From positions 1 through 64,000 of the forward strand of contig ONJJ01000007.1 of NCBI GenBank assembly GCA_900318115.1: a stretch of DNA of 64,000 nt, read 5' to 3'. Position 1 is the first letter of the stretch. Each line of letters opens with the position of its first letter. Shown here piece by piece: positions 1-64,000 of the stretch. The notes beneath the pieces were generated by a model. It had not been told where the DNA came from and did no database searches. It saw only the letters and a list, made by a program, of their open reading frames with translations. This DNA comes from an uncultured Prevotellaceae bacterium. GTDB lineage: Bacteria; Bacteroidota; Bacteroidia; Bacteroidales; Bacteroidaceae. Both the position numbers and the translations under genes were made by a program.

Positions 1-156
1 TTCTCGCTTGGCAGCGTGGTACTCAAAGTTCTCGCTGAGGTCGCCTTTGTCGCGCGCCTCGGAAATGGCGTCCTTCACCCGCTGCAGCTCCACGGTCTCC
101 AGTTCATGCAATTCAGCCACGAGTTTGTCGTAGCATTCCTTAGAAAGGTATTCCAT
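1..156 (-). CDS. greA: Transcription elongation factor GreA, N-terminal part (runs off the window)
   Basis: Only the first 52 codons are present; the 3' end lies outside the window. The protein starts MEYLSKECYDKLVAELHELE and continues through an EARDKGDLSENFEYHAAK-like segment, the hallmark of the GreA/GreB N-terminal coiled coil that enters the RNA polymerase secondary channel and stimulates transcript cleavage in backtracked complexes. The ATG at 156-154 lies 13 bp after the korB stop, so greA may be co-transcribed with the kor genes. GreB is the alternative, but GreA is the usual form in Bacteroidales. Confidence 0.9.
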   Translation of the reverse strand, partial: MEYLSKECYDKLVAELHELETVELQRVKDAISEARDKGDLSENFEYHAAKRE

Positions 157-169
157 GGAGAAGACAGGT

Positions 170-1171
170 TTACTTCACCTCCCAGATGTCGTTGGTCTCC
201 AGCAGCTCGGCGAAGTTGTGGTACTTCTTCTGTGCACTGACCTCTGCAATCTGCGCCTCCACGGCTTCGTCGTAGGTGGGTGCTGGCACGTCGCGGATGA
301 CGCCGAGTGCGATGGGGAATCCATCACCATCACCCATGAGGGCGAGCTTCAGCTGCAGCGTGTTGTCCTCACAGTGTGCATCGTGGACGAGGATGTCGTC
401 GAGGGTGTAGCCGTCTTTGCCGATTTCCACGACCTTGAGTCCGAAGCCCTGCTGCACGAGACCGAATTCATTGTTCTCGCCAAAGACGAGTCGCTCGCCA
501 TGGCGCACGTAGATGGCGTTCTTCTTGCGGCCTGCGGGGGTATATACGCTCTCGTGGGTGCCGTTGTTGAAGATGACGCAGTTCTGCAGGATCTCCGTCA
601 CGCTGGCTCCCTTGTGGGCGTGGGCGGCCTTCAGCACCTCGATGGTGCCGGGGGCGTCGGTGGCCACGGCGCGGGCGAAGAAGTGGCCGCGGGCGCCGAA
701 GCAGAGCTCGGCCGGGCGGAAGGGATCCTCCACGGTGCCGTAGGGGCTGGACTTCGACACGAAGCCGCGCGGCGAGGTGGGGGAGTACTGTCCCTTGGTG
801 AGGCCGTAGATGCGGTTGTTCAGCAGGATCATGTTCAGGTCGATGTTGCGGCGGTTGGCGTGGATGAAGTGGTTGCCGCCGATGGCCAGGCCGTCGCCGT
901 CGCCGCTGACCTGCCAGACGTCGAGCCGCGGGTTGGTGACCTTGCAGCCGGTGGCGATGGCTGCTGCGCGGCCGTGGATGGTGTTCATGCCGTAGGTGGC
1001 CATGTAGTGGGGCAGTCGGCTGCTGCATCCGATGCCGCTGATGACTGCGATGTTCTCAGGGGCTGTGCCTATTTCTGCCAACGCCTTGTGGAAGTTGGCC
1101 AGGAAGAAGTGGTCGCCGCATCCGGGACACCAGCGGGGTTGGCCCTTCTTATAATCTGAAGCTGTAAACAT
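170..1171 (-). CDS. korB: 2-oxoacid (2-oxoglutarate):ferredoxin oxidoreductase, beta subunit
   Basis: The 333-residue protein carries the thiamine diphosphate-binding half of the enzyme that oxidatively decarboxylates 2-oxoglutarate to succinyl-CoA and reduces ferredoxin. Visible features are CPGCGD (residues 15-20), SGIGCSS (about 45-51) and the diphosphate/Mg motif GDGDGLAIGGNH (about 90-101) followed by NN. Cys15, Cys18, Cys49 and a Cys near 198 could bind a [4Fe-4S] cluster. Length is normal. Its partner korA is the next kor gene upstream, but the two are separated by about 590 bp holding another gene. Substrate choice (2-oxoglutarate rather than another 2-oxoacid) is by family resemblance. 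Confidence 0.9.
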   Translation of the reverse strand: MFTASDYKKGQPRWCPGCGDHFFLANFHKALAEIGTAPENIAVISGIGCSSRLPHYMATYGMNTIHGRAAAIATGCKVTNPRLDVWQVSGDGDGLAIGGNHFIHANRRNIDLNMILLNNRIYGLTKGQYSPTSPRGFVSKSSPYGTVEDPFRPAELCFGARGHFFARAVATDAPGTIEVLKAAHAHKGASVTEILQNCVIFNNGTHESVYTPAGRKKNAIYVRHGERLVFGENNEFGLVQQGFGLKVVEIGKDGYTLDDILVHDAHCEDNTLQLKLALMGDGDGFPIALGVIRDVPAPTYDEAVEAQIAEVSAQKKYHNFAELLETNDIWEVK

Positions 1172-1193
1172 TGTCTTTTCTTTTTTTTAGAAC

Positions 1194-1262
1194 AACGAAT
1201 TAGGCGAATTTAACGAATTTATCGTAGGGGGGTGATTCCTTCAACGGATTTGACGAATTATA
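1194..1262. repeat. AACGAATT-type repeats, left side of the GxxExxY gene
   Basis: AACGAATTAGGCGAATT (1194-1210) recurs inverted with one change at 1723-1739. A second motif, CAACGGATTTGACGAATT near 1244-1261, resembles the inverted CAACGAATTGAACGGATT at about 1684-1701. The unit resembles the repeats at 29674-29808. Confidence 0.6.
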
Positions 1263-1296
1263 GCGAGGAGCTTACGAGTGACATATCTCTATGGGG

Positions 1297-1677
1297 CTAT
1301 AGGTCGAAATTCGGGAAACGCTCATATTGCAGGGATTTAGCCCGAAAGTTGAGGAGGAGTCCCAACTCCAAGCCTGCAATTTTTGTGTAATTAATGGTCT
1401 GGGAACGGTGGATGTCATCCAGCTCTTTAACCGCTTTTATTTCCACAACGATGCGATTATAGCAGATGAAGTCTGGGATAAACTCAGCTTTCAACTCTAT
1501 TTGATGATAGATAGCATGGAGAGGAACCTCGCGCTCGTAGGGAATGCCGCGTTCCTGGAACTCTATTTCCAGAGCAGCCTGATATACCTTCTCTGTGAAG
1601 CCCGAACCCAATTCCCTATGAACGGCCATTGCCGCACCGAGAATCTGATAGGTTTCGTCCTTGCATATTAAATCCAT
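1297..1677 (-). CDS. GxxExxY family protein (PD-(D/E)XK-like fold), lodged between korB and korA
   Basis: This 126-residue protein contains the family signature GFTEKVY (residues 26-32) and the nuclease-like core residues FIPDFICYNRIVVEIKAVKEL, in which D, E and K match the D...ExK pattern of PD-(D/E)XK enzymes. The family is widespread in Bacteroidota and its function is not established. Length is typical. It interrupts the kor pair and both sides of it carry AACGAATTAG-type repeats (1194-1210 and, inverted, 1723-1739), suggesting it arrived as a small mobile or repeat-associated cassette. It is transcribed in the same direction as the kor genes. Confidence 0.8.
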   Translation of the reverse strand: MDLICKDETYQILGAAMAVHRELGSGFTEKVYQAALEIEFQERGIPYEREVPLHAIYHQIELKAEFIPDFICYNRIVVEIKAVKELDDIHRSQTINYTKIAGLELGLLLNFRAKSLQYERFPNFDL

Positions 1678-1683
1678 GTTCTA

Positions 1684-1739
1684 AATCCGTTCAATTCGTT
1701 GCAATTGCAGGCCTGCAGCTTTGATTCGTCTAATTCGTT
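1684..1739. repeat. AACGAATT-type repeats, right side of the GxxExxY gene (inverted)
   Basis: Inverted counterparts of the repeats at 1194-1262. Together they bracket the GxxExxY gene. No target-site duplication was identified by eye. Confidence 0.55.
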
Positions 1740-1760
1740 TAATCAGTTGTTTTATATTAC

Positions 1761-3605
1761 TTATTTTAGTTGTGTCAAGAGGTAGTTGGTTAGTTCGCTG
1801 ACCACGAATGGCTGGCCTTTGACTTGGTTGAACTGGGCGGGGACGAAGTTGTCGACCTTCATGCGGAGGTATGCGGCCAGCTGACCCATGTTCTGTTCGG
1901 CCACTACAACGCGCGGGTAGCGCTTCAGCACCTCTGCCGTGTTCGCAGGCAGCGGATTGAGGTAGCGGAACTGGGCGAGGGCGACCTTGTGGCCGGCTGC
2001 GCGCAGCTCATCCATGGCAGCGTGCAGGTGTCCGTAGGTGCTGCCGAAGCCCACGATGAGGAGGTCGGCATCGTCGACGTCGCCCTCCACTTCGAGGTCG
2101 GGTACGGGTATGCGGGCCACCTTCTCGGCGCGCAGACGTGTCATGAGGTCGTGGTTCTCGGGATTGGTGCTGATGGCTCCCGTCTTGTTGTCCTTTTCCA
2201 GTCCTCCAAGGATGTGGGTGAAGCCCTCGCGGCCGGGCACGGCCCAGTAGCGTGTTCCGTTCTCGGCACGCATATAGGGTGTCCAGCTGCCGCGCAGCTC
2301 CTCGGGTACATAGGGAGGACAAATGGCAGGCATCTTGTCCAGGTCGGGCAACTTGAAGGCGCCGCTGCCGTTAGCAATGAATGCATCGGTCAGCAGCACC
2401 ACGGGCGTCATGTGCTCCAATGCCATCTTGGCGGCATCGTAGGCGGCCTGGAAGCAGTCCGTGGGGGAGAGGGCGGCCAGCACGGGCATCGGGCTCTCGC
2501 CGTTGCGGCCGAAGAGCACCTGAAGCAGGTCGGTCTGCTCAGACTTCGTGGGCAGACCCGTGGCGGGACCGCCGCGCTGTACGTCGAGGACCACCAGCGG
2601 CAGCTCCATGATGACGGCCAGGTTCATGGCCTCGCTCTTCAGACAGATGCCAGGGCCGGAGGTGGAAGTGACGGCCAGTGCACCGGCAAAGCTGGCACCC
2701 ACGGCAGAGGCAGCGCCGGAGATCTCATCCTCGCACTGCACGGTCTTCACACCTAATGACTTGTGCTTCGACAGTTCGTGGAGCACATCGGTGGCGGGAG
2801 TGATGGGATAGCTGCCGAGGTAGAGCTGCAGGCCAGCCTTCTCGGCGGCGGCGATGAAGCCGTAGGCCGTGGCCTTGTTGCCCGTGATGTCCATGTAGCG
2901 GCCGGGCTGCTTCTCGCGGCTATCGATGCGATAGACATTCATGGCCGACGAATGTGTGTTGTGGCCATAGTCGTAGCCAGCCTGAATGACCTTGATGTTG
3001 GCCTCGGCGACGGCGGGCTTCTTGGCGAACTTTTCGCGCAGGAAGTTGAAGGCCACGTCGAGGTCGCGGCTGAAGAGCCAGCATACCAGGCCGAGGGCAA
3101 ACATATTGCGGCACTTGAGCACGGACTTAACATCCATTCCCGTGTCGGCCAGGGCGTCCTTCACCATCGTGGTGAGGGGACAGGCGATGACGCGGTCGGG
3201 GTCCACGCCCATTTCTGCGATGTAGTCGTCGGTCTTGAACTCCGCCTTCTCGAGGTCCTTCTGCTGGAAGGAGTCCGTGTCGATGATGATGGTGGCATCG
3301 GGCTTGGCATAGCGCAGCTGCGTCTTGAAGGCGGCAGCGTTCATGGCCACGAGTACGTCGCAGAGATCGCCGGGGGTGTAAACCTTCGAAGCGCCGATGT
3401 GTACCTGGAAGCCCGAGACACCCGTCAGCGAGCCCTGCGGGGCGCGGATGTCGGCGGGATAGTCTGGGAAGGTGGAGATACTGTTGCCCACGGTAGCAGA
3501 GACCGTGGAGAAGATGTTGCCGGCGAGCTGCATGCCGTCGCCGCTGTCGCCGGAGAAGCGGACTACCACTTGCTCCAGCTCTTTGATTTCTAACTGTTCT
3601 GCCAT
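1761..3605 (-). CDS. korA: 2-oxoacid:ferredoxin oxidoreductase, fused gamma-alpha subunit
   Basis: The 614-residue protein has an N-terminal gamma-type domain (about 10-190, with RFSGDSGDGMQLAG) followed by the alpha-subunit pyrimidine-binding domain (about 230-600, with LGSYPITPATDVLHEL and TSTSGPGICLKSEAMNLA). This gamma-alpha fusion is the usual form in Bacteroidota, and it pairs with KorB to make succinyl-CoA and reduced ferredoxin in the cytoplasm. In most relatives the korB start follows korA directly; here the GxxExxY gene and repeats intervene. No clear promoter is visible in the 44 bp between it and the alpha-galactosidase gene upstream. Confidence 0.9.
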   Translation of the reverse strand: MAEQLEIKELEQVVVRFSGDSGDGMQLAGNIFSTVSATVGNSISTFPDYPADIRAPQGSLTGVSGFQVHIGASKVYTPGDLCDVLVAMNAAAFKTQLRYAKPDATIIIDTDSFQQKDLEKAEFKTDDYIAEMGVDPDRVIACPLTTMVKDALADTGMDVKSVLKCRNMFALGLVCWLFSRDLDVAFNFLREKFAKKPAVAEANIKVIQAGYDYGHNTHSSAMNVYRIDSREKQPGRYMDITGNKATAYGFIAAAEKAGLQLYLGSYPITPATDVLHELSKHKSLGVKTVQCEDEISGAASAVGASFAGALAVTSTSGPGICLKSEAMNLAVIMELPLVVLDVQRGGPATGLPTKSEQTDLLQVLFGRNGESPMPVLAALSPTDCFQAAYDAAKMALEHMTPVVLLTDAFIANGSGAFKLPDLDKMPAICPPYVPEELRGSWTPYMRAENGTRYWAVPGREGFTHILGGLEKDNKTGAISTNPENHDLMTRLRAEKVARIPVPDLEVEGDVDDADLLIVGFGSTYGHLHAAMDELRAAGHKVALAQFRYLNPLPANTAEVLKRYPRVVVAEQNMGQLAAYLRMKVDNFVPAQFNQVKGQPFVVSELTNYLLTQLK

Positions 3606-3649
3606 GTATGGTTTTTGAAGTTTGATGTTGAAAATCCGATGTGTATATA

Positions 3650-5419
3650 TCAGCGGAATAGCTGTTTCTTGCCTTCGGGGGTGATGTAGATGCCGTTGCG
3701 CGGGTGCAGCACGCGCTGTCCCTTCATATTATAATAGGTGTCGCCAGCCACCGGAGCCGTGGCTGCGGGCGCTGCCACGCCGTCCAGGTCGCCTGTGCGG
3801 CGCAGCTGGATGTAGTCGATGTTCGGAGCGAAAGCCTTGTCGTTGCCCAGCCGGATGGTGTTCTGTCCGGGTTGCAGGGTGATGTTCACAGAGACGCTGT
3901 TCCAGTGGTCGCCCCAGCTTCCGTTGTTGAGGCTCCTGAAGGTGCGCACGAGTTCCCCGTTCACGTAGCAGTCGAAGTTGCGGGACTCCGCGGAAGCGTA
4001 GTAGATGGCGAGGCGGTATTTGCCGCCCTCATAGCTGTAGATGTCGCGCCATATCATGTAGTTGTCAGGGTCATCGCCCAGCCAGGCGGCATAGCCTCCG
4101 CAGTCGGCTTTCTCGTGGGACTCATAGCGGGCCGTGGGCAATCCTGCAATCTCCTGATAGAGTGGCATCCAGGCTTCTTCGCCCTGATAGCGGGTGCGCT
4201 CCACGCGGGTGCCGGTGACGAAGAAAGCTGCCGAGCCGTGGGCGGGAATGGTGAGGGTTATACTGCCGTCGATGGTGGTGTCCTCGCCCGTCAGACAGTT
4301 GTGCATCAGGGCCGTGCCTTCCATGTCTATGGAGGAGAGTTGGAACTTCGTGGACGCTTCCTTGTCGCCCAGGTTCATGATGACCACGGCGCGCTTGGGG
4401 CCGCGCAGCTTCTCTACATCCTTGGCTACCGTGTAAACGTCGCCTTTTCGGGCCACCACGGGAGCGCCAAGCCCCAACGTGTCCTGATTCATGGCGATGA
4501 GGTCGGCATTCTTCAGCAGCTCCAGCGAGGCCTTGGGAATCTTGGTCAGGTCACAACCGATGAGCAGCGGCGAGCTGCAGATGCACCAGTAGGCCATGTG
4601 CGTCACTTCCTCGTCGTGAGTGAGGGTGCGACCGATTTCCAGCATATCCATGTCGTTGTAATGACCGCGACTGGTGTAGGCTTGGATATTCAGGTTCTCT
4701 AGAATGATGCTCTTCACGGACTCCCAGGCACAATAGATATCGCCTGTGGTGCGCCACGAGTCGCAAATGCCGTTGACCCATGTTCCAGGGTATGCCCAGC
4801 GACAGATGTTGAAGACGATGGGCTTGCCCAGCTCCTGGGCACTGCGGTTGATGGCTTGGCTGATGCGGGTGTACTGCACACTGTCCACCAGATTCAGGTG
4901 CGCGCCTCCGCAGTAGTCCACCTTGATGAAATCGAAGTTCCAGTCGTTGAAGTACAGCTGGCAGTCTTCCTCCTCATGGCCGTAGAACCCTACGCCGAGC
5001 CCATAGGCTCGCGTGTTGCCCGAGCCGCAGGTGTTGTCGCCGGCGTCGGAATAGATACCCGCCAGCAGCCCTTTCCGGTGGATGTAGTTGGTGAGACTTC
5101 TCATTCCGCTGGGGAAGAGCTGGTTGTTCAGGCGCAACTTGCCGCTGGAGGCGCGGCCGTTCCAGAAACCGTCGTCGATGTTGATGTATTTGTAACCTGC
5201 TTTGGACAGCCCTGTTGACACCATGGCGTTGGCCTGACTCTTGATCAGACTCTCGCTGATGTTCAGCCCAAAGGTGTTCCACGAACTCCAGCCCATCGTG
5301 GGCGTGCGGTCGTAGTCATTAACATAGGCATCGGGCTCTTGTGCCCAAAGCGCCGTGCCAAACACTGTTGCTAATGCAAGGAGCATCAGGCGGTGGTTCT
5401 TCAGAAGAAAAGCGTTCAT
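3650..5419 (-). CDS. Exported alpha-galactosidase, GH27, with C-terminal carbohydrate-binding module
   Basis: The ATG at 5419 (MNAFLLKNHR) is chosen because it precedes a signal peptide ending near ALWAQ and follows a TAACTTTG -7 box at 5466-5459. The GH27 barrel shows TPTMGWSSWNTF (about 39-50), nucleophile Asp168 in KVDYCGG and probable acid/base Asp227 in WRTTGDI. Residues about 440-560 look like a CBM6/35-type beta-sandwich (YMIWRDI, FDCYVNGE). The C-terminus YYNMKGQRV ... GIYITPEGKK is the tail shared by several exported proteins here and resembles a type IX sorting signal. The expected role is removal of terminal alpha-galactose from plant or host glycans; the substrate is inferred. Confidence 0.88.
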   Translation of the reverse strand: MNAFLLKNHRLMLLALATVFGTALWAQEPDAYVNDYDRTPTMGWSSWNTFGLNISESLIKSQANAMVSTGLSKAGYKYINIDDGFWNGRASSGKLRLNNQLFPSGMRSLTNYIHRKGLLAGIYSDAGDNTCGSGNTRAYGLGVGFYGHEEEDCQLYFNDWNFDFIKVDYCGGAHLNLVDSVQYTRISQAINRSAQELGKPIVFNICRWAYPGTWVNGICDSWRTTGDIYCAWESVKSIILENLNIQAYTSRGHYNDMDMLEIGRTLTHDEEVTHMAYWCICSSPLLIGCDLTKIPKASLELLKNADLIAMNQDTLGLGAPVVARKGDVYTVAKDVEKLRGPKRAVVIMNLGDKEASTKFQLSSIDMEGTALMHNCLTGEDTTIDGSITLTIPAHGSAAFFVTGTRVERTRYQGEEAWMPLYQEIAGLPTARYESHEKADCGGYAAWLGDDPDNYMIWRDIYSYEGGKYRLAIYYASAESRNFDCYVNGELVRTFRSLNNGSWGDHWNSVSVNITLQPGQNTIRLGNDKAFAPNIDYIQLRRTGDLDGVAAPAATAPVAGDTYYNMKGQRVLHPRNGIYITPEGKKQLFR

Positions 5420-5458
5420 AGTAGTATGATTTGATTCATGAAGAATCGATTTTGGCCG

Positions 5459-5466
5459 CAAAGTTA
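5459..5466 (-). promoter_or_regulatory. -7 box of the GH27 gene
   Basis: TAACTTTG on the minus strand fits TAnnTTTG and lies about 40 bp before the start codon at 5419. No clear TTTG -33 box was found. Confidence 0.55.
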
Positions 5467-5530
5467 CTTAAAAATCCCCAAGGGGCTTCACAAAAGACCC
5501 TCTTTTTTCGTTCTCTTGATGGAAAATGAC

Positions 5531-5538
5531 TATCTTTG
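5531..5538 (+). promoter_or_regulatory. -7 box of the flavodiiron gene
   Basis: TATCTTTG followed by GCGCC. It overlaps an upstream in-frame ATG at 5526, so the downstream ATG at 5571 is the more likely start. Confidence 0.6.
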
Positions 5539-5570
5539 CGCCGCAAATCAAGAAAAATGCTTCAGAAAAC

Positions 5571-6740
5571 ATGATTAAAGACATCACGACTGATATCCGC
5601 TACATCGGAGTCGATGACCCCGATCAGCATCTCTTTGAGAGCCAGTACGTCACTCCCGACGGCATGTGCTATAACTCCTATCTTATCCTCGACGACAAGG
5701 TGGCCATCATGGACACCAGCGACAGCCGGACCATGGCGCAGTGGAAACAGAACCTGCAGCAGGCACTCGACGGCCGCCAGCCCGACTACCTCATCGTGCA
5801 CCACCTCGAACCCGACCACGCCAGCGGCATCGCAGAAGTCTGCGCCCTCTATCCCCAGCTGCAGGTTATCTGTTCCGCCAAGGCTAAGCAGATGATGCCC
5901 CAGTACTTCGAGGACAGCGAGCTGGATGCGCGCGTGATTGCCGTCAAGGAAGGCGACGCGCTCCCCCTCGGGCGCCACGCTCTCCACTTTATCATGGCAC
6001 CCATGGTCCACTGGCCGGAGGTGATGGTGACCTACGACGATGCCGACTGCGTGCTCTTCTCCGCCGACGGATTCGGCAAGTTCGGCGTCTATGATGCCGA
6101 CGCCGATGACTGGGCCTGCGAGGCACGCCGCTACTACTTTAATATATGTGGCAAGTATGGCACTCCTGTCTCCACCCTCCTGAAGAAAGCCGCCGCCATC
6201 GATATCCGGCAGATACTCCCTCTTCACGGTCCCGTCCTCGCCGGCGAGCAGCTGGCCGAGGCCCTGCGCCTCTACACCATCTGGTCGGCCTACGATGTCG
6301 AGACCGAAGGCGTGTTCGTCGCCCATGCCAGCATCCACGGCAACACCGCCCGGGCAGCAGAGCGCCTCGTTGAGATCCTCAAGCAGAAAGGATGCCCCAA
6401 GGTGGCCGTCAGCGACCTCTGTCGCGACGACCTGGGCGAGGCCATCGAAGACGCCTTCCGCTACGGCCGCATGATCTGCCTCGCCAGCAGCTACGATGCC
6501 GGTGTCTTCCCGCCCATGTACGACTTCCTCCATCACCTGGAAATCAAAGCCTACCAGCGCCGCCGCGTAGGTCTGGTCGAGAACGGCTCCTGGGCTCCCA
6601 GCGCCGCCAAGACCATGCGTCCCCTGCTCGAAGGAATGAAGCAGGTGGAGATCGTGGAACCCGTCGTCACCCTCCGCGGACGTCTTAAGGAAACCGACAT
6701 CCCTCAGCTCGAAGCCCTGGCCGATGCCATCCTCGCCTGA
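5571..6740 (+). CDS. Flavodiiron protein (FprA-type, oxygen/NO reductase)
   Basis: The protein (389 residues from the ATG at 5571, [13 protein letters not shown]) has a metallo-beta-lactamase-like diiron domain and then a flavodoxin domain. All expected diiron ligands are visible: H78-x-E80-x-D82-H83 (HLEPDH), H147 (MVHWPE), D166 (SADGFG) and H219 (LPLHGP). The FMN domain begins near residue 247 with [17 protein letters not shown]. The family reduces O2 to water, or NO to N2O, with electrons from rubredoxin, protecting anaerobes. The rubredoxin gene lies 85 bp downstream on the same strand, which supports a rubredoxin:oxygen oxidoreductase pair. The protein is cytoplasmic. Confidence 0.92.
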
Positions 6741-6825
6741 GAAAGAATACCCCTTTTCCAAGAAACAACAATCCCCGCGGCCTGCGCCGCATAGTATTCA
6801 CCTTTTTAATATTAAACTGACAACT

Positions 6826-6987
6826 ATGAAGAAGTATGTTTGCGACCCCTGTGGTTACGTCTATGATCCCGAACTGGGTGATCCCGATAATGGCATCGCT
6901 CCCGGCACCGCTTTCGAAGACCTTCCCGAAGACTGGGTGTGCCCCATCTGTGGAGTAGGCAAGGAAGAATTCAGTGCTGAAGCTTGA
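6826..6987 (+). CDS. Rubredoxin
   Basis: This 53-residue protein binds one iron through two CxxC motifs, C6-x-x-C9 ([12 protein letters not shown]) and C39-x-x-C42 ([13 protein letters not shown]). Size and motif spacing are exactly those of a classical rubredoxin. It is the likely electron donor to the flavodiiron protein just upstream and probably shares its transcript. The ATG at 6826 starts MKKYVCDPC, and no upstream residues fit the family. Confidence 0.95.
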
Positions 6988-7035
6988 TCCTTCCTCCGGC
7001 AATACTGTCGGGTTCATAACCTAAACTAAGTAAGG

Positions 7036-7515
7036 TTGAAGGGAACAGCACCAAAGAAACCATTGACCTTCGAAGAAGCGCTCAATCGTATGGCGGCCTT
7101 CTGCAGCATCAGTGAGCATTGCGAGAGCGAGGTTCGCGAGCGGCTGCAGAAGGCCGGCGTGTCTCCGGACGAGGCCGACCGCATCGTTGATTACCTCTAC
7201 GACGAACAATACCTCGATGCGGCACGCTACTGCCGTGCCTTCGCGCGCGACCGCCTGCGCTTTGCCCATTGGGGACGCGTTAAAATTCAGCAAGCCTTGC
7301 GCCTGAAGGGATTGCCGGATGGGGACATTCGTCCGGCACTGGCAGAACTGCCCGCTGAGGAGTACCAATCCATCCTCCGCAGCATCCTCCAGCAAAAGCG
7401 TCGAAGCCTGCCAGACGATGAAGACGCCTACACCCTCAAGGGCAAACTCATCCGCTTTGCCACCGGGCGAGGCTTCACCATGGATGAAATCTCAGAGCAT
7501 CTCGATCATCTCTGA
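7036..7515 (+). CDS. recX: RecA regulator RecX
   Basis: The 159-residue protein has the RecX three-helix repeats: LNRMAAFCSISEHCESEVRERL, then IVDYLYDEQYLDAARYCRAFARDRL with the conserved YLDDxR-like segment, then a third repeat. RecX modulates RecA filaments. The start is taken as TTG at 7036, preceded by AAGTAAGG, because residues 8-18 (LTFEEALNRMA) match the family N-terminus; the first ATG (7090) would remove part of the first helix. It reads toward the GH2 gene on the other strand, ending 45 bp away. Confidence 0.85.
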   Translation: MKGTAPKKPLTFEEALNRMAAFCSISEHCESEVRERLQKAGVSPDEADRIVDYLYDEQYLDAARYCRAFARDRLRFAHWGRVKIQQALRLKGLPDGDIRPALAELPAEEYQSILRSILQQKRRSLPDDEDAYTLKGKLIRFATGRGFTMDEISEHLDHL

Positions 7516-7560
7516 TCGCAGCAGAGTCAAGTCTCGCTTGCCGGCGCAACTTAGAATCCT

Positions 7561-10500
7561 TTATTTCTTGGTTTCCCGAAATTCTATTTCGACAATACGG
7601 AGTTCGTTCTTTGCCTTGTCGCCGTCTTTGGCCTTGAAGAGATCCAGCTCTCCGGCAGCGGGCTCCGTGACCTCCACGATGCCGCCAAAGGCGTCTTCGT
7701 CCTTGGTCGCTCCCTGCAGTCGGATGGTTATCTCATCGGCAGTGACGATGTTGGTGGGCTTCAGATGGATGTAGCCCAAGCTGCGCGGCGTGTCTCCGCT
7801 CCAGATGGGGAATTGGCGAGTGGGGTCGTTCAGGTTGGTGGCGAAGATTTCCAGCTGATAGCTGCGCTGGCGCCATCCCGTGAGCTTCATGCAGATATCG
7901 TCGATGGCAGCTCGCCGAGCCAGATGATAGGTGATCCAGGCGGTGGAGCGTCGGCCATCGTTCTTCCATTCCGAGAGTTCGTTGTCGTCGAAACTGCGCG
8001 CGGCGTGTTCGCTGTCGTAGCCGGCTGTGGCAGAGGCAATGGGGATGGTCTCGGCGCGTTCCTGATAGGACGGGGTGAGGGGAGTCTCGCCTCGGGAGAG
8101 ACGGCCTTTCAGAGTCAGTGCCGGCAGGTAGTGGAACTCGTCGATGGGGAAGGAGCGGACGCTGATGTGCTCGGCTTCGCCCAATCCGTCGGCGGCAGCA
8201 GCGACGTGGATGGTGCCGGCGGTGGTGGTAGTGCGCACGAGCACACGGCAGACTCCGCATTCCACCGGCAGCGAGGTGGCTCCGACGTAATTGTCGGAGG
8301 TGTTCTTGGTCGCTGCAGCATCCAGCAGGGTCGGGTCGAGGTTGAGATTGGCGTGCTGGAACTGGCGGTTGTTGCGTGTTCCGATTCCGCCTATCCATTG
8401 TCCTTCGCCGGAGAGCGAGAAGTGGAGGATGCGGTCGTCCAGGGGACAGCGTCGCCCTTGCTTGTCAACGACTTCTGCCTGGATGAGCACCATATCTGCT
8501 CCGTCTGCCTTGGTGCCTTCGGGGTTCTGAATGGCCGTCAGCTGTAGGTGATGTGGTTCGCCAGCGGTGGTGAGCTGATAGTCGGAGGCGCGTTGGCCGT
8601 TGACGTAGCCCACGGCACGCAGTGCTCCTGCCTCGTAGTGTACGCTGTCGAACGTGAACAGGTAGTTGTAGTCCCGTCGTCCGTGTCCGAGGCTGCGGTC
8701 GTTCAGGAAGAGCTCGACGTCATCGGCATTGGAGATGACATAAACTTTCTTTACCGTTCCTATCGGGTAGTTCCAGTGGCCTACGATGTAGGTGGCTGGA
8801 ACCTCGTCGTCCACCCAGCCTGTCCACATCACGCGGTGTGCGAAAAAGGCGTCCTTGGGAATGCGCATGGCATCCGTCACTCCACTCATGCGGAAGTTGG
8901 ACTCACCGCGGTGATGGGTGTTGGTGTCTGAAAAAATAATCTTCACGCCTCCGGAGCTGACGCGAGTGCCTGTGCCGGGGCGCTCCAGCCAATAGTCGTA
9001 CCAGCGGCGCACCATTTCCACGGCAAAGGCATCCATGTTATGGTTGTACTCGATGGCAGGCTTGCCGCGATAGAGCGGTCCGCTGCCCTCGCGGTGGTAG
9101 GGATAGCTCTGTTCATCCCAATATTTGCGGAGTCCTTCGTCGCGACAATATTCCATGGCCCACATGGGTCGGCTCTTGCTCTTGTTGATGTACAGCATCT
9201 CGCCTCCGTAGTCCGCTTCCTCGATGTCCAGCATCTCGCGGCTGCCGATGGCTCTGCCTCCGTGGGGGTCGTACTGGTCGCGCAACGCCTTCATCTCGAC
9301 CATGTGTTCGCGGCTGATGCTCTCGTTTCCGCTTTCGTAGAAGATGATGCTGGGGTTGTTGCGATTGTAGATGATGGCATCGCGCATCAACTGCACGCGC
9401 TGCTGCCATCGCGCGCCTTCCACATCTTTCTCGGCGTCGCCGGCCGGCATCGCTTGCATCAGTCCCACGCGGTCGCATGATTCGATGTCCTGTTTCCAGG
9501 GCGTGATGTGCATCCATCGTACCAGGTTGCCTCCGGAAGCGACCATTAGTCCGTTGCTGTAGTCACTGAGCCATGCGGGCACGCTCAACCCCACGCCGGG
9601 CCATTCGTTGCTGGTGCGCTGGGCGTAGCCATGAATCATCATGCAACGGTCGTTCAGGAAGAACTTGCCCTCGGCGAAGCGCGTCTTGCGGAATCCCGTA
9701 CGCGTGGTGACTTCGTCGATGATGGTGCCGTCGGCACCTTGCAGACGGGTGGTGACCAGATAGAGATAGCCATAGCCCCACGACCAGAAATGCAGGCCGC
9801 CGACGTCCTGCTGAACGTGGACGGAGCCGCTCTGTCCGGGCTGCAAGACAAGATAATCACTCTGGAAGTTGGCCACCTCGTTGCCATCGGGATCTTGCAC
9901 GCGCACGTAGTATATAAAGGAACGCGCACGCGTATCGTCGTTCTTCACCTCTGACTCGGCGTGGATGGTGGCGCGGTGGTTTGGGATGTCGAAGTCGGTG
10001 GCGTAGATGTAAGTGCCCGTTGTTCCGAGGTCCGAGTAGAGCGGGAGGGTCTGGTAGAGGCGGTCGGTCTGGTGGAGGTAGGCGTTCTTGGGTATGCCTC
10101 CGTAGTTGGCGTTGAAGTTTCGGTCGTTCCACTGGTAGCGACTGTTCAGCACCGGGTCGCGGTAGGTCCAGCTGTTGTCCACCCGCACGGCGATGACGTT
10201 TTCGCCCTCTTGAGCATAGGGCGTGAGGTCGAATCCGCAGGCCATGGCTCCGTTCGTGGAGATGCCGACCTTGTGGCCGTTCATCCAGAATTCTCCGCCC
10301 TGGCGTACGCCCTCGAATTCGACAAACACCTTCTTGTCCGCCAGATTCTGCAGACGGAAGTGTTTGCGGTACCAGACGATGGTGTCCGTCAGGTCCACGA
10401 TATCTCGTGCGAATGCTTCGTGGCCGTTGAAGGCGCGTGGTAGGGTGACGGCTTCCCAGTAGCGGTCGTTGTAGTCCACGGCTTCCGCCCCCTCGAAGTC

Positions 10501-10605
10501 GCCCACTGCCATCCGCCAGTTGGCATTGAAGTTCTGGCGCTCGCGGTTGATGGCTGTGGCTTGGAGGCAACAGATGAGAGTCAGCAGAAACAGTATCCTT
10601 TTCAT
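7561..10605 (-). CDS. Exported GH2-family glycosidase, large, with C-terminal galactose-binding-like domain
   Basis: Counting from the ATG at 10605 (MKRILFLLTLICCLQATA signal peptide) the protein has 1014 residues. The GH2 order is visible: sugar-binding jelly roll (about 25-190, EFWMNGHKVG), Ig-like domain, then a TIM barrel with FYESGNESIS, where Glu428 is the probable acid/base; the Glu in WAMEYCRDEG may be the nucleophile. Then come a DUF4982-like beta domain (VELFLNDRSLG) and further beta domains, with a possible F5/8-type module near the end (AARSFDDNELSEWKNDG). It follows the GH95 gene by 25 bp and is probably in its operon. Beta-galactosidase is likely but other GH2 activities are possible. 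Confidence 0.82.
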   Translation of the reverse strand: MKRILFLLTLICCLQATAINRERQNFNANWRMAVGDFEGAEAVDYNDRYWEAVTLPRAFNGHEAFARDIVDLTDTIVWYRKHFRLQNLADKKVFVEFEGVRQGGEFWMNGHKVGISTNGAMACGFDLTPYAQEGENVIAVRVDNSWTYRDPVLNSRYQWNDRNFNANYGGIPKNAYLHQTDRLYQTLPLYSDLGTTGTYIYATDFDIPNHRATIHAESEVKNDDTRARSFIYYVRVQDPDGNEVANFQSDYLVLQPGQSGSVHVQQDVGGLHFWSWGYGYLYLVTTRLQGADGTIIDEVTTRTGFRKTRFAEGKFFLNDRCMMIHGYAQRTSNEWPGVGLSVPAWLSDYSNGLMVASGGNLVRWMHITPWKQDIESCDRVGLMQAMPAGDAEKDVEGARWQQRVQLMRDAIIYNRNNPSIIFYESGNESISREHMVEMKALRDQYDPHGGRAIGSREMLDIEEADYGGEMLYINKSKSRPMWAMEYCRDEGLRKYWDEQSYPYHREGSGPLYRGKPAIEYNHNMDAFAVEMVRRWYDYWLERPGTGTRVSSGGVKIIFSDTNTHHRGESNFRMSGVTDAMRIPKDAFFAHRVMWTGWVDDEVPATYIVGHWNYPIGTVKKVYVISNADDVELFLNDRSLGHGRRDYNYLFTFDSVHYEAGALRAVGYVNGQRASDYQLTTAGEPHHLQLTAIQNPEGTKADGADMVLIQAEVVDKQGRRCPLDDRILHFSLSGEGQWIGGIGTRNNRQFQHANLNLDPTLLDAAATKNTSDNYVGATSLPVECGVCRVLVRTTTTAGTIHVAAAADGLGEAEHISVRSFPIDEFHYLPALTLKGRLSRGETPLTPSYQERAETIPIASATAGYDSEHAARSFDDNELSEWKNDGRRSTAWITYHLARRAAIDDICMKLTGWRQRSYQLEIFATNLNDPTRQFPIWSGDTPRSLGYIHLKPTNIVTADEITIRLQGATKDEDAFGGIVEVTEPAAGELDLFKAKDGDKAKNELRIVEIEFRETKK

Positions 10606-10630
10606 TGTGTAGTGTCGTGTTTTGTAGGAT

Positions 10631-13600
10631 TTATCGGATAAGCGCAAACTTCTGACCGCCCTGGACGAAAACTCCTGTATGGTCATTCTGCAGCGAATTG
10701 CGGTCTGCTGCCACCTGGCGCCCGGTCAGGTCATAGACAGCCGGGGAACCTTGGGGCTTCTGCGCCTCGCTGCGCAGGTCACGGACAGCATCGTCGAGGG
10801 GCATGGTGACCACATAGGTGGTGCCTTCGGTGGTCGGCAACTCAATGCGGTCGTCGGCGAGGATGGTGGCAGTGACCTCCTGACCTTCGGCGGTCTTGAC
10901 AGAGGCCTTGGCGATGGCGGGATAAGCCAGCCGCAAGGGCTGTCCCTTCAGGCTGTGGACTGAGGCCACGGTAAGCTGGCCTTCGTCCCACTCTTCGCTG
11001 ACCTCGAAACCACCTACGGCGCGCAAGCCACGGATACTTCCCTTAGGCCAGATGGCGGGCAGGGCTGGCAGTAGCTGCAACGTGTCGGTGTGACTCTGGA
11101 GCAGCATTTCTGCCATGCCGGCACAGACACCGAAGTTGCCGTCGATCTGGAATGGGGCGTGGGAGTCAAAGAGATTGTAGTAAACGCCGCCCCTGGACTG
11201 ATCCGTGCCATAGCTGGTGCTGTGCTTGAACTCCAGTTGGAAAAGACGTACACACTGGTCGGGCCTCAGTGCGCGCGCCCAGAGGTTCATTTTCCAGCCC
11301 ATGGACCACCCTGTGGAAGCCAGTCCTCGCAGCATCAGACTGCGCACGGCGGGTTCGTAGTAGGGGTTGCTGGCGGGTAGGTTGGCAAAGGGATAGAGCG
11401 CCATCATGTGTGAGAGGTGGCGGTGGCCGGCTTCGTTCCCGTTTCCGGTGGCATAGTCGGTGTATTTCCATTCTCGCAAGATGGTCTCGCCCGTCTTCAC
11501 GCCTTCGCGGCTGGCTCCGAAGTTGCCATTGTAGGTTTCCGTGTGCAGGCCGTTGTCCAGTTTGCTGAATTTGTTCTTGAGCTGCCTGAGGAAACTCTCG
11601 GTGACGCCTGCTTCTTCGGTTCCCAGAATCTCTATTGCCTTGATGGTCTCGTCGAAGAGGTTCCATACGATTTGTTGCGAGTGGGCCGTGGCGTTCTCGG
11701 TGGGCCCGTGCTCGGGCGAGAACTCATTGGGGCACTCCCAGGTGCCGTCGGCAGCTTGCTTCAGGCGTTCCATCCACATCCTGGTGGCCGAGATCATAAC
11801 GGGCAGGGCCTTGTCCCGCAGGAAATCGCGGTCGAGGGTGTAGCGGTAGTGCTGCCAGAGGTGGTCGCAGCTCCAGGCTCCAGCCTCAGGATAGTTGGCT
11901 GCCATCCAATCCGTGCAGCAGCCAAAGATGTTGTTCTCTGTGTAGCATGCCCACCCCGTGGAGTGGTGCAGGTAGCGTCCGTCGGTGCCGTTGCCAGTGG
12001 CATAATCCCGCCATACGGGTTGCACGAGTGCCATATTATATAAGTAGTTGAGGTATTTCTCGTGCATCTCAGGCAGGCCTGTCAATTCGGCAGGCCAGTA
12101 GTTCATTTGTATATTGATGTTCGCGTGGATGTCCGAGCACCATGGTGCGGCGTTCTTGTGGTTCCATATTCCCTGCAGGTTGTTGGGCAGGTCGATGCCG
12201 CGGGAACTGGCGATGAGGAGATAGCGTCCATAGGCGAAGTAGAGTTGCTCCAACTGACGCGCGTCGGCCGAGCGGGTGAGGGCACCTACCGACGTCAGCC
12301 TGGCGTAGTTGTCCACGAGTTTATCGGTAGTCTTGGCGTTCGAGGCTCCTGCGAGTTCCAGCCGGCAGCGGTCGAACAGGGCGGTGTAGTCCTTCTGGTG
12401 GTCTGCCAGCAGTGTCTCCCATGACTTTTGGGCTGCTGCATCGATGATTCCTTTCACCTTTGTCTCCAACTGATCCGTGCCGCTGACGAATCCCTTGGCT
12501 ACGGGGTCGTAGTCCGTAGCTGCCGAGAGTAGCACCAAAATCTCATCGGCACCCGTGACGCAGACTCCCTTTTCGTCCATCGTCGTTTCGCCGCCTTTGG
12601 CGATGACCTTCATGCGGGCAGCATAGCTGACGACGTTGAGCTTGCCCGTGAAACTGAACTCACCGTCGGCACCTGTCGGAGGCTGATTGTGGGCGTTCCA
12701 AAGACGGAAGTGGTTGCTCAGTTTGCCTGGCGCAGAAGCCGTCAGGTGGACGGCCACGACCTGGTCGGGGAAGGAAGCAATGTATTCGCGACGGTAGGTG
12801 ACATCGCGGTTGGTGTTTTTCCATTCGGCAGTGGCCACAGCCCGCTCCAGGTCCAGAGTGCGGACGTAGTCGCGTACGCCCTGGGAACTGATGGTGCTGA
12901 ATTGCTCCGAGATATCTTCGATGATGATCTCACCAAAGTTTTGGTAGCCGCCGTCGCGGTTGTAGAGTGTGCTGGATCCCGTCCAAAGGGTCTTCTCGTT
13001 GAACTGAACGATGTCCTGTCGGATGCCTCCGTAGATCATGGCTCCCAGTTGTCCATTGCCGATGGGGAGCGCGTATTCCATCCATGGATCGGCCACGGTT
13101 TGCTTGGTCACGGGCATCGTGTACCAGAGGGTCAGCGGGTGTTCTGTCTCATACTTCGAGTAGGCCATCACGGCCCATTCACTCAGTTTACTGGGATGGG
13201 GGTCTGTGTCGGGCAGCGCGGCGGGTTCTACGAATCGCAGCGGATTGTTCACGTCGCCGGCATTCCATGATCCTAACTGGCGTCCGGCACCGAACCCACC
13301 CCATTGGTTCATCGATTGACCGCTGATGGACTGCGATTGGATTTCCCATGCGGGAGCGTAAGTGTCGTTGGTCGTTGCCGTGAGCTTCAGGTTACCGGTT
13401 TTAGCGGATGAAGCAGCATAGCGCTCACCGTTATAATAGATGTGACGGCCGTTTTTGCTGACGATTTCACAATTCTCTTTCGAGCCAACCAGCTTCCAGA
13501 GCTGTGCATCGTTGTTCTTGTCTGCATCGGCAGTCTGCAGAGGTACCGCCTCGCCCATGTCCATCAGGGTGGCATCGCCACGGCAGAATTGAATTGCATA

Positions 13601-13702
13601 CCAGACTTCGGCATCTTCGGTGCTGAAAGTGGGTGACGTTTGGGCATACAGCGAAAGAGCTGCGCACGCTACGAATGTAATGAGGGCAGTTAGTCTTTTC
13701 AT
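10631..13702 (-). CDS. Exported GH95-family glycosidase (alpha-L-fucosidase or alpha-galactosidase)
   Basis: The start is the ATG at 13702 ([21 protein letters not shown], a signal peptide). Residues about 25-180 form an extra N-terminal domain with lectin-like repeats ([26 protein letters not shown]). The GH95 part follows: [58 protein letters not shown] (with the catalytic Asn pair region) and [13 protein letters not shown]. The C-terminus ([10 protein letters not shown] ... [14 protein letters not shown]) is a variant of the tail shared by exported proteins here. GH95 enzymes usually release alpha-1,2-fucose, some alpha-galactose. A TACCTTTG box lies only six bases before the ATG, directly after tRNA-Leu. 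Confidence 0.88.
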
Positions 13703-13708
13703 AATAAA

Positions 13709-13716
13709 CAAAGGTA
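13709..13716 (-). promoter_or_regulatory. -7-like box directly before the GH95 start
   Basis: TACCTTTG on the minus strand ends six bases before the ATG at 13702. A -33 box would fall inside the tRNA-Leu gene and none is recognisable, so this may be a leaderless promoter or chance. Confidence 0.4.
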
Positions 13717-13727
13717 TATTGGATTTG

Positions 13728-13813
13728 TGCCCGGAACGGGAATCGAACCCGTACGACCATCACTGGTCAAGGGATTTTAAGTCCCTCGTGTCTACCAATT
13801 CCACCATCTGGGC
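13728..13813 (-). tRNA. tRNA-Leu (anticodon TAA)
   Basis: An 86-nt class II tRNA with the long variable arm typical of leucine. The anticodon stem-loop reads GGGAC-TTAAAAT-CCC with anticodon TAA, and the T-loop is GGGTTCGATTCCC. No CCA is encoded. It lies upstream of the GH95 gene on the same strand and is divergent from the glycosyltransferase gene. Confidence 0.93.
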
Positions 13814-13825
13814 TGGTTTGCGGTG

Positions 13826-13857
13826 CAAAAGTAGGCGAAAAATTTGAAAGTACCAAG
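13826..13857 (-). promoter_or_regulatory. Promoter of tRNA-Leu
   Basis: The minus-strand -7 box TACTTTTG (13833-13826) lies 12 bp before the tRNA. At the right distance upstream is CTTG (13857-13854), a weak -33 match. It overlaps the divergent promoter of the glycosyltransferase gene. Confidence 0.6.
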
Positions 13858-13874
13858 TTTTTGTGCTATTTTTG
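13843..13874 (+). promoter_or_regulatory. Promoter of the GT4 gene (near-leaderless)
   Basis: TTTG (13843-13846), 20 bp, then TATTTTTG (13867-13874): a full match to the Bacteroidota consensus. The ATG at 13884 begins ten bases after the box, so the leader can be only a few bases long. Confidence 0.75.
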
Positions 13875-13883
13875 CACCAAAAT

Positions 13884-15155
13884 ATGAAAGTCCTGCTAAT
13901 AAATACCTCCGAAACAGCCGGCGGAGCAGCTATTGCAGCCTCCCGTTTGTGCGATTCCTTGAACCGTCATGGGGTTCAGGCAAAACTTTTGGTGCGCGAC
14001 AAACAAACGCAGCGTGTTACCACTATTCGGGTTCCAAGCCGAGGTCTTCGTGGCCTCTGGCTCCGTGGCGCATTCCTCTGGGAACGCTTCCGCGTGTGGT
14101 GGGCCAATAGGTTCCACCGTGAGGGGCTCTTTGCGGTGGATTTAGGGGTAGGGGGTGCTTGTGTGGTCAATACCCCGGAGTTCCGTGAGGCAGACATCAT
14201 TCATCTGCATTGGGTCAATCAGGGGTTCCTCTCCCTCGGTGAGTTGCGGCGCATCCTTGCCAGCGGAAAACCTGTGGTGTGGACCATGCATGATATGTGG
14301 CCGGCAACATCCATCTGCCACCATGCTCGCGAGTGCACTCATTTCCACACCCATTGCCACGACTGTCCGCAGCTGCGCTATCCTTCGTCGCATGACTTGT
14401 CGTGGAAGGTCTTCGATCAGAAGGCGACCGCCTATTCGGAGGGGCGCATTGCGTTCGTCGGCTGCAGCCAATGGATTGCAGACCAGGCTCGGCAGAGTCG
14501 GTTGCTGGGAGGCCTCGACATCACCAGCATTCCTAATACCTATGACCACCACATATTCTGTCCCGGCTCCAAGGATGAAGCTCGTCGGCGATTTACACTT
14601 CCTAAGCGCTTGAGCCTTCTGCTCTTCGTGTGCCAAAAGGTCACCAATCCCCGCAAAGGTCTGGACTACCTCTTCACCGCCTTGCGCAATCCTTGTCTGC
14701 AGGCTTGGCAGGGACGTATGGCGCTGGTCGTTGTGGGGCAGATGGCAGAGGATATTGCAGAACGGATGCCTATGCCTATCTACACGATGGACTACATCTC
14801 CGATCCCGCAGATATGGCAGAGCTGTATCGGGCTGTGGACCTTTTCGTGACACCCTCTCTCGAAGATAACCTCCCAAACACTCTTATGGAAGCCATGGCC
14901 TGTGGAACCCCTTGTGTAGGATTCAACGTGGGCGGTATTCCTGAGATGATAGAACACGGGGTCAACGGCTATGTGGCGCGCTACCGTGATGCCGACGACC
15001 TCGCCCACGGTATCGACCAGGTCCTCAGTGCCCCCAACTATCCGGAACTCTCGGCTGCGGCTGCCCGCAAAGCTGTTGCCAACTGGAACGAAGAACGGGT
15101 GACTGCCCGGTATGTCCAGCTCTATGAGCAACTGTCGCCGAGCCACGAAGATTGA
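13884..15155 (+). CDS. Family 4 glycosyltransferase
   Basis: The start at 13884 (MKVLLINTSETAGGAAIAASRL) is chosen over 13863, which would begin upstream of the -7 box. The protein (423 residues) has the GT-B fold: an N-terminal Rossmann half with a GGAAIA nucleotide-binding-like loop, and a C-terminal half with NTLMEAMACGTPCVGFNVGGIPEMI, the EX7E-containing donor-binding motif of GT4. It probably adds a sugar to a surface polysaccharide or glycolipid in the cytoplasm. The next gene is another glycosyltransferase, about 120 bp downstream. Donor and acceptor cannot be read from the sequence. Confidence 0.87.
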   Translation: MKVLLINTSETAGGAAIAASRLCDSLNRHGVQAKLLVRDKQTQRVTTIRVPSRGLRGLWLRGAFLWERFRVWWANRFHREGLFAVDLGVGGACVVNTPEFREADIIHLHWVNQGFLSLGELRRILASGKPVVWTMHDMWPATSICHHARECTHFHTHCHDCPQLRYPSSHDLSWKVFDQKATAYSEGRIAFVGCSQWIADQARQSRLLGGLDITSIPNTYDHHIFCPGSKDEARRRFTLPKRLSLLLFVCQKVTNPRKGLDYLFTALRNPCLQAWQGRMALVVVGQMAEDIAERMPMPIYTMDYISDPADMAELYRAVDLFVTPSLEDNLPNTLMEAMACGTPCVGFNVGGIPEMIEHGVNGYVARYRDADDLAHGIDQVLSAPNYPELSAAAARKAVANWNEERVTARYVQLYEQLSPSHED

Positions 15156-15273
15156 TGAGGCTCGGCTTTGGAGTCCTGAAGCCCTGATGATCCCCGCGTT
15201 CTTCAAGCTATGTAATCCTCAGGCTCTTACCTCCAAGTAATCGTTAACTGTTTAATATTTAATCTTGTCCCCT

Positions 15274-16296
15274 ATGAATCCCGCTCTCATCGACGTCTCC
15301 GTTCTCATCCTCTTCTTTAATCGCGCCGAGCAACTATCGAAGGTGTTCGAGCAAGTGCGCGTGGCACGTCCCGCGCGCCTGTTCCTTTATCAAGACGGTC
15401 CACGCGGTGAGCGCGACCTCGCGGGCATTGAAGCCTGTCGCCAAGTCGTTGAACAGGTGGATTGGGAGTGCGAGGTCCACAAGATGTACCAGGAGAAGAA
15501 CTATGGATGTGACCCCTCGGAATATCTCTCCCAGAAGTGGGCCTTCTCCCACGTCGATAAATGTATTGTCCTGGAAGACGACGATGTGCCAGATCCGAGC
15601 TTCTTTCCCTTCTGCAAGGAACTGTTGGACCGCTACGAGAACGACCAGCGTATCACCCTCATTTCTGGCTTCAACCACGAGGAGCACACCACCGATTGTG
15701 GCGATGATTCCTATTTCTTCACGTCCCATTTCAGCATCTGGGGATGGGCCAGCTGGCGCCGAGTCGTAGATCAGTGGGACGAGCACTACACGTTCCTCGA
15801 TGATCCCACAGAACTGCAGATGATGCGGAATCTGGTTCGCGGACGGGGATTCCGCGATGACTTCGTGCTGACTTGCCAGCGTCATCGTGAACTGGGCAAG
15901 GCTTATTACGAGACCATATTCGAAAGTTGCATGCGATTGAATTCCGGACTCGCCATTGTGCCTCGTGATAACCTCATCAACAACCTTGGTGTCACCACAG
16001 ACAGTACCCACTTCGCAGGAACCACGGCAACGCTGCCTCGTGCTTATCGGCGTATCTTCACTATGGGGCGTCATCCCATGCAGTTCCCTCTGCATCATCC
16101 TCGCCACATGATTGAGCACGTGGCTTTCCGGGAGCGGGTCTATCGTATTCTTGCCTGGAACCATCCGTGGATCAAAGTAGGGCGTTCCCTGGAGGAACTT
16201 TGGCTGAATCTGCGGCATGGTGAATTTGGCACCATCCGCAAAGCTATTGGGAATCGCATCCGCAAATGGATGAATCCCGGGCAGTCGATTCATTAA
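15274..16296 (+). CDS. GT-A-type glycosyltransferase (GT2/GNT-I-like)
   Basis: The 340-residue protein starts MNPALIDVSVLILFFNRAEQ at the ATG at 15274; a TTG three codons earlier is less likely. The N-terminal half shows a GT-A nucleotide-binding fold with VSVLILFFNR and a metal-binding acidic cluster, VLEDDDVPDPSFF. SHFSIWGWASWRRVV is a further conserved-looking block. It is expected to transfer a sugar from a nucleotide donor, together with the GT4 protein upstream. It ends 12 bp from the convergent S41 peptidase gene. Confidence 0.75.
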   Translation: MNPALIDVSVLILFFNRAEQLSKVFEQVRVARPARLFLYQDGPRGERDLAGIEACRQVVEQVDWECEVHKMYQEKNYGCDPSEYLSQKWAFSHVDKCIVLEDDDVPDPSFFPFCKELLDRYENDQRITLISGFNHEEHTTDCGDDSYFFTSHFSIWGWASWRRVVDQWDEHYTFLDDPTELQMMRNLVRGRGFRDDFVLTCQRHRELGKAYYETIFESCMRLNSGLAIVPRDNLINNLGVTTDSTHFAGTTATLPRAYRRIFTMGRHPMQFPLHHPRHMIEHVAFRERVYRILAWNHPWIKVGRSLEELWLNLRHGEFGTIRKAIGNRIRKWMNPGQSIH

Positions 16297-16308
16297 TTCA
16301 GGAAAGAA

Positions 16309-17355
16309 TCAGTTGCGCAGCAGCGCACGGGCAGCTTCGATGAGGGTGTCTGTCCCACGGGCGCGGTCTTCGTCAGTGAGGGCCACGTTGATGTCGGGCT
16401 GTATGCCGAATTCAATCTGGTTCATCTGAGCGTCGAACATCGGACTTGCGGAGAAACGTACGCTCCATCCGTTGGGCAGTTCGCTGCTGAAGGGGAGGCC
16501 GCTGCCGCCCCCTGTCTGGTCGCCGAGAATGGTGACCAGGGGACATTCGCGCACATCACGGACAAAGGTGTTCGTGGCGCTGTAGCAGCGACGATTGGTG
16601 AGTACCACGGCGCGCTTCTGCCAGCGTACGCCCTTCGAGGGATGTAGGTATTGGGCTTCAGGGGTAGAGAAGTCCGAGTGTCCGCGCCCGTTCTTATGAC
16701 GGATGTAGCCTACGAGGCGGCGTTCGTTGGTGAATCGCTGGGCTAGAGCCTCTGCATTTGTAAGGTCGCCGCCGCTGTTGTCGCGGACGTCCAGGATGAG
16801 GCCGTCGCAGGTGCGGAGGTAATATAGTACCTCGCTGAGGTTGCCCTCGCCGACGCCGCTCTGGAAACTGTTGCAGACGACGTATCCGATGTTGTCTGGC
16901 AGAATTCGGTATTTCAGTGATGATGCTATCTTGTAGTCGGTGCCGAGATAGGCGTCTTGTAGTTCCTGAGAGAAGTTCGTGGGGAAGTCCTCATACCAAC
17001 TCCAGTTGCGACCTATGTCGTGTGCGGCGTAGAGGTTGACGTGGCCGTCGCGCAATTCCGAGAGCATCTCGGCCAGCACTTCGAAGAGTTGCGCATTGTT
17101 TATGGATTTGTCCAGTCGCTGGCGGTAGGTGGAATGAATGGCATTCCAATCCAGCCCGATGGCTTCGTGCTTGTAGTCGAGGAAGCAGTAGTGCTCGTCG
17201 ATGATGGTCCAGAGGGCTTCGAAGTTGCCTTCAGGCGTGTCTTCGTAGTCCAGGTCGCGGATGCAGGAAGTGAACAGCATCAGGCTCGCGGGAAGGAAAC
17301 ATATCAGCAACCGGAGGTTTCTGGCAATGGAAGTGTTATGAATCGTGGGGGACAT
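16309..17355 (-). CDS. Exported S41-family peptidase, probable lipoprotein
   Basis: The 348-residue protein has a signal sequence with a lipobox-like SLMLFTSC (Cys about 31), so it is probably a lipoprotein. It shows the S41 (C-terminal processing/tricorn-like) core: VVCNSFQSG, LILDVRDNSGGDLTNAEALAQRF and NRRCYSATNTFVRDV with the probable catalytic Ser, then LGDQTGGGSG. No PDZ domain is evident. The second gene of a tight minus-strand cluster, it begins six bases after the DUF3316-like gene ends. The substrate is unknown. Confidence 0.82.
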   Translation of the reverse strand: MSPTIHNTSIARNLRLLICFLPASLMLFTSCIRDLDYEDTPEGNFEALWTIIDEHYCFLDYKHEAIGLDWNAIHSTYRQRLDKSINNAQLFEVLAEMLSELRDGHVNLYAAHDIGRNWSWYEDFPTNFSQELQDAYLGTDYKIASSLKYRILPDNIGYVVCNSFQSGVGEGNLSEVLYYLRTCDGLILDVRDNSGGDLTNAEALAQRFTNERRLVGYIRHKNGRGHSDFSTPEAQYLHPSKGVRWQKRAVVLTNRRCYSATNTFVRDVRECPLVTILGDQTGGGSGLPFSSELPNGWSVRFSASPMFDAQMNQIEFGIQPDINVALTDEDRARGTDTLIEAARALLRN

Positions 17356-17361
17356 GGTGGT

Positions 17362-18204
17362 TCAGAGGATGAAACCGTCGGGGACGGTACGATTGGATTT
17401 TTTGCGGTTGAGATGGCGCACCCATCCGATGACAATGCCCATGAAAGCGTCGGAGTGGCGGATTTCGTTGACATGCGATTCCTGCACGTCGATGAAGTAC
17501 CCTACGCGGAGGGTGTTTCTCTTGCACGGAATGTCTAATGTCAGCTGGTTGCGGAAGCGGCGGCCATTAAAGGGATGCGTCAGCCGGATGTTGTGATCCC
17601 TGTGGCCGAGGGAGAAAAGCTCATAGTAGCTCTGGCCGTAGGCAGGGGAGAACATTGCTCCAAGCAGTGCGAAGTCCATGTGGTAGCGCAATGCGAAATC
17701 GCGTCGCCAAAGGTGGAAACGGAAGATGGCACCAGCGGAAGCCGACAGCCGGATATTTGCCAATGCTTGCGCGGGATTGTTGCCGTTGCGGGTGTTGTAG
17801 AGCACTCCGAGGGTTCCTCCGATTTCCGGTCCTGCCATGAGGTGCCAGCGTCGGCCCAGTGCCCAGTCGTAGAGCCAGGCATGGTCATAATGAACCTGTC
17901 CGCCGATGAAATCTGCGTTCAAAGCAGGGCTGCTGCTCTTGCTGACGTTCAACTGAACGAGCGACTGGCTGAAGACCTTTCCGCCGAGGATATGCGTCCG
18001 CCGCAGCCCTTCGTGGATGACGGAGAACTGGCTGCCTTCGTACTGAAGGGGAGATAGGTAGGTGTCCTGCTGGTAGGCAGCTCCAAGACCGAACAGCGTG
18101 GCGTGGGTGGAGAAGCGGCGAATGGTGTCTGTTGCTGTGTTGGTGTCCTGTGCGGCGGCAATATTGCAAACCAGCAGGCTGAGGATTACGAGGCGGCGAA
18201 TCAT
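17362..18204 (-). CDS. Exported DUF3316-like protein
   Basis: The 280-residue protein has a signal peptide (MIRRLVILSLLVCNIAAAQ) and then alternating hydrophobic/polar strands rich in aromatic residues (FGLGAAYQQDTYLSPLQYEG, WHLMAGPEIGGTLGVLYN, FALRYHMDFALLGAMFSP), as in a small outer-membrane beta-barrel. It resembles the Bacteroidota DUF3316 family, whose function is not known. Its start overlaps the end of the topoisomerase gene by four bases, which indicates translational coupling. Confidence 0.65.
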   Translation of the reverse strand: MIRRLVILSLLVCNIAAAQDTNTATDTIRRFSTHATLFGLGAAYQQDTYLSPLQYEGSQFSVIHEGLRRTHILGGKVFSQSLVQLNVSKSSSPALNADFIGGQVHYDHAWLYDWALGRRWHLMAGPEIGGTLGVLYNTRNGNNPAQALANIRLSASAGAIFRFHLWRRDFALRYHMDFALLGAMFSPAYGQSYYELFSLGHRDHNIRLTHPFNGRRFRNQLTLDIPCKRNTLRVGYFIDVQESHVNEIRHSDAFMGIVIGWVRHLNRKKSNRTVPDGFIL

Positions 18205-20897
18205 TGGTCGAAGAGGTTGAATTGGCCAGTAAGGGGGTCTATACTGCCTTCGCGGGCAGGCTCTGGTGAAGTAAACTCCTCGGAATCGCCGGGAGCATCG
18301 GGGGTGTCGGAATTGTCGGGATCCTCATCGGCGTCTTCAGGTGAGCCCTCGGGGGTGGTGGCCTCGGGCCATCGGGTGGGCTCCAGTTCTTCGACAGAAT
18401 CTACGGCGAGTGTGGTGATTCTCTTTCCGCGAGCCTTGAAACTCTTTTGCCCGATGAACTGCTCGGCATCGATTTCCAGCGGGTCGCGGAAATCGTCGGG
18501 TGCTCCGTAGTGGACCAACAGACGTGGATAGACGGTTTCTGTCAGCAGCAGCAGGCGGCTGGCAGGGTTGTCGCCGAGGAAGTTCTGGTGGCGTGTGCTG
18601 GTTTCAAGGGCAAAGCGCTTGAGGTAGGGGAAGCCTTGGTCGGCATCGAAGAACGCTGCGGTCCACACCTTCTGAGGATCGTACTTCTCGATACGAAGGA
18701 TGTTCTGCTCGTAGTGGTTGTTGACGTCGAAGTTGGTGGTGTAGAACTCGCCGTTGTCGAGGATGACGAGGATGACTTCGTCCGAGTGGAACTCGCCCAG
18801 GTACTGCCCGTGGTCATCGTAGTTCAGGCGCTTGACGTCGTGGTCGAACCATACCTTGCGGCCGCCCAGGGTGGAACTGCCGTGGCTCTTCAGACCGATG
18901 CGCTCCACGTCGAGTTTCGTCAGCAGATTACCCATGGAGCTGCGCCCCTTAATCATAATCTGGCTGAAGTCCTTGTCGAAGAACGCACGCTTGAGTTTGG
19001 GGTTGGGTTTGAGGCTGACCTTGATGACCTCTGCCTCGCCATTGGGGTTCGCGGTGAAATAGACCACGCGGCTGCCGGGCTTGCCCTGGGTGAGGTCGTA
19101 CTCGCGGTCGCGTGTGACGCTGGTGACGTTGAAGCGTTTGATGTAGTAAGCCCCGTCGCGCCCGTCGCGGTAAACGCAATTATAGATGTTGCGGGTGTCG
19201 CCTTTCTTGAAAATCGCCACATGGATGATCTGGCACTTGCGTTTCTCGGCCTTGGAACGCTCCGTCTCACCGACGAAGACCTTCTCGCCGATTCGGATTA
19301 CCTTGTAGGTGCCGTCCTTGTAGAAGATGATGACATCATCGATGTCCGAGCAGTTGCAGACGAATTCGTCCTTCTTCAGACTGGTACCGATGAAGCCTTC
19401 TTCGCGGTTGATGAAGAGTTTCTGGTTCGCCTCCACCACCTTGGATGCAACGATGCTGTCGAAGCTTCGTATCTCCGTCAGGCGAGGGTGTTCCTTACCA
19501 TATTTATCTTGGATGAACCGGAACCAGTTGGTGGTCACTTCCACCATGTGCTGCAGGTCGTGGTCTATACTTGCCACTTCGTCCTTCATCCGGGCGATGG
19601 CCTCGTCGGCCTTGTCTTTGTTGAACTTGGCTATGCGTTGCATCTTGATTTCCAACAGGCGCAGGATGTCATCCTTCGTGACTTCGCGCACGAATTGCGG
19701 ATAAAAAGGTGTCAGTCGTTCGTCGATGTATTCACAGAGTTCGTCCGTGGAGTTTGCGTTCTCGAAAGGCTTTCCCTTGTAGATGCGTTCCTCGATGAAG
19801 ATACGTTCGAGGGAGGCAAAGTGCAGGGCTTCCATCAGCTCTCCCCGCCGGATGAGCAGTTCCTTGCGCAGGAGTTCCTTGGTGTTGTCCACGGAACGGC
19901 GCAGCACCTCGCTGACGGTGAGGAAGCAGGGCTTGTTCTCGTCGATGACGCAGCAGTTGGGGGAGATGGAGATCTCGCAGTCCGTGCAGGCGTACAGGGC
20001 ATCGATGGTCTTGTCGGGGCTGGCGCCGGGTTGCAGGTGGACGAGTATCTCCACGTTGGCGGCTGTCATGTCCTCGACCTTCCGCACCTTGATATTTCCT
20101 TTTTCGGCAGCCCGGAGGATGCTGTCGATGAACTGGCTCGGTTCTTTGGGCGAACCCGTTGTCCTGCCGTAGGGTATCTCGGTGATGGCCAAAGTCTTGC
20201 TGTCGCGCTTTTCAATCTTGGCGCGCACCCTGACACTGCCGCCTCGCTGTCCGTCGTTGTATTTCGCTACATCAATGCTGCCTCCCGTGGGAAAGTCAGG
20301 GTAGAGCTGGAAGGGCTCGTCGTGGAGATAGGCAATGGCCGCCTCGCACAGCTCATTGAAGTTGTGCGGAAGGATTTTGGAATTCAGGGTGGTGGCGATG
20401 CCTTCAGCCCCCTGGGCCAGTAGCAGCGGGAATTTCACGGGTAGGTAGATGGGTTCCTTGTTGCGGCCGTCGTAGCTGAGTTTCCACTCGGTGGTCTTAG
20501 GATTGAAGCAGACGTCCAGCGCGAATTTAGAGAGGCGCGCTTCGATGTATCGGCCTGCAGCTGCATCGTCGCCCGTGAGGATGTTGCCCCAGTTGCCTTG
20601 GCAGTCGATGAGAAGCCCTTTCTGCCCAAGCTGCACCAAGGCGTCCTTGATACTGGCATCGCCGTGCGGGTGGAACTGCATGGTGTGTCCAACGATGTTC
20701 GCCACTTTGTTGTACCGTCCGTCGTCCATACGCTTCATCGAGTGCAGAATACGGCGCTGCACGGGCTTGAAACCGTCGCCGATGTGGGGTACTGCACGAT
20801 CGAGAATGGTATAGGATGCGTAGTCCAAAAACCACGTCTGGTACATTTGGGCCAGATGGTGAGTGATGCTGTCCGGCACCATGGTTTTATCGTCCAT
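18201..20897 (-). CDS. parC: DNA topoisomerase IV-like / gyrase subunit A
   Basis: The 898-residue type IIA topoisomerase A subunit has the N-terminal breakage-reunion domain with HPHGDASIKDALVQL (76-90) and the catalytic Tyr117 in GRYIEARLSK. The position matching E. coli GyrA Ser83 is Ala81. The C-terminal beta-pinwheel begins near residue 500. The last 70 residues are acidic and low in complexity, ending GQFNLFDQ, which resembles a sliding-clamp-binding peptide. The protein decatenates or relaxes DNA with its B subunit, which is not in the window. ParC is preferred over GyrA because the GyrA-box motif is not seen. Confidence 0.85.
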   Translation of the reverse strand: MDDKTMVPDSITHHLAQMYQTWFLDYASYTILDRAVPHIGDGFKPVQRRILHSMKRMDDGRYNKVANIVGHTMQFHPHGDASIKDALVQLGQKGLLIDCQGNWGNILTGDDAAAGRYIEARLSKFALDVCFNPKTTEWKLSYDGRNKEPIYLPVKFPLLLAQGAEGIATTLNSKILPHNFNELCEAAIAYLHDEPFQLYPDFPTGGSIDVAKYNDGQRGGSVRVRAKIEKRDSKTLAITEIPYGRTTGSPKEPSQFIDSILRAAEKGNIKVRKVEDMTAANVEILVHLQPGASPDKTIDALYACTDCEISISPNCCVIDENKPCFLTVSEVLRRSVDNTKELLRKELLIRRGELMEALHFASLERIFIEERIYKGKPFENANSTDELCEYIDERLTPFYPQFVREVTKDDILRLLEIKMQRIAKFNKDKADEAIARMKDEVASIDHDLQHMVEVTTNWFRFIQDKYGKEHPRLTEIRSFDSIVASKVVEANQKLFINREEGFIGTSLKKDEFVCNCSDIDDVIIFYKDGTYKVIRIGEKVFVGETERSKAEKRKCQIIHVAIFKKGDTRNIYNCVYRDGRDGAYYIKRFNVTSVTRDREYDLTQGKPGSRVVYFTANPNGEAEVIKVSLKPNPKLKRAFFDKDFSQIMIKGRSSMGNLLTKLDVERIGLKSHGSSTLGGRKVWFDHDVKRLNYDDHGQYLGEFHSDEVILVILDNGEFYTTNFDVNNHYEQNILRIEKYDPQKVWTAAFFDADQGFPYLKRFALETSTRHQNFLGDNPASRLLLLTETVYPRLLVHYGAPDDFRDPLEIDAEQFIGQKSFKARGKRITTLAVDSVEELEPTRWPEATTPEGSPEDADEDPDNSDTPDAPGDSEEFTSPEPAREGSIDPLTGQFNLFDQ

Positions 20898-20926
20898 ATA
20901 GAAGCTTATAATGATGATTTTGCGCG

Positions 20927-20934
20927 CAAAGGTA
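20927..20934 (-). promoter_or_regulatory. -7 box of the parC gene
   Basis: TACCTTTG on the minus strand, about 30 bp before the start at 20897. Just upstream of it (20938-20975) is the low-complexity run AGTTTAAAGT/CTAAAG. Confidence 0.6.
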
Positions 20935-21008
20935 ATAAAAAGTTTAAAGTTTAAAGTCTAAAGTCTAAAGTTTTTGCCTGTCCTTGCTACTTTTTCCCCC
21001 TTTTTCCT

Positions 21009-21016
21009 TACCTTTG
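21009..21016 (+). promoter_or_regulatory. -7 box of glyS
   Basis: TACCTTTG followed by GCGCCC, about 70 bp before the glyS start. A CTTG at 20983-20986 is a weak -33 candidate with 22-bp spacing. Confidence 0.6.
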
Positions 21017-21084
21017 CGCCCGCAAACTCATTAAACATTAAACAATAAACATTAAAAAACTGCGGTGCAAGCCGCTTCAAGAAC

Positions 21085-22629
21085 ATGGCACAGCAAGAAG
21101 ACGTTTTCAAGAAAATAGTTTCCCACTGCAAGGAGTACGGATTCGTGTTCCCCTCCAGCGATATCTACGATGGACTCGGCGCCGTCTATGACTACGGACA
21201 GAACGGCGTGGAGCTCAAGAACAACATTAAGCAATACTGGTGGCAGTCCATGGTGCTCCTGCATCAGAACATCGTCGGCATCGATGCCGCTATCTTCATG
21301 CATCCTACAACCTGGAAGGCCAGTGGACACGTCGATGCCTTCAACGATCCCCTCATCGACAACCGCGACTCGAAGAAGCGCTACCGCGCAGATGTTCTCA
21401 TTGAGGACCAAATGGCCAAGTACGACGAGAAGATCCAGAAGGAAGTCGCCAAGGCCAAGAAACGTTTCGGCGATGCCTTTGACGAACAGCAGTTCCTCAG
21501 CACCAATGGACGCGTGCTGGAACTTGCTGCCAAGCGCGATGCCCTGCACGAGCGTTATCAGAAGGCCATGAACGCCAATGACCTGGCCGAACTCAAGCAG
21601 ATCATCCTCGACGAGGAAATCGTGTGCCCCATCAGCGGCACCCGCAACTGGACCGATGTCCGCCAGTTCAACCTGATGTTCAAGACCGAGGTGGGCAGTA
21701 CTGCCGAAGGTACCAATACCATCTACCTCCGCCCGGAGACTGCACAGGGTATCTTCGTCAACTACCTCAACGTCCAGAAGACCGGCCGCATGAAGCTGCC
21801 TTTCGGTATCGCGCAGATCGGTAAGGCGTTCCGCAACGAAATCGTCGCCCGTCAGTTCATCTTCCGTATGCGCGAGTTCGAGCAGATGGAGATGCAGTTC
21901 TTCGTCAAACCCGGTACCGAACTCGACTGGTTCGCCAAGTGGAAGCAGACCCGTATGGCCTGGCATCTGGCATTGGGCTTCGGCGCTGAGAACTACCGCT
22001 TCCATGACCACGACAAGCTGGCTCACTATGCCAACGCCGCCACGGACATCGAGTTCCATATGCCCTTCGGCTTCAAGGAGGTGGAAGGTATTCACTCCCG
22101 CACCAACTTCGACCTCAGTCAGCACGCCAAGTACAGCGGCAAGAAGATCGAGTACTTCGACCCCGAGACCAACGAGAGCTACACGCCGTTCGTCATCGAG
22201 ACCTCCATCGGTGTCGATCGTATGTTCCTCAGCGTCATGTGCCACAGCTACTGCGAGGAGCAGCTGGAAAACGGCGAGACGCGCGTTGTGCTGCGCCTGC
22301 CGGCAGCCCTGGCTCCCGTCAAACTTGCCGTGCTGCCGCTGGTGAAAAAGGACGGACTGCCCGAAATCGCTCAGGAAATCGTCAACGACCTCCGCTTCCA
22401 TTTCAACTGCAAGTACGATGAGAAGGACACCATCGGCAAGCGCTATCGCCGTATGGACGCTATTGGTTGCCCCTACTGCGTCACCATCGACCACGATACG
22501 CTCAACGACCATTGTGTCACCTTGCGCGACCGCGACACGATGGAGCAACACCGTGTGCCCATCGCCGACCTCCGTGGCATCATCGAAGACAAGGTCAGCA
22601 TCACCAGCCTGCTGAAGAAACTGCTTTAA
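21085..22629 (+). CDS. glyS: Glycyl-tRNA synthetase (alpha2, class II)
   Basis: The 514-residue enzyme is the single-chain dimeric GlyRS. Class II motifs are visible: motif 1/2 region with GIAQIGKAFRNEIVARQFIFRMREFEQ and motif 3 near FVIETSIGVDRMFL; the anticodon-binding domain starts at APVKLAVLPLVKKDG. N-terminal KIVSHCKEYGFVFPSSDIYDG is typical. It charges tRNA-Gly in the cytoplasm. An FKBP-like lipoprotein gene follows 73 bp downstream. Confidence 0.95.
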   Translation: MAQQEDVFKKIVSHCKEYGFVFPSSDIYDGLGAVYDYGQNGVELKNNIKQYWWQSMVLLHQNIVGIDAAIFMHPTTWKASGHVDAFNDPLIDNRDSKKRYRADVLIEDQMAKYDEKIQKEVAKAKKRFGDAFDEQQFLSTNGRVLELAAKRDALHERYQKAMNANDLAELKQIILDEEIVCPISGTRNWTDVRQFNLMFKTEVGSTAEGTNTIYLRPETAQGIFVNYLNVQKTGRMKLPFGIAQIGKAFRNEIVARQFIFRMREFEQMEMQFFVKPGTELDWFAKWKQTRMAWHLALGFGAENYRFHDHDKLAHYANAATDIEFHMPFGFKEVEGIHSRTNFDLSQHAKYSGKKIEYFDPETNESYTPFVIETSIGVDRMFLSVMCHSYCEEQLENGETRVVLRLPAALAPVKLAVLPLVKKDGLPEIAQEIVNDLRFHFNCKYDEKDTIGKRYRRMDAIGCPYCVTIDHDTLNDHCVTLRDRDTMEQHRVPIADLRGIIEDKVSITSLLKKLL

Positions 22630-22637
22630 GTAGTCCC

Positions 22638-22668
22638 GCCCCTAACCCCTCCCCGAGGGGAGGGGAAT
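22638..22668. repeat. GC-rich palindromic repeat, copy 1
   Basis: CCCCTCCCC (22646-22654), GA, GGGGAGGGG (22657-22665), preceded by GCCCCTAA. The inverted form of this element appears at 61684-61716. There is no T-tract, so a repeat is more likely than a terminator. Confidence 0.65.
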
Positions 22669-22702
22669 TATTGCTGTCCAAAAACTGTAAACGTAATCCG
22701 AA

Positions 22703-23407
22703 ATGATCAAAATCGTAAGACAAGCCGCGAAGATAACAGCGTCCTCCTTTATTGGGAGGGCGGGGGGAGTGTCCTTTCTTTTGTTCTTTTCCCTGATGCT
22801 ATTATCCTCCTGCAGTGAGGATACCCCAGAATATAATCCTTATTATGACTGGCAGTCGCGCAATGCCACATGGTATCGGCAGGTTGCGGACTCCGCCCGT
22901 ACGGCCATCAGTCAGGCACGCCGTCAGTACGGCGACCTTTGGCAGCAGCATTGCAACTGGCGGATGTACAAGTCTCTGCAGCTCAGCCAGACCACACAGA
23001 GTGGAGTCACCGAGGATAGCATTTGTGTGCGCATCCTTAGCAATGGAGCCGGCAGTTTTTCTCCCACCTACGCCGACAGCGTGCGCGTCTGTTTCCGCGG
23101 TTGGCTCATGCCCACTCCCAGCGAGCAGGGGACATTGCAGGAGACCACTTTCACCCAGACTTACTATGGGGATTACAATCCGGCTACAGCTGCACCCCAG
23201 CTGGCTGCCGTCGGAGGCTTCAAGGATGGTTTCTCCACAGCATTGCAGTATATGGTCGCGGGTGATGACTGGATGGTCTATATCCCGCAGGAACTCTTCT
23301 ATGGCAGCTTGGACCAAGATGCTATCCCTGCCTACAGCGCTGTCCGCTTCCGTATTCAACTCGTAGCGATATATCCCTCCGGAACCGATGTGCCGGCTTG
23401 GAAGTGA
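22703..23407 (+). CDS. FKBP-type peptidyl-prolyl isomerase-like lipoprotein
   Basis: The 234-residue protein has a long N-terminal region with a lipobox-like LMLLSSC (Cys37) and a C-terminal FKBP-like core: DSVRVCFRGWLM, VGGFKDGFSTALQYMVAGDDWMVYIPQELFYG and YSAVRFRIQLVAIYP, matching the order of FKBP strands and the G-W/Y-D-W-x-V-Y-I-P segment. It probably assists folding of exported proteins. Residues about 12-24 are encoded by a GC-rich stretch (22742-22774) resembling a palindromic repeat, which may have lengthened the signal sequence. The signal context is plausible but the start is not certain. Confidence 0.75.
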   Translation: MIKIVRQAAKITASSFIGRAGGVSFLLFFSLMLLSSCSEDTPEYNPYYDWQSRNATWYRQVADSARTAISQARRQYGDLWQQHCNWRMYKSLQLSQTTQSGVTEDSICVRILSNGAGSFSPTYADSVRVCFRGWLMPTPSEQGTLQETTFTQTYYGDYNPATAAPQLAAVGGFKDGFSTALQYMVAGDDWMVYIPQELFYGSLDQDAIPAYSAVRFRIQLVAIYPSGTDVPAWK

Positions 23408-23457
23408 CCTTCTTTTGAGATACCGGTAATTAACGGGACGCACCTGTTAAATTACAT

Positions 23458-23503
23458 CTGGGGGCTGCTTGTCAATAATCAAGCAGCCCCCAGAAGCTTT
23501 TTT
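23458..23503 (+). terminator. Intrinsic terminator after the FKBP-like gene
   Basis: A perfect 14-bp stem, CTGGGGGCTGCTTG pairing with CAAGCAGCCCCCAG, has an 8-base loop and is followed by AAGC and six T. Confidence 0.9.
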
Positions 23504-23525
23504 ATGGGTGTATTCGGGTGGGTGT

Positions 23526-25151
23526 TTACGGATGGGTGAGCGTCAGGCGCAGCGTACCTACATAGCGGCCGTTCTTTCCCATCTGGTTGTCGGGAACCGG
23601 GATGCCATCGGCATTTTGCAGTACTTGCGGACTGCGGAAGTAGGTGTGGCTGTGTCCTCCCAGCACAATGTCGATGTTGCGGGTGGCGGGAATGAGGTCC
23701 TCGTCGCTGACCGTTGCCACCTGCCATCCGAGGTGCGAGAGGCAGATGACGAGGTCGCATTTCTCCTCGTTCTTCAGATAGTCGGCCACGGGTTGGGCTG
23801 CTTCGATGGGGTCGGTGTAGGTGACGCCTTTGCAGGTGTTAGCAGCCACCAGTCCTTCCAATTCTGGCGAGACGCCGAGGACTCCGATTCTCAGGCCGCT
23901 ACGTTTCAGGATGACGTAAGGCTTGACCAGTCCTTCCGCAGCGGTGCCGGTGAAGTCGTAGTTGCAGCAGACGATGGGGAACTTGGCCAACCGGAAGATG
24001 CGGGCCATGTTCTCCACACCGTAGTCAAATTCGTGGTTGCCAATGGTGGCGGCGTCGTAGCCGATGAAATTCATCAGTCCAACCTCCACGTTGCCGTGGT
24101 ACAGGCTGTAGTAAGCAGACCCCTGGGAGAAGTCGCCGCAGTCGAAGAGCAGCAGGCCTGGATTCTTCTTTCGCAAGTCGCGCAGCAGGGCGGCACGGCG
24201 GAGGTAGCCACCCTTGTCGGCTTGGGCAGTGTCGGCCAGCAGGGGACTCAGGGGTTCGATGCAGGAGTGGGTGTCGTTGGTGTGGACCACAAGGAGTTCT
24301 TTTGTGTCTGTGCCCCCTGGCGTCCGTATTTCTATTGGTGCGGGGTCATCGCCGACTTCAGCATGTCGCACCTTCAGAGGTGCTTCGCCCTCATTCACTT
24401 CCACGATGCGTCCTTCTATGGCGGCAGTGGCTTTCTGCCCCTTGGCATCGAGCAGTCGCAGGTGCTCCATCAATGCCTCGTTCACGGTTTGGTCTGTGTC
24501 CGTGCGGTCCACAGAACGCTTGAAGGCGTGGAGCTTGTCGTTGCCATCGGCCAGATAGTCCAGGGTAGCGATGGTGTAGAGGCGCCCAGGGTCTATGTTC
24601 TCGCCATTGACCTTGGCACTCTTGAGCTGACCGCCACGGGTGATGACGAGGCGCACGCTGGAACTGACGCCTTCGCCGTGGACCTCAGCGATGTTTTCCA
24701 TGAGATCGAGCAGGTCGCTTCCCTTGAGCGTGAGGATGGTGAAGAAGTTCTCGAAGGGGGAGATGGCGAGGATATCGCCTCGGCGCACCGTGCCCTGGGG
24801 CATGGCGGCGCGCAGACCTCCCATATTGCAGATGCCCAGGTCGGGGGCGTAGCCCATCCGTTTTCCTGTAGCCACCAGCGCGTCGGCCACCCAGTTGCTG
24901 AGCAGACTCTCGGGCCTGCCGCCAGTCATGAAGAGCTCACTCTGACCGACATAGGGCGACCGCAGGCTGTCCACGCCGATGAGGTAGGGCTTGAGAAATT
25001 CCACGGCTTCGGCCACGGGGTTGGCATCCAGGGCGCGGGTGACTTCGATGCGCTCCGGAACGACACTCTGGAGCGTGTACGCTTCGTGCCGACAGCTGCC
25101 TGTCAGGATCAGCAAGGAGCACAGAAATGTGATGGAAAGAGACTTTTTCAT
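23526..25151 (-). CDS. Exported 5'-nucleotidase with the two domains in reverse order
   Basis: Start at 25151 (MKKSLSITFLCSLLILTGSC: lipoprotein signal, Cys20). Residues about 30-255 are the C-terminal 5'-nucleotidase domain type (FMTGGRPESLLSNWVADAL, NMGGLRAAMPQGTVRRGD, ILAISPFENFFTILTLKGSDL). The metallophosphatase follows from about residue 287: VVHTNDTHS, FDCGDFSQGS, GNHEFDYG (about 370) and GGHSHTYF (about 498). Usual UshA/5'-nucleotidases have the opposite order, and many Bacteroidales encode the two domains as neighbouring genes, so this looks like a gene fusion. It probably hydrolyses nucleotides in the periplasm or at the surface. The metal ligands all appear present. Confidence 0.85.
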   Translation of the reverse strand: MKKSLSITFLCSLLILTGSCRHEAYTLQSVVPERIEVTRALDANPVAEAVEFLKPYLIGVDSLRSPYVGQSELFMTGGRPESLLSNWVADALVATGKRMGYAPDLGICNMGGLRAAMPQGTVRRGDILAISPFENFFTILTLKGSDLLDLMENIAEVHGEGVSSSVRLVITRGGQLKSAKVNGENIDPGRLYTIATLDYLADGNDKLHAFKRSVDRTDTDQTVNEALMEHLRLLDAKGQKATAAIEGRIVEVNEGEAPLKVRHAEVGDDPAPIEIRTPGGTDTKELLVVHTNDTHSCIEPLSPLLADTAQADKGGYLRRAALLRDLRKKNPGLLLFDCGDFSQGSAYYSLYHGNVEVGLMNFIGYDAATIGNHEFDYGVENMARIFRLAKFPIVCCNYDFTGTAAEGLVKPYVILKRSGLRIGVLGVSPELEGLVAANTCKGVTYTDPIEAAQPVADYLKNEEKCDLVICLSHLGWQVATVSDEDLIPATRNIDIVLGGHSHTYFRSPQVLQNADGIPVPDNQMGKNGRYVGTLRLTLTHP

Positions 25152-25175
25152 AAGGTAATAGTGCGATTTTGCGGG

Positions 25176-25183
25176 CAAAGATA
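25176..25183 (-). promoter_or_regulatory. -7 box of the nucleotidase gene
   Basis: TATCTTTG on the minus strand, about 25 bp before the start at 25151. Confidence 0.6.
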
Positions 25184-25257
25184 CACAAAAATGCACAAAA
25201 AGCAGTGCTCTGAAGCAAAAACTTTCCACTTTGGACTCTCAACTCTCGACTTTTTTG

Positions 25258-25265
25258 TACCTTTG
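25258..25265 (+). promoter_or_regulatory. -7 box of rplS
   Basis: TACCTTTG followed by GCACCC. A TTTG at 25230-25233 is 24 bp upstream, longer than the usual 19-21 bp. Confidence 0.55.
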
Positions 25266-25357
25266 CACCCGCTTTCCGCTTGGGTCGCTGGCAGGATGCA
25301 GAGTTCCCTGTTATGCCCTCGCGTGACCGACACAACAATTTAACCCATTCAAAACAA

Positions 25358-25726
25358 ATGGCAGACTTAATCAAAATTGCTGAAGAAGCATTTGCTACCG
25401 GCAAGACCTACCCGAAGTTCAAGGCAGGTGACACAGTGACCGTAGCTTACAAAATTGTCGAGGGTAACAAGGAACGTATCCAGCTCTATCGTGGCGTGGT
25501 CATCAAGATCAGCGGTCACGGAGACCAGAAGCGTTTCACGGTTCGCAAGATGAGCGGCACCGTGGGCGTGGAGCGTATCTTCCCCATCTCGAGCCCGAAC
25601 ATCGATAGCATTACCGTCAATAAGGTCGGTAAGGTGCGTCGTGCCAAGCTCTACTATCTGCGTGGCCTCACGGGTAAGAAAGCCCGCATCGCCGAGAAGC
25701 GTGCTGCTGCTCCTGCACAGGACTAA
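25358..25726 (+). CDS. rplS: 50S ribosomal protein L19
   Basis: The 122-residue protein begins [12 protein letters not shown] and carries the L19 core: [54 protein letters not shown] and [27 protein letters not shown]. Length is normal. It belongs to the 50S subunit at the interface with 30S. A strong terminator follows, so it appears to be a single-gene unit. Confidence 0.97.
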
Positions 25727-25780
25727 GCCCATCGCTTCTGCCGCAGACACAACGCTGCACCCGCAGACAAGACACTGCAA

Positions 25781-25816
25781 AGCCGCCTCGGAAGTTGTTC
25801 CGGGGCGGCTCTTTTT
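25781..25816 (+). terminator. Intrinsic terminator of rplS
   Basis: AGCCGCCTCGGAA pairs with TTCCGGGGCGGCT (one mismatch) around a short GTTG loop; CTTTTT follows. Confidence 0.85.
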
Positions 25817-25889
25817 GGTGACAAAAGAGAACTTTAATGCCGCTTCTCATTATTTTTAGGTATTAAAAGTGCAAAAAAAAGCCAAAATA

Positions 25890-25921
25890 TTTGTGCGGCT
25901 CATCGAAAGTGAGTATCTTCG
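25890..25921 (+). promoter_or_regulatory. Promoter of the ferredoxin gene
   Basis: TTTG (25890-25893), 20 bp, TATCTTCG (25914-25921). The -7 box differs from TAnnTTTG at one position. Confidence 0.6.
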
Positions 25922-25961
25922 CGCCGACGAAAGGGGCAAAAACGCCCTCCAGACAAAAGAC

Positions 25962-25990
25962 TTACTCATACTCTACTCTAAACTCTAAAT
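25962..25990 (+). repeat. CTCTAAACT-type leader repeat before ferredoxin
   Basis: ACTCATACTCTACTCTAAAC and then CTCTAAATTC lie between promoter and start codon, in the sense orientation. It is a short version of the metY and cysK leaders. Confidence 0.6.
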
Positions 25991-26000
25991 TCAAAGAACT

Positions 26001-26168
26001 ATGGCTTACGTAATTGGCGAAGACTGTGTAGCATGCGGCACTTGCATCGATGAATGCCCCGTTGGCGCTATCTCCGAAGGCGATATCTACAGCATCAACC
26101 CCGACGAGTGCACGGAATGTGGCACTTGCGCTGATGCTTGCCCCTCCGGCGCTATCAGCCTGCCCTAA
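26001..26168 (+). CDS. 2[4Fe-4S] ferredoxin (clostridial type)
   Basis: This 55-residue protein has two classical cluster motifs: CVACGTCIDECP (residues 9-20) and CTECGTCADACP (37-48), each C-x2-C-x2-C-x3-C-P. It begins MAYVIGEDC at the ATG at 26001 and ends at TAA 26166-26168. It is a soluble low-potential electron carrier and a likely partner of the KorAB oxidoreductase, although the genes are 22 kb apart. It has its own promoter and terminator. Confidence 0.95.
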   Translation: MAYVIGEDCVACGTCIDECPVGAISEGDIYSINPDECTECGTCADACPSGAISLP

Positions 26169-26192
26169 AAAGCACAGTCGTAACGACGAACA

Positions 26193-26228
26193 GCAAGGCC
26201 TCTGCACAACAGCGTGCGGAGGCCTTGC
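26193..26228 (+). terminator. Hairpin after ferredoxin
   Basis: GCAAGGCCTC pairs with GAGGCCTTGC, with an additional GCA/TGC inner stem. No long T-tract follows (GCTTATAAT), so termination may be partial. Confidence 0.65.
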
Positions 26229-26353
26229 GCTTATAATATATAATAAGGTACGCGCGCGTGAGAAGAAGGGCTGCAATTGCAAATAAATCTTAAAAACGCG
26301 GTCTCAAGAGAAAAAACTCTATACACAGGCCCCTAAACTCTAAACTTTTTCCG

Positions 26354-26361
26354 TACCTTTG
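26354..26361 (+). promoter_or_regulatory. -7 box of tRNA-Met
   Basis: TACCTTTG followed by GCACCC, 29 bp before the tRNA. A CCTAAACTCTAAACTTTTT run lies immediately upstream, where the -33 region would be. Confidence 0.55.
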
Positions 26362-26390
26362 CACCCGCGTTCGAGAAAAAGGACCAAGAT

Positions 26391-26467
26391 GGCGGGATAG
26401 CTCAGCTGGTTAGAGCGCATGATTCATAATCATGAGGTCCTCGGTTCAATCCCGAGTCCCGCTACCA
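26391..26467 (+). tRNA. tRNA-Met (anticodon CAT)
   Basis: A 77-nt cloverleaf beginning GGCGGGATAGCTCAG and ending TCCCGCTACCA, so CCA is encoded. The anticodon loop is TTCATAA, with ATGAT/ATCAT stem. It looks like the elongator form; a CAT-reading isoleucine tRNA cannot be excluded by eye. Confidence 0.92.
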
Positions 26468-26469
26468 CG

Positions 26470-26507
26470 AAAGGAGGAAAGTGATGCAGTTCGCTTTCCT
26501 CCTTTTA
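26470..26507 (+). terminator. Terminator after tRNA-Met
   Basis: AAAGGAGGAAAG pairs perfectly with CTTTCCTCCTTT around a 12-base loop, with TTTT overlapping the 3' arm. Confidence 0.85.
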
Positions 26508-26548
26508 CCTTATAAGACGACCACAACGAAATCAAATCTGCTCTCCAA

Positions 26549-28987
26549 ATGAAACGATTCTTCCTCACCTCCCTCTTGCTCCTGACGGGCTTGCTTGCCT
26601 GGTCAGACGATGTTCGTGTGTATGAACTCATGAACTTCGATTGGCGCTTCCACGCCGGTGACGTTGCCGACGGCCAGCAGCCTCAAACCTCCGATGCTGA
26701 GTGGCGCAGAGTGGATCTGCCCCACGACTTCCAGATCGAACAGCCCTGGGTGGTACCAGGTGCCGACGAGCGTCCTGACGAGAGCGATCCGGGTGCCAAC
26801 GTGCGCAGCCGCCTCTCGGCACGCGGATTCAAGGAGATGGGTATCGGATGGTACCGCAAAACGTTCCGTCCCGACCCCTCATGGAAGGGTAGGAGAGTGC
26901 TGTTAGACTTCGAAGGAATACTCTACACAGGTGATGCCTGGCTCAACGGACAACCCATCGGCAAGACGGATTATGGCTACCTCGGCTTCGAGGCCGACGT
27001 GACCAAGCTGCTGCGCTGGGGCGAGGACAATGTGCTGGCCGTGCGCGCCGACACACGCGGCGTCACCAACAGCCGTTGGTACACTGGCGCAGGACTCTAT
27101 CGCGACGTACATGTCGTGGTCACCGACCCGGAGGTCTTCTTCACGCGTCATCCGCTACGCATCCAGACTAATGGTGTTGATAGCGTATGTGTCCAGGCCG
27201 AGGTCACTGCCCTGGAGCGGGGCCTGCGCACCCTCTCCTTCCAGGTGCGCATCCTCGACCGCGAGGGCCGTTGTGTGGCGGAGCAGACTACTGAAATGCC
27301 CTTCCGCGGCAACCAGAAGACACGGGAGTATCAGCTGCCAGCGATGGCCCTGCCTGCCGCCCATCGCTGGGATGTCGATGATCCGTACCTCTACACCGCC
27401 GAGGTCACCGTGCGTCATGCCGATGGTAGCGTGGCCGACTGCGTGCGCTCCCGCTTTGGCGTGCGCCAGCTGGAGTTCTCACCGCAGTTCGGACTGAAGC
27501 TCAACGGCCGCAAGGTCATCCTCAAGGGTATCGCCAACCACCATACATTAGGCGCGTTGGGAGCGGCAGCCTATCCGCGTGCTATCGAGAAACGCCTACG
27601 GCTGCTGAAGGACTTCGGATTCAACCACATACGCACCAGTCACAACCCCTACAGCGAGAGCCTGCTGGATCTCTGCGACTCGCTGGGAATACTCGTTGTG
27701 GACGAATTGTATGACAAGTGGCTGACGCAGTATTGTGGAGGACGTGCTCCCTGGACAGAGTTGTGGCAGCACGATATTCCCGAGTGGATCCGTCGCGACC
27801 GCAACCATCCGAGCATCGTCTTCTGGAGCCTCGGCAATGAGCTGCAGACCTATTGGAATATTCCCTATGCCGACTGGGGCGTCACGCCCTACCGCATGAT
27901 GAAACCTGTGCTGAAGCGCTACGATGACTCGCGCCTCATCACGGTGGCCATGCACCCTCGTGGCCGTTCCCAGGAGACCGACTCCCTGCCGGCACCGCTG
28001 GTGATGGAGACCGACATCGCCGCCTATAATTATAGGTATATGTACTTCCCCGGCGACGGACGCCGTTTCCCCTGGATGATGTTCTATCAGAGCGAAGCTA
28101 CCACGGCCGCCATGGGACCAAACTACTATGAGATGGACCTCTCCAAGGTCATCGGCCTCGCCTACTGGGGGGCCATCGACTACCTGGGTGAGAGCCAGGG
28201 CTGGCCGGCCAAGGGTTGGGCGCAGGGCGTCTTCTATATCGACCTCACCACGAAGCCCAACGCCTACCTCGCTCGTAGCATCTTCTCGGACGAACCCACC
28301 GTGCACCTCTGTTTCCAGGAACAGAGCCGCGACATTGAATGGAACGGCGTCAAACAGCGCATACGCCAGCTTACCGACCATTGGACACGCACGGCCGGCG
28401 AGCAGCTGAACCTGACGGTCTATACCAACTGTGATGAAGTGGAAATCATCGTCAACGGACGCAGTCTCGGTCGCAAGCAGAACGACCGCACGAACCCCAA
28501 GGTGCGCAACCAGGTCCGCTGGGACAAGCTGACGTACGAACCCGGCTACATCGAAGCTATTGCCCGCACCGGCGGCAAGATCGTGGCTCGCCACCGCGAG
28601 GAAACCGCAGGCCCCGCCGTTGCCTTGCGGCTAATCCCCGACCTCAGCGAGGCAATCGTAAAAGGAAAGTCCGTAAATAGTAAATCTCCATGGCATGCCG
28701 ACGGCCTCGACCTGCAGCACGTCACCGTGGAGGCTGTGGATAAGAAAGGACGTGTTGTTCCCGCTGCCAATCTCGATGTCCACTTCACCGTCGAGGGCGA
28801 TGCCCGCCTCGTTGCCGTCTCCTCTGGTGACCACTACAGCGATGAACTTGTCTGCACCGACCACCGTCGCCTCTTCCTCGGTCGTGCCCTGGCCATCCTG
28901 CGTGCCGGACGCACCCCGGCCGAAGTCACCCTCACCGCCACCGCCGACGGCCTGAAGCCTGCCCGCCTGAAGATGCAGACCCGATAA
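26549..28987 (+). CDS. Exported GH2-family glycosidase (beta-galactosidase-like)
   Basis: The 812-residue protein starts MKRFFLTSLLLLTGLLAWS, a signal peptide. The GH2 domain order is clear: sugar-binding jelly roll (25-190, DAWLNGQPIGKTDYGY), Ig-like domain (190-300), TIM barrel with IRTSHNPYSESLLDLCDSLG, acid/base Glu431 in WSLGNEL and probable nucleophile Glu516 in FYQSEATTA, then DUF4982-like and C-terminal Ig-like domains (VEIIVNGRSLGRK; VHFTVEGDARLVAVSSGD). No type IX-like tail is present. It is preceded by tRNA-Met and its terminator, with no clear own promoter. The sugar specificity is not readable. Confidence 0.88.
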   Translation: MKRFFLTSLLLLTGLLAWSDDVRVYELMNFDWRFHAGDVADGQQPQTSDAEWRRVDLPHDFQIEQPWVVPGADERPDESDPGANVRSRLSARGFKEMGIGWYRKTFRPDPSWKGRRVLLDFEGILYTGDAWLNGQPIGKTDYGYLGFEADVTKLLRWGEDNVLAVRADTRGVTNSRWYTGAGLYRDVHVVVTDPEVFFTRHPLRIQTNGVDSVCVQAEVTALERGLRTLSFQVRILDREGRCVAEQTTEMPFRGNQKTREYQLPAMALPAAHRWDVDDPYLYTAEVTVRHADGSVADCVRSRFGVRQLEFSPQFGLKLNGRKVILKGIANHHTLGALGAAAYPRAIEKRLRLLKDFGFNHIRTSHNPYSESLLDLCDSLGILVVDELYDKWLTQYCGGRAPWTELWQHDIPEWIRRDRNHPSIVFWSLGNELQTYWNIPYADWGVTPYRMMKPVLKRYDDSRLITVAMHPRGRSQETDSLPAPLVMETDIAAYNYRYMYFPGDGRRFPWMMFYQSEATTAAMGPNYYEMDLSKVIGLAYWGAIDYLGESQGWPAKGWAQGVFYIDLTTKPNAYLARSIFSDEPTVHLCFQEQSRDIEWNGVKQRIRQLTDHWTRTAGEQLNLTVYTNCDEVEIIVNGRSLGRKQNDRTNPKVRNQVRWDKLTYEPGYIEAIARTGGKIVARHREETAGPAVALRLIPDLSEAIVKGKSVNSKSPWHADGLDLQHVTVEAVDKKGRVVPAANLDVHFTVEGDARLVAVSSGDHYSDELVCTDHRRLFLGRALAILRAGRTPAEVTLTATADGLKPARLKMQTR

Positions 28988-29020
28988 GTGCCACGCTCGG
29001 ACCTTAAACGATAAAGCAAG

Positions 29021-29665
29021 ATGCTGAAACCATTCCATACGGCAGGCCTCATTGAGGCCGGCTGCGACGAGGCTGGCCGCGGTTGTCTGGCCGGTCCGGT
29101 CTTCGCGGCAGCCGTCGTGTTGCCGCCAGACTTCGAGAATGAATTGCTCAATGACTCCAAACAACTGACAGAGCGCCATCGCTATCAGCTCCGTGAAGTC
29201 ATCGAGCGCGAAGCCGTGGCGTGGGCGGTGGCCGAGTGCTCGCCGCAGGAGATAGACCGCATGAACATCCTCCGATGCAGTATACTGGCCATGCAGCGAG
29301 CATTGGATCAGCTACAGGTGCAGCCGGAGCATATCATCGTGGACGGCAACCGATGGAATGACTACCACCCCTTGCTGCGCGGTTCTGGGGCGGGGGAACG
29401 TGCTGCCACGCCCATCCCGGCCCACACCATCGTCAAGGGCGATGCCACCTTCATGAGCATCGCTGCAGCCAGCGTGCTGGCCAAGACTTATCGTGACGAC
29501 CGCATGAAGCAGCTGGCACTGGAATATCCTCAGTATGGCTGGGACCGCAACATGGGGTATCCCGCCAAGGATCATCGCGAAGCCATCCGGCAGTACGGCC
29601 CCACGCCGCACCACCGGATGACTTTCCGTCTGCTGCCCGACGAGCAGCTGACACTGGACTTCTGA
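29021..29665 (+). CDS. rnhB: Ribonuclease HII
   Basis: The 214-residue protein contains the RNase HII motifs: EAGCDEAGRGCLAGPVFAAAV with the catalytic Asp-Glu pair (DE in GCDEAGRG), LNDSKQLTERHR, VDGN and SIAAASVLAKTYRDD, ending with YGPTPHHRMTF. It removes RNA from RNA/DNA hybrids and single ribonucleotides. It starts 33 bp after the GH2 gene and may be read through from it. Confidence 0.95.
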   Translation: MLKPFHTAGLIEAGCDEAGRGCLAGPVFAAAVVLPPDFENELLNDSKQLTERHRYQLREVIEREAVAWAVAECSPQEIDRMNILRCSILAMQRALDQLQVQPEHIIVDGNRWNDYHPLLRGSGAGERAATPIPAHTIVKGDATFMSIAAASVLAKTYRDDRMKQLALEYPQYGWDRNMGYPAKDHREAIRQYGPTPHHRMTFRLLPDEQLTLDF

Positions 29666-29673
29666 TTTCTTTT

Positions 29674-29808
29674 CACAACGAATTACGCGGATTTCACGGA
29701 TACTACTCGTCGGCCTAATGACCGGTTCCTTTTTCACAACGAATTACGCGGATTCTACGAATTGAATCATATCGGTTGATATGACGCTCTTCGTGTAATC
29801 CGCGTAAT
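29674..29808. repeat. ACGAATTACGCGGATT repeat cluster between rnhB and the GH43 gene
   Basis: CACAACGAATTACGCGGATT occurs at 29674-29693 and again at 29735-29754 (61-bp spacing); an inverted AATCCGCGTAAT is at 29797-29808. They resemble the repeats beside the GxxExxY gene at 1.2-1.7 kb, but no gene lies inside them here. Confidence 0.7.
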
Positions 29809-29828
29809 CTCTGGTCTTCAATAACTGC

Positions 29829-30839
29829 TTACATATCTACCGGCAGCGGCATGACCTTCAGGCTGCGGAGCCAGGTGATGTCGTTGGAGGGTACGCAGTC
29901 GTGGTGCAGCAACCACCAGCGGCCCAGGTAGTTGACGACGCAGTGGTGCGTGGTCCATCCCACCACGGGCTGCAGCAGCTCCGTGAGGAATCGGAAGGGA
30001 CCGTAGGGTGAGTCGCCCACGGCCAGGCAGAGCAGATGACTGTCGCCGGTGCTGTAGGAGAAGTAGTAGCGGCCACCAGCCTTGTGCATCCACGAGGCTT
30101 CAAAGAAACGGTGGGGATCCGAGGCGCGCAGGGGCTTACCCTCGTCGTCCGTGATGACCACGGGGCGCGATGCCTCGGCAAACTGCAACATATCATCCGA
30201 CATCTTGGCCACCAGCGAGGGCAGGGCGGGAGCATCGGCGGGAGCATAGAGCTGTGTGCGTCGGTCGGGGGCATGACCGATGTCCACATAGCCAGCGGGA
30301 GCCGGATCCGTGTCGGGCTGCGCGATGGGAGCGAAGGGGGCTGCCAAGGGTACGTGCCATTGCAGCTGTCCGCCCCACAGGCCGCCGTAGTAGCAATAGA
30401 CCTGACCGTCGTCGTCCTTGAAGACGCAGGGGTCGATGCTCAGCGCGCCGCGAATAGGCTGAGGCTGAGCGATGAAAGGACCTTCGGGACGATCGGCGAT
30501 GGCCACGCCGAGGTGGAACTCGCCGTTGTAGTCCTTGGCCGAGAAGATGAGGTAGTACTTGCCGTCCTTCTCCACCACGTCGCTGTCCCACAGCTGTTTC
30601 TCGGCCCAGGGCACCTGGTCGATGTCCAGGATGACGCCGTGGTCCACGACCTCGGCGGTCATGGGGTCGCCGCAGAGCGAGAGGACATGGTAGTCGCGCA
30701 TCTGGAAGTGGCCTCCGTCGTCGTCGAAGGCATCGCCCGAGTCGCGGTCGTGGGAAGGATAGATGTACAAACGGTCGCCGAACACGTGGGCGGCGGGGTC
30801 GGCCATGTAGTCGGCCGGGAAGAGGTAGCGGGGGGACAT
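29829..30839 (-). CDS. GH43-family glycosidase (no signal peptide)
   Basis: The 336-residue protein has the five-bladed propeller pattern of GH43: catalytic base Asp14 in YMADPAAHVF, pKa-modulating Asp136 in LSIDPCVFKDDDG and acid Glu247 in RFFEASWMHK. No signal peptide is visible, so it probably works in the cytoplasm on oligosaccharides imported by the GPH-type transporter encoded just upstream. Beta-xylosidase or alpha-arabinofuranosidase activity is typical of the family; which one applies here is inference. Confidence 0.85.
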   Translation of the reverse strand: MSPRYLFPADYMADPAAHVFGDRLYIYPSHDRDSGDAFDDDGGHFQMRDYHVLSLCGDPMTAEVVDHGVILDIDQVPWAEKQLWDSDVVEKDGKYYLIFSAKDYNGEFHLGVAIADRPEGPFIAQPQPIRGALSIDPCVFKDDDGQVYCYYGGLWGGQLQWHVPLAAPFAPIAQPDTDPAPAGYVDIGHAPDRRTQLYAPADAPALPSLVAKMSDDMLQFAEASRPVVITDDEGKPLRASDPHRFFEASWMHKAGGRYYFSYSTGDSHLLCLAVGDSPYGPFRFLTELLQPVVGWTTHHCVVNYLGRWWLLHHDCVPSNDITWLRSLKVMPLPVDM

Positions 30840-30841
30840 AT

Positions 30842-30956
30842 GAGAAATTAAAAATGAAAAGTTAGAAATTAAAAATGAAGAGTGAAAAGTTAAAAGTGAA
30901 AAGTTAAAAGTGAAAAGTGAAAAATGGGAAATGGGAAGTGAAGAGTGAAAAATGGA
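30842..30956 (-). repeat. AT-rich simple repeats in the transporter-GH43 spacer
   Basis: On the plus strand the whole spacer is purine-rich, built from variants of AGTTAAAAGTGAAA and GAAATTAAAAATG. On the coding strand it is a pyrimidine- and A-rich leader for the GH43 gene. Confidence 0.7.
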
Positions 30957-32357
30957 TTACTGGGCGGGTGTTCTTGCTTCGATCTCTTGATTCATATCGT
31001 CCAGCCTTTCGTCCGTCAGGGGATACTTATAAATAAGGTAGCCCACGATGATGAGCAGCGCGGCGGGAATGATGGTCGTGAACAGCAGTATGGCATTCTG
31101 GGCGATCTCGGAGTAGTTGGCCAGTTTGGGGTAATAGGCGTTCACGGGTGCGCTGATGAAGGAGGCGAGGAACACCACCACAAAGATGCTCAGCACCAGT
31201 TGCAGGCACTTGTTGGCCTTGAACTCCTGCCACATCTCGCCGAACGTAACGGGCTTCTCGGGCGTCGTGGTGATGTTCTCCTTGCTGCTCAGGAAACACA
31301 GCATCAGGAGGACAAAACCTACGAGAGCGAATACGCACGTCACCGTGAACCAAGCGCTCGGCTCGGTCGGCAGCGCGGACTCCTCGCTGGCGAAGTTGAA
31401 GCCTATCATGCCCATCACCAGTGGGGTAATCCAGCCTGCGATGGAGAATCCGGCCTTGAAGGCCACGCCGGCCAGCGCATTCACCGTGGCGGCAGGCCGG
31501 TTGCCCGTGCGATATTCGGCCTCCGTGATGACCTCCGGCACCAGGGCCCACATCAGGGAACCGACCAGCAGGCCCACACCCGTCATCACCTTGGCTGTCT
31601 GAACGAGGGTGTTGTAGCTGGCGACATCGAAGAACTTGCCGATGACGAAGAGCATGGCGAATCCTATCAGGCCGACGCACAGCAGCGTATAGTACAGCCC
31701 TTTCTTGCCCAGCCATTTCTTCAAGATCGGCATCGAGGGCAGGATGATGAATGCCGGAATCGTACCGATGGCCATGAAGGTGGCCTGGTTCCAGTCGATG
31801 GCCATATGTACACACATGGCGAGTCCGATGGGGAAGCCAGCCTGCACAACAATCTGACCGATATTGGCGCAGACCATTCGCGTGGAAGTGAGGATGAGTA
31901 CTTCGTCGTTGTCGCGGGTCATGCTGGCCATGATGGAACCGTAGGGGATGTTGACCACGGAATAAATCATGCTCAGCACCGTGTAGCTGACCGTGGCGTA
32001 GATCATCTTCATGGTCACAGACCACGTGGCAGCCTGAGGCAACATCAGCAGGCAGGCCGCAATGGTCAGTGGAATGCCGCCGTAGAGGAGGTAAGTGCGG
32101 TACTTGCCTAACCGGGGATTGCGGTTGTCGATATATCGCCCCACGATAGGGCTCCAGAAGCAGTCGATGAGGCGGACAGTGAGAATCAGTCCGCTGACAA
32201 AGGCCGGATTGATCTTCAATACGGTGGTGAGGTAAATCATCAGGTAGCAGGCTACCGTTTGGAAGATAAGGTTCTGTGCCAGGTCACCGGAGCCGAAGCC
32301 GATGCGTTGCAGCCACGAGAGGCGCTCGAAGCCGCGAGAGGGAACTGGAGAGGGCAT
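30957..32357 (-). CDS. GPH-family sugar:cation symporter (MFS)
   Basis: The 466-residue membrane protein has about 12 hydrophobic segments. The N-terminal QRIGFGSGDLAQNLIFQTVACYLMIYLTTVLKI and LIDCFWSPIVGRYIDNRNPRLGKYRTYLLYGG (the glycoside-pentoside-hexuronide symporter signature with D-x-x-x-x-RLGKYR) identify it as MelB/XylP-like. It imports a glycoside, pentoside or hexuronide with a cation, and the adjacent GH43 gene suggests pentose-containing oligosaccharides. Confidence 0.88.
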   Translation of the reverse strand: MPSPVPSRGFERLSWLQRIGFGSGDLAQNLIFQTVACYLMIYLTTVLKINPAFVSGLILTVRLIDCFWSPIVGRYIDNRNPRLGKYRTYLLYGGIPLTIAACLLMLPQAATWSVTMKMIYATVSYTVLSMIYSVVNIPYGSIMASMTRDNDEVLILTSTRMVCANIGQIVVQAGFPIGLAMCVHMAIDWNQATFMAIGTIPAFIILPSMPILKKWLGKKGLYYTLLCVGLIGFAMLFVIGKFFDVASYNTLVQTAKVMTGVGLLVGSLMWALVPEVITEAEYRTGNRPAATVNALAGVAFKAGFSIAGWITPLVMGMIGFNFASEESALPTEPSAWFTVTCVFALVGFVLLMLCFLSSKENITTTPEKPVTFGEMWQEFKANKCLQLVLSIFVVVFLASFISAPVNAYYPKLANYSEIAQNAILLFTTIIPAALLIIVGYLIYKYPLTDERLDDMNQEIEARTPAQ

Positions 32358-32367
32358 ATCGATGGGG

Positions 32368-32424
32368 AGTTTAGAGTTTAGAGTGTAAAGATAAAAGTTT
32401 AGAGTTAAAAGCTTAGAGTTTAGG
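32368..32424 (-). repeat. CTCTAAACT-type leader repeat before the symporter gene
   Basis: On the coding strand the 7-bp period CTCTAAA recurs (CACTCTAAACTCTAAACTC) between the -7 box (32461-32468) and the start codon at 32357, in the same orientation relative to the gene as for metY and cysK. Confidence 0.65.
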
Positions 32425-32460
32425 ATTTACGGGATGCCGTATTTCTGATATTTCTGCCCG

Positions 32461-32468
32461 CAAAGTTA
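32461..32468 (-). promoter_or_regulatory. -7 box of the symporter gene
   Basis: TAACTTTG on the minus strand, giving a leader of about 100 bases that contains the 7-bp repeats. Confidence 0.55.
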
Positions 32469-32774
32469 CACAACATTTTTTAATCTCGCGCTCTTGCGCG
32501 TCCCTTTTTTGATTTCCATGCAACTTTTTCTCCATTTTTTGAGACGAGAACGCAGAAAAAGACACAAAGCAGCATCAGAGCTCGGTCTTAACCTTATTTG
32601 ATAAATATAATTCAGCGAGACCTTACGTCAGTATTGTATCATAGGGCCTTTGCATCCTACAGCGGGACGACGATTCCTGTATGTGGGAAAGGCTTTACCT
32701 GCCTATCTAATGAGGAGAAAAATGACAAAAGAGGTGCCAAATCAGAGGATGATGGCCATAAAAATAGGAATAAA
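32469..32774. other. Intergenic stretch with no recognised gene
   Basis: AT-rich sequence between two divergent promoters. A short ORF (from 32598) runs through it into the next gene in another frame, but has no recognisable protein features. No RNA gene or riboswitch was seen. Confidence 0.5.
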
Positions 32775-32806
32775 TTTGTCTTTTCACATAATTCCTTGTA
32801 TATTTG
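32775..32806 (+). promoter_or_regulatory. Promoter of the GH20-GH33 gene
   Basis: TTTG (32775-32778), 20 bp, TATATTTG (32799-32806): a full consensus match, 29 bp before the ATG at 32836. Confidence 0.75.
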
Positions 32807-32835
32807 CGGCCAGAAAACCGTAAATGCTTATCGAT

Positions 32836-35800
32836 ATGAAACTGAAAACCTTACTGCCATTACTGCTCCTGTCGTTGATGGGGAGTGTCAACGTCGTTGC
32901 CCAGACCGCCACCTCGTTGCTCCTGCCTAAGCCCCATGAGCTGACCGAGAACGGAGCCTCCTTCGACCTCAGTCAGACCGTGAGCATCACGGACCCCACA
33001 AGTTCCACGTTGCTGGCCTCGCTCTTCCCCAACCAGAGTGCTTCTGCTGCAGCCACCGTGAGCGTCAACATCGTTGATGCCTCCACCCTCGGCACCTTCG
33101 ACTACACCCTGGCTGGCTTCCCCAACGAGGGCTACAAGCTTGAGGTCACCTCCAATGCTATCACCATCCGAGCAGCCACAGCGACCGGCGTTATCCGCGC
33201 CGCACAGACCCTGATGCAGCTCGCTCAGGCTGGCGGCGGCACTGCCATCCCCGGCGTGAGCATCACCGACTACCCCGCCTTCAAGCTGCGCGGCTACATG
33301 CACGATGTGGGCCGTTCCTTTGTGAGCTTCGACGAACTGAAGCATGAGGTGGACCTGCTGTCGCGCTTCAAGGTCAACGTCTTTCACTGGCACCTCACTG
33401 ACAACCAAGGCTTCCGCTTCGAGTCGAAAACCTATCCCCAGCTCAACGCCTCCTCGGCCATGACGCGCTTTGCCGGCAGCTACTACACCCAGGCGCAATG
33501 CACCGAGCTGGAAGCCTACGCCGCGGAGCGCGGCATGATCATCATCCCCGAGATAGACATGCCCGGCCACAGCCAGGCCTTCCAGACCGCCATGGGCTTC
33601 GCCATGAACAGCGATGAGGGCAAACCCGTTCTCAAGGCCCTGCTTGACGAGCTGGCCGCCGCCTTCCCCCTTGCACCCTATCTCCACATCGGCTGCGACG
33701 AGGCCGGGACGACCGCCGCCTTCGTCAACGAGATGTCGCAGTACGTCAAGGAGACACTCGGGCGCAAGTGCCTTGTCTGGAACCCCATCAGTGGCGTCAC
33801 CATCAGCAAGGCCAACCTCCCCTACATCGACATGACCGAGATGTGGGGCACCGCCGGACGGAAGATCGACGGCCTGCCCAATATCGACTGCCGCTACAAC
33901 TACATCAACCACTTCGACGTCTTTGCCGACCTTGTGGGTATCTACAAGAGCAACATCTACTACCAGTCGCAGGGCAGCGCCGAGGTGGCAGGCGCCATCA
34001 GCGGCCTTTGGAACGACCGCAAGACGCCCACCGAGACCGACATCATCCGCCAGAACAACCTCTGGGCCAACGCCATCGCCACCGCCGAGCGCGGCTGGAT
34101 AGGCGGCGGCCAGCAGTACATTGAAGTCGGCGGCACCACGCTGCCCAACAGCGGCTCGGAGTTCGAGGAGTTTGCCGACTGGGAGCGTCGCTTCCTATAT
34201 TATAAAGGTACGTGGCTGCAGGACGAGAGCATTCCCTACGTCCGGCAGACCAATATCAAGTGGCGCATCACGCAGGCCTTCCCTAACGGCGGCACGGCAG
34301 GCACCGTCTTCCCGCCCGAGGAAAGCACGGCCGACGTGTTGCCCGACGAGTACACCTACGACGGTCAGACCTACGCCACCAGCATGGCCACCGGCGGCGC
34401 CATCTATCTGCGCCACGTATGGGGCACCACCGTGCCGGCCTTCTTCAGCAACCCGCAGCTGAACACCACGACCTACGCCTGGACTTACGTCTATTCGCCT
34501 GTGGCACAGACCGCCGGTGCCCTCATCGAGTTCCAGAACTACAGCCGCTCGGAGAACGACAAGGCACCCGACGCCGGGGCGTGGGACCGCAAGGGCTCGC
34601 GCATCTGGGTCAACGGCACTGAGGTGGCACCGCCCACCTGGGCCAACAGCGGCAAGAGCATCAGCAGCGAGGTGGATCTGCAGAACGAGAACTTCACCGC
34701 CCGTGCTCCCATGCCCGTCAGCCTCCAGGCCGGGTGGAACAAGATATTCATCAAACTGCCCTACGTCAGCGCCAGCAATATCCGCCTGAACAAGTGGATG
34801 TTCACCTTCGTGCTCACCGACGCCGAAGGGCGCAACGCCCTCGAAGGCATCACCTACTCGCCCATCCAGAGCCTTGACAGCAACACCGACGGCGTGGTCA
34901 CCATCATCGGCGACATCAAGACCTACGTCAACAGCAAGTGCGGCACGGCCGTGGGCCTCTATCCGCGCAGCGCAGCTTCGGCGTTGTTAGGCGAAGTCGC
35001 CACCGTGGAAGCCACCCTCCAGCAGACCCTCAGCGCCGCCGAGCGTGAGCAGCAGGTCAGCACCCTCACGGCGGCCTTCGAGACCTTCAAGAGCAGCCTT
35101 GCCTCCGCTGCCATCAACCAGCCGCTGGCCAGCACCGGCACGGAGGACCACTACTACACCCTCTGCACACCCTTGCGCGGCACCCGCTATGTGACGTCCT
35201 CCGGTGCCGGAGCTGAACTGGGGGGACACCCGACGCCCGCTGTGGCCAGCTACTGGAAGTTCGTCAGCCGCGCCGACGGCACGTGGGACATCGTCAACGC
35301 CGTCGATGCCTCCTACATCGCTCCCAACAGCACCAATAACAGCGCCCTCAGCACGTCGGCCACACAGCCATCGGCCGGCTGGACCATCGGCAAGGCTTCC
35401 ACCGAGGGCTACGTCATCATCACCTCCGGCAGCTGCCAGTTCAACCAGACCAACAACAGCAGTTCCGTGCTCACGGGCGGCTACCGCCTCTACAACTGGG
35501 GCGGCGGTGTCAACACCACCGACACCGGCTGCCAGTACCTCGTCACCGAGGTCGATGCTCCGGACATCTTCCTGCCCAAGGTCACCGAGGTCTATACCCT
35601 CAACAACACCAACAGCAGACGCGGTGCCCTCGTCTATGACGGCACATCGGCCAATGTCGGCCTTGTGGCCAGCGGCAGCCTCAACGCCGGCAACCAGAAC
35701 CACCAGTGGGTGTTCTGTCCCACGGCGACCGCAGGCGAGTACTATTTATACAATGTGGGTGCCGGCAAGTTCGCCATCCCCACGGCCATCGCACAGAGCA

Positions 35801-38800
35801 ACCAGAACGTCTGGGTGTTCAGCGACAACGCCGTGGCCGTGACCCTCACCTCCGAGACCAGCGGTACCTATCGCATCAAGATGGCCAAGGATCCCGTCAG
35901 TGGAAACAACCAAGCGGTCATCGGAGTGAACAACGGCATCAGCCCCCAGGTGTTCAACTACAACGATGCCGGCAGCGACTTCACCATCACGCGCGTGGAA
36001 GGGGCCGACGCCAGCACCGCCGTCACGGCTGCCGTCAGCAAGCTCGTCAGCAGCCAGACAGCCATCAGCGACTACCCGCAGGCCAGCGGCTGGTATGCCA
36101 TACAGATTAAGCAGAAAACAGGAACTGCCAGCTATGCCGGGCGCTTCGTCAAGCAGACGGCGACTCCCTACAATGACCTCTACCCCCTCACCTTCACGGG
36201 CGACATCTGCGTCCAGCCCGCTATCACAGACGCATCCTTCTTCGTCTACATCGACCATACGGCATGGAACGACAACCGCGTGCAACTGCCTGACGGCCGC
36301 TACCTGACGAAGAACGACGGCGGGAAATTCCCCGTCGCGGCTACCGCATCGCAGGCTCTGGCGATAGGCACCGGCACCTACATCAAGACCATCGACAACA
36401 CCTATGCCGAGCCGAACAACAACAACGCCAACTACTACATCAGCGAGAATGGTGGCTATCGCGCCGACTACATCTTCTATCCCATCGACCTCGCCGCCGC
36501 CGGCCTCACCGCATGGCAGGTCACCATCACCAATGGTGCGGTTTCCACACAGCTCACCTGCACCCGTGATGACGTGAAGGGGCTGGCCAGCGTCTACAAC
36601 GGCGGCTACATCTTCCTTCCCACTGGCGTGACGCCCGCTGCCGCGGACTTCACCATGCCCGGCATCTTCGGCACTCCTGTCGTGGATGCCGAGAACCACA
36701 TCGTCACGGCACAGCACGACCCCACCGTCGCTTTGGTGACCGACGGCGTGACCGTGCGCCAAGGGTGGCAGACGGCAGGGCGCGGCAGCGAAGTGATGCT
36801 GCTCAGCGTGACGGCCGCTCCGTTCAAGGATGCCACAGACGTCACGATGACCGTCAGCCTGAAGGATGGTGCCGAGGAGCAGCTCTCGGCGCTGACGCTC
36901 TACGAGGCCAGCACGTCCTCGCCCGAGATCCTCTCTGCCGGAAACGCCGGAGCGCCCACCAAGACGCAGGTCGCCACCACCGGCGTCGACGCCGCCACGG
37001 CCACGCTGACCATCGGCAACCTTGAGGCCGGCACACACTACTACTGGCTCGCAGCCACCGTGAAGAACGACGCCGCACTGGGGACCATCGTCGATGCCGC
37101 CGTGACGGGCATTGCCTACACCTGCGCCGGGCAGCAGACACAGCTCGACCTCACCTCCGTCGGCGATCCTGCCGACCGCGGTGCCATGGTCTTCAACGTG
37201 CATTCCTATCCCTATCTGCCGCGCGACAACGGCAGCCGTGTCTATCGCATACCGGCCATGGTGGTGGCCGACGACGGCAGCATCGTCGTGGCAGCCGACA
37301 AACGCTACGACAGCTATACTGACATCGGCGGCGGTCACGTCATCGACATCGTGGTCCGTCGCAGCACCGACGGCGGCCGCACTTGGAGCGCACCGCTGAC
37401 CATCGCCAAGGGTCTCGGCACGGCCGACAACGACAAGTGCGGCTACGGCGACCCCAGCCTTGTCAAGGGCAAGGACGGCAAGATATACTGCCTCTTCGTG
37501 GCCGGTAACATCGGTTATTTCTACGGACAGAAGCACATCGCTATGTCCACCAGCACCGACAACGGAGTCACCTGGAGCAGCGGCGAGGGCACACCGCCCA
37601 CGGACCTCTTCTCCACCGGTGCCATCCAGAACTGGAACACTGTGGGGGCCGCAGGCTACGGACTCTACGACTACTTCGTCACCTCTGGCCGCGGACTCTA
37701 TATCCCTGACGACGACATCCTGATGTACCTCATCCCGGCGCAGACCATGACCAGTGCCACGGAGCACACGGGCAACTCGCAGGACTACATCTTCTACTCC
37801 ACCGACGGCGGCGTGAAGTGGTACTTCAGTCCCACAGCGATGTTCGACGGCGGCGACGAGGCAAAGATCATCCAGCGGAACGACGGCTCACTGCTCGGCT
37901 CGGTCCGACAGAGCAGCAACCGCGGATTCTGCAGCGTCACCTATACCAAGAACGACGACGGCACGCTGACCTTCAACAAGCACTCGCAGTGGAACAACGC
38001 CCAGCTCAATGCCGGCGGCTATGCCAACAACCAGGACATCTTCTACTACAGCCGTTCCTCCGAAGGCGAGCACGACATCATCTTCCACACCATGACCACC
38101 GGACAACATGCCAACTTCAACCTCTACATGAGCATCGACGGCGGCAGCAACTGGACACAGGTCATGCAGCTCCAGTCCAAAGGTACTCGCTACGTCACGA
38201 TGGACAAGCTGGCGAACGGAGACCTGGCATTCCTCTTCGAGGACCAGTCCCTCAACGCCGCCGGAGGATACACGGACTACAACCACTATCCCATCAACTT
38301 CCTCACCATCACCAAAGAACAGGTGGACGCCATGTACGATCATCTCGTGACCACCCAGTATGTGGCATCGGTCGTCGTCAAGAACTCCGTCTATAGAACA
38401 TCAACCGGATGCGACAGCTATGGGGCTTTGTCCGACGGCGCCAGCGGCCGATGGGCACGCACCTGGACCTCCAATGCCAGCTCCGGTGCGGCAGGACTGA
38501 CGGTTTCCACGGAAAGTGGCTACGGCTTTGACAAAGCTACGCTGCAGGGCACCCGCGTCATGACCCTGAGACCCAGTGCCGCCGGAGCCACCGACACCTA
38601 CGCCATCACGGCGCCGGCCGGCTACCTCATCTCCGGCTACACCGTCGGCGGTATCGTTTATCAGAGTGGCACCTATCGCATCACCGCTGCCGATGGCACC
38701 ACCACAGGCAACATCACCTCCACCACGACGCCCAAGAAGATGACCGTCAGCGACGTGAATGCCTCCTCCACCACCTTCACGTTCTACGGCGCCTCGCAGA

Positions 38801-39435
38801 GCAACTGGTTCGCCTTCACCGACTTCACCATCACCCTGACCACAGCGCAGGAAGTGCCCTTGATCATCGTCGGCGATGCCTCCTATTCCACCCTCTACCT
38901 GCCATATGCCATCAGCCTGCCCGAGAACACCAAGGCTTACGCGGTCAGCAACGTGGCTGGCACCAAAGCCACCCTGACGGAAATCGCCGAGGCTGTACCT
39001 GATGCCACACCCGTGGTGCTTGTCAACAGCGAGGCCGCGTCCTCTGTGGTCTGCCTGCGCACCGACAAGGCCACGCCCTACAGCGGCACGAACTACCTCC
39101 GCGGCACCTTCTACGCCCTACAGCTCGACCTGGCAGAGGACAACGGGCTCTATTCCCTCGGAAGACTGGATGGCAAGATTGGTTTCTACAAGTTCGACAA
39201 CAACGGCACGACCACCATCACCCTCGGTGCCAACAAGGCCTATCTGGATACCACGACTCCAGCTGGCGTCAAGGGCTTCACCCTCGGTTTCGGCGGTGAG
39301 GACGGAATAAGTAAAATTGTAAATAACAAATCCGAAAATGGTACATGGTACGACCTGAACGGGCGCCGGCTCGATGGCGAGCCTGCAGCCAAGGGCGTGT
39401 ATATCGTCGGAGGCAAGAAGGTCGTTGTGAAGTAA
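32836..39435 (+). CDS. Giant exported bifunctional GH20 beta-hexosaminidase / GH33 sialidase
   Basis: 2199 residues from MKLKTLLPLLLLSLMGSVNVVAQ (signal peptide). GH20: a GH20b-like domain, then the barrel with FHWHLTDNQGFRF, IPEIDMPGHSQAF and the catalytic pair Asp288-Glu289 in HIGCDEA. Residues about 480-700 form a beta-sandwich; 770-1200 contain lectin-like repeats. The GH33 part has an N-terminal accessory domain (about 1300-1450), the Arg-triad motif Y1470-R1471-I1472-P1473 and Asp boxes STDGGRTWS, STDNGVTWS, STDGGVKWY, SIDGGSNWT. The tail WYDLNGRRLDGEPAAKGVYI-VGGKK resembles a type IX signal. The order suggests stepwise trimming of sialylated, GlcNAc/GalNAc-bearing glycans. Confidence 0.9.
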   Translation: MKLKTLLPLLLLSLMGSVNVVAQTATSLLLPKPHELTENGASFDLSQTVSITDPTSSTLLASLFPNQSASAAATVSVNIVDASTLGTFDYTLAGFPNEGYKLEVTSNAITIRAATATGVIRAAQTLMQLAQAGGGTAIPGVSITDYPAFKLRGYMHDVGRSFVSFDELKHEVDLLSRFKVNVFHWHLTDNQGFRFESKTYPQLNASSAMTRFAGSYYTQAQCTELEAYAAERGMIIIPEIDMPGHSQAFQTAMGFAMNSDEGKPVLKALLDELAAAFPLAPYLHIGCDEAGTTAAFVNEMSQYVKETLGRKCLVWNPISGVTISKANLPYIDMTEMWGTAGRKIDGLPNIDCRYNYINHFDVFADLVGIYKSNIYYQSQGSAEVAGAISGLWNDRKTPTETDIIRQNNLWANAIATAERGWIGGGQQYIEVGGTTLPNSGSEFEEFADWERRFLYYKGTWLQDESIPYVRQTNIKWRITQAFPNGGTAGTVFPPEESTADVLPDEYTYDGQTYATSMATGGAIYLRHVWGTTVPAFFSNPQLNTTTYAWTYVYSPVAQTAGALIEFQNYSRSENDKAPDAGAWDRKGSRIWVNGTEVAPPTWANSGKSISSEVDLQNENFTARAPMPVSLQAGWNKIFIKLPYVSASNIRLNKWMFTFVLTDAEGRNALEGITYSPIQSLDSNTDGVVTIIGDIKTYVNSKCGTAVGLYPRSAASALLGEVATVEATLQQTLSAAEREQQVSTLTAAFETFKSSLASAAINQPLASTGTEDHYYTLCTPLRGTRYVTSSGAGAELGGHPTPAVASYWKFVSRADGTWDIVNAVDASYIAPNSTNNSALSTSATQPSAGWTIGKASTEGYVIITSGSCQFNQTNNSSSVLTGGYRLYNWGGGVNTTDTGCQYLVTEVDAPDIFLPKVTEVYTLNNTNSRRGALVYDGTSANVGLVASGSLNAGNQNHQWVFCPTATAGEYYLYNVGAGKFAIPTAIAQSNQNVWVFSDNAVAVTLTSETSGTYRIKMAKDPVSGNNQAVIGVNNGISPQVFNYNDAGSDFTITRVEGADASTAVTAAVSKLVSSQTAISDYPQASGWYAIQIKQKTGTASYAGRFVKQTATPYNDLYPLTFTGDICVQPAITDASFFVYIDHTAWNDNRVQLPDGRYLTKNDGGKFPVAATASQALAIGTGTYIKTIDNTYAEPNNNNANYYISENGGYRADYIFYPIDLAAAGLTAWQVTITNGAVSTQLTCTRDDVKGLASVYNGGYIFLPTGVTPAAADFTMPGIFGTPVVDAENHIVTAQHDPTVALVTDGVTVRQGWQTAGRGSEVMLLSVTAAPFKDATDVTMTVSLKDGAEEQLSALTLYEASTSSPEILSAGNAGAPTKTQVATTGVDAATATLTIGNLEAGTHYYWLAATVKNDAALGTIVDAAVTGIAYTCAGQQTQLDLTSVGDPADRGAMVFNVHSYPYLPRDNGSRVYRIPAMVVADDGSIVVAADKRYDSYTDIGGGHVIDIVVRRSTDGGRTWSAPLTIAKGLGTADNDKCGYGDPSLVKGKDGKIYCLFVAGNIGYFYGQKHIAMSTSTDNGVTWSSGEGTPPTDLFSTGAIQNWNTVGAAGYGLYDYFVTSGRGLYIPDDDILMYLIPAQTMTSATEHTGNSQDYIFYSTDGGVKWYFSPTAMFDGGDEAKIIQRNDGSLLGSVRQSSNRGFCSVTYTKNDDGTLTFNKHSQWNNAQLNAGGYANNQDIFYYSRSSEGEHDIIFHTMTTGQHANFNLYMSIDGGSNWTQVMQLQSKGTRYVTMDKLANGDLAFLFEDQSLNAAGGYTDYNHYPINFLTITKEQVDAMYDHLVTTQYVASVVVKNSVYRTSTGCDSYGALSDGASGRWARTWTSNASSGAAGLTVSTESGYGFDKATLQGTRVMTLRPSAAGATDTYAITAPAGYLISGYTVGGIVYQSGTYRITAADGTTTGNITSTTTPKKMTVSDVNASSTTFTFYGASQSNWFAFTDFTITLTTAQEVPLIIVGDASYSTLYLPYAISLPENTKAYAVSNVAGTKATLTEIAEAVPDATPVVLVNSEAASSVVCLRTDKATPYSGTNYLRGTFYALQLDLAEDNGLYSLGRLDGKIGFYKFDNNGTTTITLGANKAYLDTTTPAGVKGFTLGFGGEDGISKIVNNKSENGTWYDLNGRRLDGEPAAKGVYIVGGKKVVVK

Positions 39436-39547
39436 AAGAGTACAAAAGAAAAGAGAAAAATGAAGGGAAAGATAACTTGTGAGCTGGAATCTCGAAATAT
39501 CGGAAATAGAAACAATTAGATATTGAAAAAGAGAAAAGCATGGTGAA

Positions 39548-39602
39548 GAAGAGCCGTCTCGGAGAAAAAAACTCGGAAACGGCTCTTCCTTTCATTTTTT
39601 TT
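39548..39602 (+). terminator. Terminator of the GH20-GH33 gene
   Basis: GAAGAGCCGT (39548-39557) pairs with ACGGCTCTTC (39579-39588), with CTCGG/ inner A-rich loop, followed by CTTTCATTTTTTTT. Confidence 0.8.
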
Positions 39603-39605
39603 ACC

Positions 39606-39613
39606 TACCTTTG
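39606..39613 (+). promoter_or_regulatory. -7 box of gpmI
   Basis: TACCTTTG followed by GCACCC, just after the terminator T-tract and about 93 bp before the start. Confidence 0.6.
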
Positions 39614-39706
39614 CACCCGCAAATCACTAAACATTAAACTTTACGCTCTGCTTTGCCGCTTCTTCGAGCGACAGCGAGTCTGAAGAACATTAAACTCAAT
39701 ATAACT

Positions 39707-41227
39707 ATGGCAAAGAAAGCTCTGCTGATGATCCTCGACGGATGGGGCATCGGCAACAAAAGTAAGGGCGACGTCATCTACCAGACGCCGACGCCTTATA
39801 TGGATTATCTGAATGAGAACTATCCTCACAGCCAGCTGCTGGCCTGTGGAGAGAATGTGGGTCTGCCCGACGGACAGATGGGTAACTCCGAGGTGGGTCA
39901 CCTGAACATTGGCGGCGGACGCATCGTCTATCAGGATCTGGTGAAGATCAACCGTGCTTGCCGGGACAACAGCATCATGAAGAACCCGGAGATCGTCAAT
40001 GCCTTCGAATACGCTGTGCGCGAGGGCAAGGCCGTGCACTTCATGGGCCTGACCTCCAACGGCGGTGTCCACAGCTCGCTGGAACATCTGTTCAAGCTCT
40101 GTGAGATCTCTCAGGAATATAAGGTTCGCGAGACCTATGTCCACTGCTTCATGGACGGTCGCGACACCGACCCGCACTCCGGCGTGGGCTTCATCCGTGA
40201 GTTGCAGGAGAAGTGCAACGAGACGGGCGCTCACATCGCCAGCATCATCGGCCGCTTCTACGCCATGGACCGCGACAAGCGCTGGGAACGCGTGAAGATT
40301 GCCTACGACCTGCTCATCAGCGGCGAGGGCTATCAGGCTCAGGACATGGCCGAGGCCATGGAACTCAGCTACGCCGACGGCGTGACGGACGAATTCATCA
40401 AGCCCATCAACAACGCCAAGGTGGACGGCACCATCAAGGAGGGTGACGTCATCATCTTCTTCAACTATCGCAACGACCGTGCCAAGGAGCTGACTATCGT
40501 GCTCACCCAGCAGGATATGCCCGAGCAGGGTATGCACACGATCCCCGGCCTGCAGTACTACTGCATGACGCCGTACGACGCCAGCTTCAAGGGCGTGCAC
40601 ATCCTCTTCCCGAAGGAGAACGTGGAGGACACCCTGGGCGAATACATCAGCCGTCAGGGCCTGAAGCAACTGCACACGGCCGAGACGGAGAAATATGCCC
40701 ACGTGACCTTCTTCTTCAACGGTGGACGCGAGGCTCCCTACGAGGGCGAGGATCGCATCCTCGTCGCCAGCCCCAAAGTGGCGACCTACGACCTGAAGCC
40801 CGAGATGAGCGCCTATGAGGTGAAGGACAAGCTCGTGGCTGCCATCCGCGAGGACAAGTACGACTTCATCGTCGTGAACTTTGCCAACGGTGACATGGTG
40901 GGTCACACGGGTGTCTATGAGGCCATCGAGCAGGCTGTCGTCGCTGTGGACAAGTGCGTGAACGAGGTCGTGGAGGCCGCCAAGGCCATGGGCGACTATG
41001 AGGTCATCATCATCGCTGACCACGGCAATGCCGACAACGCCATCAACCCCGACGGAACACCCAACACCGCTCATAGCCTGAACCCCGTGCCCTTCATCTA
41101 CGTCACGGAGAACAAGGCTGCCAAGGTGGAGGACGGTATCCTGGCCGACGTCGCTCCCAGCATCCTGCACATCATGGGTCTGGAGCAACCGAAGGATATG
41201 ACCGGCCGCTGCCTGATCCAGGATTAA
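39707..41227 (+). CDS. gpmI: 2,3-bisphosphoglycerate-independent phosphoglycerate mutase
   Basis: The 506-residue enzyme begins [16 protein letters not shown] and carries the phosphoserine nucleophile Ser61 in [14 protein letters not shown], plus GRDTDPHSG and [13 protein letters not shown] metal-binding motifs of the alkaline-phosphatase superfamily. It interconverts 3- and 2-phosphoglycerate in glycolysis and gluconeogenesis, using Mn2+. Length and start are typical. It forms a single-gene unit bounded by hairpins. Confidence 0.97.
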
Positions 41228-41239
41228 GGAAGCTCAGGT

Positions 41240-41307
41240 ACCCCCTCAGGGGTGCATGTATTTATGACGATAGACAATCCGGGGGTGCGCTGGCGCGTAC
41301 CCCCGGA
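41240..41307. repeat. Two GC-rich palindromes downstream of gpmI
   Basis: ACCCC/GGGGT (41240-41253) and a larger palindrome, TCCGGGGGT ... ACCCCCGGA (41278-41307), precede the terminator at 41317. The larger one has no T-tract and may be an extragenic palindromic repeat. Confidence 0.6.
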
Positions 41308-41316
41308 TCTTTAGCG

Positions 41317-41342
41317 GAGACCCCTCGGGGTCTCTTTTTTTT
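41317..41342 (+). terminator. Terminator of gpmI
   Basis: GAGACCCC-TC-GGGGTCTC followed by eight T. It lies seven bases before the end of the convergent GNAT gene. Confidence 0.9.
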
Positions 41343-41348
41343 CTGGAG

Positions 41349-42512
41349 CTATAGTCTGAAGGCCATTAACGAGCGTTCGAGCCCTGCGTATTTGTTGAGG
41401 CCCGTCTTGATGACGGCGAAACCTTTCGACAGGAAATTGTCCAGGCTGAAGGAGTTCTGGGGCGAAACCGTGGCGAGGACCGCCTTGGCACCAGCCTCCT
41501 TGGCTTCGGCAATGGCCTTGTCAATGAAAAGTTTCTGGAGTCCAAAGCCCCGCCATGCGGGGTCGCTGACAACGACATCGAAGGTGAAGGCCTCATTCCA
41601 AGGAACGCCCGCGTCTTTGCCGAGATTGCGCTCTGTCTGCCGACAGCCCACGAAGAGGGCAAAGGCGGCGAGTTCACCTTCCTGCGCAAACGCCCCCCAA
41701 AGCATGTCGAGGTGCAAGGATTCTATAATCTCCTCGCGAGACAGCGGATAGAAGAGCGTAGGGTCTGGCAGTTGGTCGCAGGCCCTCTGCTGAACGCGCA
41801 GGATGTCGGCGATGTCCTTGAAGCCGAGGCGCCTTACTTGGAAGGTACTGCCATTGAGTTGCACCGCCTCGGGGGCGTCCTGACGCAGGTTGCTGAGGTC
41901 GTGGAGGTAGTATTCGCCGTCGAGGTAGGAGGTGCTGAAGGCGTACTCCGCCCGGGGGATGTGCGCACCCTGATGGCGGCGGTACTTAGACCAGGCGGCA
42001 TAGAGGCGGAAGATCTCGTTGTAGGAGGACGAGGTGGGAAGGATGTGGTGCTCCTGCACGTAGGGATTGTTGACGAAGATGAAAAAGCGATAGCCGAAGA
42101 GGTCGTCGAGGTCTTCAATCTTTGCAATCTTGTTCCGATAGAGCAGGTAGAGATTCTCGAAGAAAGTGCAGTAGCAGGCGATGTCCGTGGATTGGATGTC
42201 TTGCCATCCCTCGGGGCTGTCGCTCTTGGCCGGAGGCTCTTCAAGAACGGAGTACACCTTCATCAGATGCTCGTTGTCGTGGAAGTAGTTGTTCTGGTCG
42301 ATGAGCATGTCGCAGCAGGTCACGACCTGCGAGTTCTTGAGCTCTATGGCGATGAATACGGTTCCCACCAGGGTGGCAGCCAGGGAGAAAATCCCTACGG
42401 CAGCCTCGTCGCCGAGGTGGAAGAGGCCTGCGATGAGGCTGCATGAAACGATGATGCATACCGTTCCCAGAATGATCATCAGCCTCTGGAGCGTGTTCTT
42501 GTTGATTCTCAT
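41349..42512 (-). CDS. Membrane-anchored GNAT-family acetyltransferase
   Basis: The 387-residue protein begins with two membrane segments (LMIILGTVCIIVSCSLIAGL, about 11-30; AVGIFSLAATLVGTVFIAIE, about 38-57). The next 130 residues (CYCTFFENLYLLYR, YRFFIFVNNPYVQEHH) resemble the DUF4760 type of helical domain seen in small membrane proteins. The C-terminal ~150 residues are a GNAT fold with FDVVVSDPAWRGFGLQKLFIDKAIAEA (acetyl-CoA loop RGFGLQ) and a degenerate N-terminal half. The substrate is unknown. It starts ten bases after the TerB-like gene upstream, so the two are probably co-expressed. Confidence 0.7.
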   Translation of the reverse strand: MRINKNTLQRLMIILGTVCIIVSCSLIAGLFHLGDEAAVGIFSLAATLVGTVFIAIELKNSQVVTCCDMLIDQNNYFHDNEHLMKVYSVLEEPPAKSDSPEGWQDIQSTDIACYCTFFENLYLLYRNKIAKIEDLDDLFGYRFFIFVNNPYVQEHHILPTSSSYNEIFRLYAAWSKYRRHQGAHIPRAEYAFSTSYLDGEYYLHDLSNLRQDAPEAVQLNGSTFQVRRLGFKDIADILRVQQRACDQLPDPTLFYPLSREEIIESLHLDMLWGAFAQEGELAAFALFVGCRQTERNLGKDAGVPWNEAFTFDVVVSDPAWRGFGLQKLFIDKAIAEAKEAGAKAVLATVSPQNSFSLDNFLSKGFAVIKTGLNKYAGLERSLMAFRL

Positions 42513-42522
42513 GTCTCGCGTC

Positions 42523-43326
42523 TTACTCCGTTCTCAGAAGTCCGCCCACGGCGGTGTCGATGGCACCTAAGATTTCCGCGATCAGGTTTCGGGAGGTGAT
42601 ACCCTCAATCTCATATCCCTTGTCGGTTTCCAGGGCAAACACGATGTTTCCCATAATGGGATACCCTCCGCCGTAGAGCAGGGTGGCAGGCATGTTGTCC
42701 CCCACCGCGTTGACATAGCCGTTGCGGGCCACCATGAAGACCAGGTGACGGCCTCTAAGGTGCAGCTGTTCGCTGATGGCGTTCAGGGGACGGGTGTAGC
42801 GGACCACCTCCACGCGGCCGTTGGCACCAATCCACGAAGCCAGCTCACCGCCGAGGGTGTCCCAGTCCTTGTTCGGACTTTGTCTGGTAGAGGTGAAGCC
42901 GTCGTAATTCACAACAATGAAGGCGGGGACAATGTCATTGCTTTCTTCCTCTTCGGCGGGCGTGTCTTCTGCCGCATTGTCTTCCTTCGGATCGGGCAGG
43001 CCGCAGAGTTCCTGAATCCGCCAGTAGAGTCGCTTCTCGTCCTCCGTGAGTCTGCCGTCGTCGAGGATGATATGGGCGAAGAGGTTGGACACTTCCTGCT
43101 TGGCGTCGTCATCGAGCGCTGCGATGAGTTTCACAGCCTGGGTGTCGTCCATTTGCTCCAAGCCATAATTCATAATCTGTTCGTGCGTTTTGATATCCAG
43201 ACCCTCGAAGGAGTCAAGGAAATCCACAATCTTCTGTACTTCTACTTCAGATCTTTCCCCATCGGCATAGGTGAGGTGCTTGCTCAGGCGGAAAATGGCT
43301 GATAAGGTTTCTAATGTTACGGTCAT
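42523..43326 (-). CDS. TerB-like domain protein of unknown function
   Basis: The 267-residue protein has an N-terminal helical domain (about 8-110, YADGERSEVEVQKIVDFL and IILDDGRLTEDEKRLYW) of the TerB/DjlA helical type, then an acidic linker (EDNAAEDTPAEEEE, about 115-130) and a C-terminal domain of about 135 residues not recognised (FIVVNYDGFTSTRQSPNKDW; AISEQLHLRGRHLVFMVARN). No signal peptide or membrane segment is seen. It is paired with the membrane GNAT gene. Confidence 0.55.
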   Translation of the reverse strand: MTVTLETLSAIFRLSKHLTYADGERSEVEVQKIVDFLDSFEGLDIKTHEQIMNYGLEQMDDTQAVKLIAALDDDAKQEVSNLFAHIILDDGRLTEDEKRLYWRIQELCGLPDPKEDNAAEDTPAEEEESNDIVPAFIVVNYDGFTSTRQSPNKDWDTLGGELASWIGANGRVEVVRYTRPLNAISEQLHLRGRHLVFMVARNGYVNAVGDNMPATLLYGGGYPIMGNIVFALETDKGYEIEGITSRNLIAEILGAIDTAVGGLLRTE

Positions 43327-43375
43327 AGTCGTCGGAATTAGAGTTGCTAATCATTAGGTAGTTCTCATTCGGCGA

Positions 43376-43383
43376 CAAATATA
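43376..43383 (-). promoter_or_regulatory. -7 box of the TerB-like/GNAT pair
   Basis: TATATTTG on the minus strand, about 50 bp before the start at 43326. No clear -33 box. Confidence 0.5.
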
Positions 43384-43489
43384 CATATATTATTTGGATT
43401 CTTAGTCTGTTTTGATGAAAAAATGTGTCCCGTGGCCTCAAGAAGGTGAATTTTGGGGCTGAAAGGTGATGAATACTGTCGTATCCGGA

Positions 43490-45676
43490 TCACTTTGCCG
43501 TAAAGCTGGTGAGGCTGGTGGTGCCGGAGGCCGAACTGCCGAGGTAGAGACCGTGCCAGGCCGTGGTGGCATCGGTGGGCTCGGTGGTGGAGTACTTGAT
43601 TGTGTAACTGGCATTTTTTGTCATGCCAGTGGCTGTGAAGAGGCTGAGGCTGCTGCTGCACGAAGCCGGGAAACTGTAGGTGACCAGATTCTTGCCGGAA
43701 CTGTCGGCCAGCGTGTAGTAACGTTTGCTTTGGTAGCTGAGGCTACTGGTGAGGAAGGCATAGCCCTGGGCGGCGTTAGAGATGCTGTAGCTGCTACTGC
43801 TGCCGCCCCATCCGCCGCCACCACCGCCTTGGTTGGCGCCAGCCGTGATGGCGATTCCAGTGCCTGTAATCTGGATGTAGCTGTTGTTGTCGCAGTCGAT
43901 ACCTTCCTCGGGCGCTCCCTTGGTGGTGTAGGCGAAGACGGCACCATTGCCGATGGTCACGGCGCCCGTCGTGCCGGCGTTGCTGTCCACGGCGTCGTTG
44001 CCGTTGGAGTAGCAGACGGTGGCTCCGCCGTTGAAGAAGATCTTTCCAGCGCAGTTGATGCAGTCATCGTAGGTCTGGAAGTAGTGGTTGCCGCCCTCGA
44101 TATAGATGGCGGTCTTGGACTCCAGACCCTCGGCGCCGCTGGTCTTCGTGGTGACCTCCGTGGTGCCGCCATAGAGGTACACGGCACAGATGGCCTTGAT
44201 AGCCTTGGCCGACGAGGAGCTGTAGGCCGAGCCTGTGCTGCTGACGGTGAGGGTGGGGCCGGTGCCGTCCTTCAGGCCCTGGGAGTAGCTGCCCGTGACG
44301 TTGGTCCAGGTGGAACCGCCGCCCATGCCACCGCCGCCTCCGCCGCCAGGACGGCCGCCTCCGCCCCGGCCTCCACCGCCGCCGGAGAATGACTGAGTGC
44401 CGTCGCCGGCGCGGATAGCCTTGGCGGCGTTGCCGCTCATGGTGATGGTGATGACGCCTGCGTTCAGGGCAATGTCGGTGCCCTTCAGTCCCTTGGCGCC
44501 CTTGACGTCGCTACTGACGGTCTGCGGTGTGGCGCTGTTGGTGATGGTCAGCGTGCCGCCGTTGGTGGTGATGGCATCGGCAGCCACACCGCGTCCGGCC
44601 ACACCCTTGATGGTTGCCTGGATGCTTCCACCGTTCTGCACGAAGGCTTCGCCCTTGATGGCAGCCACGTAGGAGGGGTCGCTGCTGTCGCTGGTATCTA
44701 TGCTACCGCTGGCGTTGAGGGTGAGGGCGCCTCCGTCTATGCGCACGGTGCCGTCGCTCTTCAGACCCTTAGCACCCGCAGCAGTCGTGGTGGTGGTGAG
44801 GGTGCCGTCGAGGATGTAGATGTTGCCCGAGTCCTCGCCGTCGTGGTCCGTGGTCTCGCCCGTGGACTCCGTGCCGTCGATGCTGGACTGAATGGCATCG
44901 TCGCCTACGCCGCTGATGCTGAGTGTGCCGCTCTCCATGAGGAAGTATTCGTTGCAGTTCACGCCGTCCTTGACTGCGCCCAGCACGTTGATGGTGCAGT
45001 TCTTCATCTGCATATATTCTTTCGAGAAGATGGCGTGGGAGGTCTTGCCCGTTACGTTGAGCGTCCCCTTGCCCTTGAATTCGGCGTGCCCCTTCACGTA
45101 GAGGGCTGCCTTCTGCGAGCCGCCGCTACCGTCGGTCAGGGTGTTCACGGTTCCGTTCTTCACGCTGATGTCTATGCGCTTGCCATCCAGAATGTTCAGG
45201 GCCGCCCCGCTGGGGTTGGTCAGTTCCAGTCCCCGCAGTTCCACGGTGGCCTTGTAGCTTCCTTCGAGGGTGAACTCGCCGTCGGAGGAGGTGCCGGCGA
45301 GGCTGTAGGTGATCTCGCCGCAGGTGTCGTCGCCGACCTCTTCACCCTGCACGAGGGTGACGTGGGCGCCGCTGACGGTGGGGGTGACGTACTGCGCGAT
45401 GTTTCCGGCCACGAAGACCTTGGCGCTGGTGCCGTCGTAGGCGACGCTGACGCTGTTGGCCTCGACCTCGGTGGCATCGATGTACATCCGGGTGATGTCG
45501 CTGAGGGCATACACCTTATTTAATATAGTGACGCTGGCGCCGTCGGCATAAATCATCTCTCCGGCCTCGGCGGCAGGAATCTGGTAGGTGACGCTGCCGA
45601 CTTCGACATTCAACGTCTGAGCCACGGCGGCCACTGTGGTCGCGGCGGCAAGGAGAAGAGTAGCTAAGCGTTTCAT
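43490..45676 (-). CDS. Exported Cthe_2159-like beta-helix carbohydrate-binding protein
   Basis: The 728-residue protein has a signal peptide (MKRLATLLLAAATTVAAVAQ). Residues about 100-630 repeat short strands with T/S, G and D ladders (GVNCNEYFLMESGTLSISGV-GDDAIQS; AVYLYGGTTEVTTKTSGAEG; AVDSNAGTTGAVTIGNGAVF), typical of the right-handed parallel beta-helix carbohydrate-binding family (PF14262-like). A long glycine-rich loop (about 23 residues, 432-454) interrupts it, and a second Gly run lies near 636. Polysaccharide (pectin-like) binding is the known property of the family; the function here is not known. The start overlaps the upstream exported-protein gene by four bases. Confidence 0.75.
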   Translation of the reverse strand: MKRLATLLLAAATTVAAVAQTLNVEVGSVTYQIPAAEAGEMIYADGASVTILNKVYALSDITRMYIDATEVEANSVSVAYDGTSAKVFVAGNIAQYVTPTVSGAHVTLVQGEEVGDDTCGEITYSLAGTSSDGEFTLEGSYKATVELRGLELTNPSGAALNILDGKRIDISVKNGTVNTLTDGSGGSQKAALYVKGHAEFKGKGTLNVTGKTSHAIFSKEYMQMKNCTINVLGAVKDGVNCNEYFLMESGTLSISGVGDDAIQSSIDGTESTGETTDHDGEDSGNIYILDGTLTTTTTAAGAKGLKSDGTVRIDGGALTLNASGSIDTSDSSDPSYVAAIKGEAFVQNGGSIQATIKGVAGRGVAADAITTNGGTLTITNSATPQTVSSDVKGAKGLKGTDIALNAGVITITMSGNAAKAIRAGDGTQSFSGGGGGRGGGGRPGGGGGGGMGGGSTWTNVTGSYSQGLKDGTGPTLTVSSTGSAYSSSSAKAIKAICAVYLYGGTTEVTTKTSGAEGLESKTAIYIEGGNHYFQTYDDCINCAGKIFFNGGATVCYSNGNDAVDSNAGTTGAVTIGNGAVFAYTTKGAPEEGIDCDNNSYIQITGTGIAITAGANQGGGGGGWGGSSSSYSISNAAQGYAFLTSSLSYQSKRYYTLADSSGKNLVTYSFPASCSSSLSLFTATGMTKNASYTIKYSTTEPTDATTAWHGLYLGSSASGTTSLTSFTAK

Positions 45677-46074
45677 TTCACCAGGATTTTAGAGGTTTCA
45701 CCATTGGCTTTGCGCATGACGTAGATGCCCTTGCGGACGGTCGATCCTTGACGGTAGGCGCGCCGACCGCTGAGGTCATAGAAGGTCTCGCTCCCTCCGG
45801 TGCCAGCCGCTGTCGCGGCGCTGATGCCGTCCACGATACCGCCATTGGTCTGCGAGAACTGCATGGAGACGAGGTCTGCGAGGGTGAGGGAGGTCGAGCC
45901 GTTGGTGTTCTTGGCCACCAGCTTGCCGTCCTCGAAGGTCATTTCCAGTCCATCCACGGCCAGGGCTACTTGCGAGCCGCTGCCTGTGGTCAGAATCAGG
46001 TAGGGAAAGTTGTAGTCTGTGGCCTGAAGCTGCAAGCCCAGCACCAACATGAATATACAGAGAATCTTTTTCAT
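45673..46074 (-). CDS. Small exported protein with type IX-like C-terminal tail
   Basis: The start is taken as the ATG at 46074 (MKKILCIFMLVLGLQLQA, signal peptide), with AAGGA seven bases upstream; an ATG two codons earlier is possible. The 133-residue product has a strand-rich middle (LILTTGSGSQVALAVDGLEM) and ends FYDLSGRRAYRQGSTVRKGIY and GETSKILVK, the tail shared by several exported proteins in this window. It is translationally coupled (4-bp overlap) to the beta-helix-like gene. Function unknown; perhaps a surface partner of that protein. Confidence 0.7.
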   Translation of the reverse strand: MKKILCIFMLVLGLQLQATDYNFPYLILTTGSGSQVALAVDGLEMTFEDGKLVAKNTNGSTSLTLADLVSMQFSQTNGGIVDGISAATAAGTGGSETFYDLSGRRAYRQGSTVRKGIYVMRKANGETSKILVK

Positions 46075-46106
46075 AATCATTCCTTTCTTTAAAGATGTTT
46101 GCGTTG

Positions 46107-46114
46107 CAAAGATA
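46107..46114 (-). promoter_or_regulatory. -7 box of the small exported-protein operon
   Basis: TATCTTTG on the minus strand, about 30 bp before the start at 46074. Confidence 0.55.
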
Positions 46115-46216
46115 GGTAAAACTAATGAAACGAAGGCGAAAAGGGCCTGAATTATCAACGAAATGGCCGAAACGGACGATGAAGTCGCCTGTTCACTTGG
46201 CCGCTGGGACTGGTGC

Positions 46217-46681
46217 TCAAAGGTTGATGCCGTAGCTCTGCTTCACCTCGTCCATGACGAAAATGCTCTCGATGGATGCCAGGTTTTCGATGTTGCCCAG
46301 CTTGTTGAGGATGAATTCCTGATAGTGTTTCATGTCGGCCGTGCGCACCTTCAGCAGGTAGTCGAAGGAGCCCGACGTGTTGTAGCATTCCGTGACCTCC
46401 GGGGTGCGCTGTATGCGACGGGCAAAGGCTTCGGCCAGTTCATGGTTGATTTGCTTGAGCTTGACCTTGCAGAAGACGAGCAAGCCCTGACCCATAAGCT
46501 CTGGGTCGAGTACGGCGATGTAGCGCTTGATATATCCCTGACGTTCGAGACGCTTTTGTCGTTCGAAGACGGGTGTCGGGGTCAAATGGACGGCTTCTGC
46601 CAGTTCTTTTGTGGTCAATTTGGCATTCTTTTGCAGCGTTTTCAGGAGCTGGATGTCAATTTCATCTAATACATCTGTCAT
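46217..46681 (-). CDS. Lrp/AsnC-family transcriptional regulator
   Basis: The 154-residue protein has the N-terminal AsnC winged helix (LDEIDIQLLKTLQKNAKLTT, then KELAEAVHLTPTPVFERQKR) and the C-terminal RAM effector-binding domain (VTECYNTSGSFDYLLKVR). It is divergent from metY, with back-to-back promoters in a 314-bp gap, so it probably regulates metY (and possibly cysK) in response to an amino acid. The ligand is not known. Confidence 0.93.
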   Translation of the reverse strand: MTDVLDEIDIQLLKTLQKNAKLTTKELAEAVHLTPTPVFERQKRLERQGYIKRYIAVLDPELMGQGLLVFCKVKLKQINHELAEAFARRIQRTPEVTECYNTSGSFDYLLKVRTADMKHYQEFILNKLGNIENLASIESIFVMDEVKQSYGINL

Positions 46682-46751
46682 GATCGTGGAATATTATTCT
46701 ATTGCAGGCCTTCTCGGGAAGCCTTCTTGGAAATATTTTCTGTCTCCGCCG

Positions 46752-46783
46752 CAAAAGTAGTGAATCATTCTGAATTTGGCAAG
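46752..46783 (-). promoter_or_regulatory. Promoter of the Lrp-family gene
   Basis: CTTG (46783-46780), 20 bp, TACTTTTG (46759-46752) on the minus strand, about 70 bp before the start at 46681. Confidence 0.6.
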
Positions 46784-46786
46784 AAA

Positions 46787-46819
46787 TTTGGAACTTATTT
46801 CTAAAAACTCGTACCTTTG
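46787..46819 (+). promoter_or_regulatory. Promoter of metY
   Basis: TTTG (46787-46790), 21 bp, TACCTTTG (46812-46819). It gives a leader of about 170 bases, most of it built from 7-bp repeats. Confidence 0.7.
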
Positions 46820-46860
46820 CAGCGCAAAACAATAAGAAAGATACTCCAACAGCCACAACC

Positions 46861-46993
46861 AAACACACTCTAAACTCTAAACTTAAGAACTACTCTACAC
46901 TCTACACTCTACACTTTAAACTCTACACTTAAAAACTACTCTACACTCTAAACTCTACACTCTAAACTTAAGAACACTCTAAACTCAATAAAA
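46861..46993 (+). repeat. ACTCTAA/ACTCTAC leader repeats before metY
   Basis: About 130 bases made almost only of ACTCTAA, ACTCTAC and ACTTAA units with a 7-bp period; there are only two G residues. The array ends three bases before the ATG. Confidence 0.8.
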
Positions 46994-46995
46994 CT

Positions 46996-48288
46996 ATGGC
47001 AACAGAAAAGAAACTCCACTTCGAGACGCTCCAGCTGCACGTTGGACAAGAACAACCCGATCCCGCTACCGACGCACGCGCGGTACCTATCTACCAGACC
47101 ACGAGCTACGTGTTCCGCAACTCGCAGCACGCTGCCGACCGCTTTGGGCTGCGCGACCCGGGCAACATCTATGGTCGTCTGACGAACTCCACGCAGGGCG
47201 TCTTTGAAGACCGCGTGGCCGCCCTCGAGGGAGGTGTGGCAGGACTGGCCGTGGCCAGCGGTGCCGCAGCCGTAACCTATGCCCTACAGAATATCGCACA
47301 GGCCGGCGACCACATCGTGGCTGCCGACAACCTCTATGGCGGCTCGTTCAACCTCATCACCCACACCCTCGCCACCCAAGGTATCTCCAACACCATCGTG
47401 CGCGTCAACGACCTGGCGGCCTTGGAGGCTGCCATCCAGCCTAACACCAAGGCCGTTTACGCCGAGACCTTCGGCAACCCCAATTCCGACGTGACAGACC
47501 TCGAAGGCGTAGCTGCCGTGGCCCACAAGCACGGCATCCCTCTCATCATCGACAACACCTTCGGTACACCTTATTTAATACGTCCTATCGAGCACGGCGC
47601 TGACATCGTTGTCCATTCCGCCACCAAGTTCCTGGGCGGTCATGGCAGTTCGCTGGGTGGTGTCATCGTCGATGGCGGCACGTTCGACTGGAAAGCCAAT
47701 GCCGACAAGTTCCCGTCGCTGGCTAAGCCCGACCCCTCGTACCACGGTGCCGTCTTCGCCGACGTGGCAGGAGCTGCCGCCTTCGTCACCCGCATCCGCG
47801 CGGTGATCCTGCGCGACACGGGAGCTACCATCTCTCCCTTCAACGCCTTCATTCTCCTGCAGGGTGTAGAGACCCTCTCCCTGCGTGTGGAACGTCATGT
47901 CGAGAACGCCCTGAAGGTCGTGGACTTCCTGAAGAACCACCCGAAGGTGGCCAAGGTGAACCATCCCAGCCTGCCGGAGCATCCTGACCATGCCCTCTAC
48001 AACAAGTACTTCCCCCAAGGCGGTGGCAGCATCTTCACCTTCGAGATCAAGGGCGGACAGGAAGAAGCCTGGAAGTTCATCGATGCTCTGCAGATCTTCT
48101 CGCTGTTGGCGAACGTAGCCGACGTGAAGAGTCTGGTCATTCATCCCTACACCACCACGCACTCTCAGATGAGTCCCGAGGAGTTGGCCGAGCAGCATAT
48201 CACTCCTGCCACCGTGCGACTGAGCATCGGCACAGAGCATATTGACGACATTATCGAGGATATTGCACAGGCATTGGACAAGATTTAG
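46996..48288 (+). CDS. metY: O-acetylhomoserine sulfhydrylase
   Basis: The 430-residue enzyme is a Cys/Met-metabolism PLP protein: TLQLHVGQEQPDPATDARAV start, HIVAADNLYGGSFNL and the PLP-binding Lys211 in VHSATKFLGGHGSSLGG. It makes homocysteine from O-acetylhomoserine and sulfide (and can act on O-acetylserine). Its downstream neighbour is cysK, and an Lrp-family regulator is divergent, so this is a sulfur amino-acid locus. Confidence 0.94.
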   Translation: MATEKKLHFETLQLHVGQEQPDPATDARAVPIYQTTSYVFRNSQHAADRFGLRDPGNIYGRLTNSTQGVFEDRVAALEGGVAGLAVASGAAAVTYALQNIAQAGDHIVAADNLYGGSFNLITHTLATQGISNTIVRVNDLAALEAAIQPNTKAVYAETFGNPNSDVTDLEGVAAVAHKHGIPLIIDNTFGTPYLIRPIEHGADIVVHSATKFLGGHGSSLGGVIVDGGTFDWKANADKFPSLAKPDPSYHGAVFADVAGAAAFVTRIRAVILRDTGATISPFNAFILLQGVETLSLRVERHVENALKVVDFLKNHPKVAKVNHPSLPEHPDHALYNKYFPQGGGSIFTFEIKGGQEEAWKFIDALQIFSLLANVADVKSLVIHPYTTTHSQMSPEELAEQHITPATVRLSIGTEHIDDIIEDIAQALDKI

Positions 48289-48331
48289 CTTTATTTACAC
48301 ATCGGATTCCACGAATTAGACAAATTCTTCG

Positions 48332-48339
48332 TACCTTTG
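48332..48339 (+). promoter_or_regulatory. -7 box of cysK
   Basis: TACCTTTG lies between metY and cysK, giving cysK its own transcript. No TTTG at the -33 position; an ACGAATTAGAC repeat fragment (48311-48321) occupies that region. Confidence 0.55.
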
Positions 48340-48345
48340 CAGCAC

Positions 48346-48419
48346 TTTAAACTCTACACTACTCTACACTCTACACACTACACTCTAAACTCTACACTCT
48401 AAACTCTAAACTCTCCACT
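48346..48419 (+). repeat. ACTCTAA/ACTCTAC leader repeats before cysK
   Basis: About 75 bases of the same 7-bp-period units as before metY, without any G, ending four bases before the ATG at 48424. Confidence 0.8.
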
Positions 48420-48423
48420 CACC

Positions 48424-49371
48424 ATGTCACATATAGCAAAACAACTGACCGACCTCATCGGTCGTACTCCGCTTTTGGAGCTCAATAAATTCTCTGCTCA
48501 GAAAGGACTCGCCACCTCCATTATCGCCAAGGTGGAGTTCTTCAACCCTGGTGGCAGTGTCAAGGACCGCATCGCCCTCGCCATGATTGAGGATGCCGAA
48601 CAGCGCGGCCTGCTCAAACCCGGCGCCACCATCATCGAACCCACCAGCGGCAACACGGGCGTAGGCCTGGCTCTCGTCAGCGCCGTCAAGGGCTACCACC
48701 TCATCCTGACCATGCCCGAGACCATGAGCGTGGAACGTCGCAACCTCGTCAAGGCTTATGGCGCCGAGGTGCGTCTGACCCCTGGTAAAGATGGCATGAA
48801 GGGCGCCATCGCAGCAGCCGAAGCCTTGCGCGATGCCACGCCCGGCAGCATCATCCTCCAGCAGTTCGAAAACCCCGCCAACCCCGCCAAGCACTATGTC
48901 ACCACGGGCCGGGAAATCTGGGAGCAGACGGACGGGAAGGTGGACATCTTCGTGGCAGGCGTGGGCACTGGAGGCACCATCTCCGGCGTTGGTCGCCGAC
49001 TCAAGGAGGAGAACCCTGCCGTGCAAGTCATTGCCGTGGAACCCAAGAGTTCGGCCGTCCTCAACGGGCAGCCCAGCGGGCCGCATAAGATTCAGGGTAT
49101 CGGCGCCGGTTTTGTCCCCAAGACCTACAACGCCAGCGTCGTCGATGAGGTATTCGACGTGGAGAACGACGACGCCATCCGCACGGGGCGTGAACTCGCT
49201 CAGCAGGAAGGGCTTCTCGTTGGTATCTCCGCCGGAGCTGCAGCCTTCGCCGCTGCCGAGATTGCCAAACGCCCGGAGAACGCAGGCAAGCGCATCGTGG
49301 TCCTGCTGCCCGACACCGGTGAACGTTACCTCAGCACACAACTTTTTGCTTTCGAGGAATATCCGCTCTGA
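48424..49371 (+). CDS. cysK: Cysteine synthase A (O-acetylserine sulfhydrylase)
   Basis: The 315-residue fold-type II PLP enzyme has Lys47 in [12 protein letters not shown], the [12 protein letters not shown] substrate loop and [11 protein letters not shown] for the PLP phosphate. It condenses O-acetylserine with sulfide to cysteine. CysM is the alternative, but the length and motifs favour CysK. It ends in a terminator. Confidence 0.94.
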
Positions 49372-49423
49372 ACGACTCTCCTATAAATAATAGGTACGCG
49401 CGATGCGCGAGTAGCAAATAAGA

Positions 49424-49454
49424 ACAGCCGATTGCCTTCGTGGCAACCGGCTGT
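49424..49454 (+). terminator. Terminator of cysK
   Basis: ACAGCCG-A-TTGCC pairs with GGCAA-C-CGGCTGT across a TTCGT loop; CCTGTTTAT follows. The weak T-tract suggests partial efficiency. Confidence 0.7.
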
Positions 49455-49488
49455 CCTGTTTATGGTGATTCGTTGTGTAGCGAGGATT

Positions 49489-51711
49489 TTACTCGTGTGA
49501 GTGACGTTCGCCGCGTTCGGGACGCTCGGGGCGCTCGGAGCGCTCGCGACGCTGACGGGGAGGACGCTCTACATAGCCCTCGGGCTTCGGCAGAAGGGCA
49601 CGACGGGAGAGCTTGAACTTGCCCGTCTTCGGGTCGATTTCCAGGAGCTTGACGGTCATCTTGTCACCTTCCTTGATGCCGGCTTCCTCCACGGTTTCGA
49701 GGCGCTTCCAGTCGATCTCGGAGATGTGCAGCAGGCCGTCCTTGCCCGGCATGAATTCCACGAAGCAGCCGTAAGGCATGATTGAGCGGACAGTGCCCTC
49801 ATAGACCTCGCCCACTTCGGGCACGGCGACGATGGCGCGGATCTTGGCCAGTGCGGCATTGATGCTCTCGGCGTTGGGACCGCTGACCTGCACCTTGCCC
49901 ACTCCGTCTTCTTCGTCGATGGTGATGGTGGCACCGGTGTCTTCCTGCATGCCCTGGATGATCTTTCCGCCCGGGCCAATGACAGCGCCGATGAACTCCT
50001 TCGGGATGATAATCTGCTCGATGCGGGGTACGTGGGGCTTCAGTTCGGGACGAGGTTCGGGCATACACTCCAGGATCTTGCCGAGGATGTGCTCGCGAGC
50101 CTGCTTGGCCTGCATGAGGGCCTTCTCCAGGATCTCATAGCTCAGGCCGTCGCACTTGATATCCATCTGGGTGGCGGTCAGGCCGTCCTTGGTTCCGGTG
50201 GTCTTGAAGTCCATGTCGCCGAGGTGGTCCTCATCGCCGAGGATGTCGGAGAGCACTGCGTACTTCTCTTCGCCGGGATTCTTGATCAGACCCATGGCGA
50301 TGCCGCTGACGGGCTTCTTGATGGGCACACCGGCGTCCATGAGGGCGAGCGTGCCGGCGCAGACGGTAGCCATGGAGCTGGAACCGTTGCTCTCCAGGAT
50401 GTCGCTGACGACGCGGACGGTGTAGGGATAGTCTGCAGGAATCTGACCCTTCAGGGCGCGCCATGCGAGGTGGCCGTGGCCGATCTCACGACGGCCTACG
50501 CCGCGCTGAGCCTTGGCCTCACCCGTGCTGAAGGGCGGGAAGTTGTAGTGCAGGAGGAAACGCATATAGGAGCGGTCGAGGACATCGTCCACGAGCTTCT
50601 CGTCGAGCTTGGTGCCGAGGGTGACGGTGGAGAGAGACTGGGTCTCGCCGCGGGTGAAGATGCTGCTTCCGTGAGGACCGGGCAGGGGGCTGACTTCGCA
50701 CCAGATGGGGCGGATGTCGGTGGTGCCGCGACCATCGAGACGGATACCTTCGTCGAGGATGCAACGGCGCATGGCGTCGCGCTCCACGTCGTGGTAGTAG
50801 CGGTCCACGAGGGTGTTTTTCTCTTCGAGCTCAGCAGCTTCCATATCGGGATGAGCCTCGGCGTAGCGGACCTTGAAGTCCTCGCGGATCTTCTCGAAGG
50901 CTTCGGCACGGGCTTGCTTCTCCAGAGCCTGCTTCGTGATGTCGTAGGCGGGCTGGTAGCACTCCTTGTTGACCTGCTCGCGCAGCTCCTCGTCGTTGAC
51001 CTCGTGGCAGTATTCGCGCTTGACGTCCTTGCCGAGTTCCTTGCTGAGTTCTTTCTGCAGGCGGCACATGGGCTTGATGGCTTCGTGGGCGACCTTCAGG
51101 GCCTGGAGCAGATCCTGCTCGCTGACTTCCTTCATCTCGCCTTCCACCATCATGATGTTCTCTTCGGTGGCGCCGACCATGATGTCCATGTCGGCATCTT
51201 TCATCTGGTCGAAGGTGGGATCCACGATGTACTCGCCGTTCAGGCGGATGACGCGGACTTCAGAGATAGGACCTTCGAAGGGGATGTCCGAGCAGCTGAG
51301 GGCGGCACTGGCAGCGAAGCCGGCAAGGGCATCGGGCATATCCACGCCATCAGCGCTGTAGAGGTTCACATTCACGTAAACCTCAGCGTGGTAGTTGCTG
51401 GGGAACAGGGGACGGAGCGCACGGTCGACGAGGCGACAAGTGAGGATTTCGTCATCATTGGCCTTACCTTCGCGCTTCGTGAAGCCACCGGGGAAACGGC
51501 CGGCAGCGGCATATTTCTCGCGATATTCTACTTGAAGGGGCATGAAATCAGTTCCGGGTACGGCATCCTTGGCGGCACAGACGGTGGCCAGGAGCATCGT
51601 GTTACCCATTCGGAGCATGACGGCTCCGTCTGCTTGCTTGGCAAGCTTGCCAGTCTCGATGGAGATCTCGCGACCATCGGGCAGCTGGACTGTCTTGGTG
51701 ATTACGTTCAT
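49489..51711 (-). CDS. pnp: Polynucleotide phosphorylase
   Basis: The 740-residue exoribonuclease has two RNase PH domains (N-terminal [20 protein letters not shown]; second with [18 protein letters not shown]), a KH domain ([20 protein letters not shown]) and an S1 domain ([20 protein letters not shown]), then an Arg/Glu-rich tail. It degrades RNA 3'-to-5' with phosphate. Its leader holds a perfect short palindrome near the transcription start (51807-51823). Confidence 0.97.
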
Positions 51712-51806
51712 CTTTCTAATTAACGATTTACAGATTTACGATTTACGAATTGCGTCTAATAGTTTGCGAAATAACGGTACGACGTATAACGATATAACGA
51801 TGATTC

Positions 51807-51823
51807 TTGGGCAAATTGCCCAA
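51807..51823. promoter_or_regulatory. Short palindrome at the start of the pnp leader
   Basis: TTGGGCAA-A-TTGCCCAA, an 8-bp inverted repeat, lies just downstream of the pnp -7 box (51833-51840 on the minus strand). It could be an operator or the base of a leader hairpin. Chance is possible. Confidence 0.4.
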
Positions 51824-51832
51824 AAAACCGCG

Positions 51833-51840
51833 CAAAGGTA
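51833..51840 (-). promoter_or_regulatory. -7 box of pnp
   Basis: TACCTTTG on the minus strand, giving a leader of about 115 bases that contains repeated ATCGTTAT and GTAAATC units. Confidence 0.6.
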
Positions 51841-51920
51841 ATGATTTAAGTTGAGAGTATAAAGCTTAAGGTTGAAAGTTTGGCATGCGATGGGCTAAAA
51901 AGCCTCATTTTTATGCTTTT

Positions 51921-52655
51921 TTAACCCAGACCTGCCACCCTTCGCGCGTGCGCCCAAACCTCTATAGACATATTCACCCACGCCCACGCGAAGGTGGAGA
52001 TGCGCACATCGGAAAAGTTTTCGAGGACACTCACGGCGCTCATCATCGTTGCACCTGTGGTGAGCACGTCATCGACCAGCATGAGATGCTGCCCGCTGGC
52101 TTCAGCGCCTTCGGCCAGACTGAACAGGTCGCGCCCGTTGAGGAAGCGGTCGGAGAGTTGGAAGTGGGTCTGCGACTCGCGATCAACATTGCGTACCAGC
52201 AGGTCGGTGCGCAGGGGGATGCCCGTTTCCTGGCTCAGCCCCTGGGCGATGGCTTCGGCCTGGTTGAAGCCGCGGTGACGCTGTCTGGCACGGGAGAGGG
52301 GTAGGGGAACGAAGGCATCCACGCCGTCGAACAAATCTGTGTCCTTCAGCTTCTCGGCTGCCAGACGCCCCATCCAGATTCCCTGCTCGCGGTTGCGCTC
52401 GAATTTCAGAGCATGAACCAGATGTGCTGCCGCGTTCTCTCGCTGATAGATGCACAGTGCTCCCATCCGATAGAGGACGGGGTGCTCGCTGCGCCACTGA
52501 AAGACGTGGCGATTCAGCTGCCAGTCCGTGGCGACACTCTCCAGCGGCAACGACATCAAGCAAGGCGGACAAACAAACTGTTCGCCGATGGCCAGGCGTC
52601 TGTCGCAGATGACGCACGTCCGGGGAAAGAAGAAGTCGAGGAGGCGGGTGAGCAT
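51921..52655 (-). CDS. comF: ComF-family phosphoribosyltransferase-like protein
   Basis: The 244-residue protein has an N-terminal zinc-ribbon-like CVICDRRLAIGEQFVCPPC (two CxxC), then PLPLSRARQRHRGFNQAEAIA and the PRPP-binding LMLVDDVLTTGATM, the pattern of ComF/GntX proteins. Some ComF members take part in competence; others have unknown roles. It is preceded by short TATCGAAA repeats (52721-52744) and a G-poor leader. Confidence 0.9.
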   Translation of the reverse strand: MLTRLLDFFFPRTCVICDRRLAIGEQFVCPPCLMSLPLESVATDWQLNRHVFQWRSEHPVLYRMGALCIYQRENAAAHLVHALKFERNREQGIWMGRLAAEKLKDTDLFDGVDAFVPLPLSRARQRHRGFNQAEAIAQGLSQETGIPLRTDLLVRNVDRESQTHFQLSDRFLNGRDLFSLAEGAEASGQHLMLVDDVLTTGATMMSAVSVLENFSDVRISTFAWAWVNMSIEVWAHARRVAGLG

Positions 52656-52720
52656 CAGGGTGAGATGGTTAGAGTTGAGGGTTAAGGGTCGGGAGTCGTC
52701 GAAATGTTGAGTCGTCGGAA

Positions 52721-52744
52721 TATCGAAATATCGAAATATCGAAA
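52721..52744. repeat. TATCGAAA tandem repeat upstream of comF
   Basis: Three 8-bp TATCGAAA units in tandem, located between comF and the tRNA-Pro terminator. Confidence 0.6.
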
Positions 52745-52768
52745 TGCCGATTCTTCTTTTAAAGAAAA

Positions 52769-52792
52769 TAGCCTGCTGGATTCAGCAGGCTA
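52769..52792 (-). terminator. Terminator of tRNA-Pro
   Basis: TAGCCTGCTG pairs with CAGCAGGCTA across a GATT loop (plus strand). On the minus strand TTTTCTTT follows the stem, so it serves the tRNA. Confidence 0.85.
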
Positions 52793-52806
52793 CTTCTCTT
52801 AAGTTG

Positions 52807-52881
52807 TCGGGATGACTAGATTCGAACTAGCGACCCCACGCCCCCCAGACGCGTACTCTAACCGGACTGAGCTACATCCCG
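52807..52881 (-). tRNA. tRNA-Pro (anticodon GGG)
   Basis: A 75-nt cloverleaf starting CGGGATGTAGCTCAG, with the C1:G72 pair usual for proline tRNAs. The anticodon loop CTGGGGG gives GGG; the T-arm is CTAGTTCGAATCTAG. No CCA is encoded. Confidence 0.92.
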
Positions 52882-52932
52882 AAACTTGGGCGCAAATGGA
52901 GAAAGATTGGGTTCTTTTCCGTTTTGCGGGTG

Positions 52933-52964
52933 CAAAGGTAGAGATTTTTTTTGATACGTGCAAA
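52933..52964 (-). promoter_or_regulatory. Promoter of tRNA-Pro
   Basis: TTTG (52964-52961), 20 bp, TACCTTTG (52940-52933) on the minus strand. It is interleaved with the divergent aroA promoter. Confidence 0.7.
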
Positions 52965-52980
52965 CTTTTCCGTACTTTTG
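52950..52980 (+). promoter_or_regulatory. Promoter of the aroA-porW-porX operon
   Basis: TTTG (52950-52953), 19 bp, TACTTTTG (52973-52980), 33 bp before the aroA ATG. Confidence 0.7.
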
Positions 52981-53013
52981 TGCCGAAATTTTCAAGATAA
53001 AGTGATTTTTGGT

Positions 53014-54288
53014 ATGAAATATCGCATTTTTAAGCCCAGAAACCTCTCCGCAGAGGTCACTCTTCCGGCAAGTAAGAGCATCAGCAACCGTGCCCTCGTG
53101 CTCAGTGTACTGAGTGGCGATGGTGCCAGACTGCTGACCAATGTCTCGGACTGCGACGACACCAACGCCATGCTCCATGCCCTGACATGGCCGGAGACCA
53201 TCGACGTCGGAGCCGCCGGAACCTCCATGCGTTTTCTGACGGCTCTGCTCAGCATCGGTCGGGGCACGCACCTCATCACAGGCACCGAGCGTATGCGTCA
53301 TCGCCCGATTGGTGTTTTGGTGGCAGCCCTGCGTGAGTTGGGAGCGGAGATTGAATATGCCGGCGAGGAAGGCTTCCCGCCTCTGCGCATCACGGGACAT
53401 CCGTTGCACGGCGGCACGGTGAGCCTGCCGGGTAACGTGAGCTCGCAGTACATCTCCGCCCTGCTGATGATTGCCCCGCAGCTGCAGGAGGGGCTGACGC
53501 TGGAACTCACCGGCGAGGTCATCAGCCGCCCGTACATCCAGATGACGATGGAGATGATGCGCAGCTTCGGCGCGCAAGTGGAGTGGCGGGGCGAAAATGC
53601 CATTCGCGTGGAGCCCACGGCTTATGTCCCCACACCTTATTTAATAGAGGCCGACTGGAGCGCCGCCTCGTACTGGTACGAGATCGTGCTGTTGAGCGAT
53701 AGTGCTCAGGAGACTGCCACCCTCGTAGGCCTCTTTGAGCAGAGCCTGCAGGGCGACAGCGCCGTGGCAGACCTCTTTGCCCGGCTGTCCGTGCGCTCAA
53801 TCTTCCTTTCCGTAGGCAGCCAGCAACCGAAGACCACCCTCATCCGCCGTGGTGAGCTGCCAGCCCGCTTCGATGCCGACTTCACCCGTACCCCCGACTT
53901 GGCGCAGACCCTCGTGGTGACCTGCGCGCTGAAGGGCATCCCCTTCCGATTCACGGGACTGCAGAGCCTGCGAATCAAGGAGACCGACCGCATCGCAGCC
54001 TTGCAGACGGAACTGCGCAAACTCGGCGTGCAAGTGGAGGTGGAGGGCGACAGCGTCATGAGTTGGCCCGGTCCCGAACGGCAGGCCGCGGGCGAGGTGT
54101 CCTATCTGCAACCCGCGGCAGGAACCGCTATTGACACCTACGACGACCACCGCATGGCCATGGCCTTCGCTCCTGCTGCCCTGGTACTCGGCAGCATCGA
54201 TATCAATCATCCCGAGGTTGTCTCGAAGTCCTATCCCAGGTTCTGGGAGGATCTGAAGAGTGCCGGATTTGAAATTCAGGAGTCATGA
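53014..54288 (+). CDS. aroA: 3-phosphoshikimate 1-carboxyvinyltransferase (EPSP synthase)
   Basis: The 424-residue enzyme makes EPSP from shikimate-3-phosphate and phosphoenolpyruvate in the chorismate pathway. Visible motifs are LPASKSISNRALVLSVL, VGAAGTSMRFLTALL, LPGNVSSQYISALLM, RIKETDRIAALQTEL and DDHRMAMAFA. The ATG at 53014 fits the promoter and the family N-terminus. Its stop overlaps the next start by four bases. Confidence 0.95.
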   Translation: MKYRIFKPRNLSAEVTLPASKSISNRALVLSVLSGDGARLLTNVSDCDDTNAMLHALTWPETIDVGAAGTSMRFLTALLSIGRGTHLITGTERMRHRPIGVLVAALRELGAEIEYAGEEGFPPLRITGHPLHGGTVSLPGNVSSQYISALLMIAPQLQEGLTLELTGEVISRPYIQMTMEMMRSFGAQVEWRGENAIRVEPTAYVPTPYLIEADWSAASYWYEIVLLSDSAQETATLVGLFEQSLQGDSAVADLFARLSVRSIFLSVGSQQPKTTLIRRGELPARFDADFTRTPDLAQTLVVTCALKGIPFRFTGLQSLRIKETDRIAALQTELRKLGVQVEVEGDSVMSWPGPERQAAGEVSYLQPAAGTAIDTYDDHRMAMAFAPAALVLGSIDINHPEVVSKSYPRFWEDLKSAGFEIQES

Positions 54289-54587
54289 ACGAGAGACCCG
54301 TAGGATGCTGCGGTCAGCATGCCGTCTGCGAGAAAGAACTGCTGCGAGCCGCCGAGACTCCCATCGATTACTTCGACGACGAGGAACTGGACCGTTTCCG
54401 CGGACGAGCTGCCACGGACTACACCGACGAGGAAGCCGAGGAGTTCCGCGAAGTGCTCTATACCACCCTTGCCCGCGAGGTGGAGGACTGGGTACGGAGC
54501 CTGGAGTCCAGAGGTATTGAATTGCCGACTGCCGTGCGCGATGAGGCACTGCTTATCATCGGAGAACAGCGATTCGGCAGTGCGTAG
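54285..54587 (+). CDS. Small conserved protein of unknown function
   Basis: The 100-residue protein overlaps the end of aroA by four bases, so it is translationally coupled. It has two Cys-containing N-terminal motifs (GCCGQHAVCEKE, 8-19) and a very acidic helical remainder (DYFDDEELDRFRGRAATDYT, DEEAEEFREVLYTTLAREVE), with no signal or membrane segment. It looks like a conserved Bacteroidota protein; the function is unknown. The C-C-x5-C pattern could bind a metal. Confidence 0.7.
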   Translation: MNERPVGCCGQHAVCEKELLRAAETPIDYFDDEELDRFRGRAATDYTDEEAEEFREVLYTTLAREVEDWVRSLESRGIELPTAVRDEALLIIGEQRFGSA

Positions 54588-54623
54588 CACAATAAATGCA
54601 GCAATCATGACGTTATTTAATAG

Positions 54624-57587
54624 ATGACACGCGCGCGTACCATAATATATATGTTGTTCATCCTGCTGGCGGCAGGGTGGCTGGCGTCGTGTTCGACAAA
54701 GAAGAACACGGCCATCACGCGTCGTTACCACAACATCACCGCTCGCTACAACACGCTCTACAACGGGCAGGTGGCTTACGATGAAGGTATCGAGGCGCAG
54801 GAGAAGGGCCATGTGGACAACTACACGGAGATACTGCCGATGTACATGGTGGCCAGCACCAAGACGGCTGGTCTGGGCAAGGCTAACTTCGATAGAGCGA
54901 TCGAGAAGGCAGAGAAGGCCATCAAGAAACATAGCATCAAGCGCAAGCCAAAGAAACCCAACGGCAGAATGTCAGCCAAGCAGAAGGCGTACTTCCAGCG
55001 CCTGGAGTTCAATCCCGCCATGAGGCGCGCGTGGATGATGTTTGCCGATGCCCAGTTCCAGAAGGGCGAGTTCATCGAGGCGGCATCCAGCTACAACTAC
55101 ATCATGCGGCTCTACGCCGGGCAACCCGAAGTGGCCAGTGTGGCGCGTGCCAAACTGGCCCGTTGCTACGTATTGCTCGACTGGCCCTACGATGCCGAGG
55201 ATGTCTTCAACAAGATGCGGCGCGACAGCATCAGCGAACGAGGAAAACGCGAGCTGGATGCTTCCAAGGCTGCATATTATGTGGCCACCGGACAGTACAA
55301 GGAAGCCCTGGAACCACTGCTCAACACCGCACGCCACACGTCGCACAAGCTCCAGCGGGCCCGTCTGTATTATCTCCTCGGACAGTTGTACCAGCAGACG
55401 GGCGACAAGCAGAATGCCTACAAGGCTCTGCGCAAATGTGCCGCCCTGAATCCACCCTACGAGTTGGCCTTCAATGCGCGCATCCTCCAGACCGAGGTGA
55501 TGGCGGACGGACAGGGCAAAGCGATGATCCGCAAGCTGCGCCGCATGGCCAAGAACCCGAACAACGAGAACTACCTCGACCGCATCTACTATGCCATCGG
55601 CAACATCTACCTCGCCAGCCGTGATACCTTGCACACCATCTACGCCTGGAAACAGGGCATCGAGGAGAGTACACAGAACGGATTCGCCAAGGCGGTGGTT
55701 CTGCAGCACCTCGGAGAACTTTACTGGGAACGTGAGAACTACATCGACGCCACCGAATGCTACACCCAGTTGGCTGGCATCATGGACAAGGAACATGATG
55801 ACTACAAGGAGGTGCAGCGTCGCAGCAAGATTCTCACAGAGATAGAACCCTACCTCAGCGACGTGAAGCTGCAGGACAGCCTGCAGGCATTGGCAAAACT
55901 GCCGGAGAAAGAATATCTGGCCGTCATTGACCGGGTCATCAAGGAACTGAAGGAGAAGGAGAAACGCGAAGAGAAACTGGCCGCCAAGCTGGGCGACAGG
56001 GCAGCCCGTGCAACCGCCACGGCAGCAGCTGCCGGAGCGCGCAACAACACCGCCGCTGCCGCCGGTGCTCGCCGGGGACAGCAGTCTGCACAGTTCTATT
56101 TCTACAACCCGCAGACCGTGGCCCAGGGTAAGCAAGACTTCCAGAAGAAATGGGGCAAGCGGGCCAACGAGGACAACTGGCGACTGAACAACAAGGAAGG
56201 ACTCAGCCGTATGGACAATCCGGAGAACCCCGAAAACGCAGATAGCTTGGGCCTCTTGGGCGACCCGGATTTAGCCGGCGAGGACTCCGAGCTCTCCGAG
56301 GAAGAGCAGCGCCTGAAGGACTCCCTCGAGAACGACCCGCACCAGCGAGAATACTACCTCAAGCAGATTCCTTTCACCGAGGACCAGCTGGCCATTTCCG
56401 ATGGCATGATCCTCGACGGACTCTACCACGGCGGCGTGCTGCTCATGGAGAAGGTGGAGAACTTCCCCCTTGCGGAGAAGACCCTCAACAGGCTCGTCAA
56501 CCAGTTCCCGGACTTCGAACAGATGGACGACGTGTACTATCACCTCTTCCTCCTGGCCATGCGACGGGGCGACAGCACCGACACTGAAGGTTATCTCTCT
56601 GTCCTCCGCGAGACCTACCCGGAGAGCAAGCTGACCAAGACCGTCACCAATCCGCGATTCCTCCAGCTGGCTGTGTATGGCAAGCACCTGGAGGACACCC
56701 TCTATGCCATGGCCTATGATGCCTACCGGGAGGAGAACTACTATGCCGTGGACCACTACTTCCGCCAGAGCACCGAGGACTTCGAGGAAGGCGCCCATCG
56801 GGGCAAGTTCCTCTTCGTCCATGCCATGAGTCAACTCTACTCGGGGCATCGCGACTCGTTCCTCGTAGAGATGAAGCAGGTGGCAGAGAAATACTCCAAG
56901 GACGAGATCGCACAGATGGCATCCGTCATCGTCAAGGGCGTGCAGGAAGGACGTCTGCTGGCCTCGGACCACTGGCATGCAGGCAGCATCTGGGCCAACA
57001 AGACCATCTTCCTCGAGGGCGACAGCACGCAGATGGCGGCGGACACCCTCGTGGCCGAGGTCGATCAGCCCTACGTCTTCGTCCTGGCTTATCCCACGGG
57101 CGAGGTGGACAACGATATGCTGCTTTACGAGATGGCACGCTACAACTTCACCTCCTTCATGGCACGTAACTTCGACATCGAGATTGTGCCGGAAGGGCTC
57201 ATCACCCAGCTGCGCGTCACGGGATTCCAGAGCTACGATGAGGTGCATGCCTACGCCCAGCAACTCTACTCCGACCAGCACATGCGCACCCGTCTGGAGG
57301 GCATACGCGCCATCCTCATCAGCGAGCAGAACCTGAAACTGCTGGGCACGCGCTACAGCTACGACGAATACGCCGAATTCTTCGAAGCCGAACTCTCGCC
57401 CCACGAGGTGCCAGAGGAACTCATCCTCGACGAACCCTCCGACTTCCCCACCGATATCGACGATGTGCCGGAGAGCGAGGAAAATGCCCTGAACGCCGAG
57501 GACGCCGAGGAATCAGAGGGTGATGAAGACTCTGAAGACTCCGAGGAAGAGGAAGAGGTCGAAGACGATGAAGACTGGCTACCCTAA
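54624..57587 (+). CDS. porW: Type IX secretion/gliding lipoprotein PorW/SprE-like, TPR repeats
   Basis: The 987-residue protein is a lipoprotein (LLAAGWLASC, Cys23) that continues STKKNTAITRRYHNITARYN, the conserved N-terminal block of the SprE/PorW family. Helical TPR-like repeats fill about 130-450 and 590-800 (AKLARCYVLLDWPYDAEDVF; ARLYYLLGQLYQQTGDKQNA); an Ala-rich low-complexity linker is near 462-490 and the C-terminus is very acidic. The family lies at the outer membrane and is needed for type IX secretion. porX follows 16 bp downstream. Recognition is by pattern; other TPR lipoproteins are less likely. Confidence 0.82.
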   Translation: MTRARTIIYMLFILLAAGWLASCSTKKNTAITRRYHNITARYNTLYNGQVAYDEGIEAQEKGHVDNYTEILPMYMVASTKTAGLGKANFDRAIEKAEKAIKKHSIKRKPKKPNGRMSAKQKAYFQRLEFNPAMRRAWMMFADAQFQKGEFIEAASSYNYIMRLYAGQPEVASVARAKLARCYVLLDWPYDAEDVFNKMRRDSISERGKRELDASKAAYYVATGQYKEALEPLLNTARHTSHKLQRARLYYLLGQLYQQTGDKQNAYKALRKCAALNPPYELAFNARILQTEVMADGQGKAMIRKLRRMAKNPNNENYLDRIYYAIGNIYLASRDTLHTIYAWKQGIEESTQNGFAKAVVLQHLGELYWERENYIDATECYTQLAGIMDKEHDDYKEVQRRSKILTEIEPYLSDVKLQDSLQALAKLPEKEYLAVIDRVIKELKEKEKREEKLAAKLGDRAARATATAAAAGARNNTAAAAGARRGQQSAQFYFYNPQTVAQGKQDFQKKWGKRANEDNWRLNNKEGLSRMDNPENPENADSLGLLGDPDLAGEDSELSEEEQRLKDSLENDPHQREYYLKQIPFTEDQLAISDGMILDGLYHGGVLLMEKVENFPLAEKTLNRLVNQFPDFEQMDDVYYHLFLLAMRRGDSTDTEGYLSVLRETYPESKLTKTVTNPRFLQLAVYGKHLEDTLYAMAYDAYREENYYAVDHYFRQSTEDFEEGAHRGKFLFVHAMSQLYSGHRDSFLVEMKQVAEKYSKDEIAQMASVIVKGVQEGRLLASDHWHAGSIWANKTIFLEGDSTQMAADTLVAEVDQPYVFVLAYPTGEVDNDMLLYEMARYNFTSFMARNFDIEIVPEGLITQLRVTGFQSYDEVHAYAQQLYSDQHMRTRLEGIRAILISEQNLKLLGTRYSYDEYAEFFEAELSPHEVPEELILDEPSDFPTDIDDVPESEENALNAEDAEESEGDEDSEDSEEEEEVEDDEDWLP

Positions 57588-57603
57588 GAACAATAAGAAG
57601 AAT

Positions 57604-59169
57604 ATGAATATCACTGCTCATCTCCTCTGGGTGGACGATGAAATAGAACTGCTCAAGGCCCACCTCCTCTTCCTCGAGAAGAAAGGGTATGCCGTGGACA
57701 CCGCCACCAACGGCTACGATGCCATCGACCGCGTGGCAGAACAGACCTATGACCTCATCCTCCTGGACGAGAACATGCCCGGAATCAGCGGACTCGAGAC
57801 CCTCAGCCGCATCAAGGACATCACGCCCACCACACCCGTGGTCATGGTCACCAAGAGTGAGGAGGAGAACATCATGGACCAGGCCATCGGCAGTCAGATT
57901 GCAGACTACCTCATCAAACCTGTCAACCCCACGCAGATTCTGCTGACGCTGAAGAAGAACATCCATCGCCGCGAGATTGTCACCGAGCAGACACAGAGTG
58001 CCTACCAGCAGAACTTCGGTCAGCTCGCCATGCTCATCAGCGATGCCACACGCATCGATGACTGGATGGAGGTGTACCGCAGACTCGTCGCCTGGGAACT
58101 GCAACTCTCCGAGACGGACAGCGCCATGAAGGAGATGCTGGCCATGCAGAAGCGAGAGGCCAACCACGACTTCGCACGTTTCATCGCCAAGAACTACCTC
58201 CGCTGGATCTCCGAGCCGGAGGCCGAGGGACGACCGGAGGTCATGAGCCCCGATATCTTCAAGCGGCGCGTCTTCCCCCTCCTGGATAAGGGAGAGAAGG
58301 TGTTTCTTCTCGTCATCGACAACTTCCGCTACGACCAGTGGCGCGTCATCATGCAGGAAATAGCGGATTTCTTCCAGATAGACGAGCGACTCTACTGCTC
58401 CATCCTCCCCACCGCCACACAGTATGCGCGCAATGCCATCTTCTCCGGGCTCATGCCCAACATCATCGCAGAAATGTTCCCCGAACTCTGGGTGGACGAG
58501 GACAGCGAAGAAGGCAAGAACCTCAACGAGGCACCGCTCATTCAGACGCAGTTCCGCCGCTACCGCCGCCAGCATACCTTCACCTACAATAAAATCAACG
58601 ACTCTGCTGCCGCCGAACGACTGGTGCAGCAACTGCCGATGCAGGAGAAATATGACCTCAACGTATGTGTCCTCAACTTCATAGACATGCTCAGCCACGC
58701 ACGCACCGAGAGCCGAATGGTGCGCGAGCTGGCCAGCAACGAGGCCGCCTACCGCAGCATCACCCTCAGCTGGTTCCGCCACAGCGCCGTGGCAGACCTC
58801 TTCCGGGCACTCGCACAGAGCGACTACCGCATCATCCTCACCACGGACCACGGCAGCATACGTTGCCAGAACCCCGTGCGGGTGAAGGGCGACAAGAACA
58901 CCAACACCAACCTGCGCTACAAGCTCGGCAAGAACCTCGACTACAACCCCCGCGAGGTCTTCGACATCACCGACCCGCATCGCGCTCAGCTCCCGTCGCC
59001 CAACCTCAGCACCCGCTATATCTTCGCCACCGGCGACAGCTTCTTCGCCTATCCCAACAACTACAACTACTATGTCAGCTACTACCGCGACACCTTCCAG
59101 CACGGCGGCATCTCCATGGAAGAAATGCTCATCCCCCTCATCGAATTAACCCCGAAGAGAAGGAATTGA
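57604..59169 (+). CDS. porX: PorX: response regulator with PglZ-type phosphatase domain
   Basis: Start at 57604 (MNITAHLLWVDDEIELLKAH). The receiver domain has Asp11, Asp12 and phospho-acceptor Asp55 in LILLDENMPG. The C-terminal half is the PglZ/alkaline-phosphatase-like domain with LVIDNFRYDQW, SILPTATQYARNAIFSG (probable catalytic Thr near 270-272) and ILTTDHGS metal ligands. In Porphyromonas gingivalis PorX controls type IX secretion and gene expression with the PorY kinase; PorY is not in the window. Length (521 residues) is normal. The direct neighbour porW supports the assignment. Confidence 0.9.
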   Translation: MNITAHLLWVDDEIELLKAHLLFLEKKGYAVDTATNGYDAIDRVAEQTYDLILLDENMPGISGLETLSRIKDITPTTPVVMVTKSEEENIMDQAIGSQIADYLIKPVNPTQILLTLKKNIHRREIVTEQTQSAYQQNFGQLAMLISDATRIDDWMEVYRRLVAWELQLSETDSAMKEMLAMQKREANHDFARFIAKNYLRWISEPEAEGRPEVMSPDIFKRRVFPLLDKGEKVFLLVIDNFRYDQWRVIMQEIADFFQIDERLYCSILPTATQYARNAIFSGLMPNIIAEMFPELWVDEDSEEGKNLNEAPLIQTQFRRYRRQHTFTYNKINDSAAAERLVQQLPMQEKYDLNVCVLNFIDMLSHARTESRMVRELASNEAAYRSITLSWFRHSAVADLFRALAQSDYRIILTTDHGSIRCQNPVRVKGDKNTNTNLRYKLGKNLDYNPREVFDITDPHRAQLPSPNLSTRYIFATGDSFFAYPNNYNYYVSYYRDTFQHGGISMEEMLIPLIELTPKRRN

Positions 59170-59330
59170 GAATTCAAATATCATTATTGAAAATACAAGA
59201 ATCATTATTGAAAATCCAAGAATCATAATTCAAAATTAAAGCTTGAAGATTCAAAATCAGTAATTCATAATTGATAATTCATAATTCAAAATTAAAGCTT
59301 GAAGATAGAAATCTGAGAGTTGAAAGTAAC
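59170..59330. repeat. ATTCAAAATTAAAGCTTGAAGAT direct repeats after porX
   Basis: Two nearly identical blocks (ATAATTCAAAATTAAAGCTT and GAAGAT, at 59226-59251 and 59281-59306) lie in an AT-rich array of ATCATTATTGAAAATxCAAGA and AATTCATAATT units between porX and tsaE. Confidence 0.7.
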
Positions 59331-59362
59331 TTCGGTTGAGTGTAGCGCGTATTCGCGCGTCC

Positions 59363-59425
59363 TCCCCCCTCCCTCCTCCCTCTTCCTCCCTTTCCCTCTT
59401 CCCCCTCTTCCCTCCTCCCTCCCCC
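59363..59425 (+). repeat. Pyrimidine-only tract before tsaE
   Basis: About 60 bases of C and T only (CCTCCC/CTTCCC units), just before the tsaE ATG at 59434. A related CT-rich stretch lies at 60680-60820 within the transposase-like gene. Confidence 0.75.
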
Positions 59426-59433
59426 AAAAAGCA

Positions 59434-59913
59434 ATGAAACATCAAATCAACGACCTCCAATCCCTCCCCGCAATAGCCCGCGACTTCGTCGCCTCCACCT
59501 CCCTGCTCCCCTCTTCCTCTGAGGCCACCCCCTCCGGGCGCTCTCAGGCTCCCTCCTCTCGCATCTTCGCCTTCTATGGCAAGATGGGCGCCGGCAAGAC
59601 CACCTTCATCACTGCCGTCTGCCGTGAGCTCGGAGTCACCGAGCCCGTGACCTCGCCCACCTTCGCCATCGTCAACGAATACCAATCGTCCCCCACCGGG
59701 GGACTACTGGGGGCTTCTATCTACCACTTCGACTTCTATCGCATCCGCCGTCCTGAAGAAGCCTATGACATCGGCTTCGAGGACTACCTCGACAGCGGTG
59801 CCCCCTGCTTCATTGAGTGGCCGGAACTCATCGAGGACCTCCTCCCTGCCGACACCATCCGTGTCACCATCGACGAAGATCCCGAGACACACCAGCGCAC
59901 CATCAGCTGGTGA
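59434..59913 (+). CDS. tsaE: tRNA threonylcarbamoyladenosine biosynthesis ATPase TsaE
   Basis: The 159-residue protein has Walker A ([12 protein letters not shown], about 50-61), then [22 protein letters not shown] and [13 protein letters not shown], all typical of TsaE. It acts with TsaB and TsaD in the t6A37 modification of tRNA. Two low-complexity stretches look inserted compared with the usual family: Ser/Pro-rich residues about 21-42 ([20 protein letters not shown]) and [11 protein letters not shown] (about 88-98), the latter encoded by a palindrome (59688-59704). Confidence 0.9.
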
Positions 59914-59922
59914 GGGGATTCC

Positions 59923-59984
59923 CCGGCTCTTCCTCGAATGGCAGCCCTGTTTCCAACGGTTCGTCCGTTGGATTATCACCCGCC
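59923..59984. repeat. 62-bp terminal inverted repeat, left copy
   Basis: The 62 bp match the inverted sequence 61267-61328 with two mismatches. The core palindrome CCAACGG-TTCGT-CCGTTGG (59953-59971) forms a 7-bp stem. It lies ten bases after the tsaE stop and 17 bases before the end of the transposase-like gene. Confidence 0.9.
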
Positions 59985-60000
59985 GGCGGGAGTAGAACTC

Positions 60001-61350
60001 TTAGGCACTACTGAGAATCCGGCAGATGGCATTCAGTAGCTCGAAACGTCCTTTGTTGGAATGCTGTGAGAGGGGTTGATCCGGCCAGGGAGCCAGCAGC
60101 AGGAGCTGGCCGTTGGCCACATAAGTGAGGTGATTGCCGGCAGGAGCGTAAAGAGCAGACATCGCCTCATGCTGCAAGCGGATTACGCGATGTCCAGCTG
60201 CCAGCAGGCTATTGACCACTTGCTGCTCTCCCCGGCTGACGCACGGCGTGATGACCACAGCCCCTTCCTTGGAACAACGGTCGTCCAGTGAGGCGATGAG
60301 GGCGGCAATTTCTGCCGGGGTGGCGCGGCGCGACACACGCACCGGCACCAATGTACTCTCGGAAACCAGGAAGTAATTGCCCATGGCGCGGAATCGCAGA
60401 CTCGTGTGCACTTCATCGCTGCTGCGGTCTACCACCAGGCACGACTCAAGGTCCTTGATTTCCCCCAGCGACCTGGCCTCACGGTAGAGCGCACGTGCCA
60501 ACTCCACCGGCAGAGGCCAGTTCACAGTCCACTTATCATAGAAGAGGCGAGGATGCTGCCGCTTGATCCATGCACGCCGCGGGTTGTCCGCCACATAATT
60601 CAGCATCTTCGTCAGCTGCCCATACTCCGTCAGCACCCGGTCGTGGTAATTATCCTGCCACAATCGTTGCACAAAGATCTCTTCCCCCTCCCTTCCTCGT
60701 TCCATCCCCTGGCTTTCCCCAGTTGTCTCCTCCCTTCCTCGTTCCATCCCCAGGCTTCCCCCTGTTGTTTCCTCCCTTTCGGATCCTCTTCCCCCGCTTT
60801 TCCCCTCGCTTCCCCCTGTTGTCTGCGGTTCGTCCGCAGACCACCACCTCCTCCTCTCCCTCTCCCTCTTTGATGGGCGGCTGCCTTCAATGCGGTGCAG
60901 CCCTCCTTCGGCCTGATCCAGTATCCTCAGATATGCCACCGTGCTCTCATATTTCAGCCGTCGCACGACCTCGCCCAGATGCCTGTCCATCTTCTGGTGG
61001 ATCTGAACCACGGCGTGCAGGTGATCCGGCATGATGATCCAGCGGGAAAACTCCACTTCCGCATATCTTCTGCTCAACCCCTGCATCACCCGTTCTAGCT
61101 CCTTGCCCAGAGGGCTGAGGCTCACCGATGCAGAACCAGCCCCGTCGGACACCAGCTGCCCGAATAGTGGGCGCCGTCCTTCGGTGCACAAGGTAATCAT
61201 ATACACCCCTGGTTCATAGTAGTTGTGCCATGTGGCGCGCAGTGTCTGAGGGCGAGAGTGGTCCTGGGCGGGTGATAACCCAACGGACGAACCGTTGGAA
61301 ACAGGGCTGCCATTCGAGGAAGAACCGGCGGGAGGAAGAGATGGATGCAT
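60001..61350 (-). CDS. REP-associated (RAYT-like) HUH transposase with extra C-terminal domain
   Basis: The 449-residue protein has the Y1/IS200-like domain: WHNYYEPGVYMITLCTEGRR (about 41-60), HUH motif H110-L-H112 in MPDHLHAVV, and QRLWQDNYHDRVL with candidate catalytic Tyr235. Residues 160-225 are a charged repetitive linker (GREETTGGSLGMER repeated, 42-bp units). The C-terminal ~150 residues (AVVITPCVSRGEQQVVNSLL, LLLLAPWP) look like a DprA/SLOG-type Rossmann domain. The first ~30 residues are encoded by the right inverted repeat. The only ATG is at 61350. Whether the protein is active is not known. Confidence 0.8.
   Translation of the reverse strand: MHPSLPPAGSSSNGSPVSNGSSVGLSPAQDHSRPQTLRATWHNYYEPGVYMITLCTEGRRPLFGQLVSDGAGSASVSLSPLGKELERVMQGLSRRYAEVEFSRWIIMPDHLHAVVQIHQKMDRHLGEVVRRLKYESTVAYLRILDQAEGGLHRIEGSRPSKRERERRRWWSADEPQTTGGSEGKSGGRGSEREETTGGSLGMERGREETTGESQGMERGREGEEIFVQRLWQDNYHDRVLTEYGQLTKMLNYVADNPRRAWIKRQHPRLFYDKWTVNWPLPVELARALYREARSLGEIKDLESCLVVDRSSDEVHTSLRFRAMGNYFLVSESTLVPVRVSRRATPAEIAALIASLDDRCSKEGAVVITPCVSRGEQQVVNSLLAAGHRVIRLQHEAMSALYAPAGNHLTYVANGQLLLLAPWPDQPLSQHSNKGRFELLNAICRILSSA
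60688..60813. repeat. 42-bp tandem repeats inside the transposase-like gene
   Basis: Units beginning CTCCCTTCCTCGTTCCATCC start at 60688 and 60730, and a degraded third unit begins at 60772. The period is exactly 42 bp (14 codons), so the reading frame is kept. Confidence 0.75.
60821..60841. repeat. Third palindrome with the same TTCGT loop
   Basis: An 8-bp stem, GTCTGCGG with its complement CCGCAGAC, encloses TTCGT, the same loop as the terminal palindromes, and is preceded by the same CCCCTGTT-like context. Confidence 0.7.
61267..61328. repeat. 62-bp terminal inverted repeat, right copy
   Basis: Inverted match of 59923-59984. Its palindrome CCAACGG-ACGAA-CCGTTGG is at 61280-61298. It overlaps the 5' coding end of the transposase-like gene (codons about 8-28). 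Confidence 0.9.
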
Positions 61351-61460
61351 GAATAGAACTTTTTAATTCTCTCTAAAATCACATCTTTATTATAAACTGG
61401 ACGCACCCCACGGGCGCGTCCAGTCCTTTCTATACCTATATATATAATAAGGTGTAGCAC

Positions 61461-61643
61461 TTATTCCTCGAAGATGCTTTCGCCGAAGAAGTTGCCTTCC
61501 TTGACGTCGGCCACCTCGGGGATTTCGCCTGTGCCTTTGCCGATTCCGGAGTTTCCGCCTACGCCAGTGATGCTGGCGGCAATCATCGTTTCCGTCTGTA
61601 CGTGGTGCACATACAGTGCAGGAGTCATATATGACTTTTTCAT
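61461..61643 (-). CDS. 60-residue peptide of unknown function
   Basis: The peptide begins MKKSYMTPALYVHHVQTETM and continues IAASITGVGGNSGIGKG, ending acidic (FFGESIFEE). The MKKxYMxPxL ... ExMxAxS pattern resembles small orphan proteins common in Prevotella whose function is not known. It has a double-Gly motif (GVGG) at about 27-30, as in leader peptides, but no maturation genes are seen nearby. It lies 90 bp downstream of the large exported protein, probably on the same transcript. Confidence 0.6.
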   Translation of the reverse strand: MKKSYMTPALYVHHVQTETMIAASITGVGGNSGIGKGTGEIPEVADVKEGNFFGESIFEE

Positions 61644-61683
61644 AATTACGTAGAATTAGATATTTATGAATTCAATCTCCCTT

Positions 61684-61716
61684 TCCCCTCCCACACAGGG
61701 GAGGGGTCAGGGGAGA
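61684..61716. repeat. GC-rich palindromic repeat, copy 2 (inverted to copy 1)
   Basis: CCCCTCCC (61685-61692), ACACAG, GGGAGGGG (61699-61706), TCAGGGG. The same layout as 22638-22668 in the opposite orientation. Confidence 0.65.
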
Positions 61717-61732
61717 GGCCTTTATTTTACGA

Positions 61733-64000
61733 TCACTTTCTTGCCGTAGCCTTGTTCACGCGCTGGCCGGCGAGGTTGTAGATAGCGCCGTTCTCAGCAG
61801 CTGCGCCGTTGATCTCGCTGATAGCGGTCTCTATGCCGTCAACGAACATCTTGACGCCAGCACCTGAAGTCTTAGCCTTGATGTAAGCGCGGAAAGCCTT
61901 GATGGTCGTTGCACCAGTGCTCTTGTAGATAGCGCCATTGCCGATGAAGTAATCGTCTGCTGCGATATCTGTCGAGGCTGCATACGTTCCTACGAAATCA
62001 AAGTTGGTACCGGCTACAACAGCATCACCACCCTTGAACATCACATTGTTGAAGGCCTTTGTCTCAGTGCTGGCGGTTGCATTGCCAATAAGGACGGGGA
62101 CATTAGCCTCAATCGTATTCTCGGCCTTCGTGTTGAAATTGATGGTGGAGTTAGTTCCGTCGGGCACATCCTGGAATGTATAGACCTTAGCCTGATCACC
62201 GAAGGTATTTGCCACCTGCTCTGCGGTCATATCGAAGGGCATACACACGGTGTTGAAGCCAGTCTTCACAGTACGATTCACCGTGACATTCTTAGCGTAA
62301 GTGCGTTCAAAGCTTCTATATAGTCCTTCATCTTCAGCTAAGTCTATTGAGGCTGCTCGATCAAACTTCATAAGGCTGACATTGGTCATCCAAGTGTTGC
62401 CGCTATTACCCAATGTGAGCACATAGTTGCCTGCTGCACCTGTCGTGAAGTAAGCGGTAGCGTCAGCCCATTCTGAGACCGAACTATTTTTTACGAAAGT
62501 AGCTGCAGCCATTCCGTCCTCGCCATTGAGCACACTTACCGTAACACCCTGGTTGGAGTTGTTTTCATGAGAACGGTAGCTGAAGGTCAGCTGATAAGCC
62601 GTATTGGCAGCAAGAGGCATGGTATATACACCCTGATTGCCATACTGGAGGCTACCCGGCTGGTTGTAGTATGCTGTTGCAAAGTCGCCTTCAAGTCTAG
62701 ACTTCATCTCGCCCCATCCGTTGGTGCGCGTCCATCCATCAGGATAGTTCTTACCTTCGGCGACGGTAGCAAACAGACCATTGTAGATGGCATCCACGTC
62801 ACCGTCGTTGGCTGTCCAGTTGTCATTAAGTGTTGCTGTGAGGGCTTCCACATCTTCCTTCCTATTTTTAGCATTTTGATCAATAGCCTTAGCAGCAGCT
62901 AGAGCCTTCAGTGCTGCCACATTATTATAAGGAGCATATTCTCCATTTTGGAAACCGAGGGTCTTGGCCTCTGCTGCTGCGATGGCAGTATTCAGATCGG
63001 CATAATCGTCTGCGCCTGCCGTGACATCGCCTACGGCCAACCTGAAGTTGTCAGCCTTGATGAAGCTGGCGTCACTGCCTTCCTGGCTCTTGGTGCTGCT
63101 GGCCTTGATAACAACATCGGCAGCATCTGCAAGAGTGAACACAACGTTTACCGTGTAACCTGTGGTCTTATCACCTGCAACGGTTACTGAATTGGTGGTT
63201 TCGTTGGCAGCAAGAATCAGTTTCTCGCCTTTGAAACCTGCGAGGAGAGCACTCAGAGTGTAGGTGCCAGCCGGCAGGTTCTTGATGGTCTGATAGACAT
63301 CGTTCTCAGCACTACCGCCCCAAGAGTTGAAGAGATAGCTGCCATCTACGTCATTGCTGATAGAATATGTGCCATTACTTTGTTCTTTAACACCTGTATC
63401 GTTGCGGCTTGTTGCGCCCCAACCTGTCATGTCACCCGTTTCGAAGCTATGGTTCAGAATGACAGAGGTATAGTCAATCTTACTGTCAGCAGCCAGAGCA
63501 GCAATCTCTGCAGCCTGATATGCCTCATAAATGTCAGCGGCGGTAACATCATCAGCGTATTCGCCGTTTGTGTACTTAGAACGGATTGCTGTAGTAGCAG
63601 CAGTTGCGCTCCATTCCTCCACGTTTGTAATGGCTGTCTTCAAAGTCTTGTATGCTGCAACACTGGCCTGTGCTGTCACAAGAGCAGTGTTCAACGCATT
63701 ATAGTTATCAAGGGTTTTGCTGCCTTCGAAAGTAGCCTTGGCGGTTGCCAAAGCGCTCTTTTCGTCTGCATTATAAACGGATTCGTCGAGTGCAGTAACC
63801 TTACTTATGATGTCATTAGCGTCAGCATCGGTTACGATTACATCACCAATTCGATACACGAGGAAATTATCAATCCAGAGTTTTGCTCCGTTACCTGAAC
63901 CACCTGTAGAAGTTGTGACACCAACGCTGAAGTTGATGTCGGTAGTCTTGGCAACATCAAACTCGAATGCCTGAGCCTGCCAAACGCCTTGCTCAATGGT
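61733..64000 (-). CDS. Large exported protein, C-terminal part (5' end outside the window), with a frameshifted tail
   Basis: The frame is open from 64000 down to the TGA at 61735-61733 (755 residues). No initiation codon in the window is likely: residues at the upstream edge (WQAQAFEFDVAKTTDINFSV) read as protein. Beta-sandwich modules are visible (LNHSFETGDMTGWGATS; YQTIKNLPAGTYTLSALLAG), with alpha-helical FIVAR-like stretches between them (TAKATFEGSKTLDNYNALNT). The C-terminus reads GAIYNLAGQRVNKATARK, but the usual ending (GKKVIVK, stop) is in another frame at 61722-61745. This indicates a small deletion in the tail, or a sequencing error. The function is probably carbohydrate binding. 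Confidence 0.75.
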   Translation of the reverse strand, partial: TIEQGVWQAQAFEFDVAKTTDINFSVGVTTSTGGSGNGAKLWIDNFLVYRIGDVIVTDADANDIISKVTALDESVYNADEKSALATAKATFEGSKTLDNYNALNTALVTAQASVAAYKTLKTAITNVEEWSATAATTAIRSKYTNGEYADDVTAADIYEAYQAAEIAALAADSKIDYTSVILNHSFETGDMTGWGATSRNDTGVKEQSNGTYSISNDVDGSYLFNSWGGSAENDVYQTIKNLPAGTYTLSALLAGFKGEKLILAANETTNSVTVAGDKTTGYTVNVVFTLADAADVVIKASSTKSQEGSDASFIKADNFRLAVGDVTAGADDYADLNTAIAAAEAKTLGFQNGEYAPYNNVAALKALAAAKAIDQNAKNRKEDVEALTATLNDNWTANDGDVDAIYNGLFATVAEGKNYPDGWTRTNGWGEMKSRLEGDFATAYYNQPGSLQYGNQGVYTMPLAANTAYQLTFSYRSHENNSNQGVTVSVLNGEDGMAAATFVKNSSVSEWADATAYFTTGAAGNYVLTLGNSGNTWMTNVSLMKFDRAASIDLAEDEGLYRSFERTYAKNVTVNRTVKTGFNTVCMPFDMTAEQVANTFGDQAKVYTFQDVPDGTNSTINFNTKAENTIEANVPVLIGNATASTETKAFNNVMFKGGDAVVAGTNFDFVGTYAASTDIAADDYFIGNGAIYKSTGATTIKAFRAYIKAKTSGAGVKMFVDGIETAISEINGAAAENGAIYNLAGQRVNKATARK

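Follow-up and report, generated by a model that had tools for sequence, protein, structure and literature searches.

REP-like hairpins around a RAYT-type gene of an uncultured Prevotellaceae bacterium and their in-frame copies within genes of related genomes

The closest described relatives of the locus reported here are the REPtrons of RAYT (REP-associated tyrosine transposase) subclass 2.4, which are found in Bacteroidetes, encode a HuH/Y1 protein and carry REP-like hairpins, some adjoining the gene and others lying in frame between its HuH and Tyr motifs, REPs in frame within the gene being a feature of this subclass (PMC6006769). In TIRtrons a RAYT-like gene is enclosed by long inverted repeats, some of them overlapping its 5′ end, and intragenic GTAG and CGTC REPs, including RPE-4 and RPE-6 of Rickettsia, are short in-frame palindromes in unrelated genes, where linkers or loops probably tolerate such REPs and RPEs (PMC3733652). 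PARCEL is also a mobile palindromic coding sequence (PMC2996958). These properties recur in the locus studied here or in the family of its hairpins. The locus lies in a 64,000-nt stretch of contig ONJJ01000007.1 (assembly GCA_900318115.1; hereafter, the window, and G000 for its source genome). A sequence-only reading of the window had suggested that the element may be one not described in Bacteroidales and had called the overlap of its repeat with the 5′ coding end unusual, and neither view agrees with these reports, in which RAYTs with in-frame REPs (subclass 2.4) are abundant in Bacteroidetes (PMC6006769) and repeats over the 5′ ends of RAYT genes are already on record (PMC3733652). We consider it probable that the window holds a resident RAYT, a single-strand nuclease, together with REP-like hairpins that serve as its substrates and that have intragenic, linker-coding copies in one species group.

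The RAYT gene and the 62-bp repeat pair

The gene at 60001..61350 on the minus strand encodes a RAYT-type HuH/Y1 protein of 449 aa and is, by sequence comparison, a homologue of the REP-associated tyrosine transposases. Its ORF matched the NCBIfam model NF047646 (REP_Tyr_transpos) with an E value of 6.5e-14 and 52 bits, under the curated cut-off of 80, and the Pfam model Y1_Tnp with 21.2 bits, short of the cut-off of 23. In an alignment of four sequences, the HuH residues H110-L-H112 (codons at 61015..61023, minus strand) and Tyr235 (60646..60648, minus strand; in NYHDRVL), which we take from knowledge of the family to be the catalytic residue, were identified, with H110, H112 and Y235 unchanged in all four; the motif MP[DN]HxH was present in 30 of 31 homologue loci. 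The sequence-only reading had called this a HuH/Y1 gene of RAYT type and had proposed conservation of the HuH histidines in homologues as a check, and on both points it was right: the two histidines are invariant (4/4), and palindromes adjoin the gene and sit inside it. The HuH and Tyr halves are separated by a variable low-complexity linker (60679..60840, minus strand), as seen from the ORF translation and the alignment. Among named genomes, relatives of the protein are found in RUG11694 (79–83%), RGIG6733 from sheep rumen (63%) and RGIG3623 from goat rumen (55%), all of which are Bacteroidales or Bacteroidaceae MAGs; the prefix RUG presumably stands for rumen uncultured genomes.

A C-terminal domain (60004..60414, minus strand; from BLAST and alignment) is common to most RAYT homologues examined, as it was matched by BLAST in 24 of 31 RAYT loci, and 21 sequences were aligned. 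Its profile weakly matched three DprA chains in the PDB (E 0.002, 48 positions). No DprA match for the domain was found in Pfam or NCBIfam, and a Foldseek search with a C-terminal AlphaFold model (four sequences, pLDDT 55) returned no fold match at E ≤0.001, this model being, like that of the full protein (four sequences, pLDDT 44), too poor. PMC6006769 does not mention DprA in its main text. A RAYT fused to a DprA-like domain would, if real, be of interest, and we treat it as a lead only. Separately, at least eight further RAYT-like paralogues (L081-L088; 26–45% identity in matched pieces) were noted in G000 on contigs C43, C55, C10, C42 (two), C30, C20 and C26; many of their linkers contain short tandem repeats, and several of the genes have hairpins of different sequence within or close to them. 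In the vicinity of one RAYT-like gene (L035, C26:50473-52600), the hairpin GGGCATAC-CCCCGT-GTATGCCC occurs in several copies, and the arrangement has the look of a conventional REPtron. A 60-aa protein (MKKSYMTPAL...) encoded at 61461-61643 of the window recurs near RAYTs in G094, G106, G120, G111 and, weakly, G098, and has a second copy in the same region of G000.

The inverted 62-nt arms that had been described around the gene were confirmed at 59923..59984 (plus strand) and 61267..61328 (minus strand): they are 97% complementary with two mismatches, lie 1282 nt apart and both contain the palindrome CCAACGG-TTCGT-CCGTTGG, whose stem is 8 bp in the downstream copy and 7 bp in the copy within the 5′ end of the gene. 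The downstream arm is located between the stop codons of the RAYT gene and tsaE (59434..59913, plus strand), and its hairpin (hairpin 1, 59952..59972, plus strand) has an 8-bp stem and a TTCGT loop, TCCAACGG-TTCGT-CCGTTGGA. In the other arm, hairpin 3 (61279..61299, minus strand) is in frame in the 5′ coding end, where it encodes PVSNGSSVG, and its outermost pair is mismatched. The core CGGTTCGTCCG occurs three times in the window (0.06 expected; three reached in 0 of 100 shuffles), the third copy, beyond the two described earlier, being hairpin 2 (60821..60841, plus strand; GTCTGCGG-TTCGT-CCGCAGAC), which lies mid-gene in the linker of the RAYT ORF, opposite to the gene, so that the gene strand reads SADEPQT. 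Hairpins with arms of at least 7 and a TNNGT loop were found within the RAYT ORF in 8 of 10 homologue loci examined; in one locus (L126) the stem of the copy is mispaired, and a more distant one (L129) has hairpins with 3-nt loops only.

Near-identical inverted arms that flank a gene could be the terminal inverted repeats of an autonomous transposon, the whole of which the RAYT would move, and inverted repeats flanking RAYT genes are in print (PMC3733652). The self-contained element with 62-bp terminal repeats envisaged by the sequence-only reading did not withstand comparison with RUG11694 (G043; L148), the closest relative found. There the RAYT is at the same place, its neighbours tsaE and a gene for a pglZ-like response regulator are kept, and the repeat in the 5′ coding end is shared (92% over 53 nt), but the downstream 62-bp copy is absent from the orthologous place beside the RAYT; palindromes of the family, which flank the gene in the window, are thus present only on its 5′ side and inside it. 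Also against a transposon, the full-length unit occurs at only two places in G000, its four further matches in that genome spanning 14–25 nt. In addition, G111 and G098 also have the RAYT next to tsaE, there with both genes in one orientation (convergent in G000 and G043), and such adjacency in G000 and in three further genomes with RAYTs of 42–79% identity speaks for long residence rather than for a hopping unit. A transposon bounded by terminal inverted repeats was rejected because the downstream arm is not conserved with the gene, and we regard movement of the whole unit as very unlikely. From the sequence comparison, a local inverted duplication of an intragenic copy best accounts for the pair, the downstream arm having probably arisen in the lineage of the window, since RUG11694 is without it; alternatively, that arm may have been lost in RUG11694. 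By eye, positions 1-310 of L148, directly upstream of the RUG11694 RAYT, look like the 3′-terminal part of an IS transposase gene.

The dispersed hairpin family and its stems

Genome searches led us to reject the whole 62-bp repeat as a dispersed family; only the hairpin core is dispersed. The possibility raised in the sequence-only reading, that the repeat occurs only in this gene, therefore applies to the 62-bp unit, which is confined to the locus (two places), and not to the core, and the expectation of palindromes beside the RAYT with solitary copies elsewhere was correct. The family is a 21-nt hairpin with the tag YYCNGTK, an 8-bp stem and a TTCGT loop. Among 101 unique hairpins with a stem of at least 6 bp, collected by a search anchored on the DNA tag and core, the loop is TTCGT in 77, TCCGT in 15, TACGT in 7 and TGCGT in 2. 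The foot at the hairpin base is GT[AG]G, as in canonical REPs, in 30 of the 101, GTTG in 31 and of other sequence in 40, and CGTC spans loop and stem here, vs the unpaired end position that defines CGTC REPs and RPEs. Plain counting of the 9-mer GGTTCGTCC in G000 was uninformative by itself (45 matches vs 61 for the reversed control); measurement of stem lengths separated the 45 sites into 32 background sites with arms of 2–4 bp and 13 elements, 12 of which have arms of 7–9 bp. The thirteenth pairs over 3 bp uninterrupted, in an ORF that, as read from its sequence, presumably resembles the N-terminal part of grpE.

The strict pattern CCTGTN6CGGTTCGTCCG was present in 7 of 121 genomes of the genus, in all of which the control gave 0 matches. 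Among 301 genomes of the family, it was found in 3 of 22 from this genus, and outside the genus (279 genomes, 29 genera) there was a single match in each of two genomes, not above the control. At least three matches to the looser pattern GTKN5CGGTNCGTCCG were present in all 10 genomes that have a close RAYT (E ≤2.4e-36) and in 5/111 others (control: at least three matches in 3/121), the threshold and the RAYT cut-off both having been set after the lists were seen; the next genome by RAYT match, G048 (E 6.0e-31), has no looser-pattern matches. Two carriers are weak (G055 with 5 matches vs 3 in the control, and G120 with 3). The five genomes without a close RAYT are G010 (25 matches), G088 (22), G116 (11), G019 (3) and G067 (3), of which G010, G088 and G116 carry the family in assemblies that are 82–88% complete; G116 has distant RAYTs only (best E 4.9e-17). 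Such element-rich genomes, together with the distant RAYT-like paralogues of G000 (at least eight), would agree with movement of the hairpins by another RAYT paralogue or by a host process, with the window gene as merely one more host. We hold this to be unlikely in view of the presence of the family in every close-RAYT genome and of such hairpins inside the RAYT gene in 8/10 loci, and the close RAYT itself would be the probable mover.

The stems covary. Among 110 unique copies, stem position 7 is paired in 100 (28.3 expected), with all four pair types, position 8 in 99 (44.0 expected) and position 9 in 10 (28.0 expected), so pairing ends sharply. When read in their common phase, the copies encode V-x-G-G-S-S-A-x′, and in 89/110 copies codon x′ is the reverse complement of codon x (mean 21.3 and maximum 33 in 2000 permutations), to a like extent in coding (68/80) and uncalled copies (18/21). 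The inner stem and the TTCGT loop are nearly fixed; the outer stem must pair and allows many sequences. This is the pattern that a substrate recognised by its tag, loop and paired stem would show. Two TnpAREP proteins, from Stenotrophomonas and Marinomonas, are reported to require these elements and to tolerate, or even benefit from, sequence change low in the stem, which fits the covariation; in this they differ from TnpAREP of E. coli, which requires a bulged stem (PMC8266576).

Copies within genes: strand, codon phase and hosts

Coding frames were called by the codon usage of the long ORFs of the window, over ∼300 nt on each side of the hairpin with the element itself excluded. A coding frame was called confidently for 80 of the 101 hairpins, the other 21 being noncoding or uncertain, and 73 of the 80 lie on the coding strand in phase 2; two are in same-strand phase 0, one in same-strand phase 1, two in opposite-strand phase 1 and two in opposite-strand phase 2. 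At one in six, the chance of at least 73 of 80 is 1.4e-48 when copies are treated as independent, which is imperfect, as some sites, such as those in the GT2 and M49 genes, are common to several species. Phase-2 copies number 24/26 in G018, 17/20 in G043, 9/15 in G000, 7/10 in G111, 6/11 in G094, 3/7 in G106, 2/2 in both G055 and G075, and 0/5 in G098, and hairpins lie mostly within genes in G018, G043 and G111 and less strongly so in G000 and G094. The three copies in the window were scored as uncertain because the RAYT gene scores low.

Matches that entered the frame table were 18/18 from G000, 27/28 from G018, 25/26 from G043, 14/16 from G094, 13/14 from G111, 7/12 from G106, 4/5 from G055, 5/27 from G098 and 2/8 from G075, as well as 3/11 from G116 and 2/4 from G120 (these two genomes inferred from the order of loci). 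Five matches in conserved genes that by eye are chance (L161, L167, L208, L224 and L225) were dropped from the tallies of covariation, frames, loops and feet, of which L208 and L224 are common-phase hairpins of 7–8 bp; their inclusion would give 75/82 instead of 73/80, and the tally before dropping was 103 hairpins with 75 in phase. L148-L150 were excluded because they duplicate contigs of G043, G094 and G018. Later reads, outside the 101, covered 23/27 matches in G098, two more in G106, 20/22 in G088 and 24/25 in G010.

Stop-codon avoidance was rejected as the cause of the phase, as each of the six element frames is free of stops in at least 86/101 copies. Codon usage was rejected as well, since hairpin-less GGTTCGTCC sites favour opposite-strand phase 1 (18/32) and are in same-strand phase 2 in only 2/32. 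The same preference of the background 9-mer for another frame bears on convergence at the protein level, according to which GGSSA linkers would be favoured as peptides and the palindrome would merely reflect codon usage. As a flexible linker the peptide is typical, and many hosts have Ser/Pro-rich loops; however, the complementarity of the flanking codons and the existence of extragenic copies with a closely similar tag and core make this explanation exceedingly improbable.

A check proposed in the sequence-only reading was for many solitary copies in intergenic sites. Solitary copies are not mainly intergenic in G018, G043 and G111 and, less clearly, in G000 and G094, although most lie outside called coding frames in three other genomes. 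Of 21 hairpins read in G098, a genome with a close RAYT, 19 are outside a called coding frame, one is in phase 2 and one is in a conserved gene; most copies have one of two stems, GTGCGCCGCGGTCCGTCCG and GTGTGCCG.... In G010, 18/24 are uncalled and two are in phase 2, and in G088, where stems vary, 14/20 are uncalled and 4/20 are in phase 2 (2/16 with a stem of at least 6). Predictions made beforehand failed for G088, expected to have copies coding in phase 2 (4/20), and held for G010, expected to have mostly noncoding ones (18/24). These counter-examples indicate that the intragenic habit characterises a part of the family and does not go with variable stems. The copies of G098 (L311-L328) and those of G010 (L392-L411; dominant stem GTGTATGGCGGTTCGTCCG) are mostly extragenic sister families, with several of the former in close direct pairs.

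Of twenty host proteins scanned against Pfam, 19 had a match, and, as read from their domains, the hosts include threonine synthase (ThrC), RimO, PurL, MetH, a GT2 enzyme, an M49 peptidase, an aldo-keto reductase, an FGGY kinase, a GDP-mannose-dehydratase-like (GMD-like) enzyme, GH43 and NAGLU. Six host proteins were sought in 14 genomes, with 10 to 13 sequences of each aligned, and insert-free orthologues were found for five: GT2, the GMD-like enzyme, RimO, PurL and ThrC. The GT2 enzyme has the insert in G000, G043 and G094 and a short loop in 9/12 sequences (G016, G018, G054, G055, G066, G075, G111, G116 and G120). The GMD-like enzyme of G116 is 10 residues longer than that of G016, and segments of similar length in G075 and G106 may be decayed copies. 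RimO and ThrC have short loops in several species and other Ser/Pro-rich expansions in some. Between G043 and G111 the PurL genes differ by exactly 24 nt, but G111 still has TCGTCCGCC, so this may be a deletion in G111 and not an empty site; PurL of G075 has two related segments at the place of the insert. For the family as a whole, the direction of change would be gain. In MetH, the linker varies in all sequences. Long Ser/Pro-rich loop expansions were also seen in ThrC, RimO and PurL (L278, L281, L282, L285, L274) of G000, G043 and G055; these loops are short in other species, and expansions occur also without a hairpin.

Strand and phase might result from purifying selection only, if insertion took place in all frames and on both strands and only copies with a harmless peptide survived. 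This explanation, which is compatible with the one we favour, has in our view somewhat less than an even chance, and selection alone would be the simplest answer to the narrow question of strand and phase: the common-phase peptide is small and neutral, while the other same-strand frames give RRFVRR or AVRPP. Against it, the opposite-strand frames (ADEPPSTG, GGRTAV) look tolerable, segments of the ADEPQ/ADGPQ type are present in RAYT linkers, and these frames are stop-free in 93–100 of 101 copies, yet hold only 4/80; nor does selection by itself account for the scarcity of uncalled, possibly intergenic copies in G018 and G043. The flanks, analysed for the 70 phase-2 copies with enough sequence, are C-rich on both sides of the hairpin, with CC at codon positions 2-3 in 50–57% of copies at +17, +20, +23 and +26 and in 21–39% at the same codon position from +29 on. 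Cleavage by the Marinomonas protein takes place at CC when its tag is changed to GTGG (PMC8266576). If CC were the target here, NCC codons, with CC at positions 2-3, would fix the phase. The hairpin would then be a protein-decorating element that enters the coding strand at a fixed phase set by a C-rich non-template target, a tentative proposal that we rather doubt. If true, it would mean that a self-complementary Gly-Ser linker has spread through a proteome, with two residues per insert coupled by DNA base pairing.

In the account that we favour, a RAYT acting on its hairpins, the protein most likely cleaves and joins the single-stranded hairpin, and copies would spread via strand transfer. 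In a group of species with the close RAYT, the family sits largely within genes, on the coding strand and in one codon phase, where each copy would be translated as a flexible linker in the often Ser/Pro-rich loops of many enzymes. We propose that intragenic copies survive because V-x-G-G-S-S-A-x′ is harmless in exposed loops, and the phase lock may be caused by selection for this harmless peptide, perhaps aided by cleavage at CC in NCC codons.

Comparison with known REP and RAYT systems

Intragenic REPs and RPEs that keep the reading frame, REPs within RAYT genes and repeats over the 5′ ends of RAYT genes are in print already. In searches of an open-access library, neither this family nor a strand- and phase-locked, mostly intragenic REP family was found. 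The family offers a countable natural record of a bacterial hairpin repeat that is intergenic in some species and intragenic in related ones. With it one can test how strand and phase are set, by the choice of targets by the RAYT or by selection, and whether the inserts are neutral linkers, and it poses the question of how 21 bases can meet the constraints of a DNA hairpin and of a protein together.

When the locus is set beside the systems described above, each differs from it in a defined respect. As described, subclass 2.4 is without a core extension (PMC6006769), whereas the RAYT of the window has a C-terminal domain of ∼135 aa. In contrast to REPtrons, most hairpins are without a GT[AG]G foot, and the dispersed copies in several genomes are mostly intragenic and in one phase. 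TIRtrons differ in that here one arm is missing in the closest relative found, RUG11694, and the repeat holds a dispersed hairpin (PMC3733652). PARCEL forms amphipathic repeat domains, and its description, in the text available, mentions no link with RAYTs (PMC2996958). The REPs of PMC3733652 are mostly intergenic, and the CGTC repeats among them are without a transposase, whereas the present family is RAYT-associated and predominantly intragenic in several genomes. In comparison with the intragenic REPs of the same report, the hairpins here are on one strand and in one phase (PMC3733652), and it is this strand- and phase-locked intragenic habit that looks like the novelty of the family.
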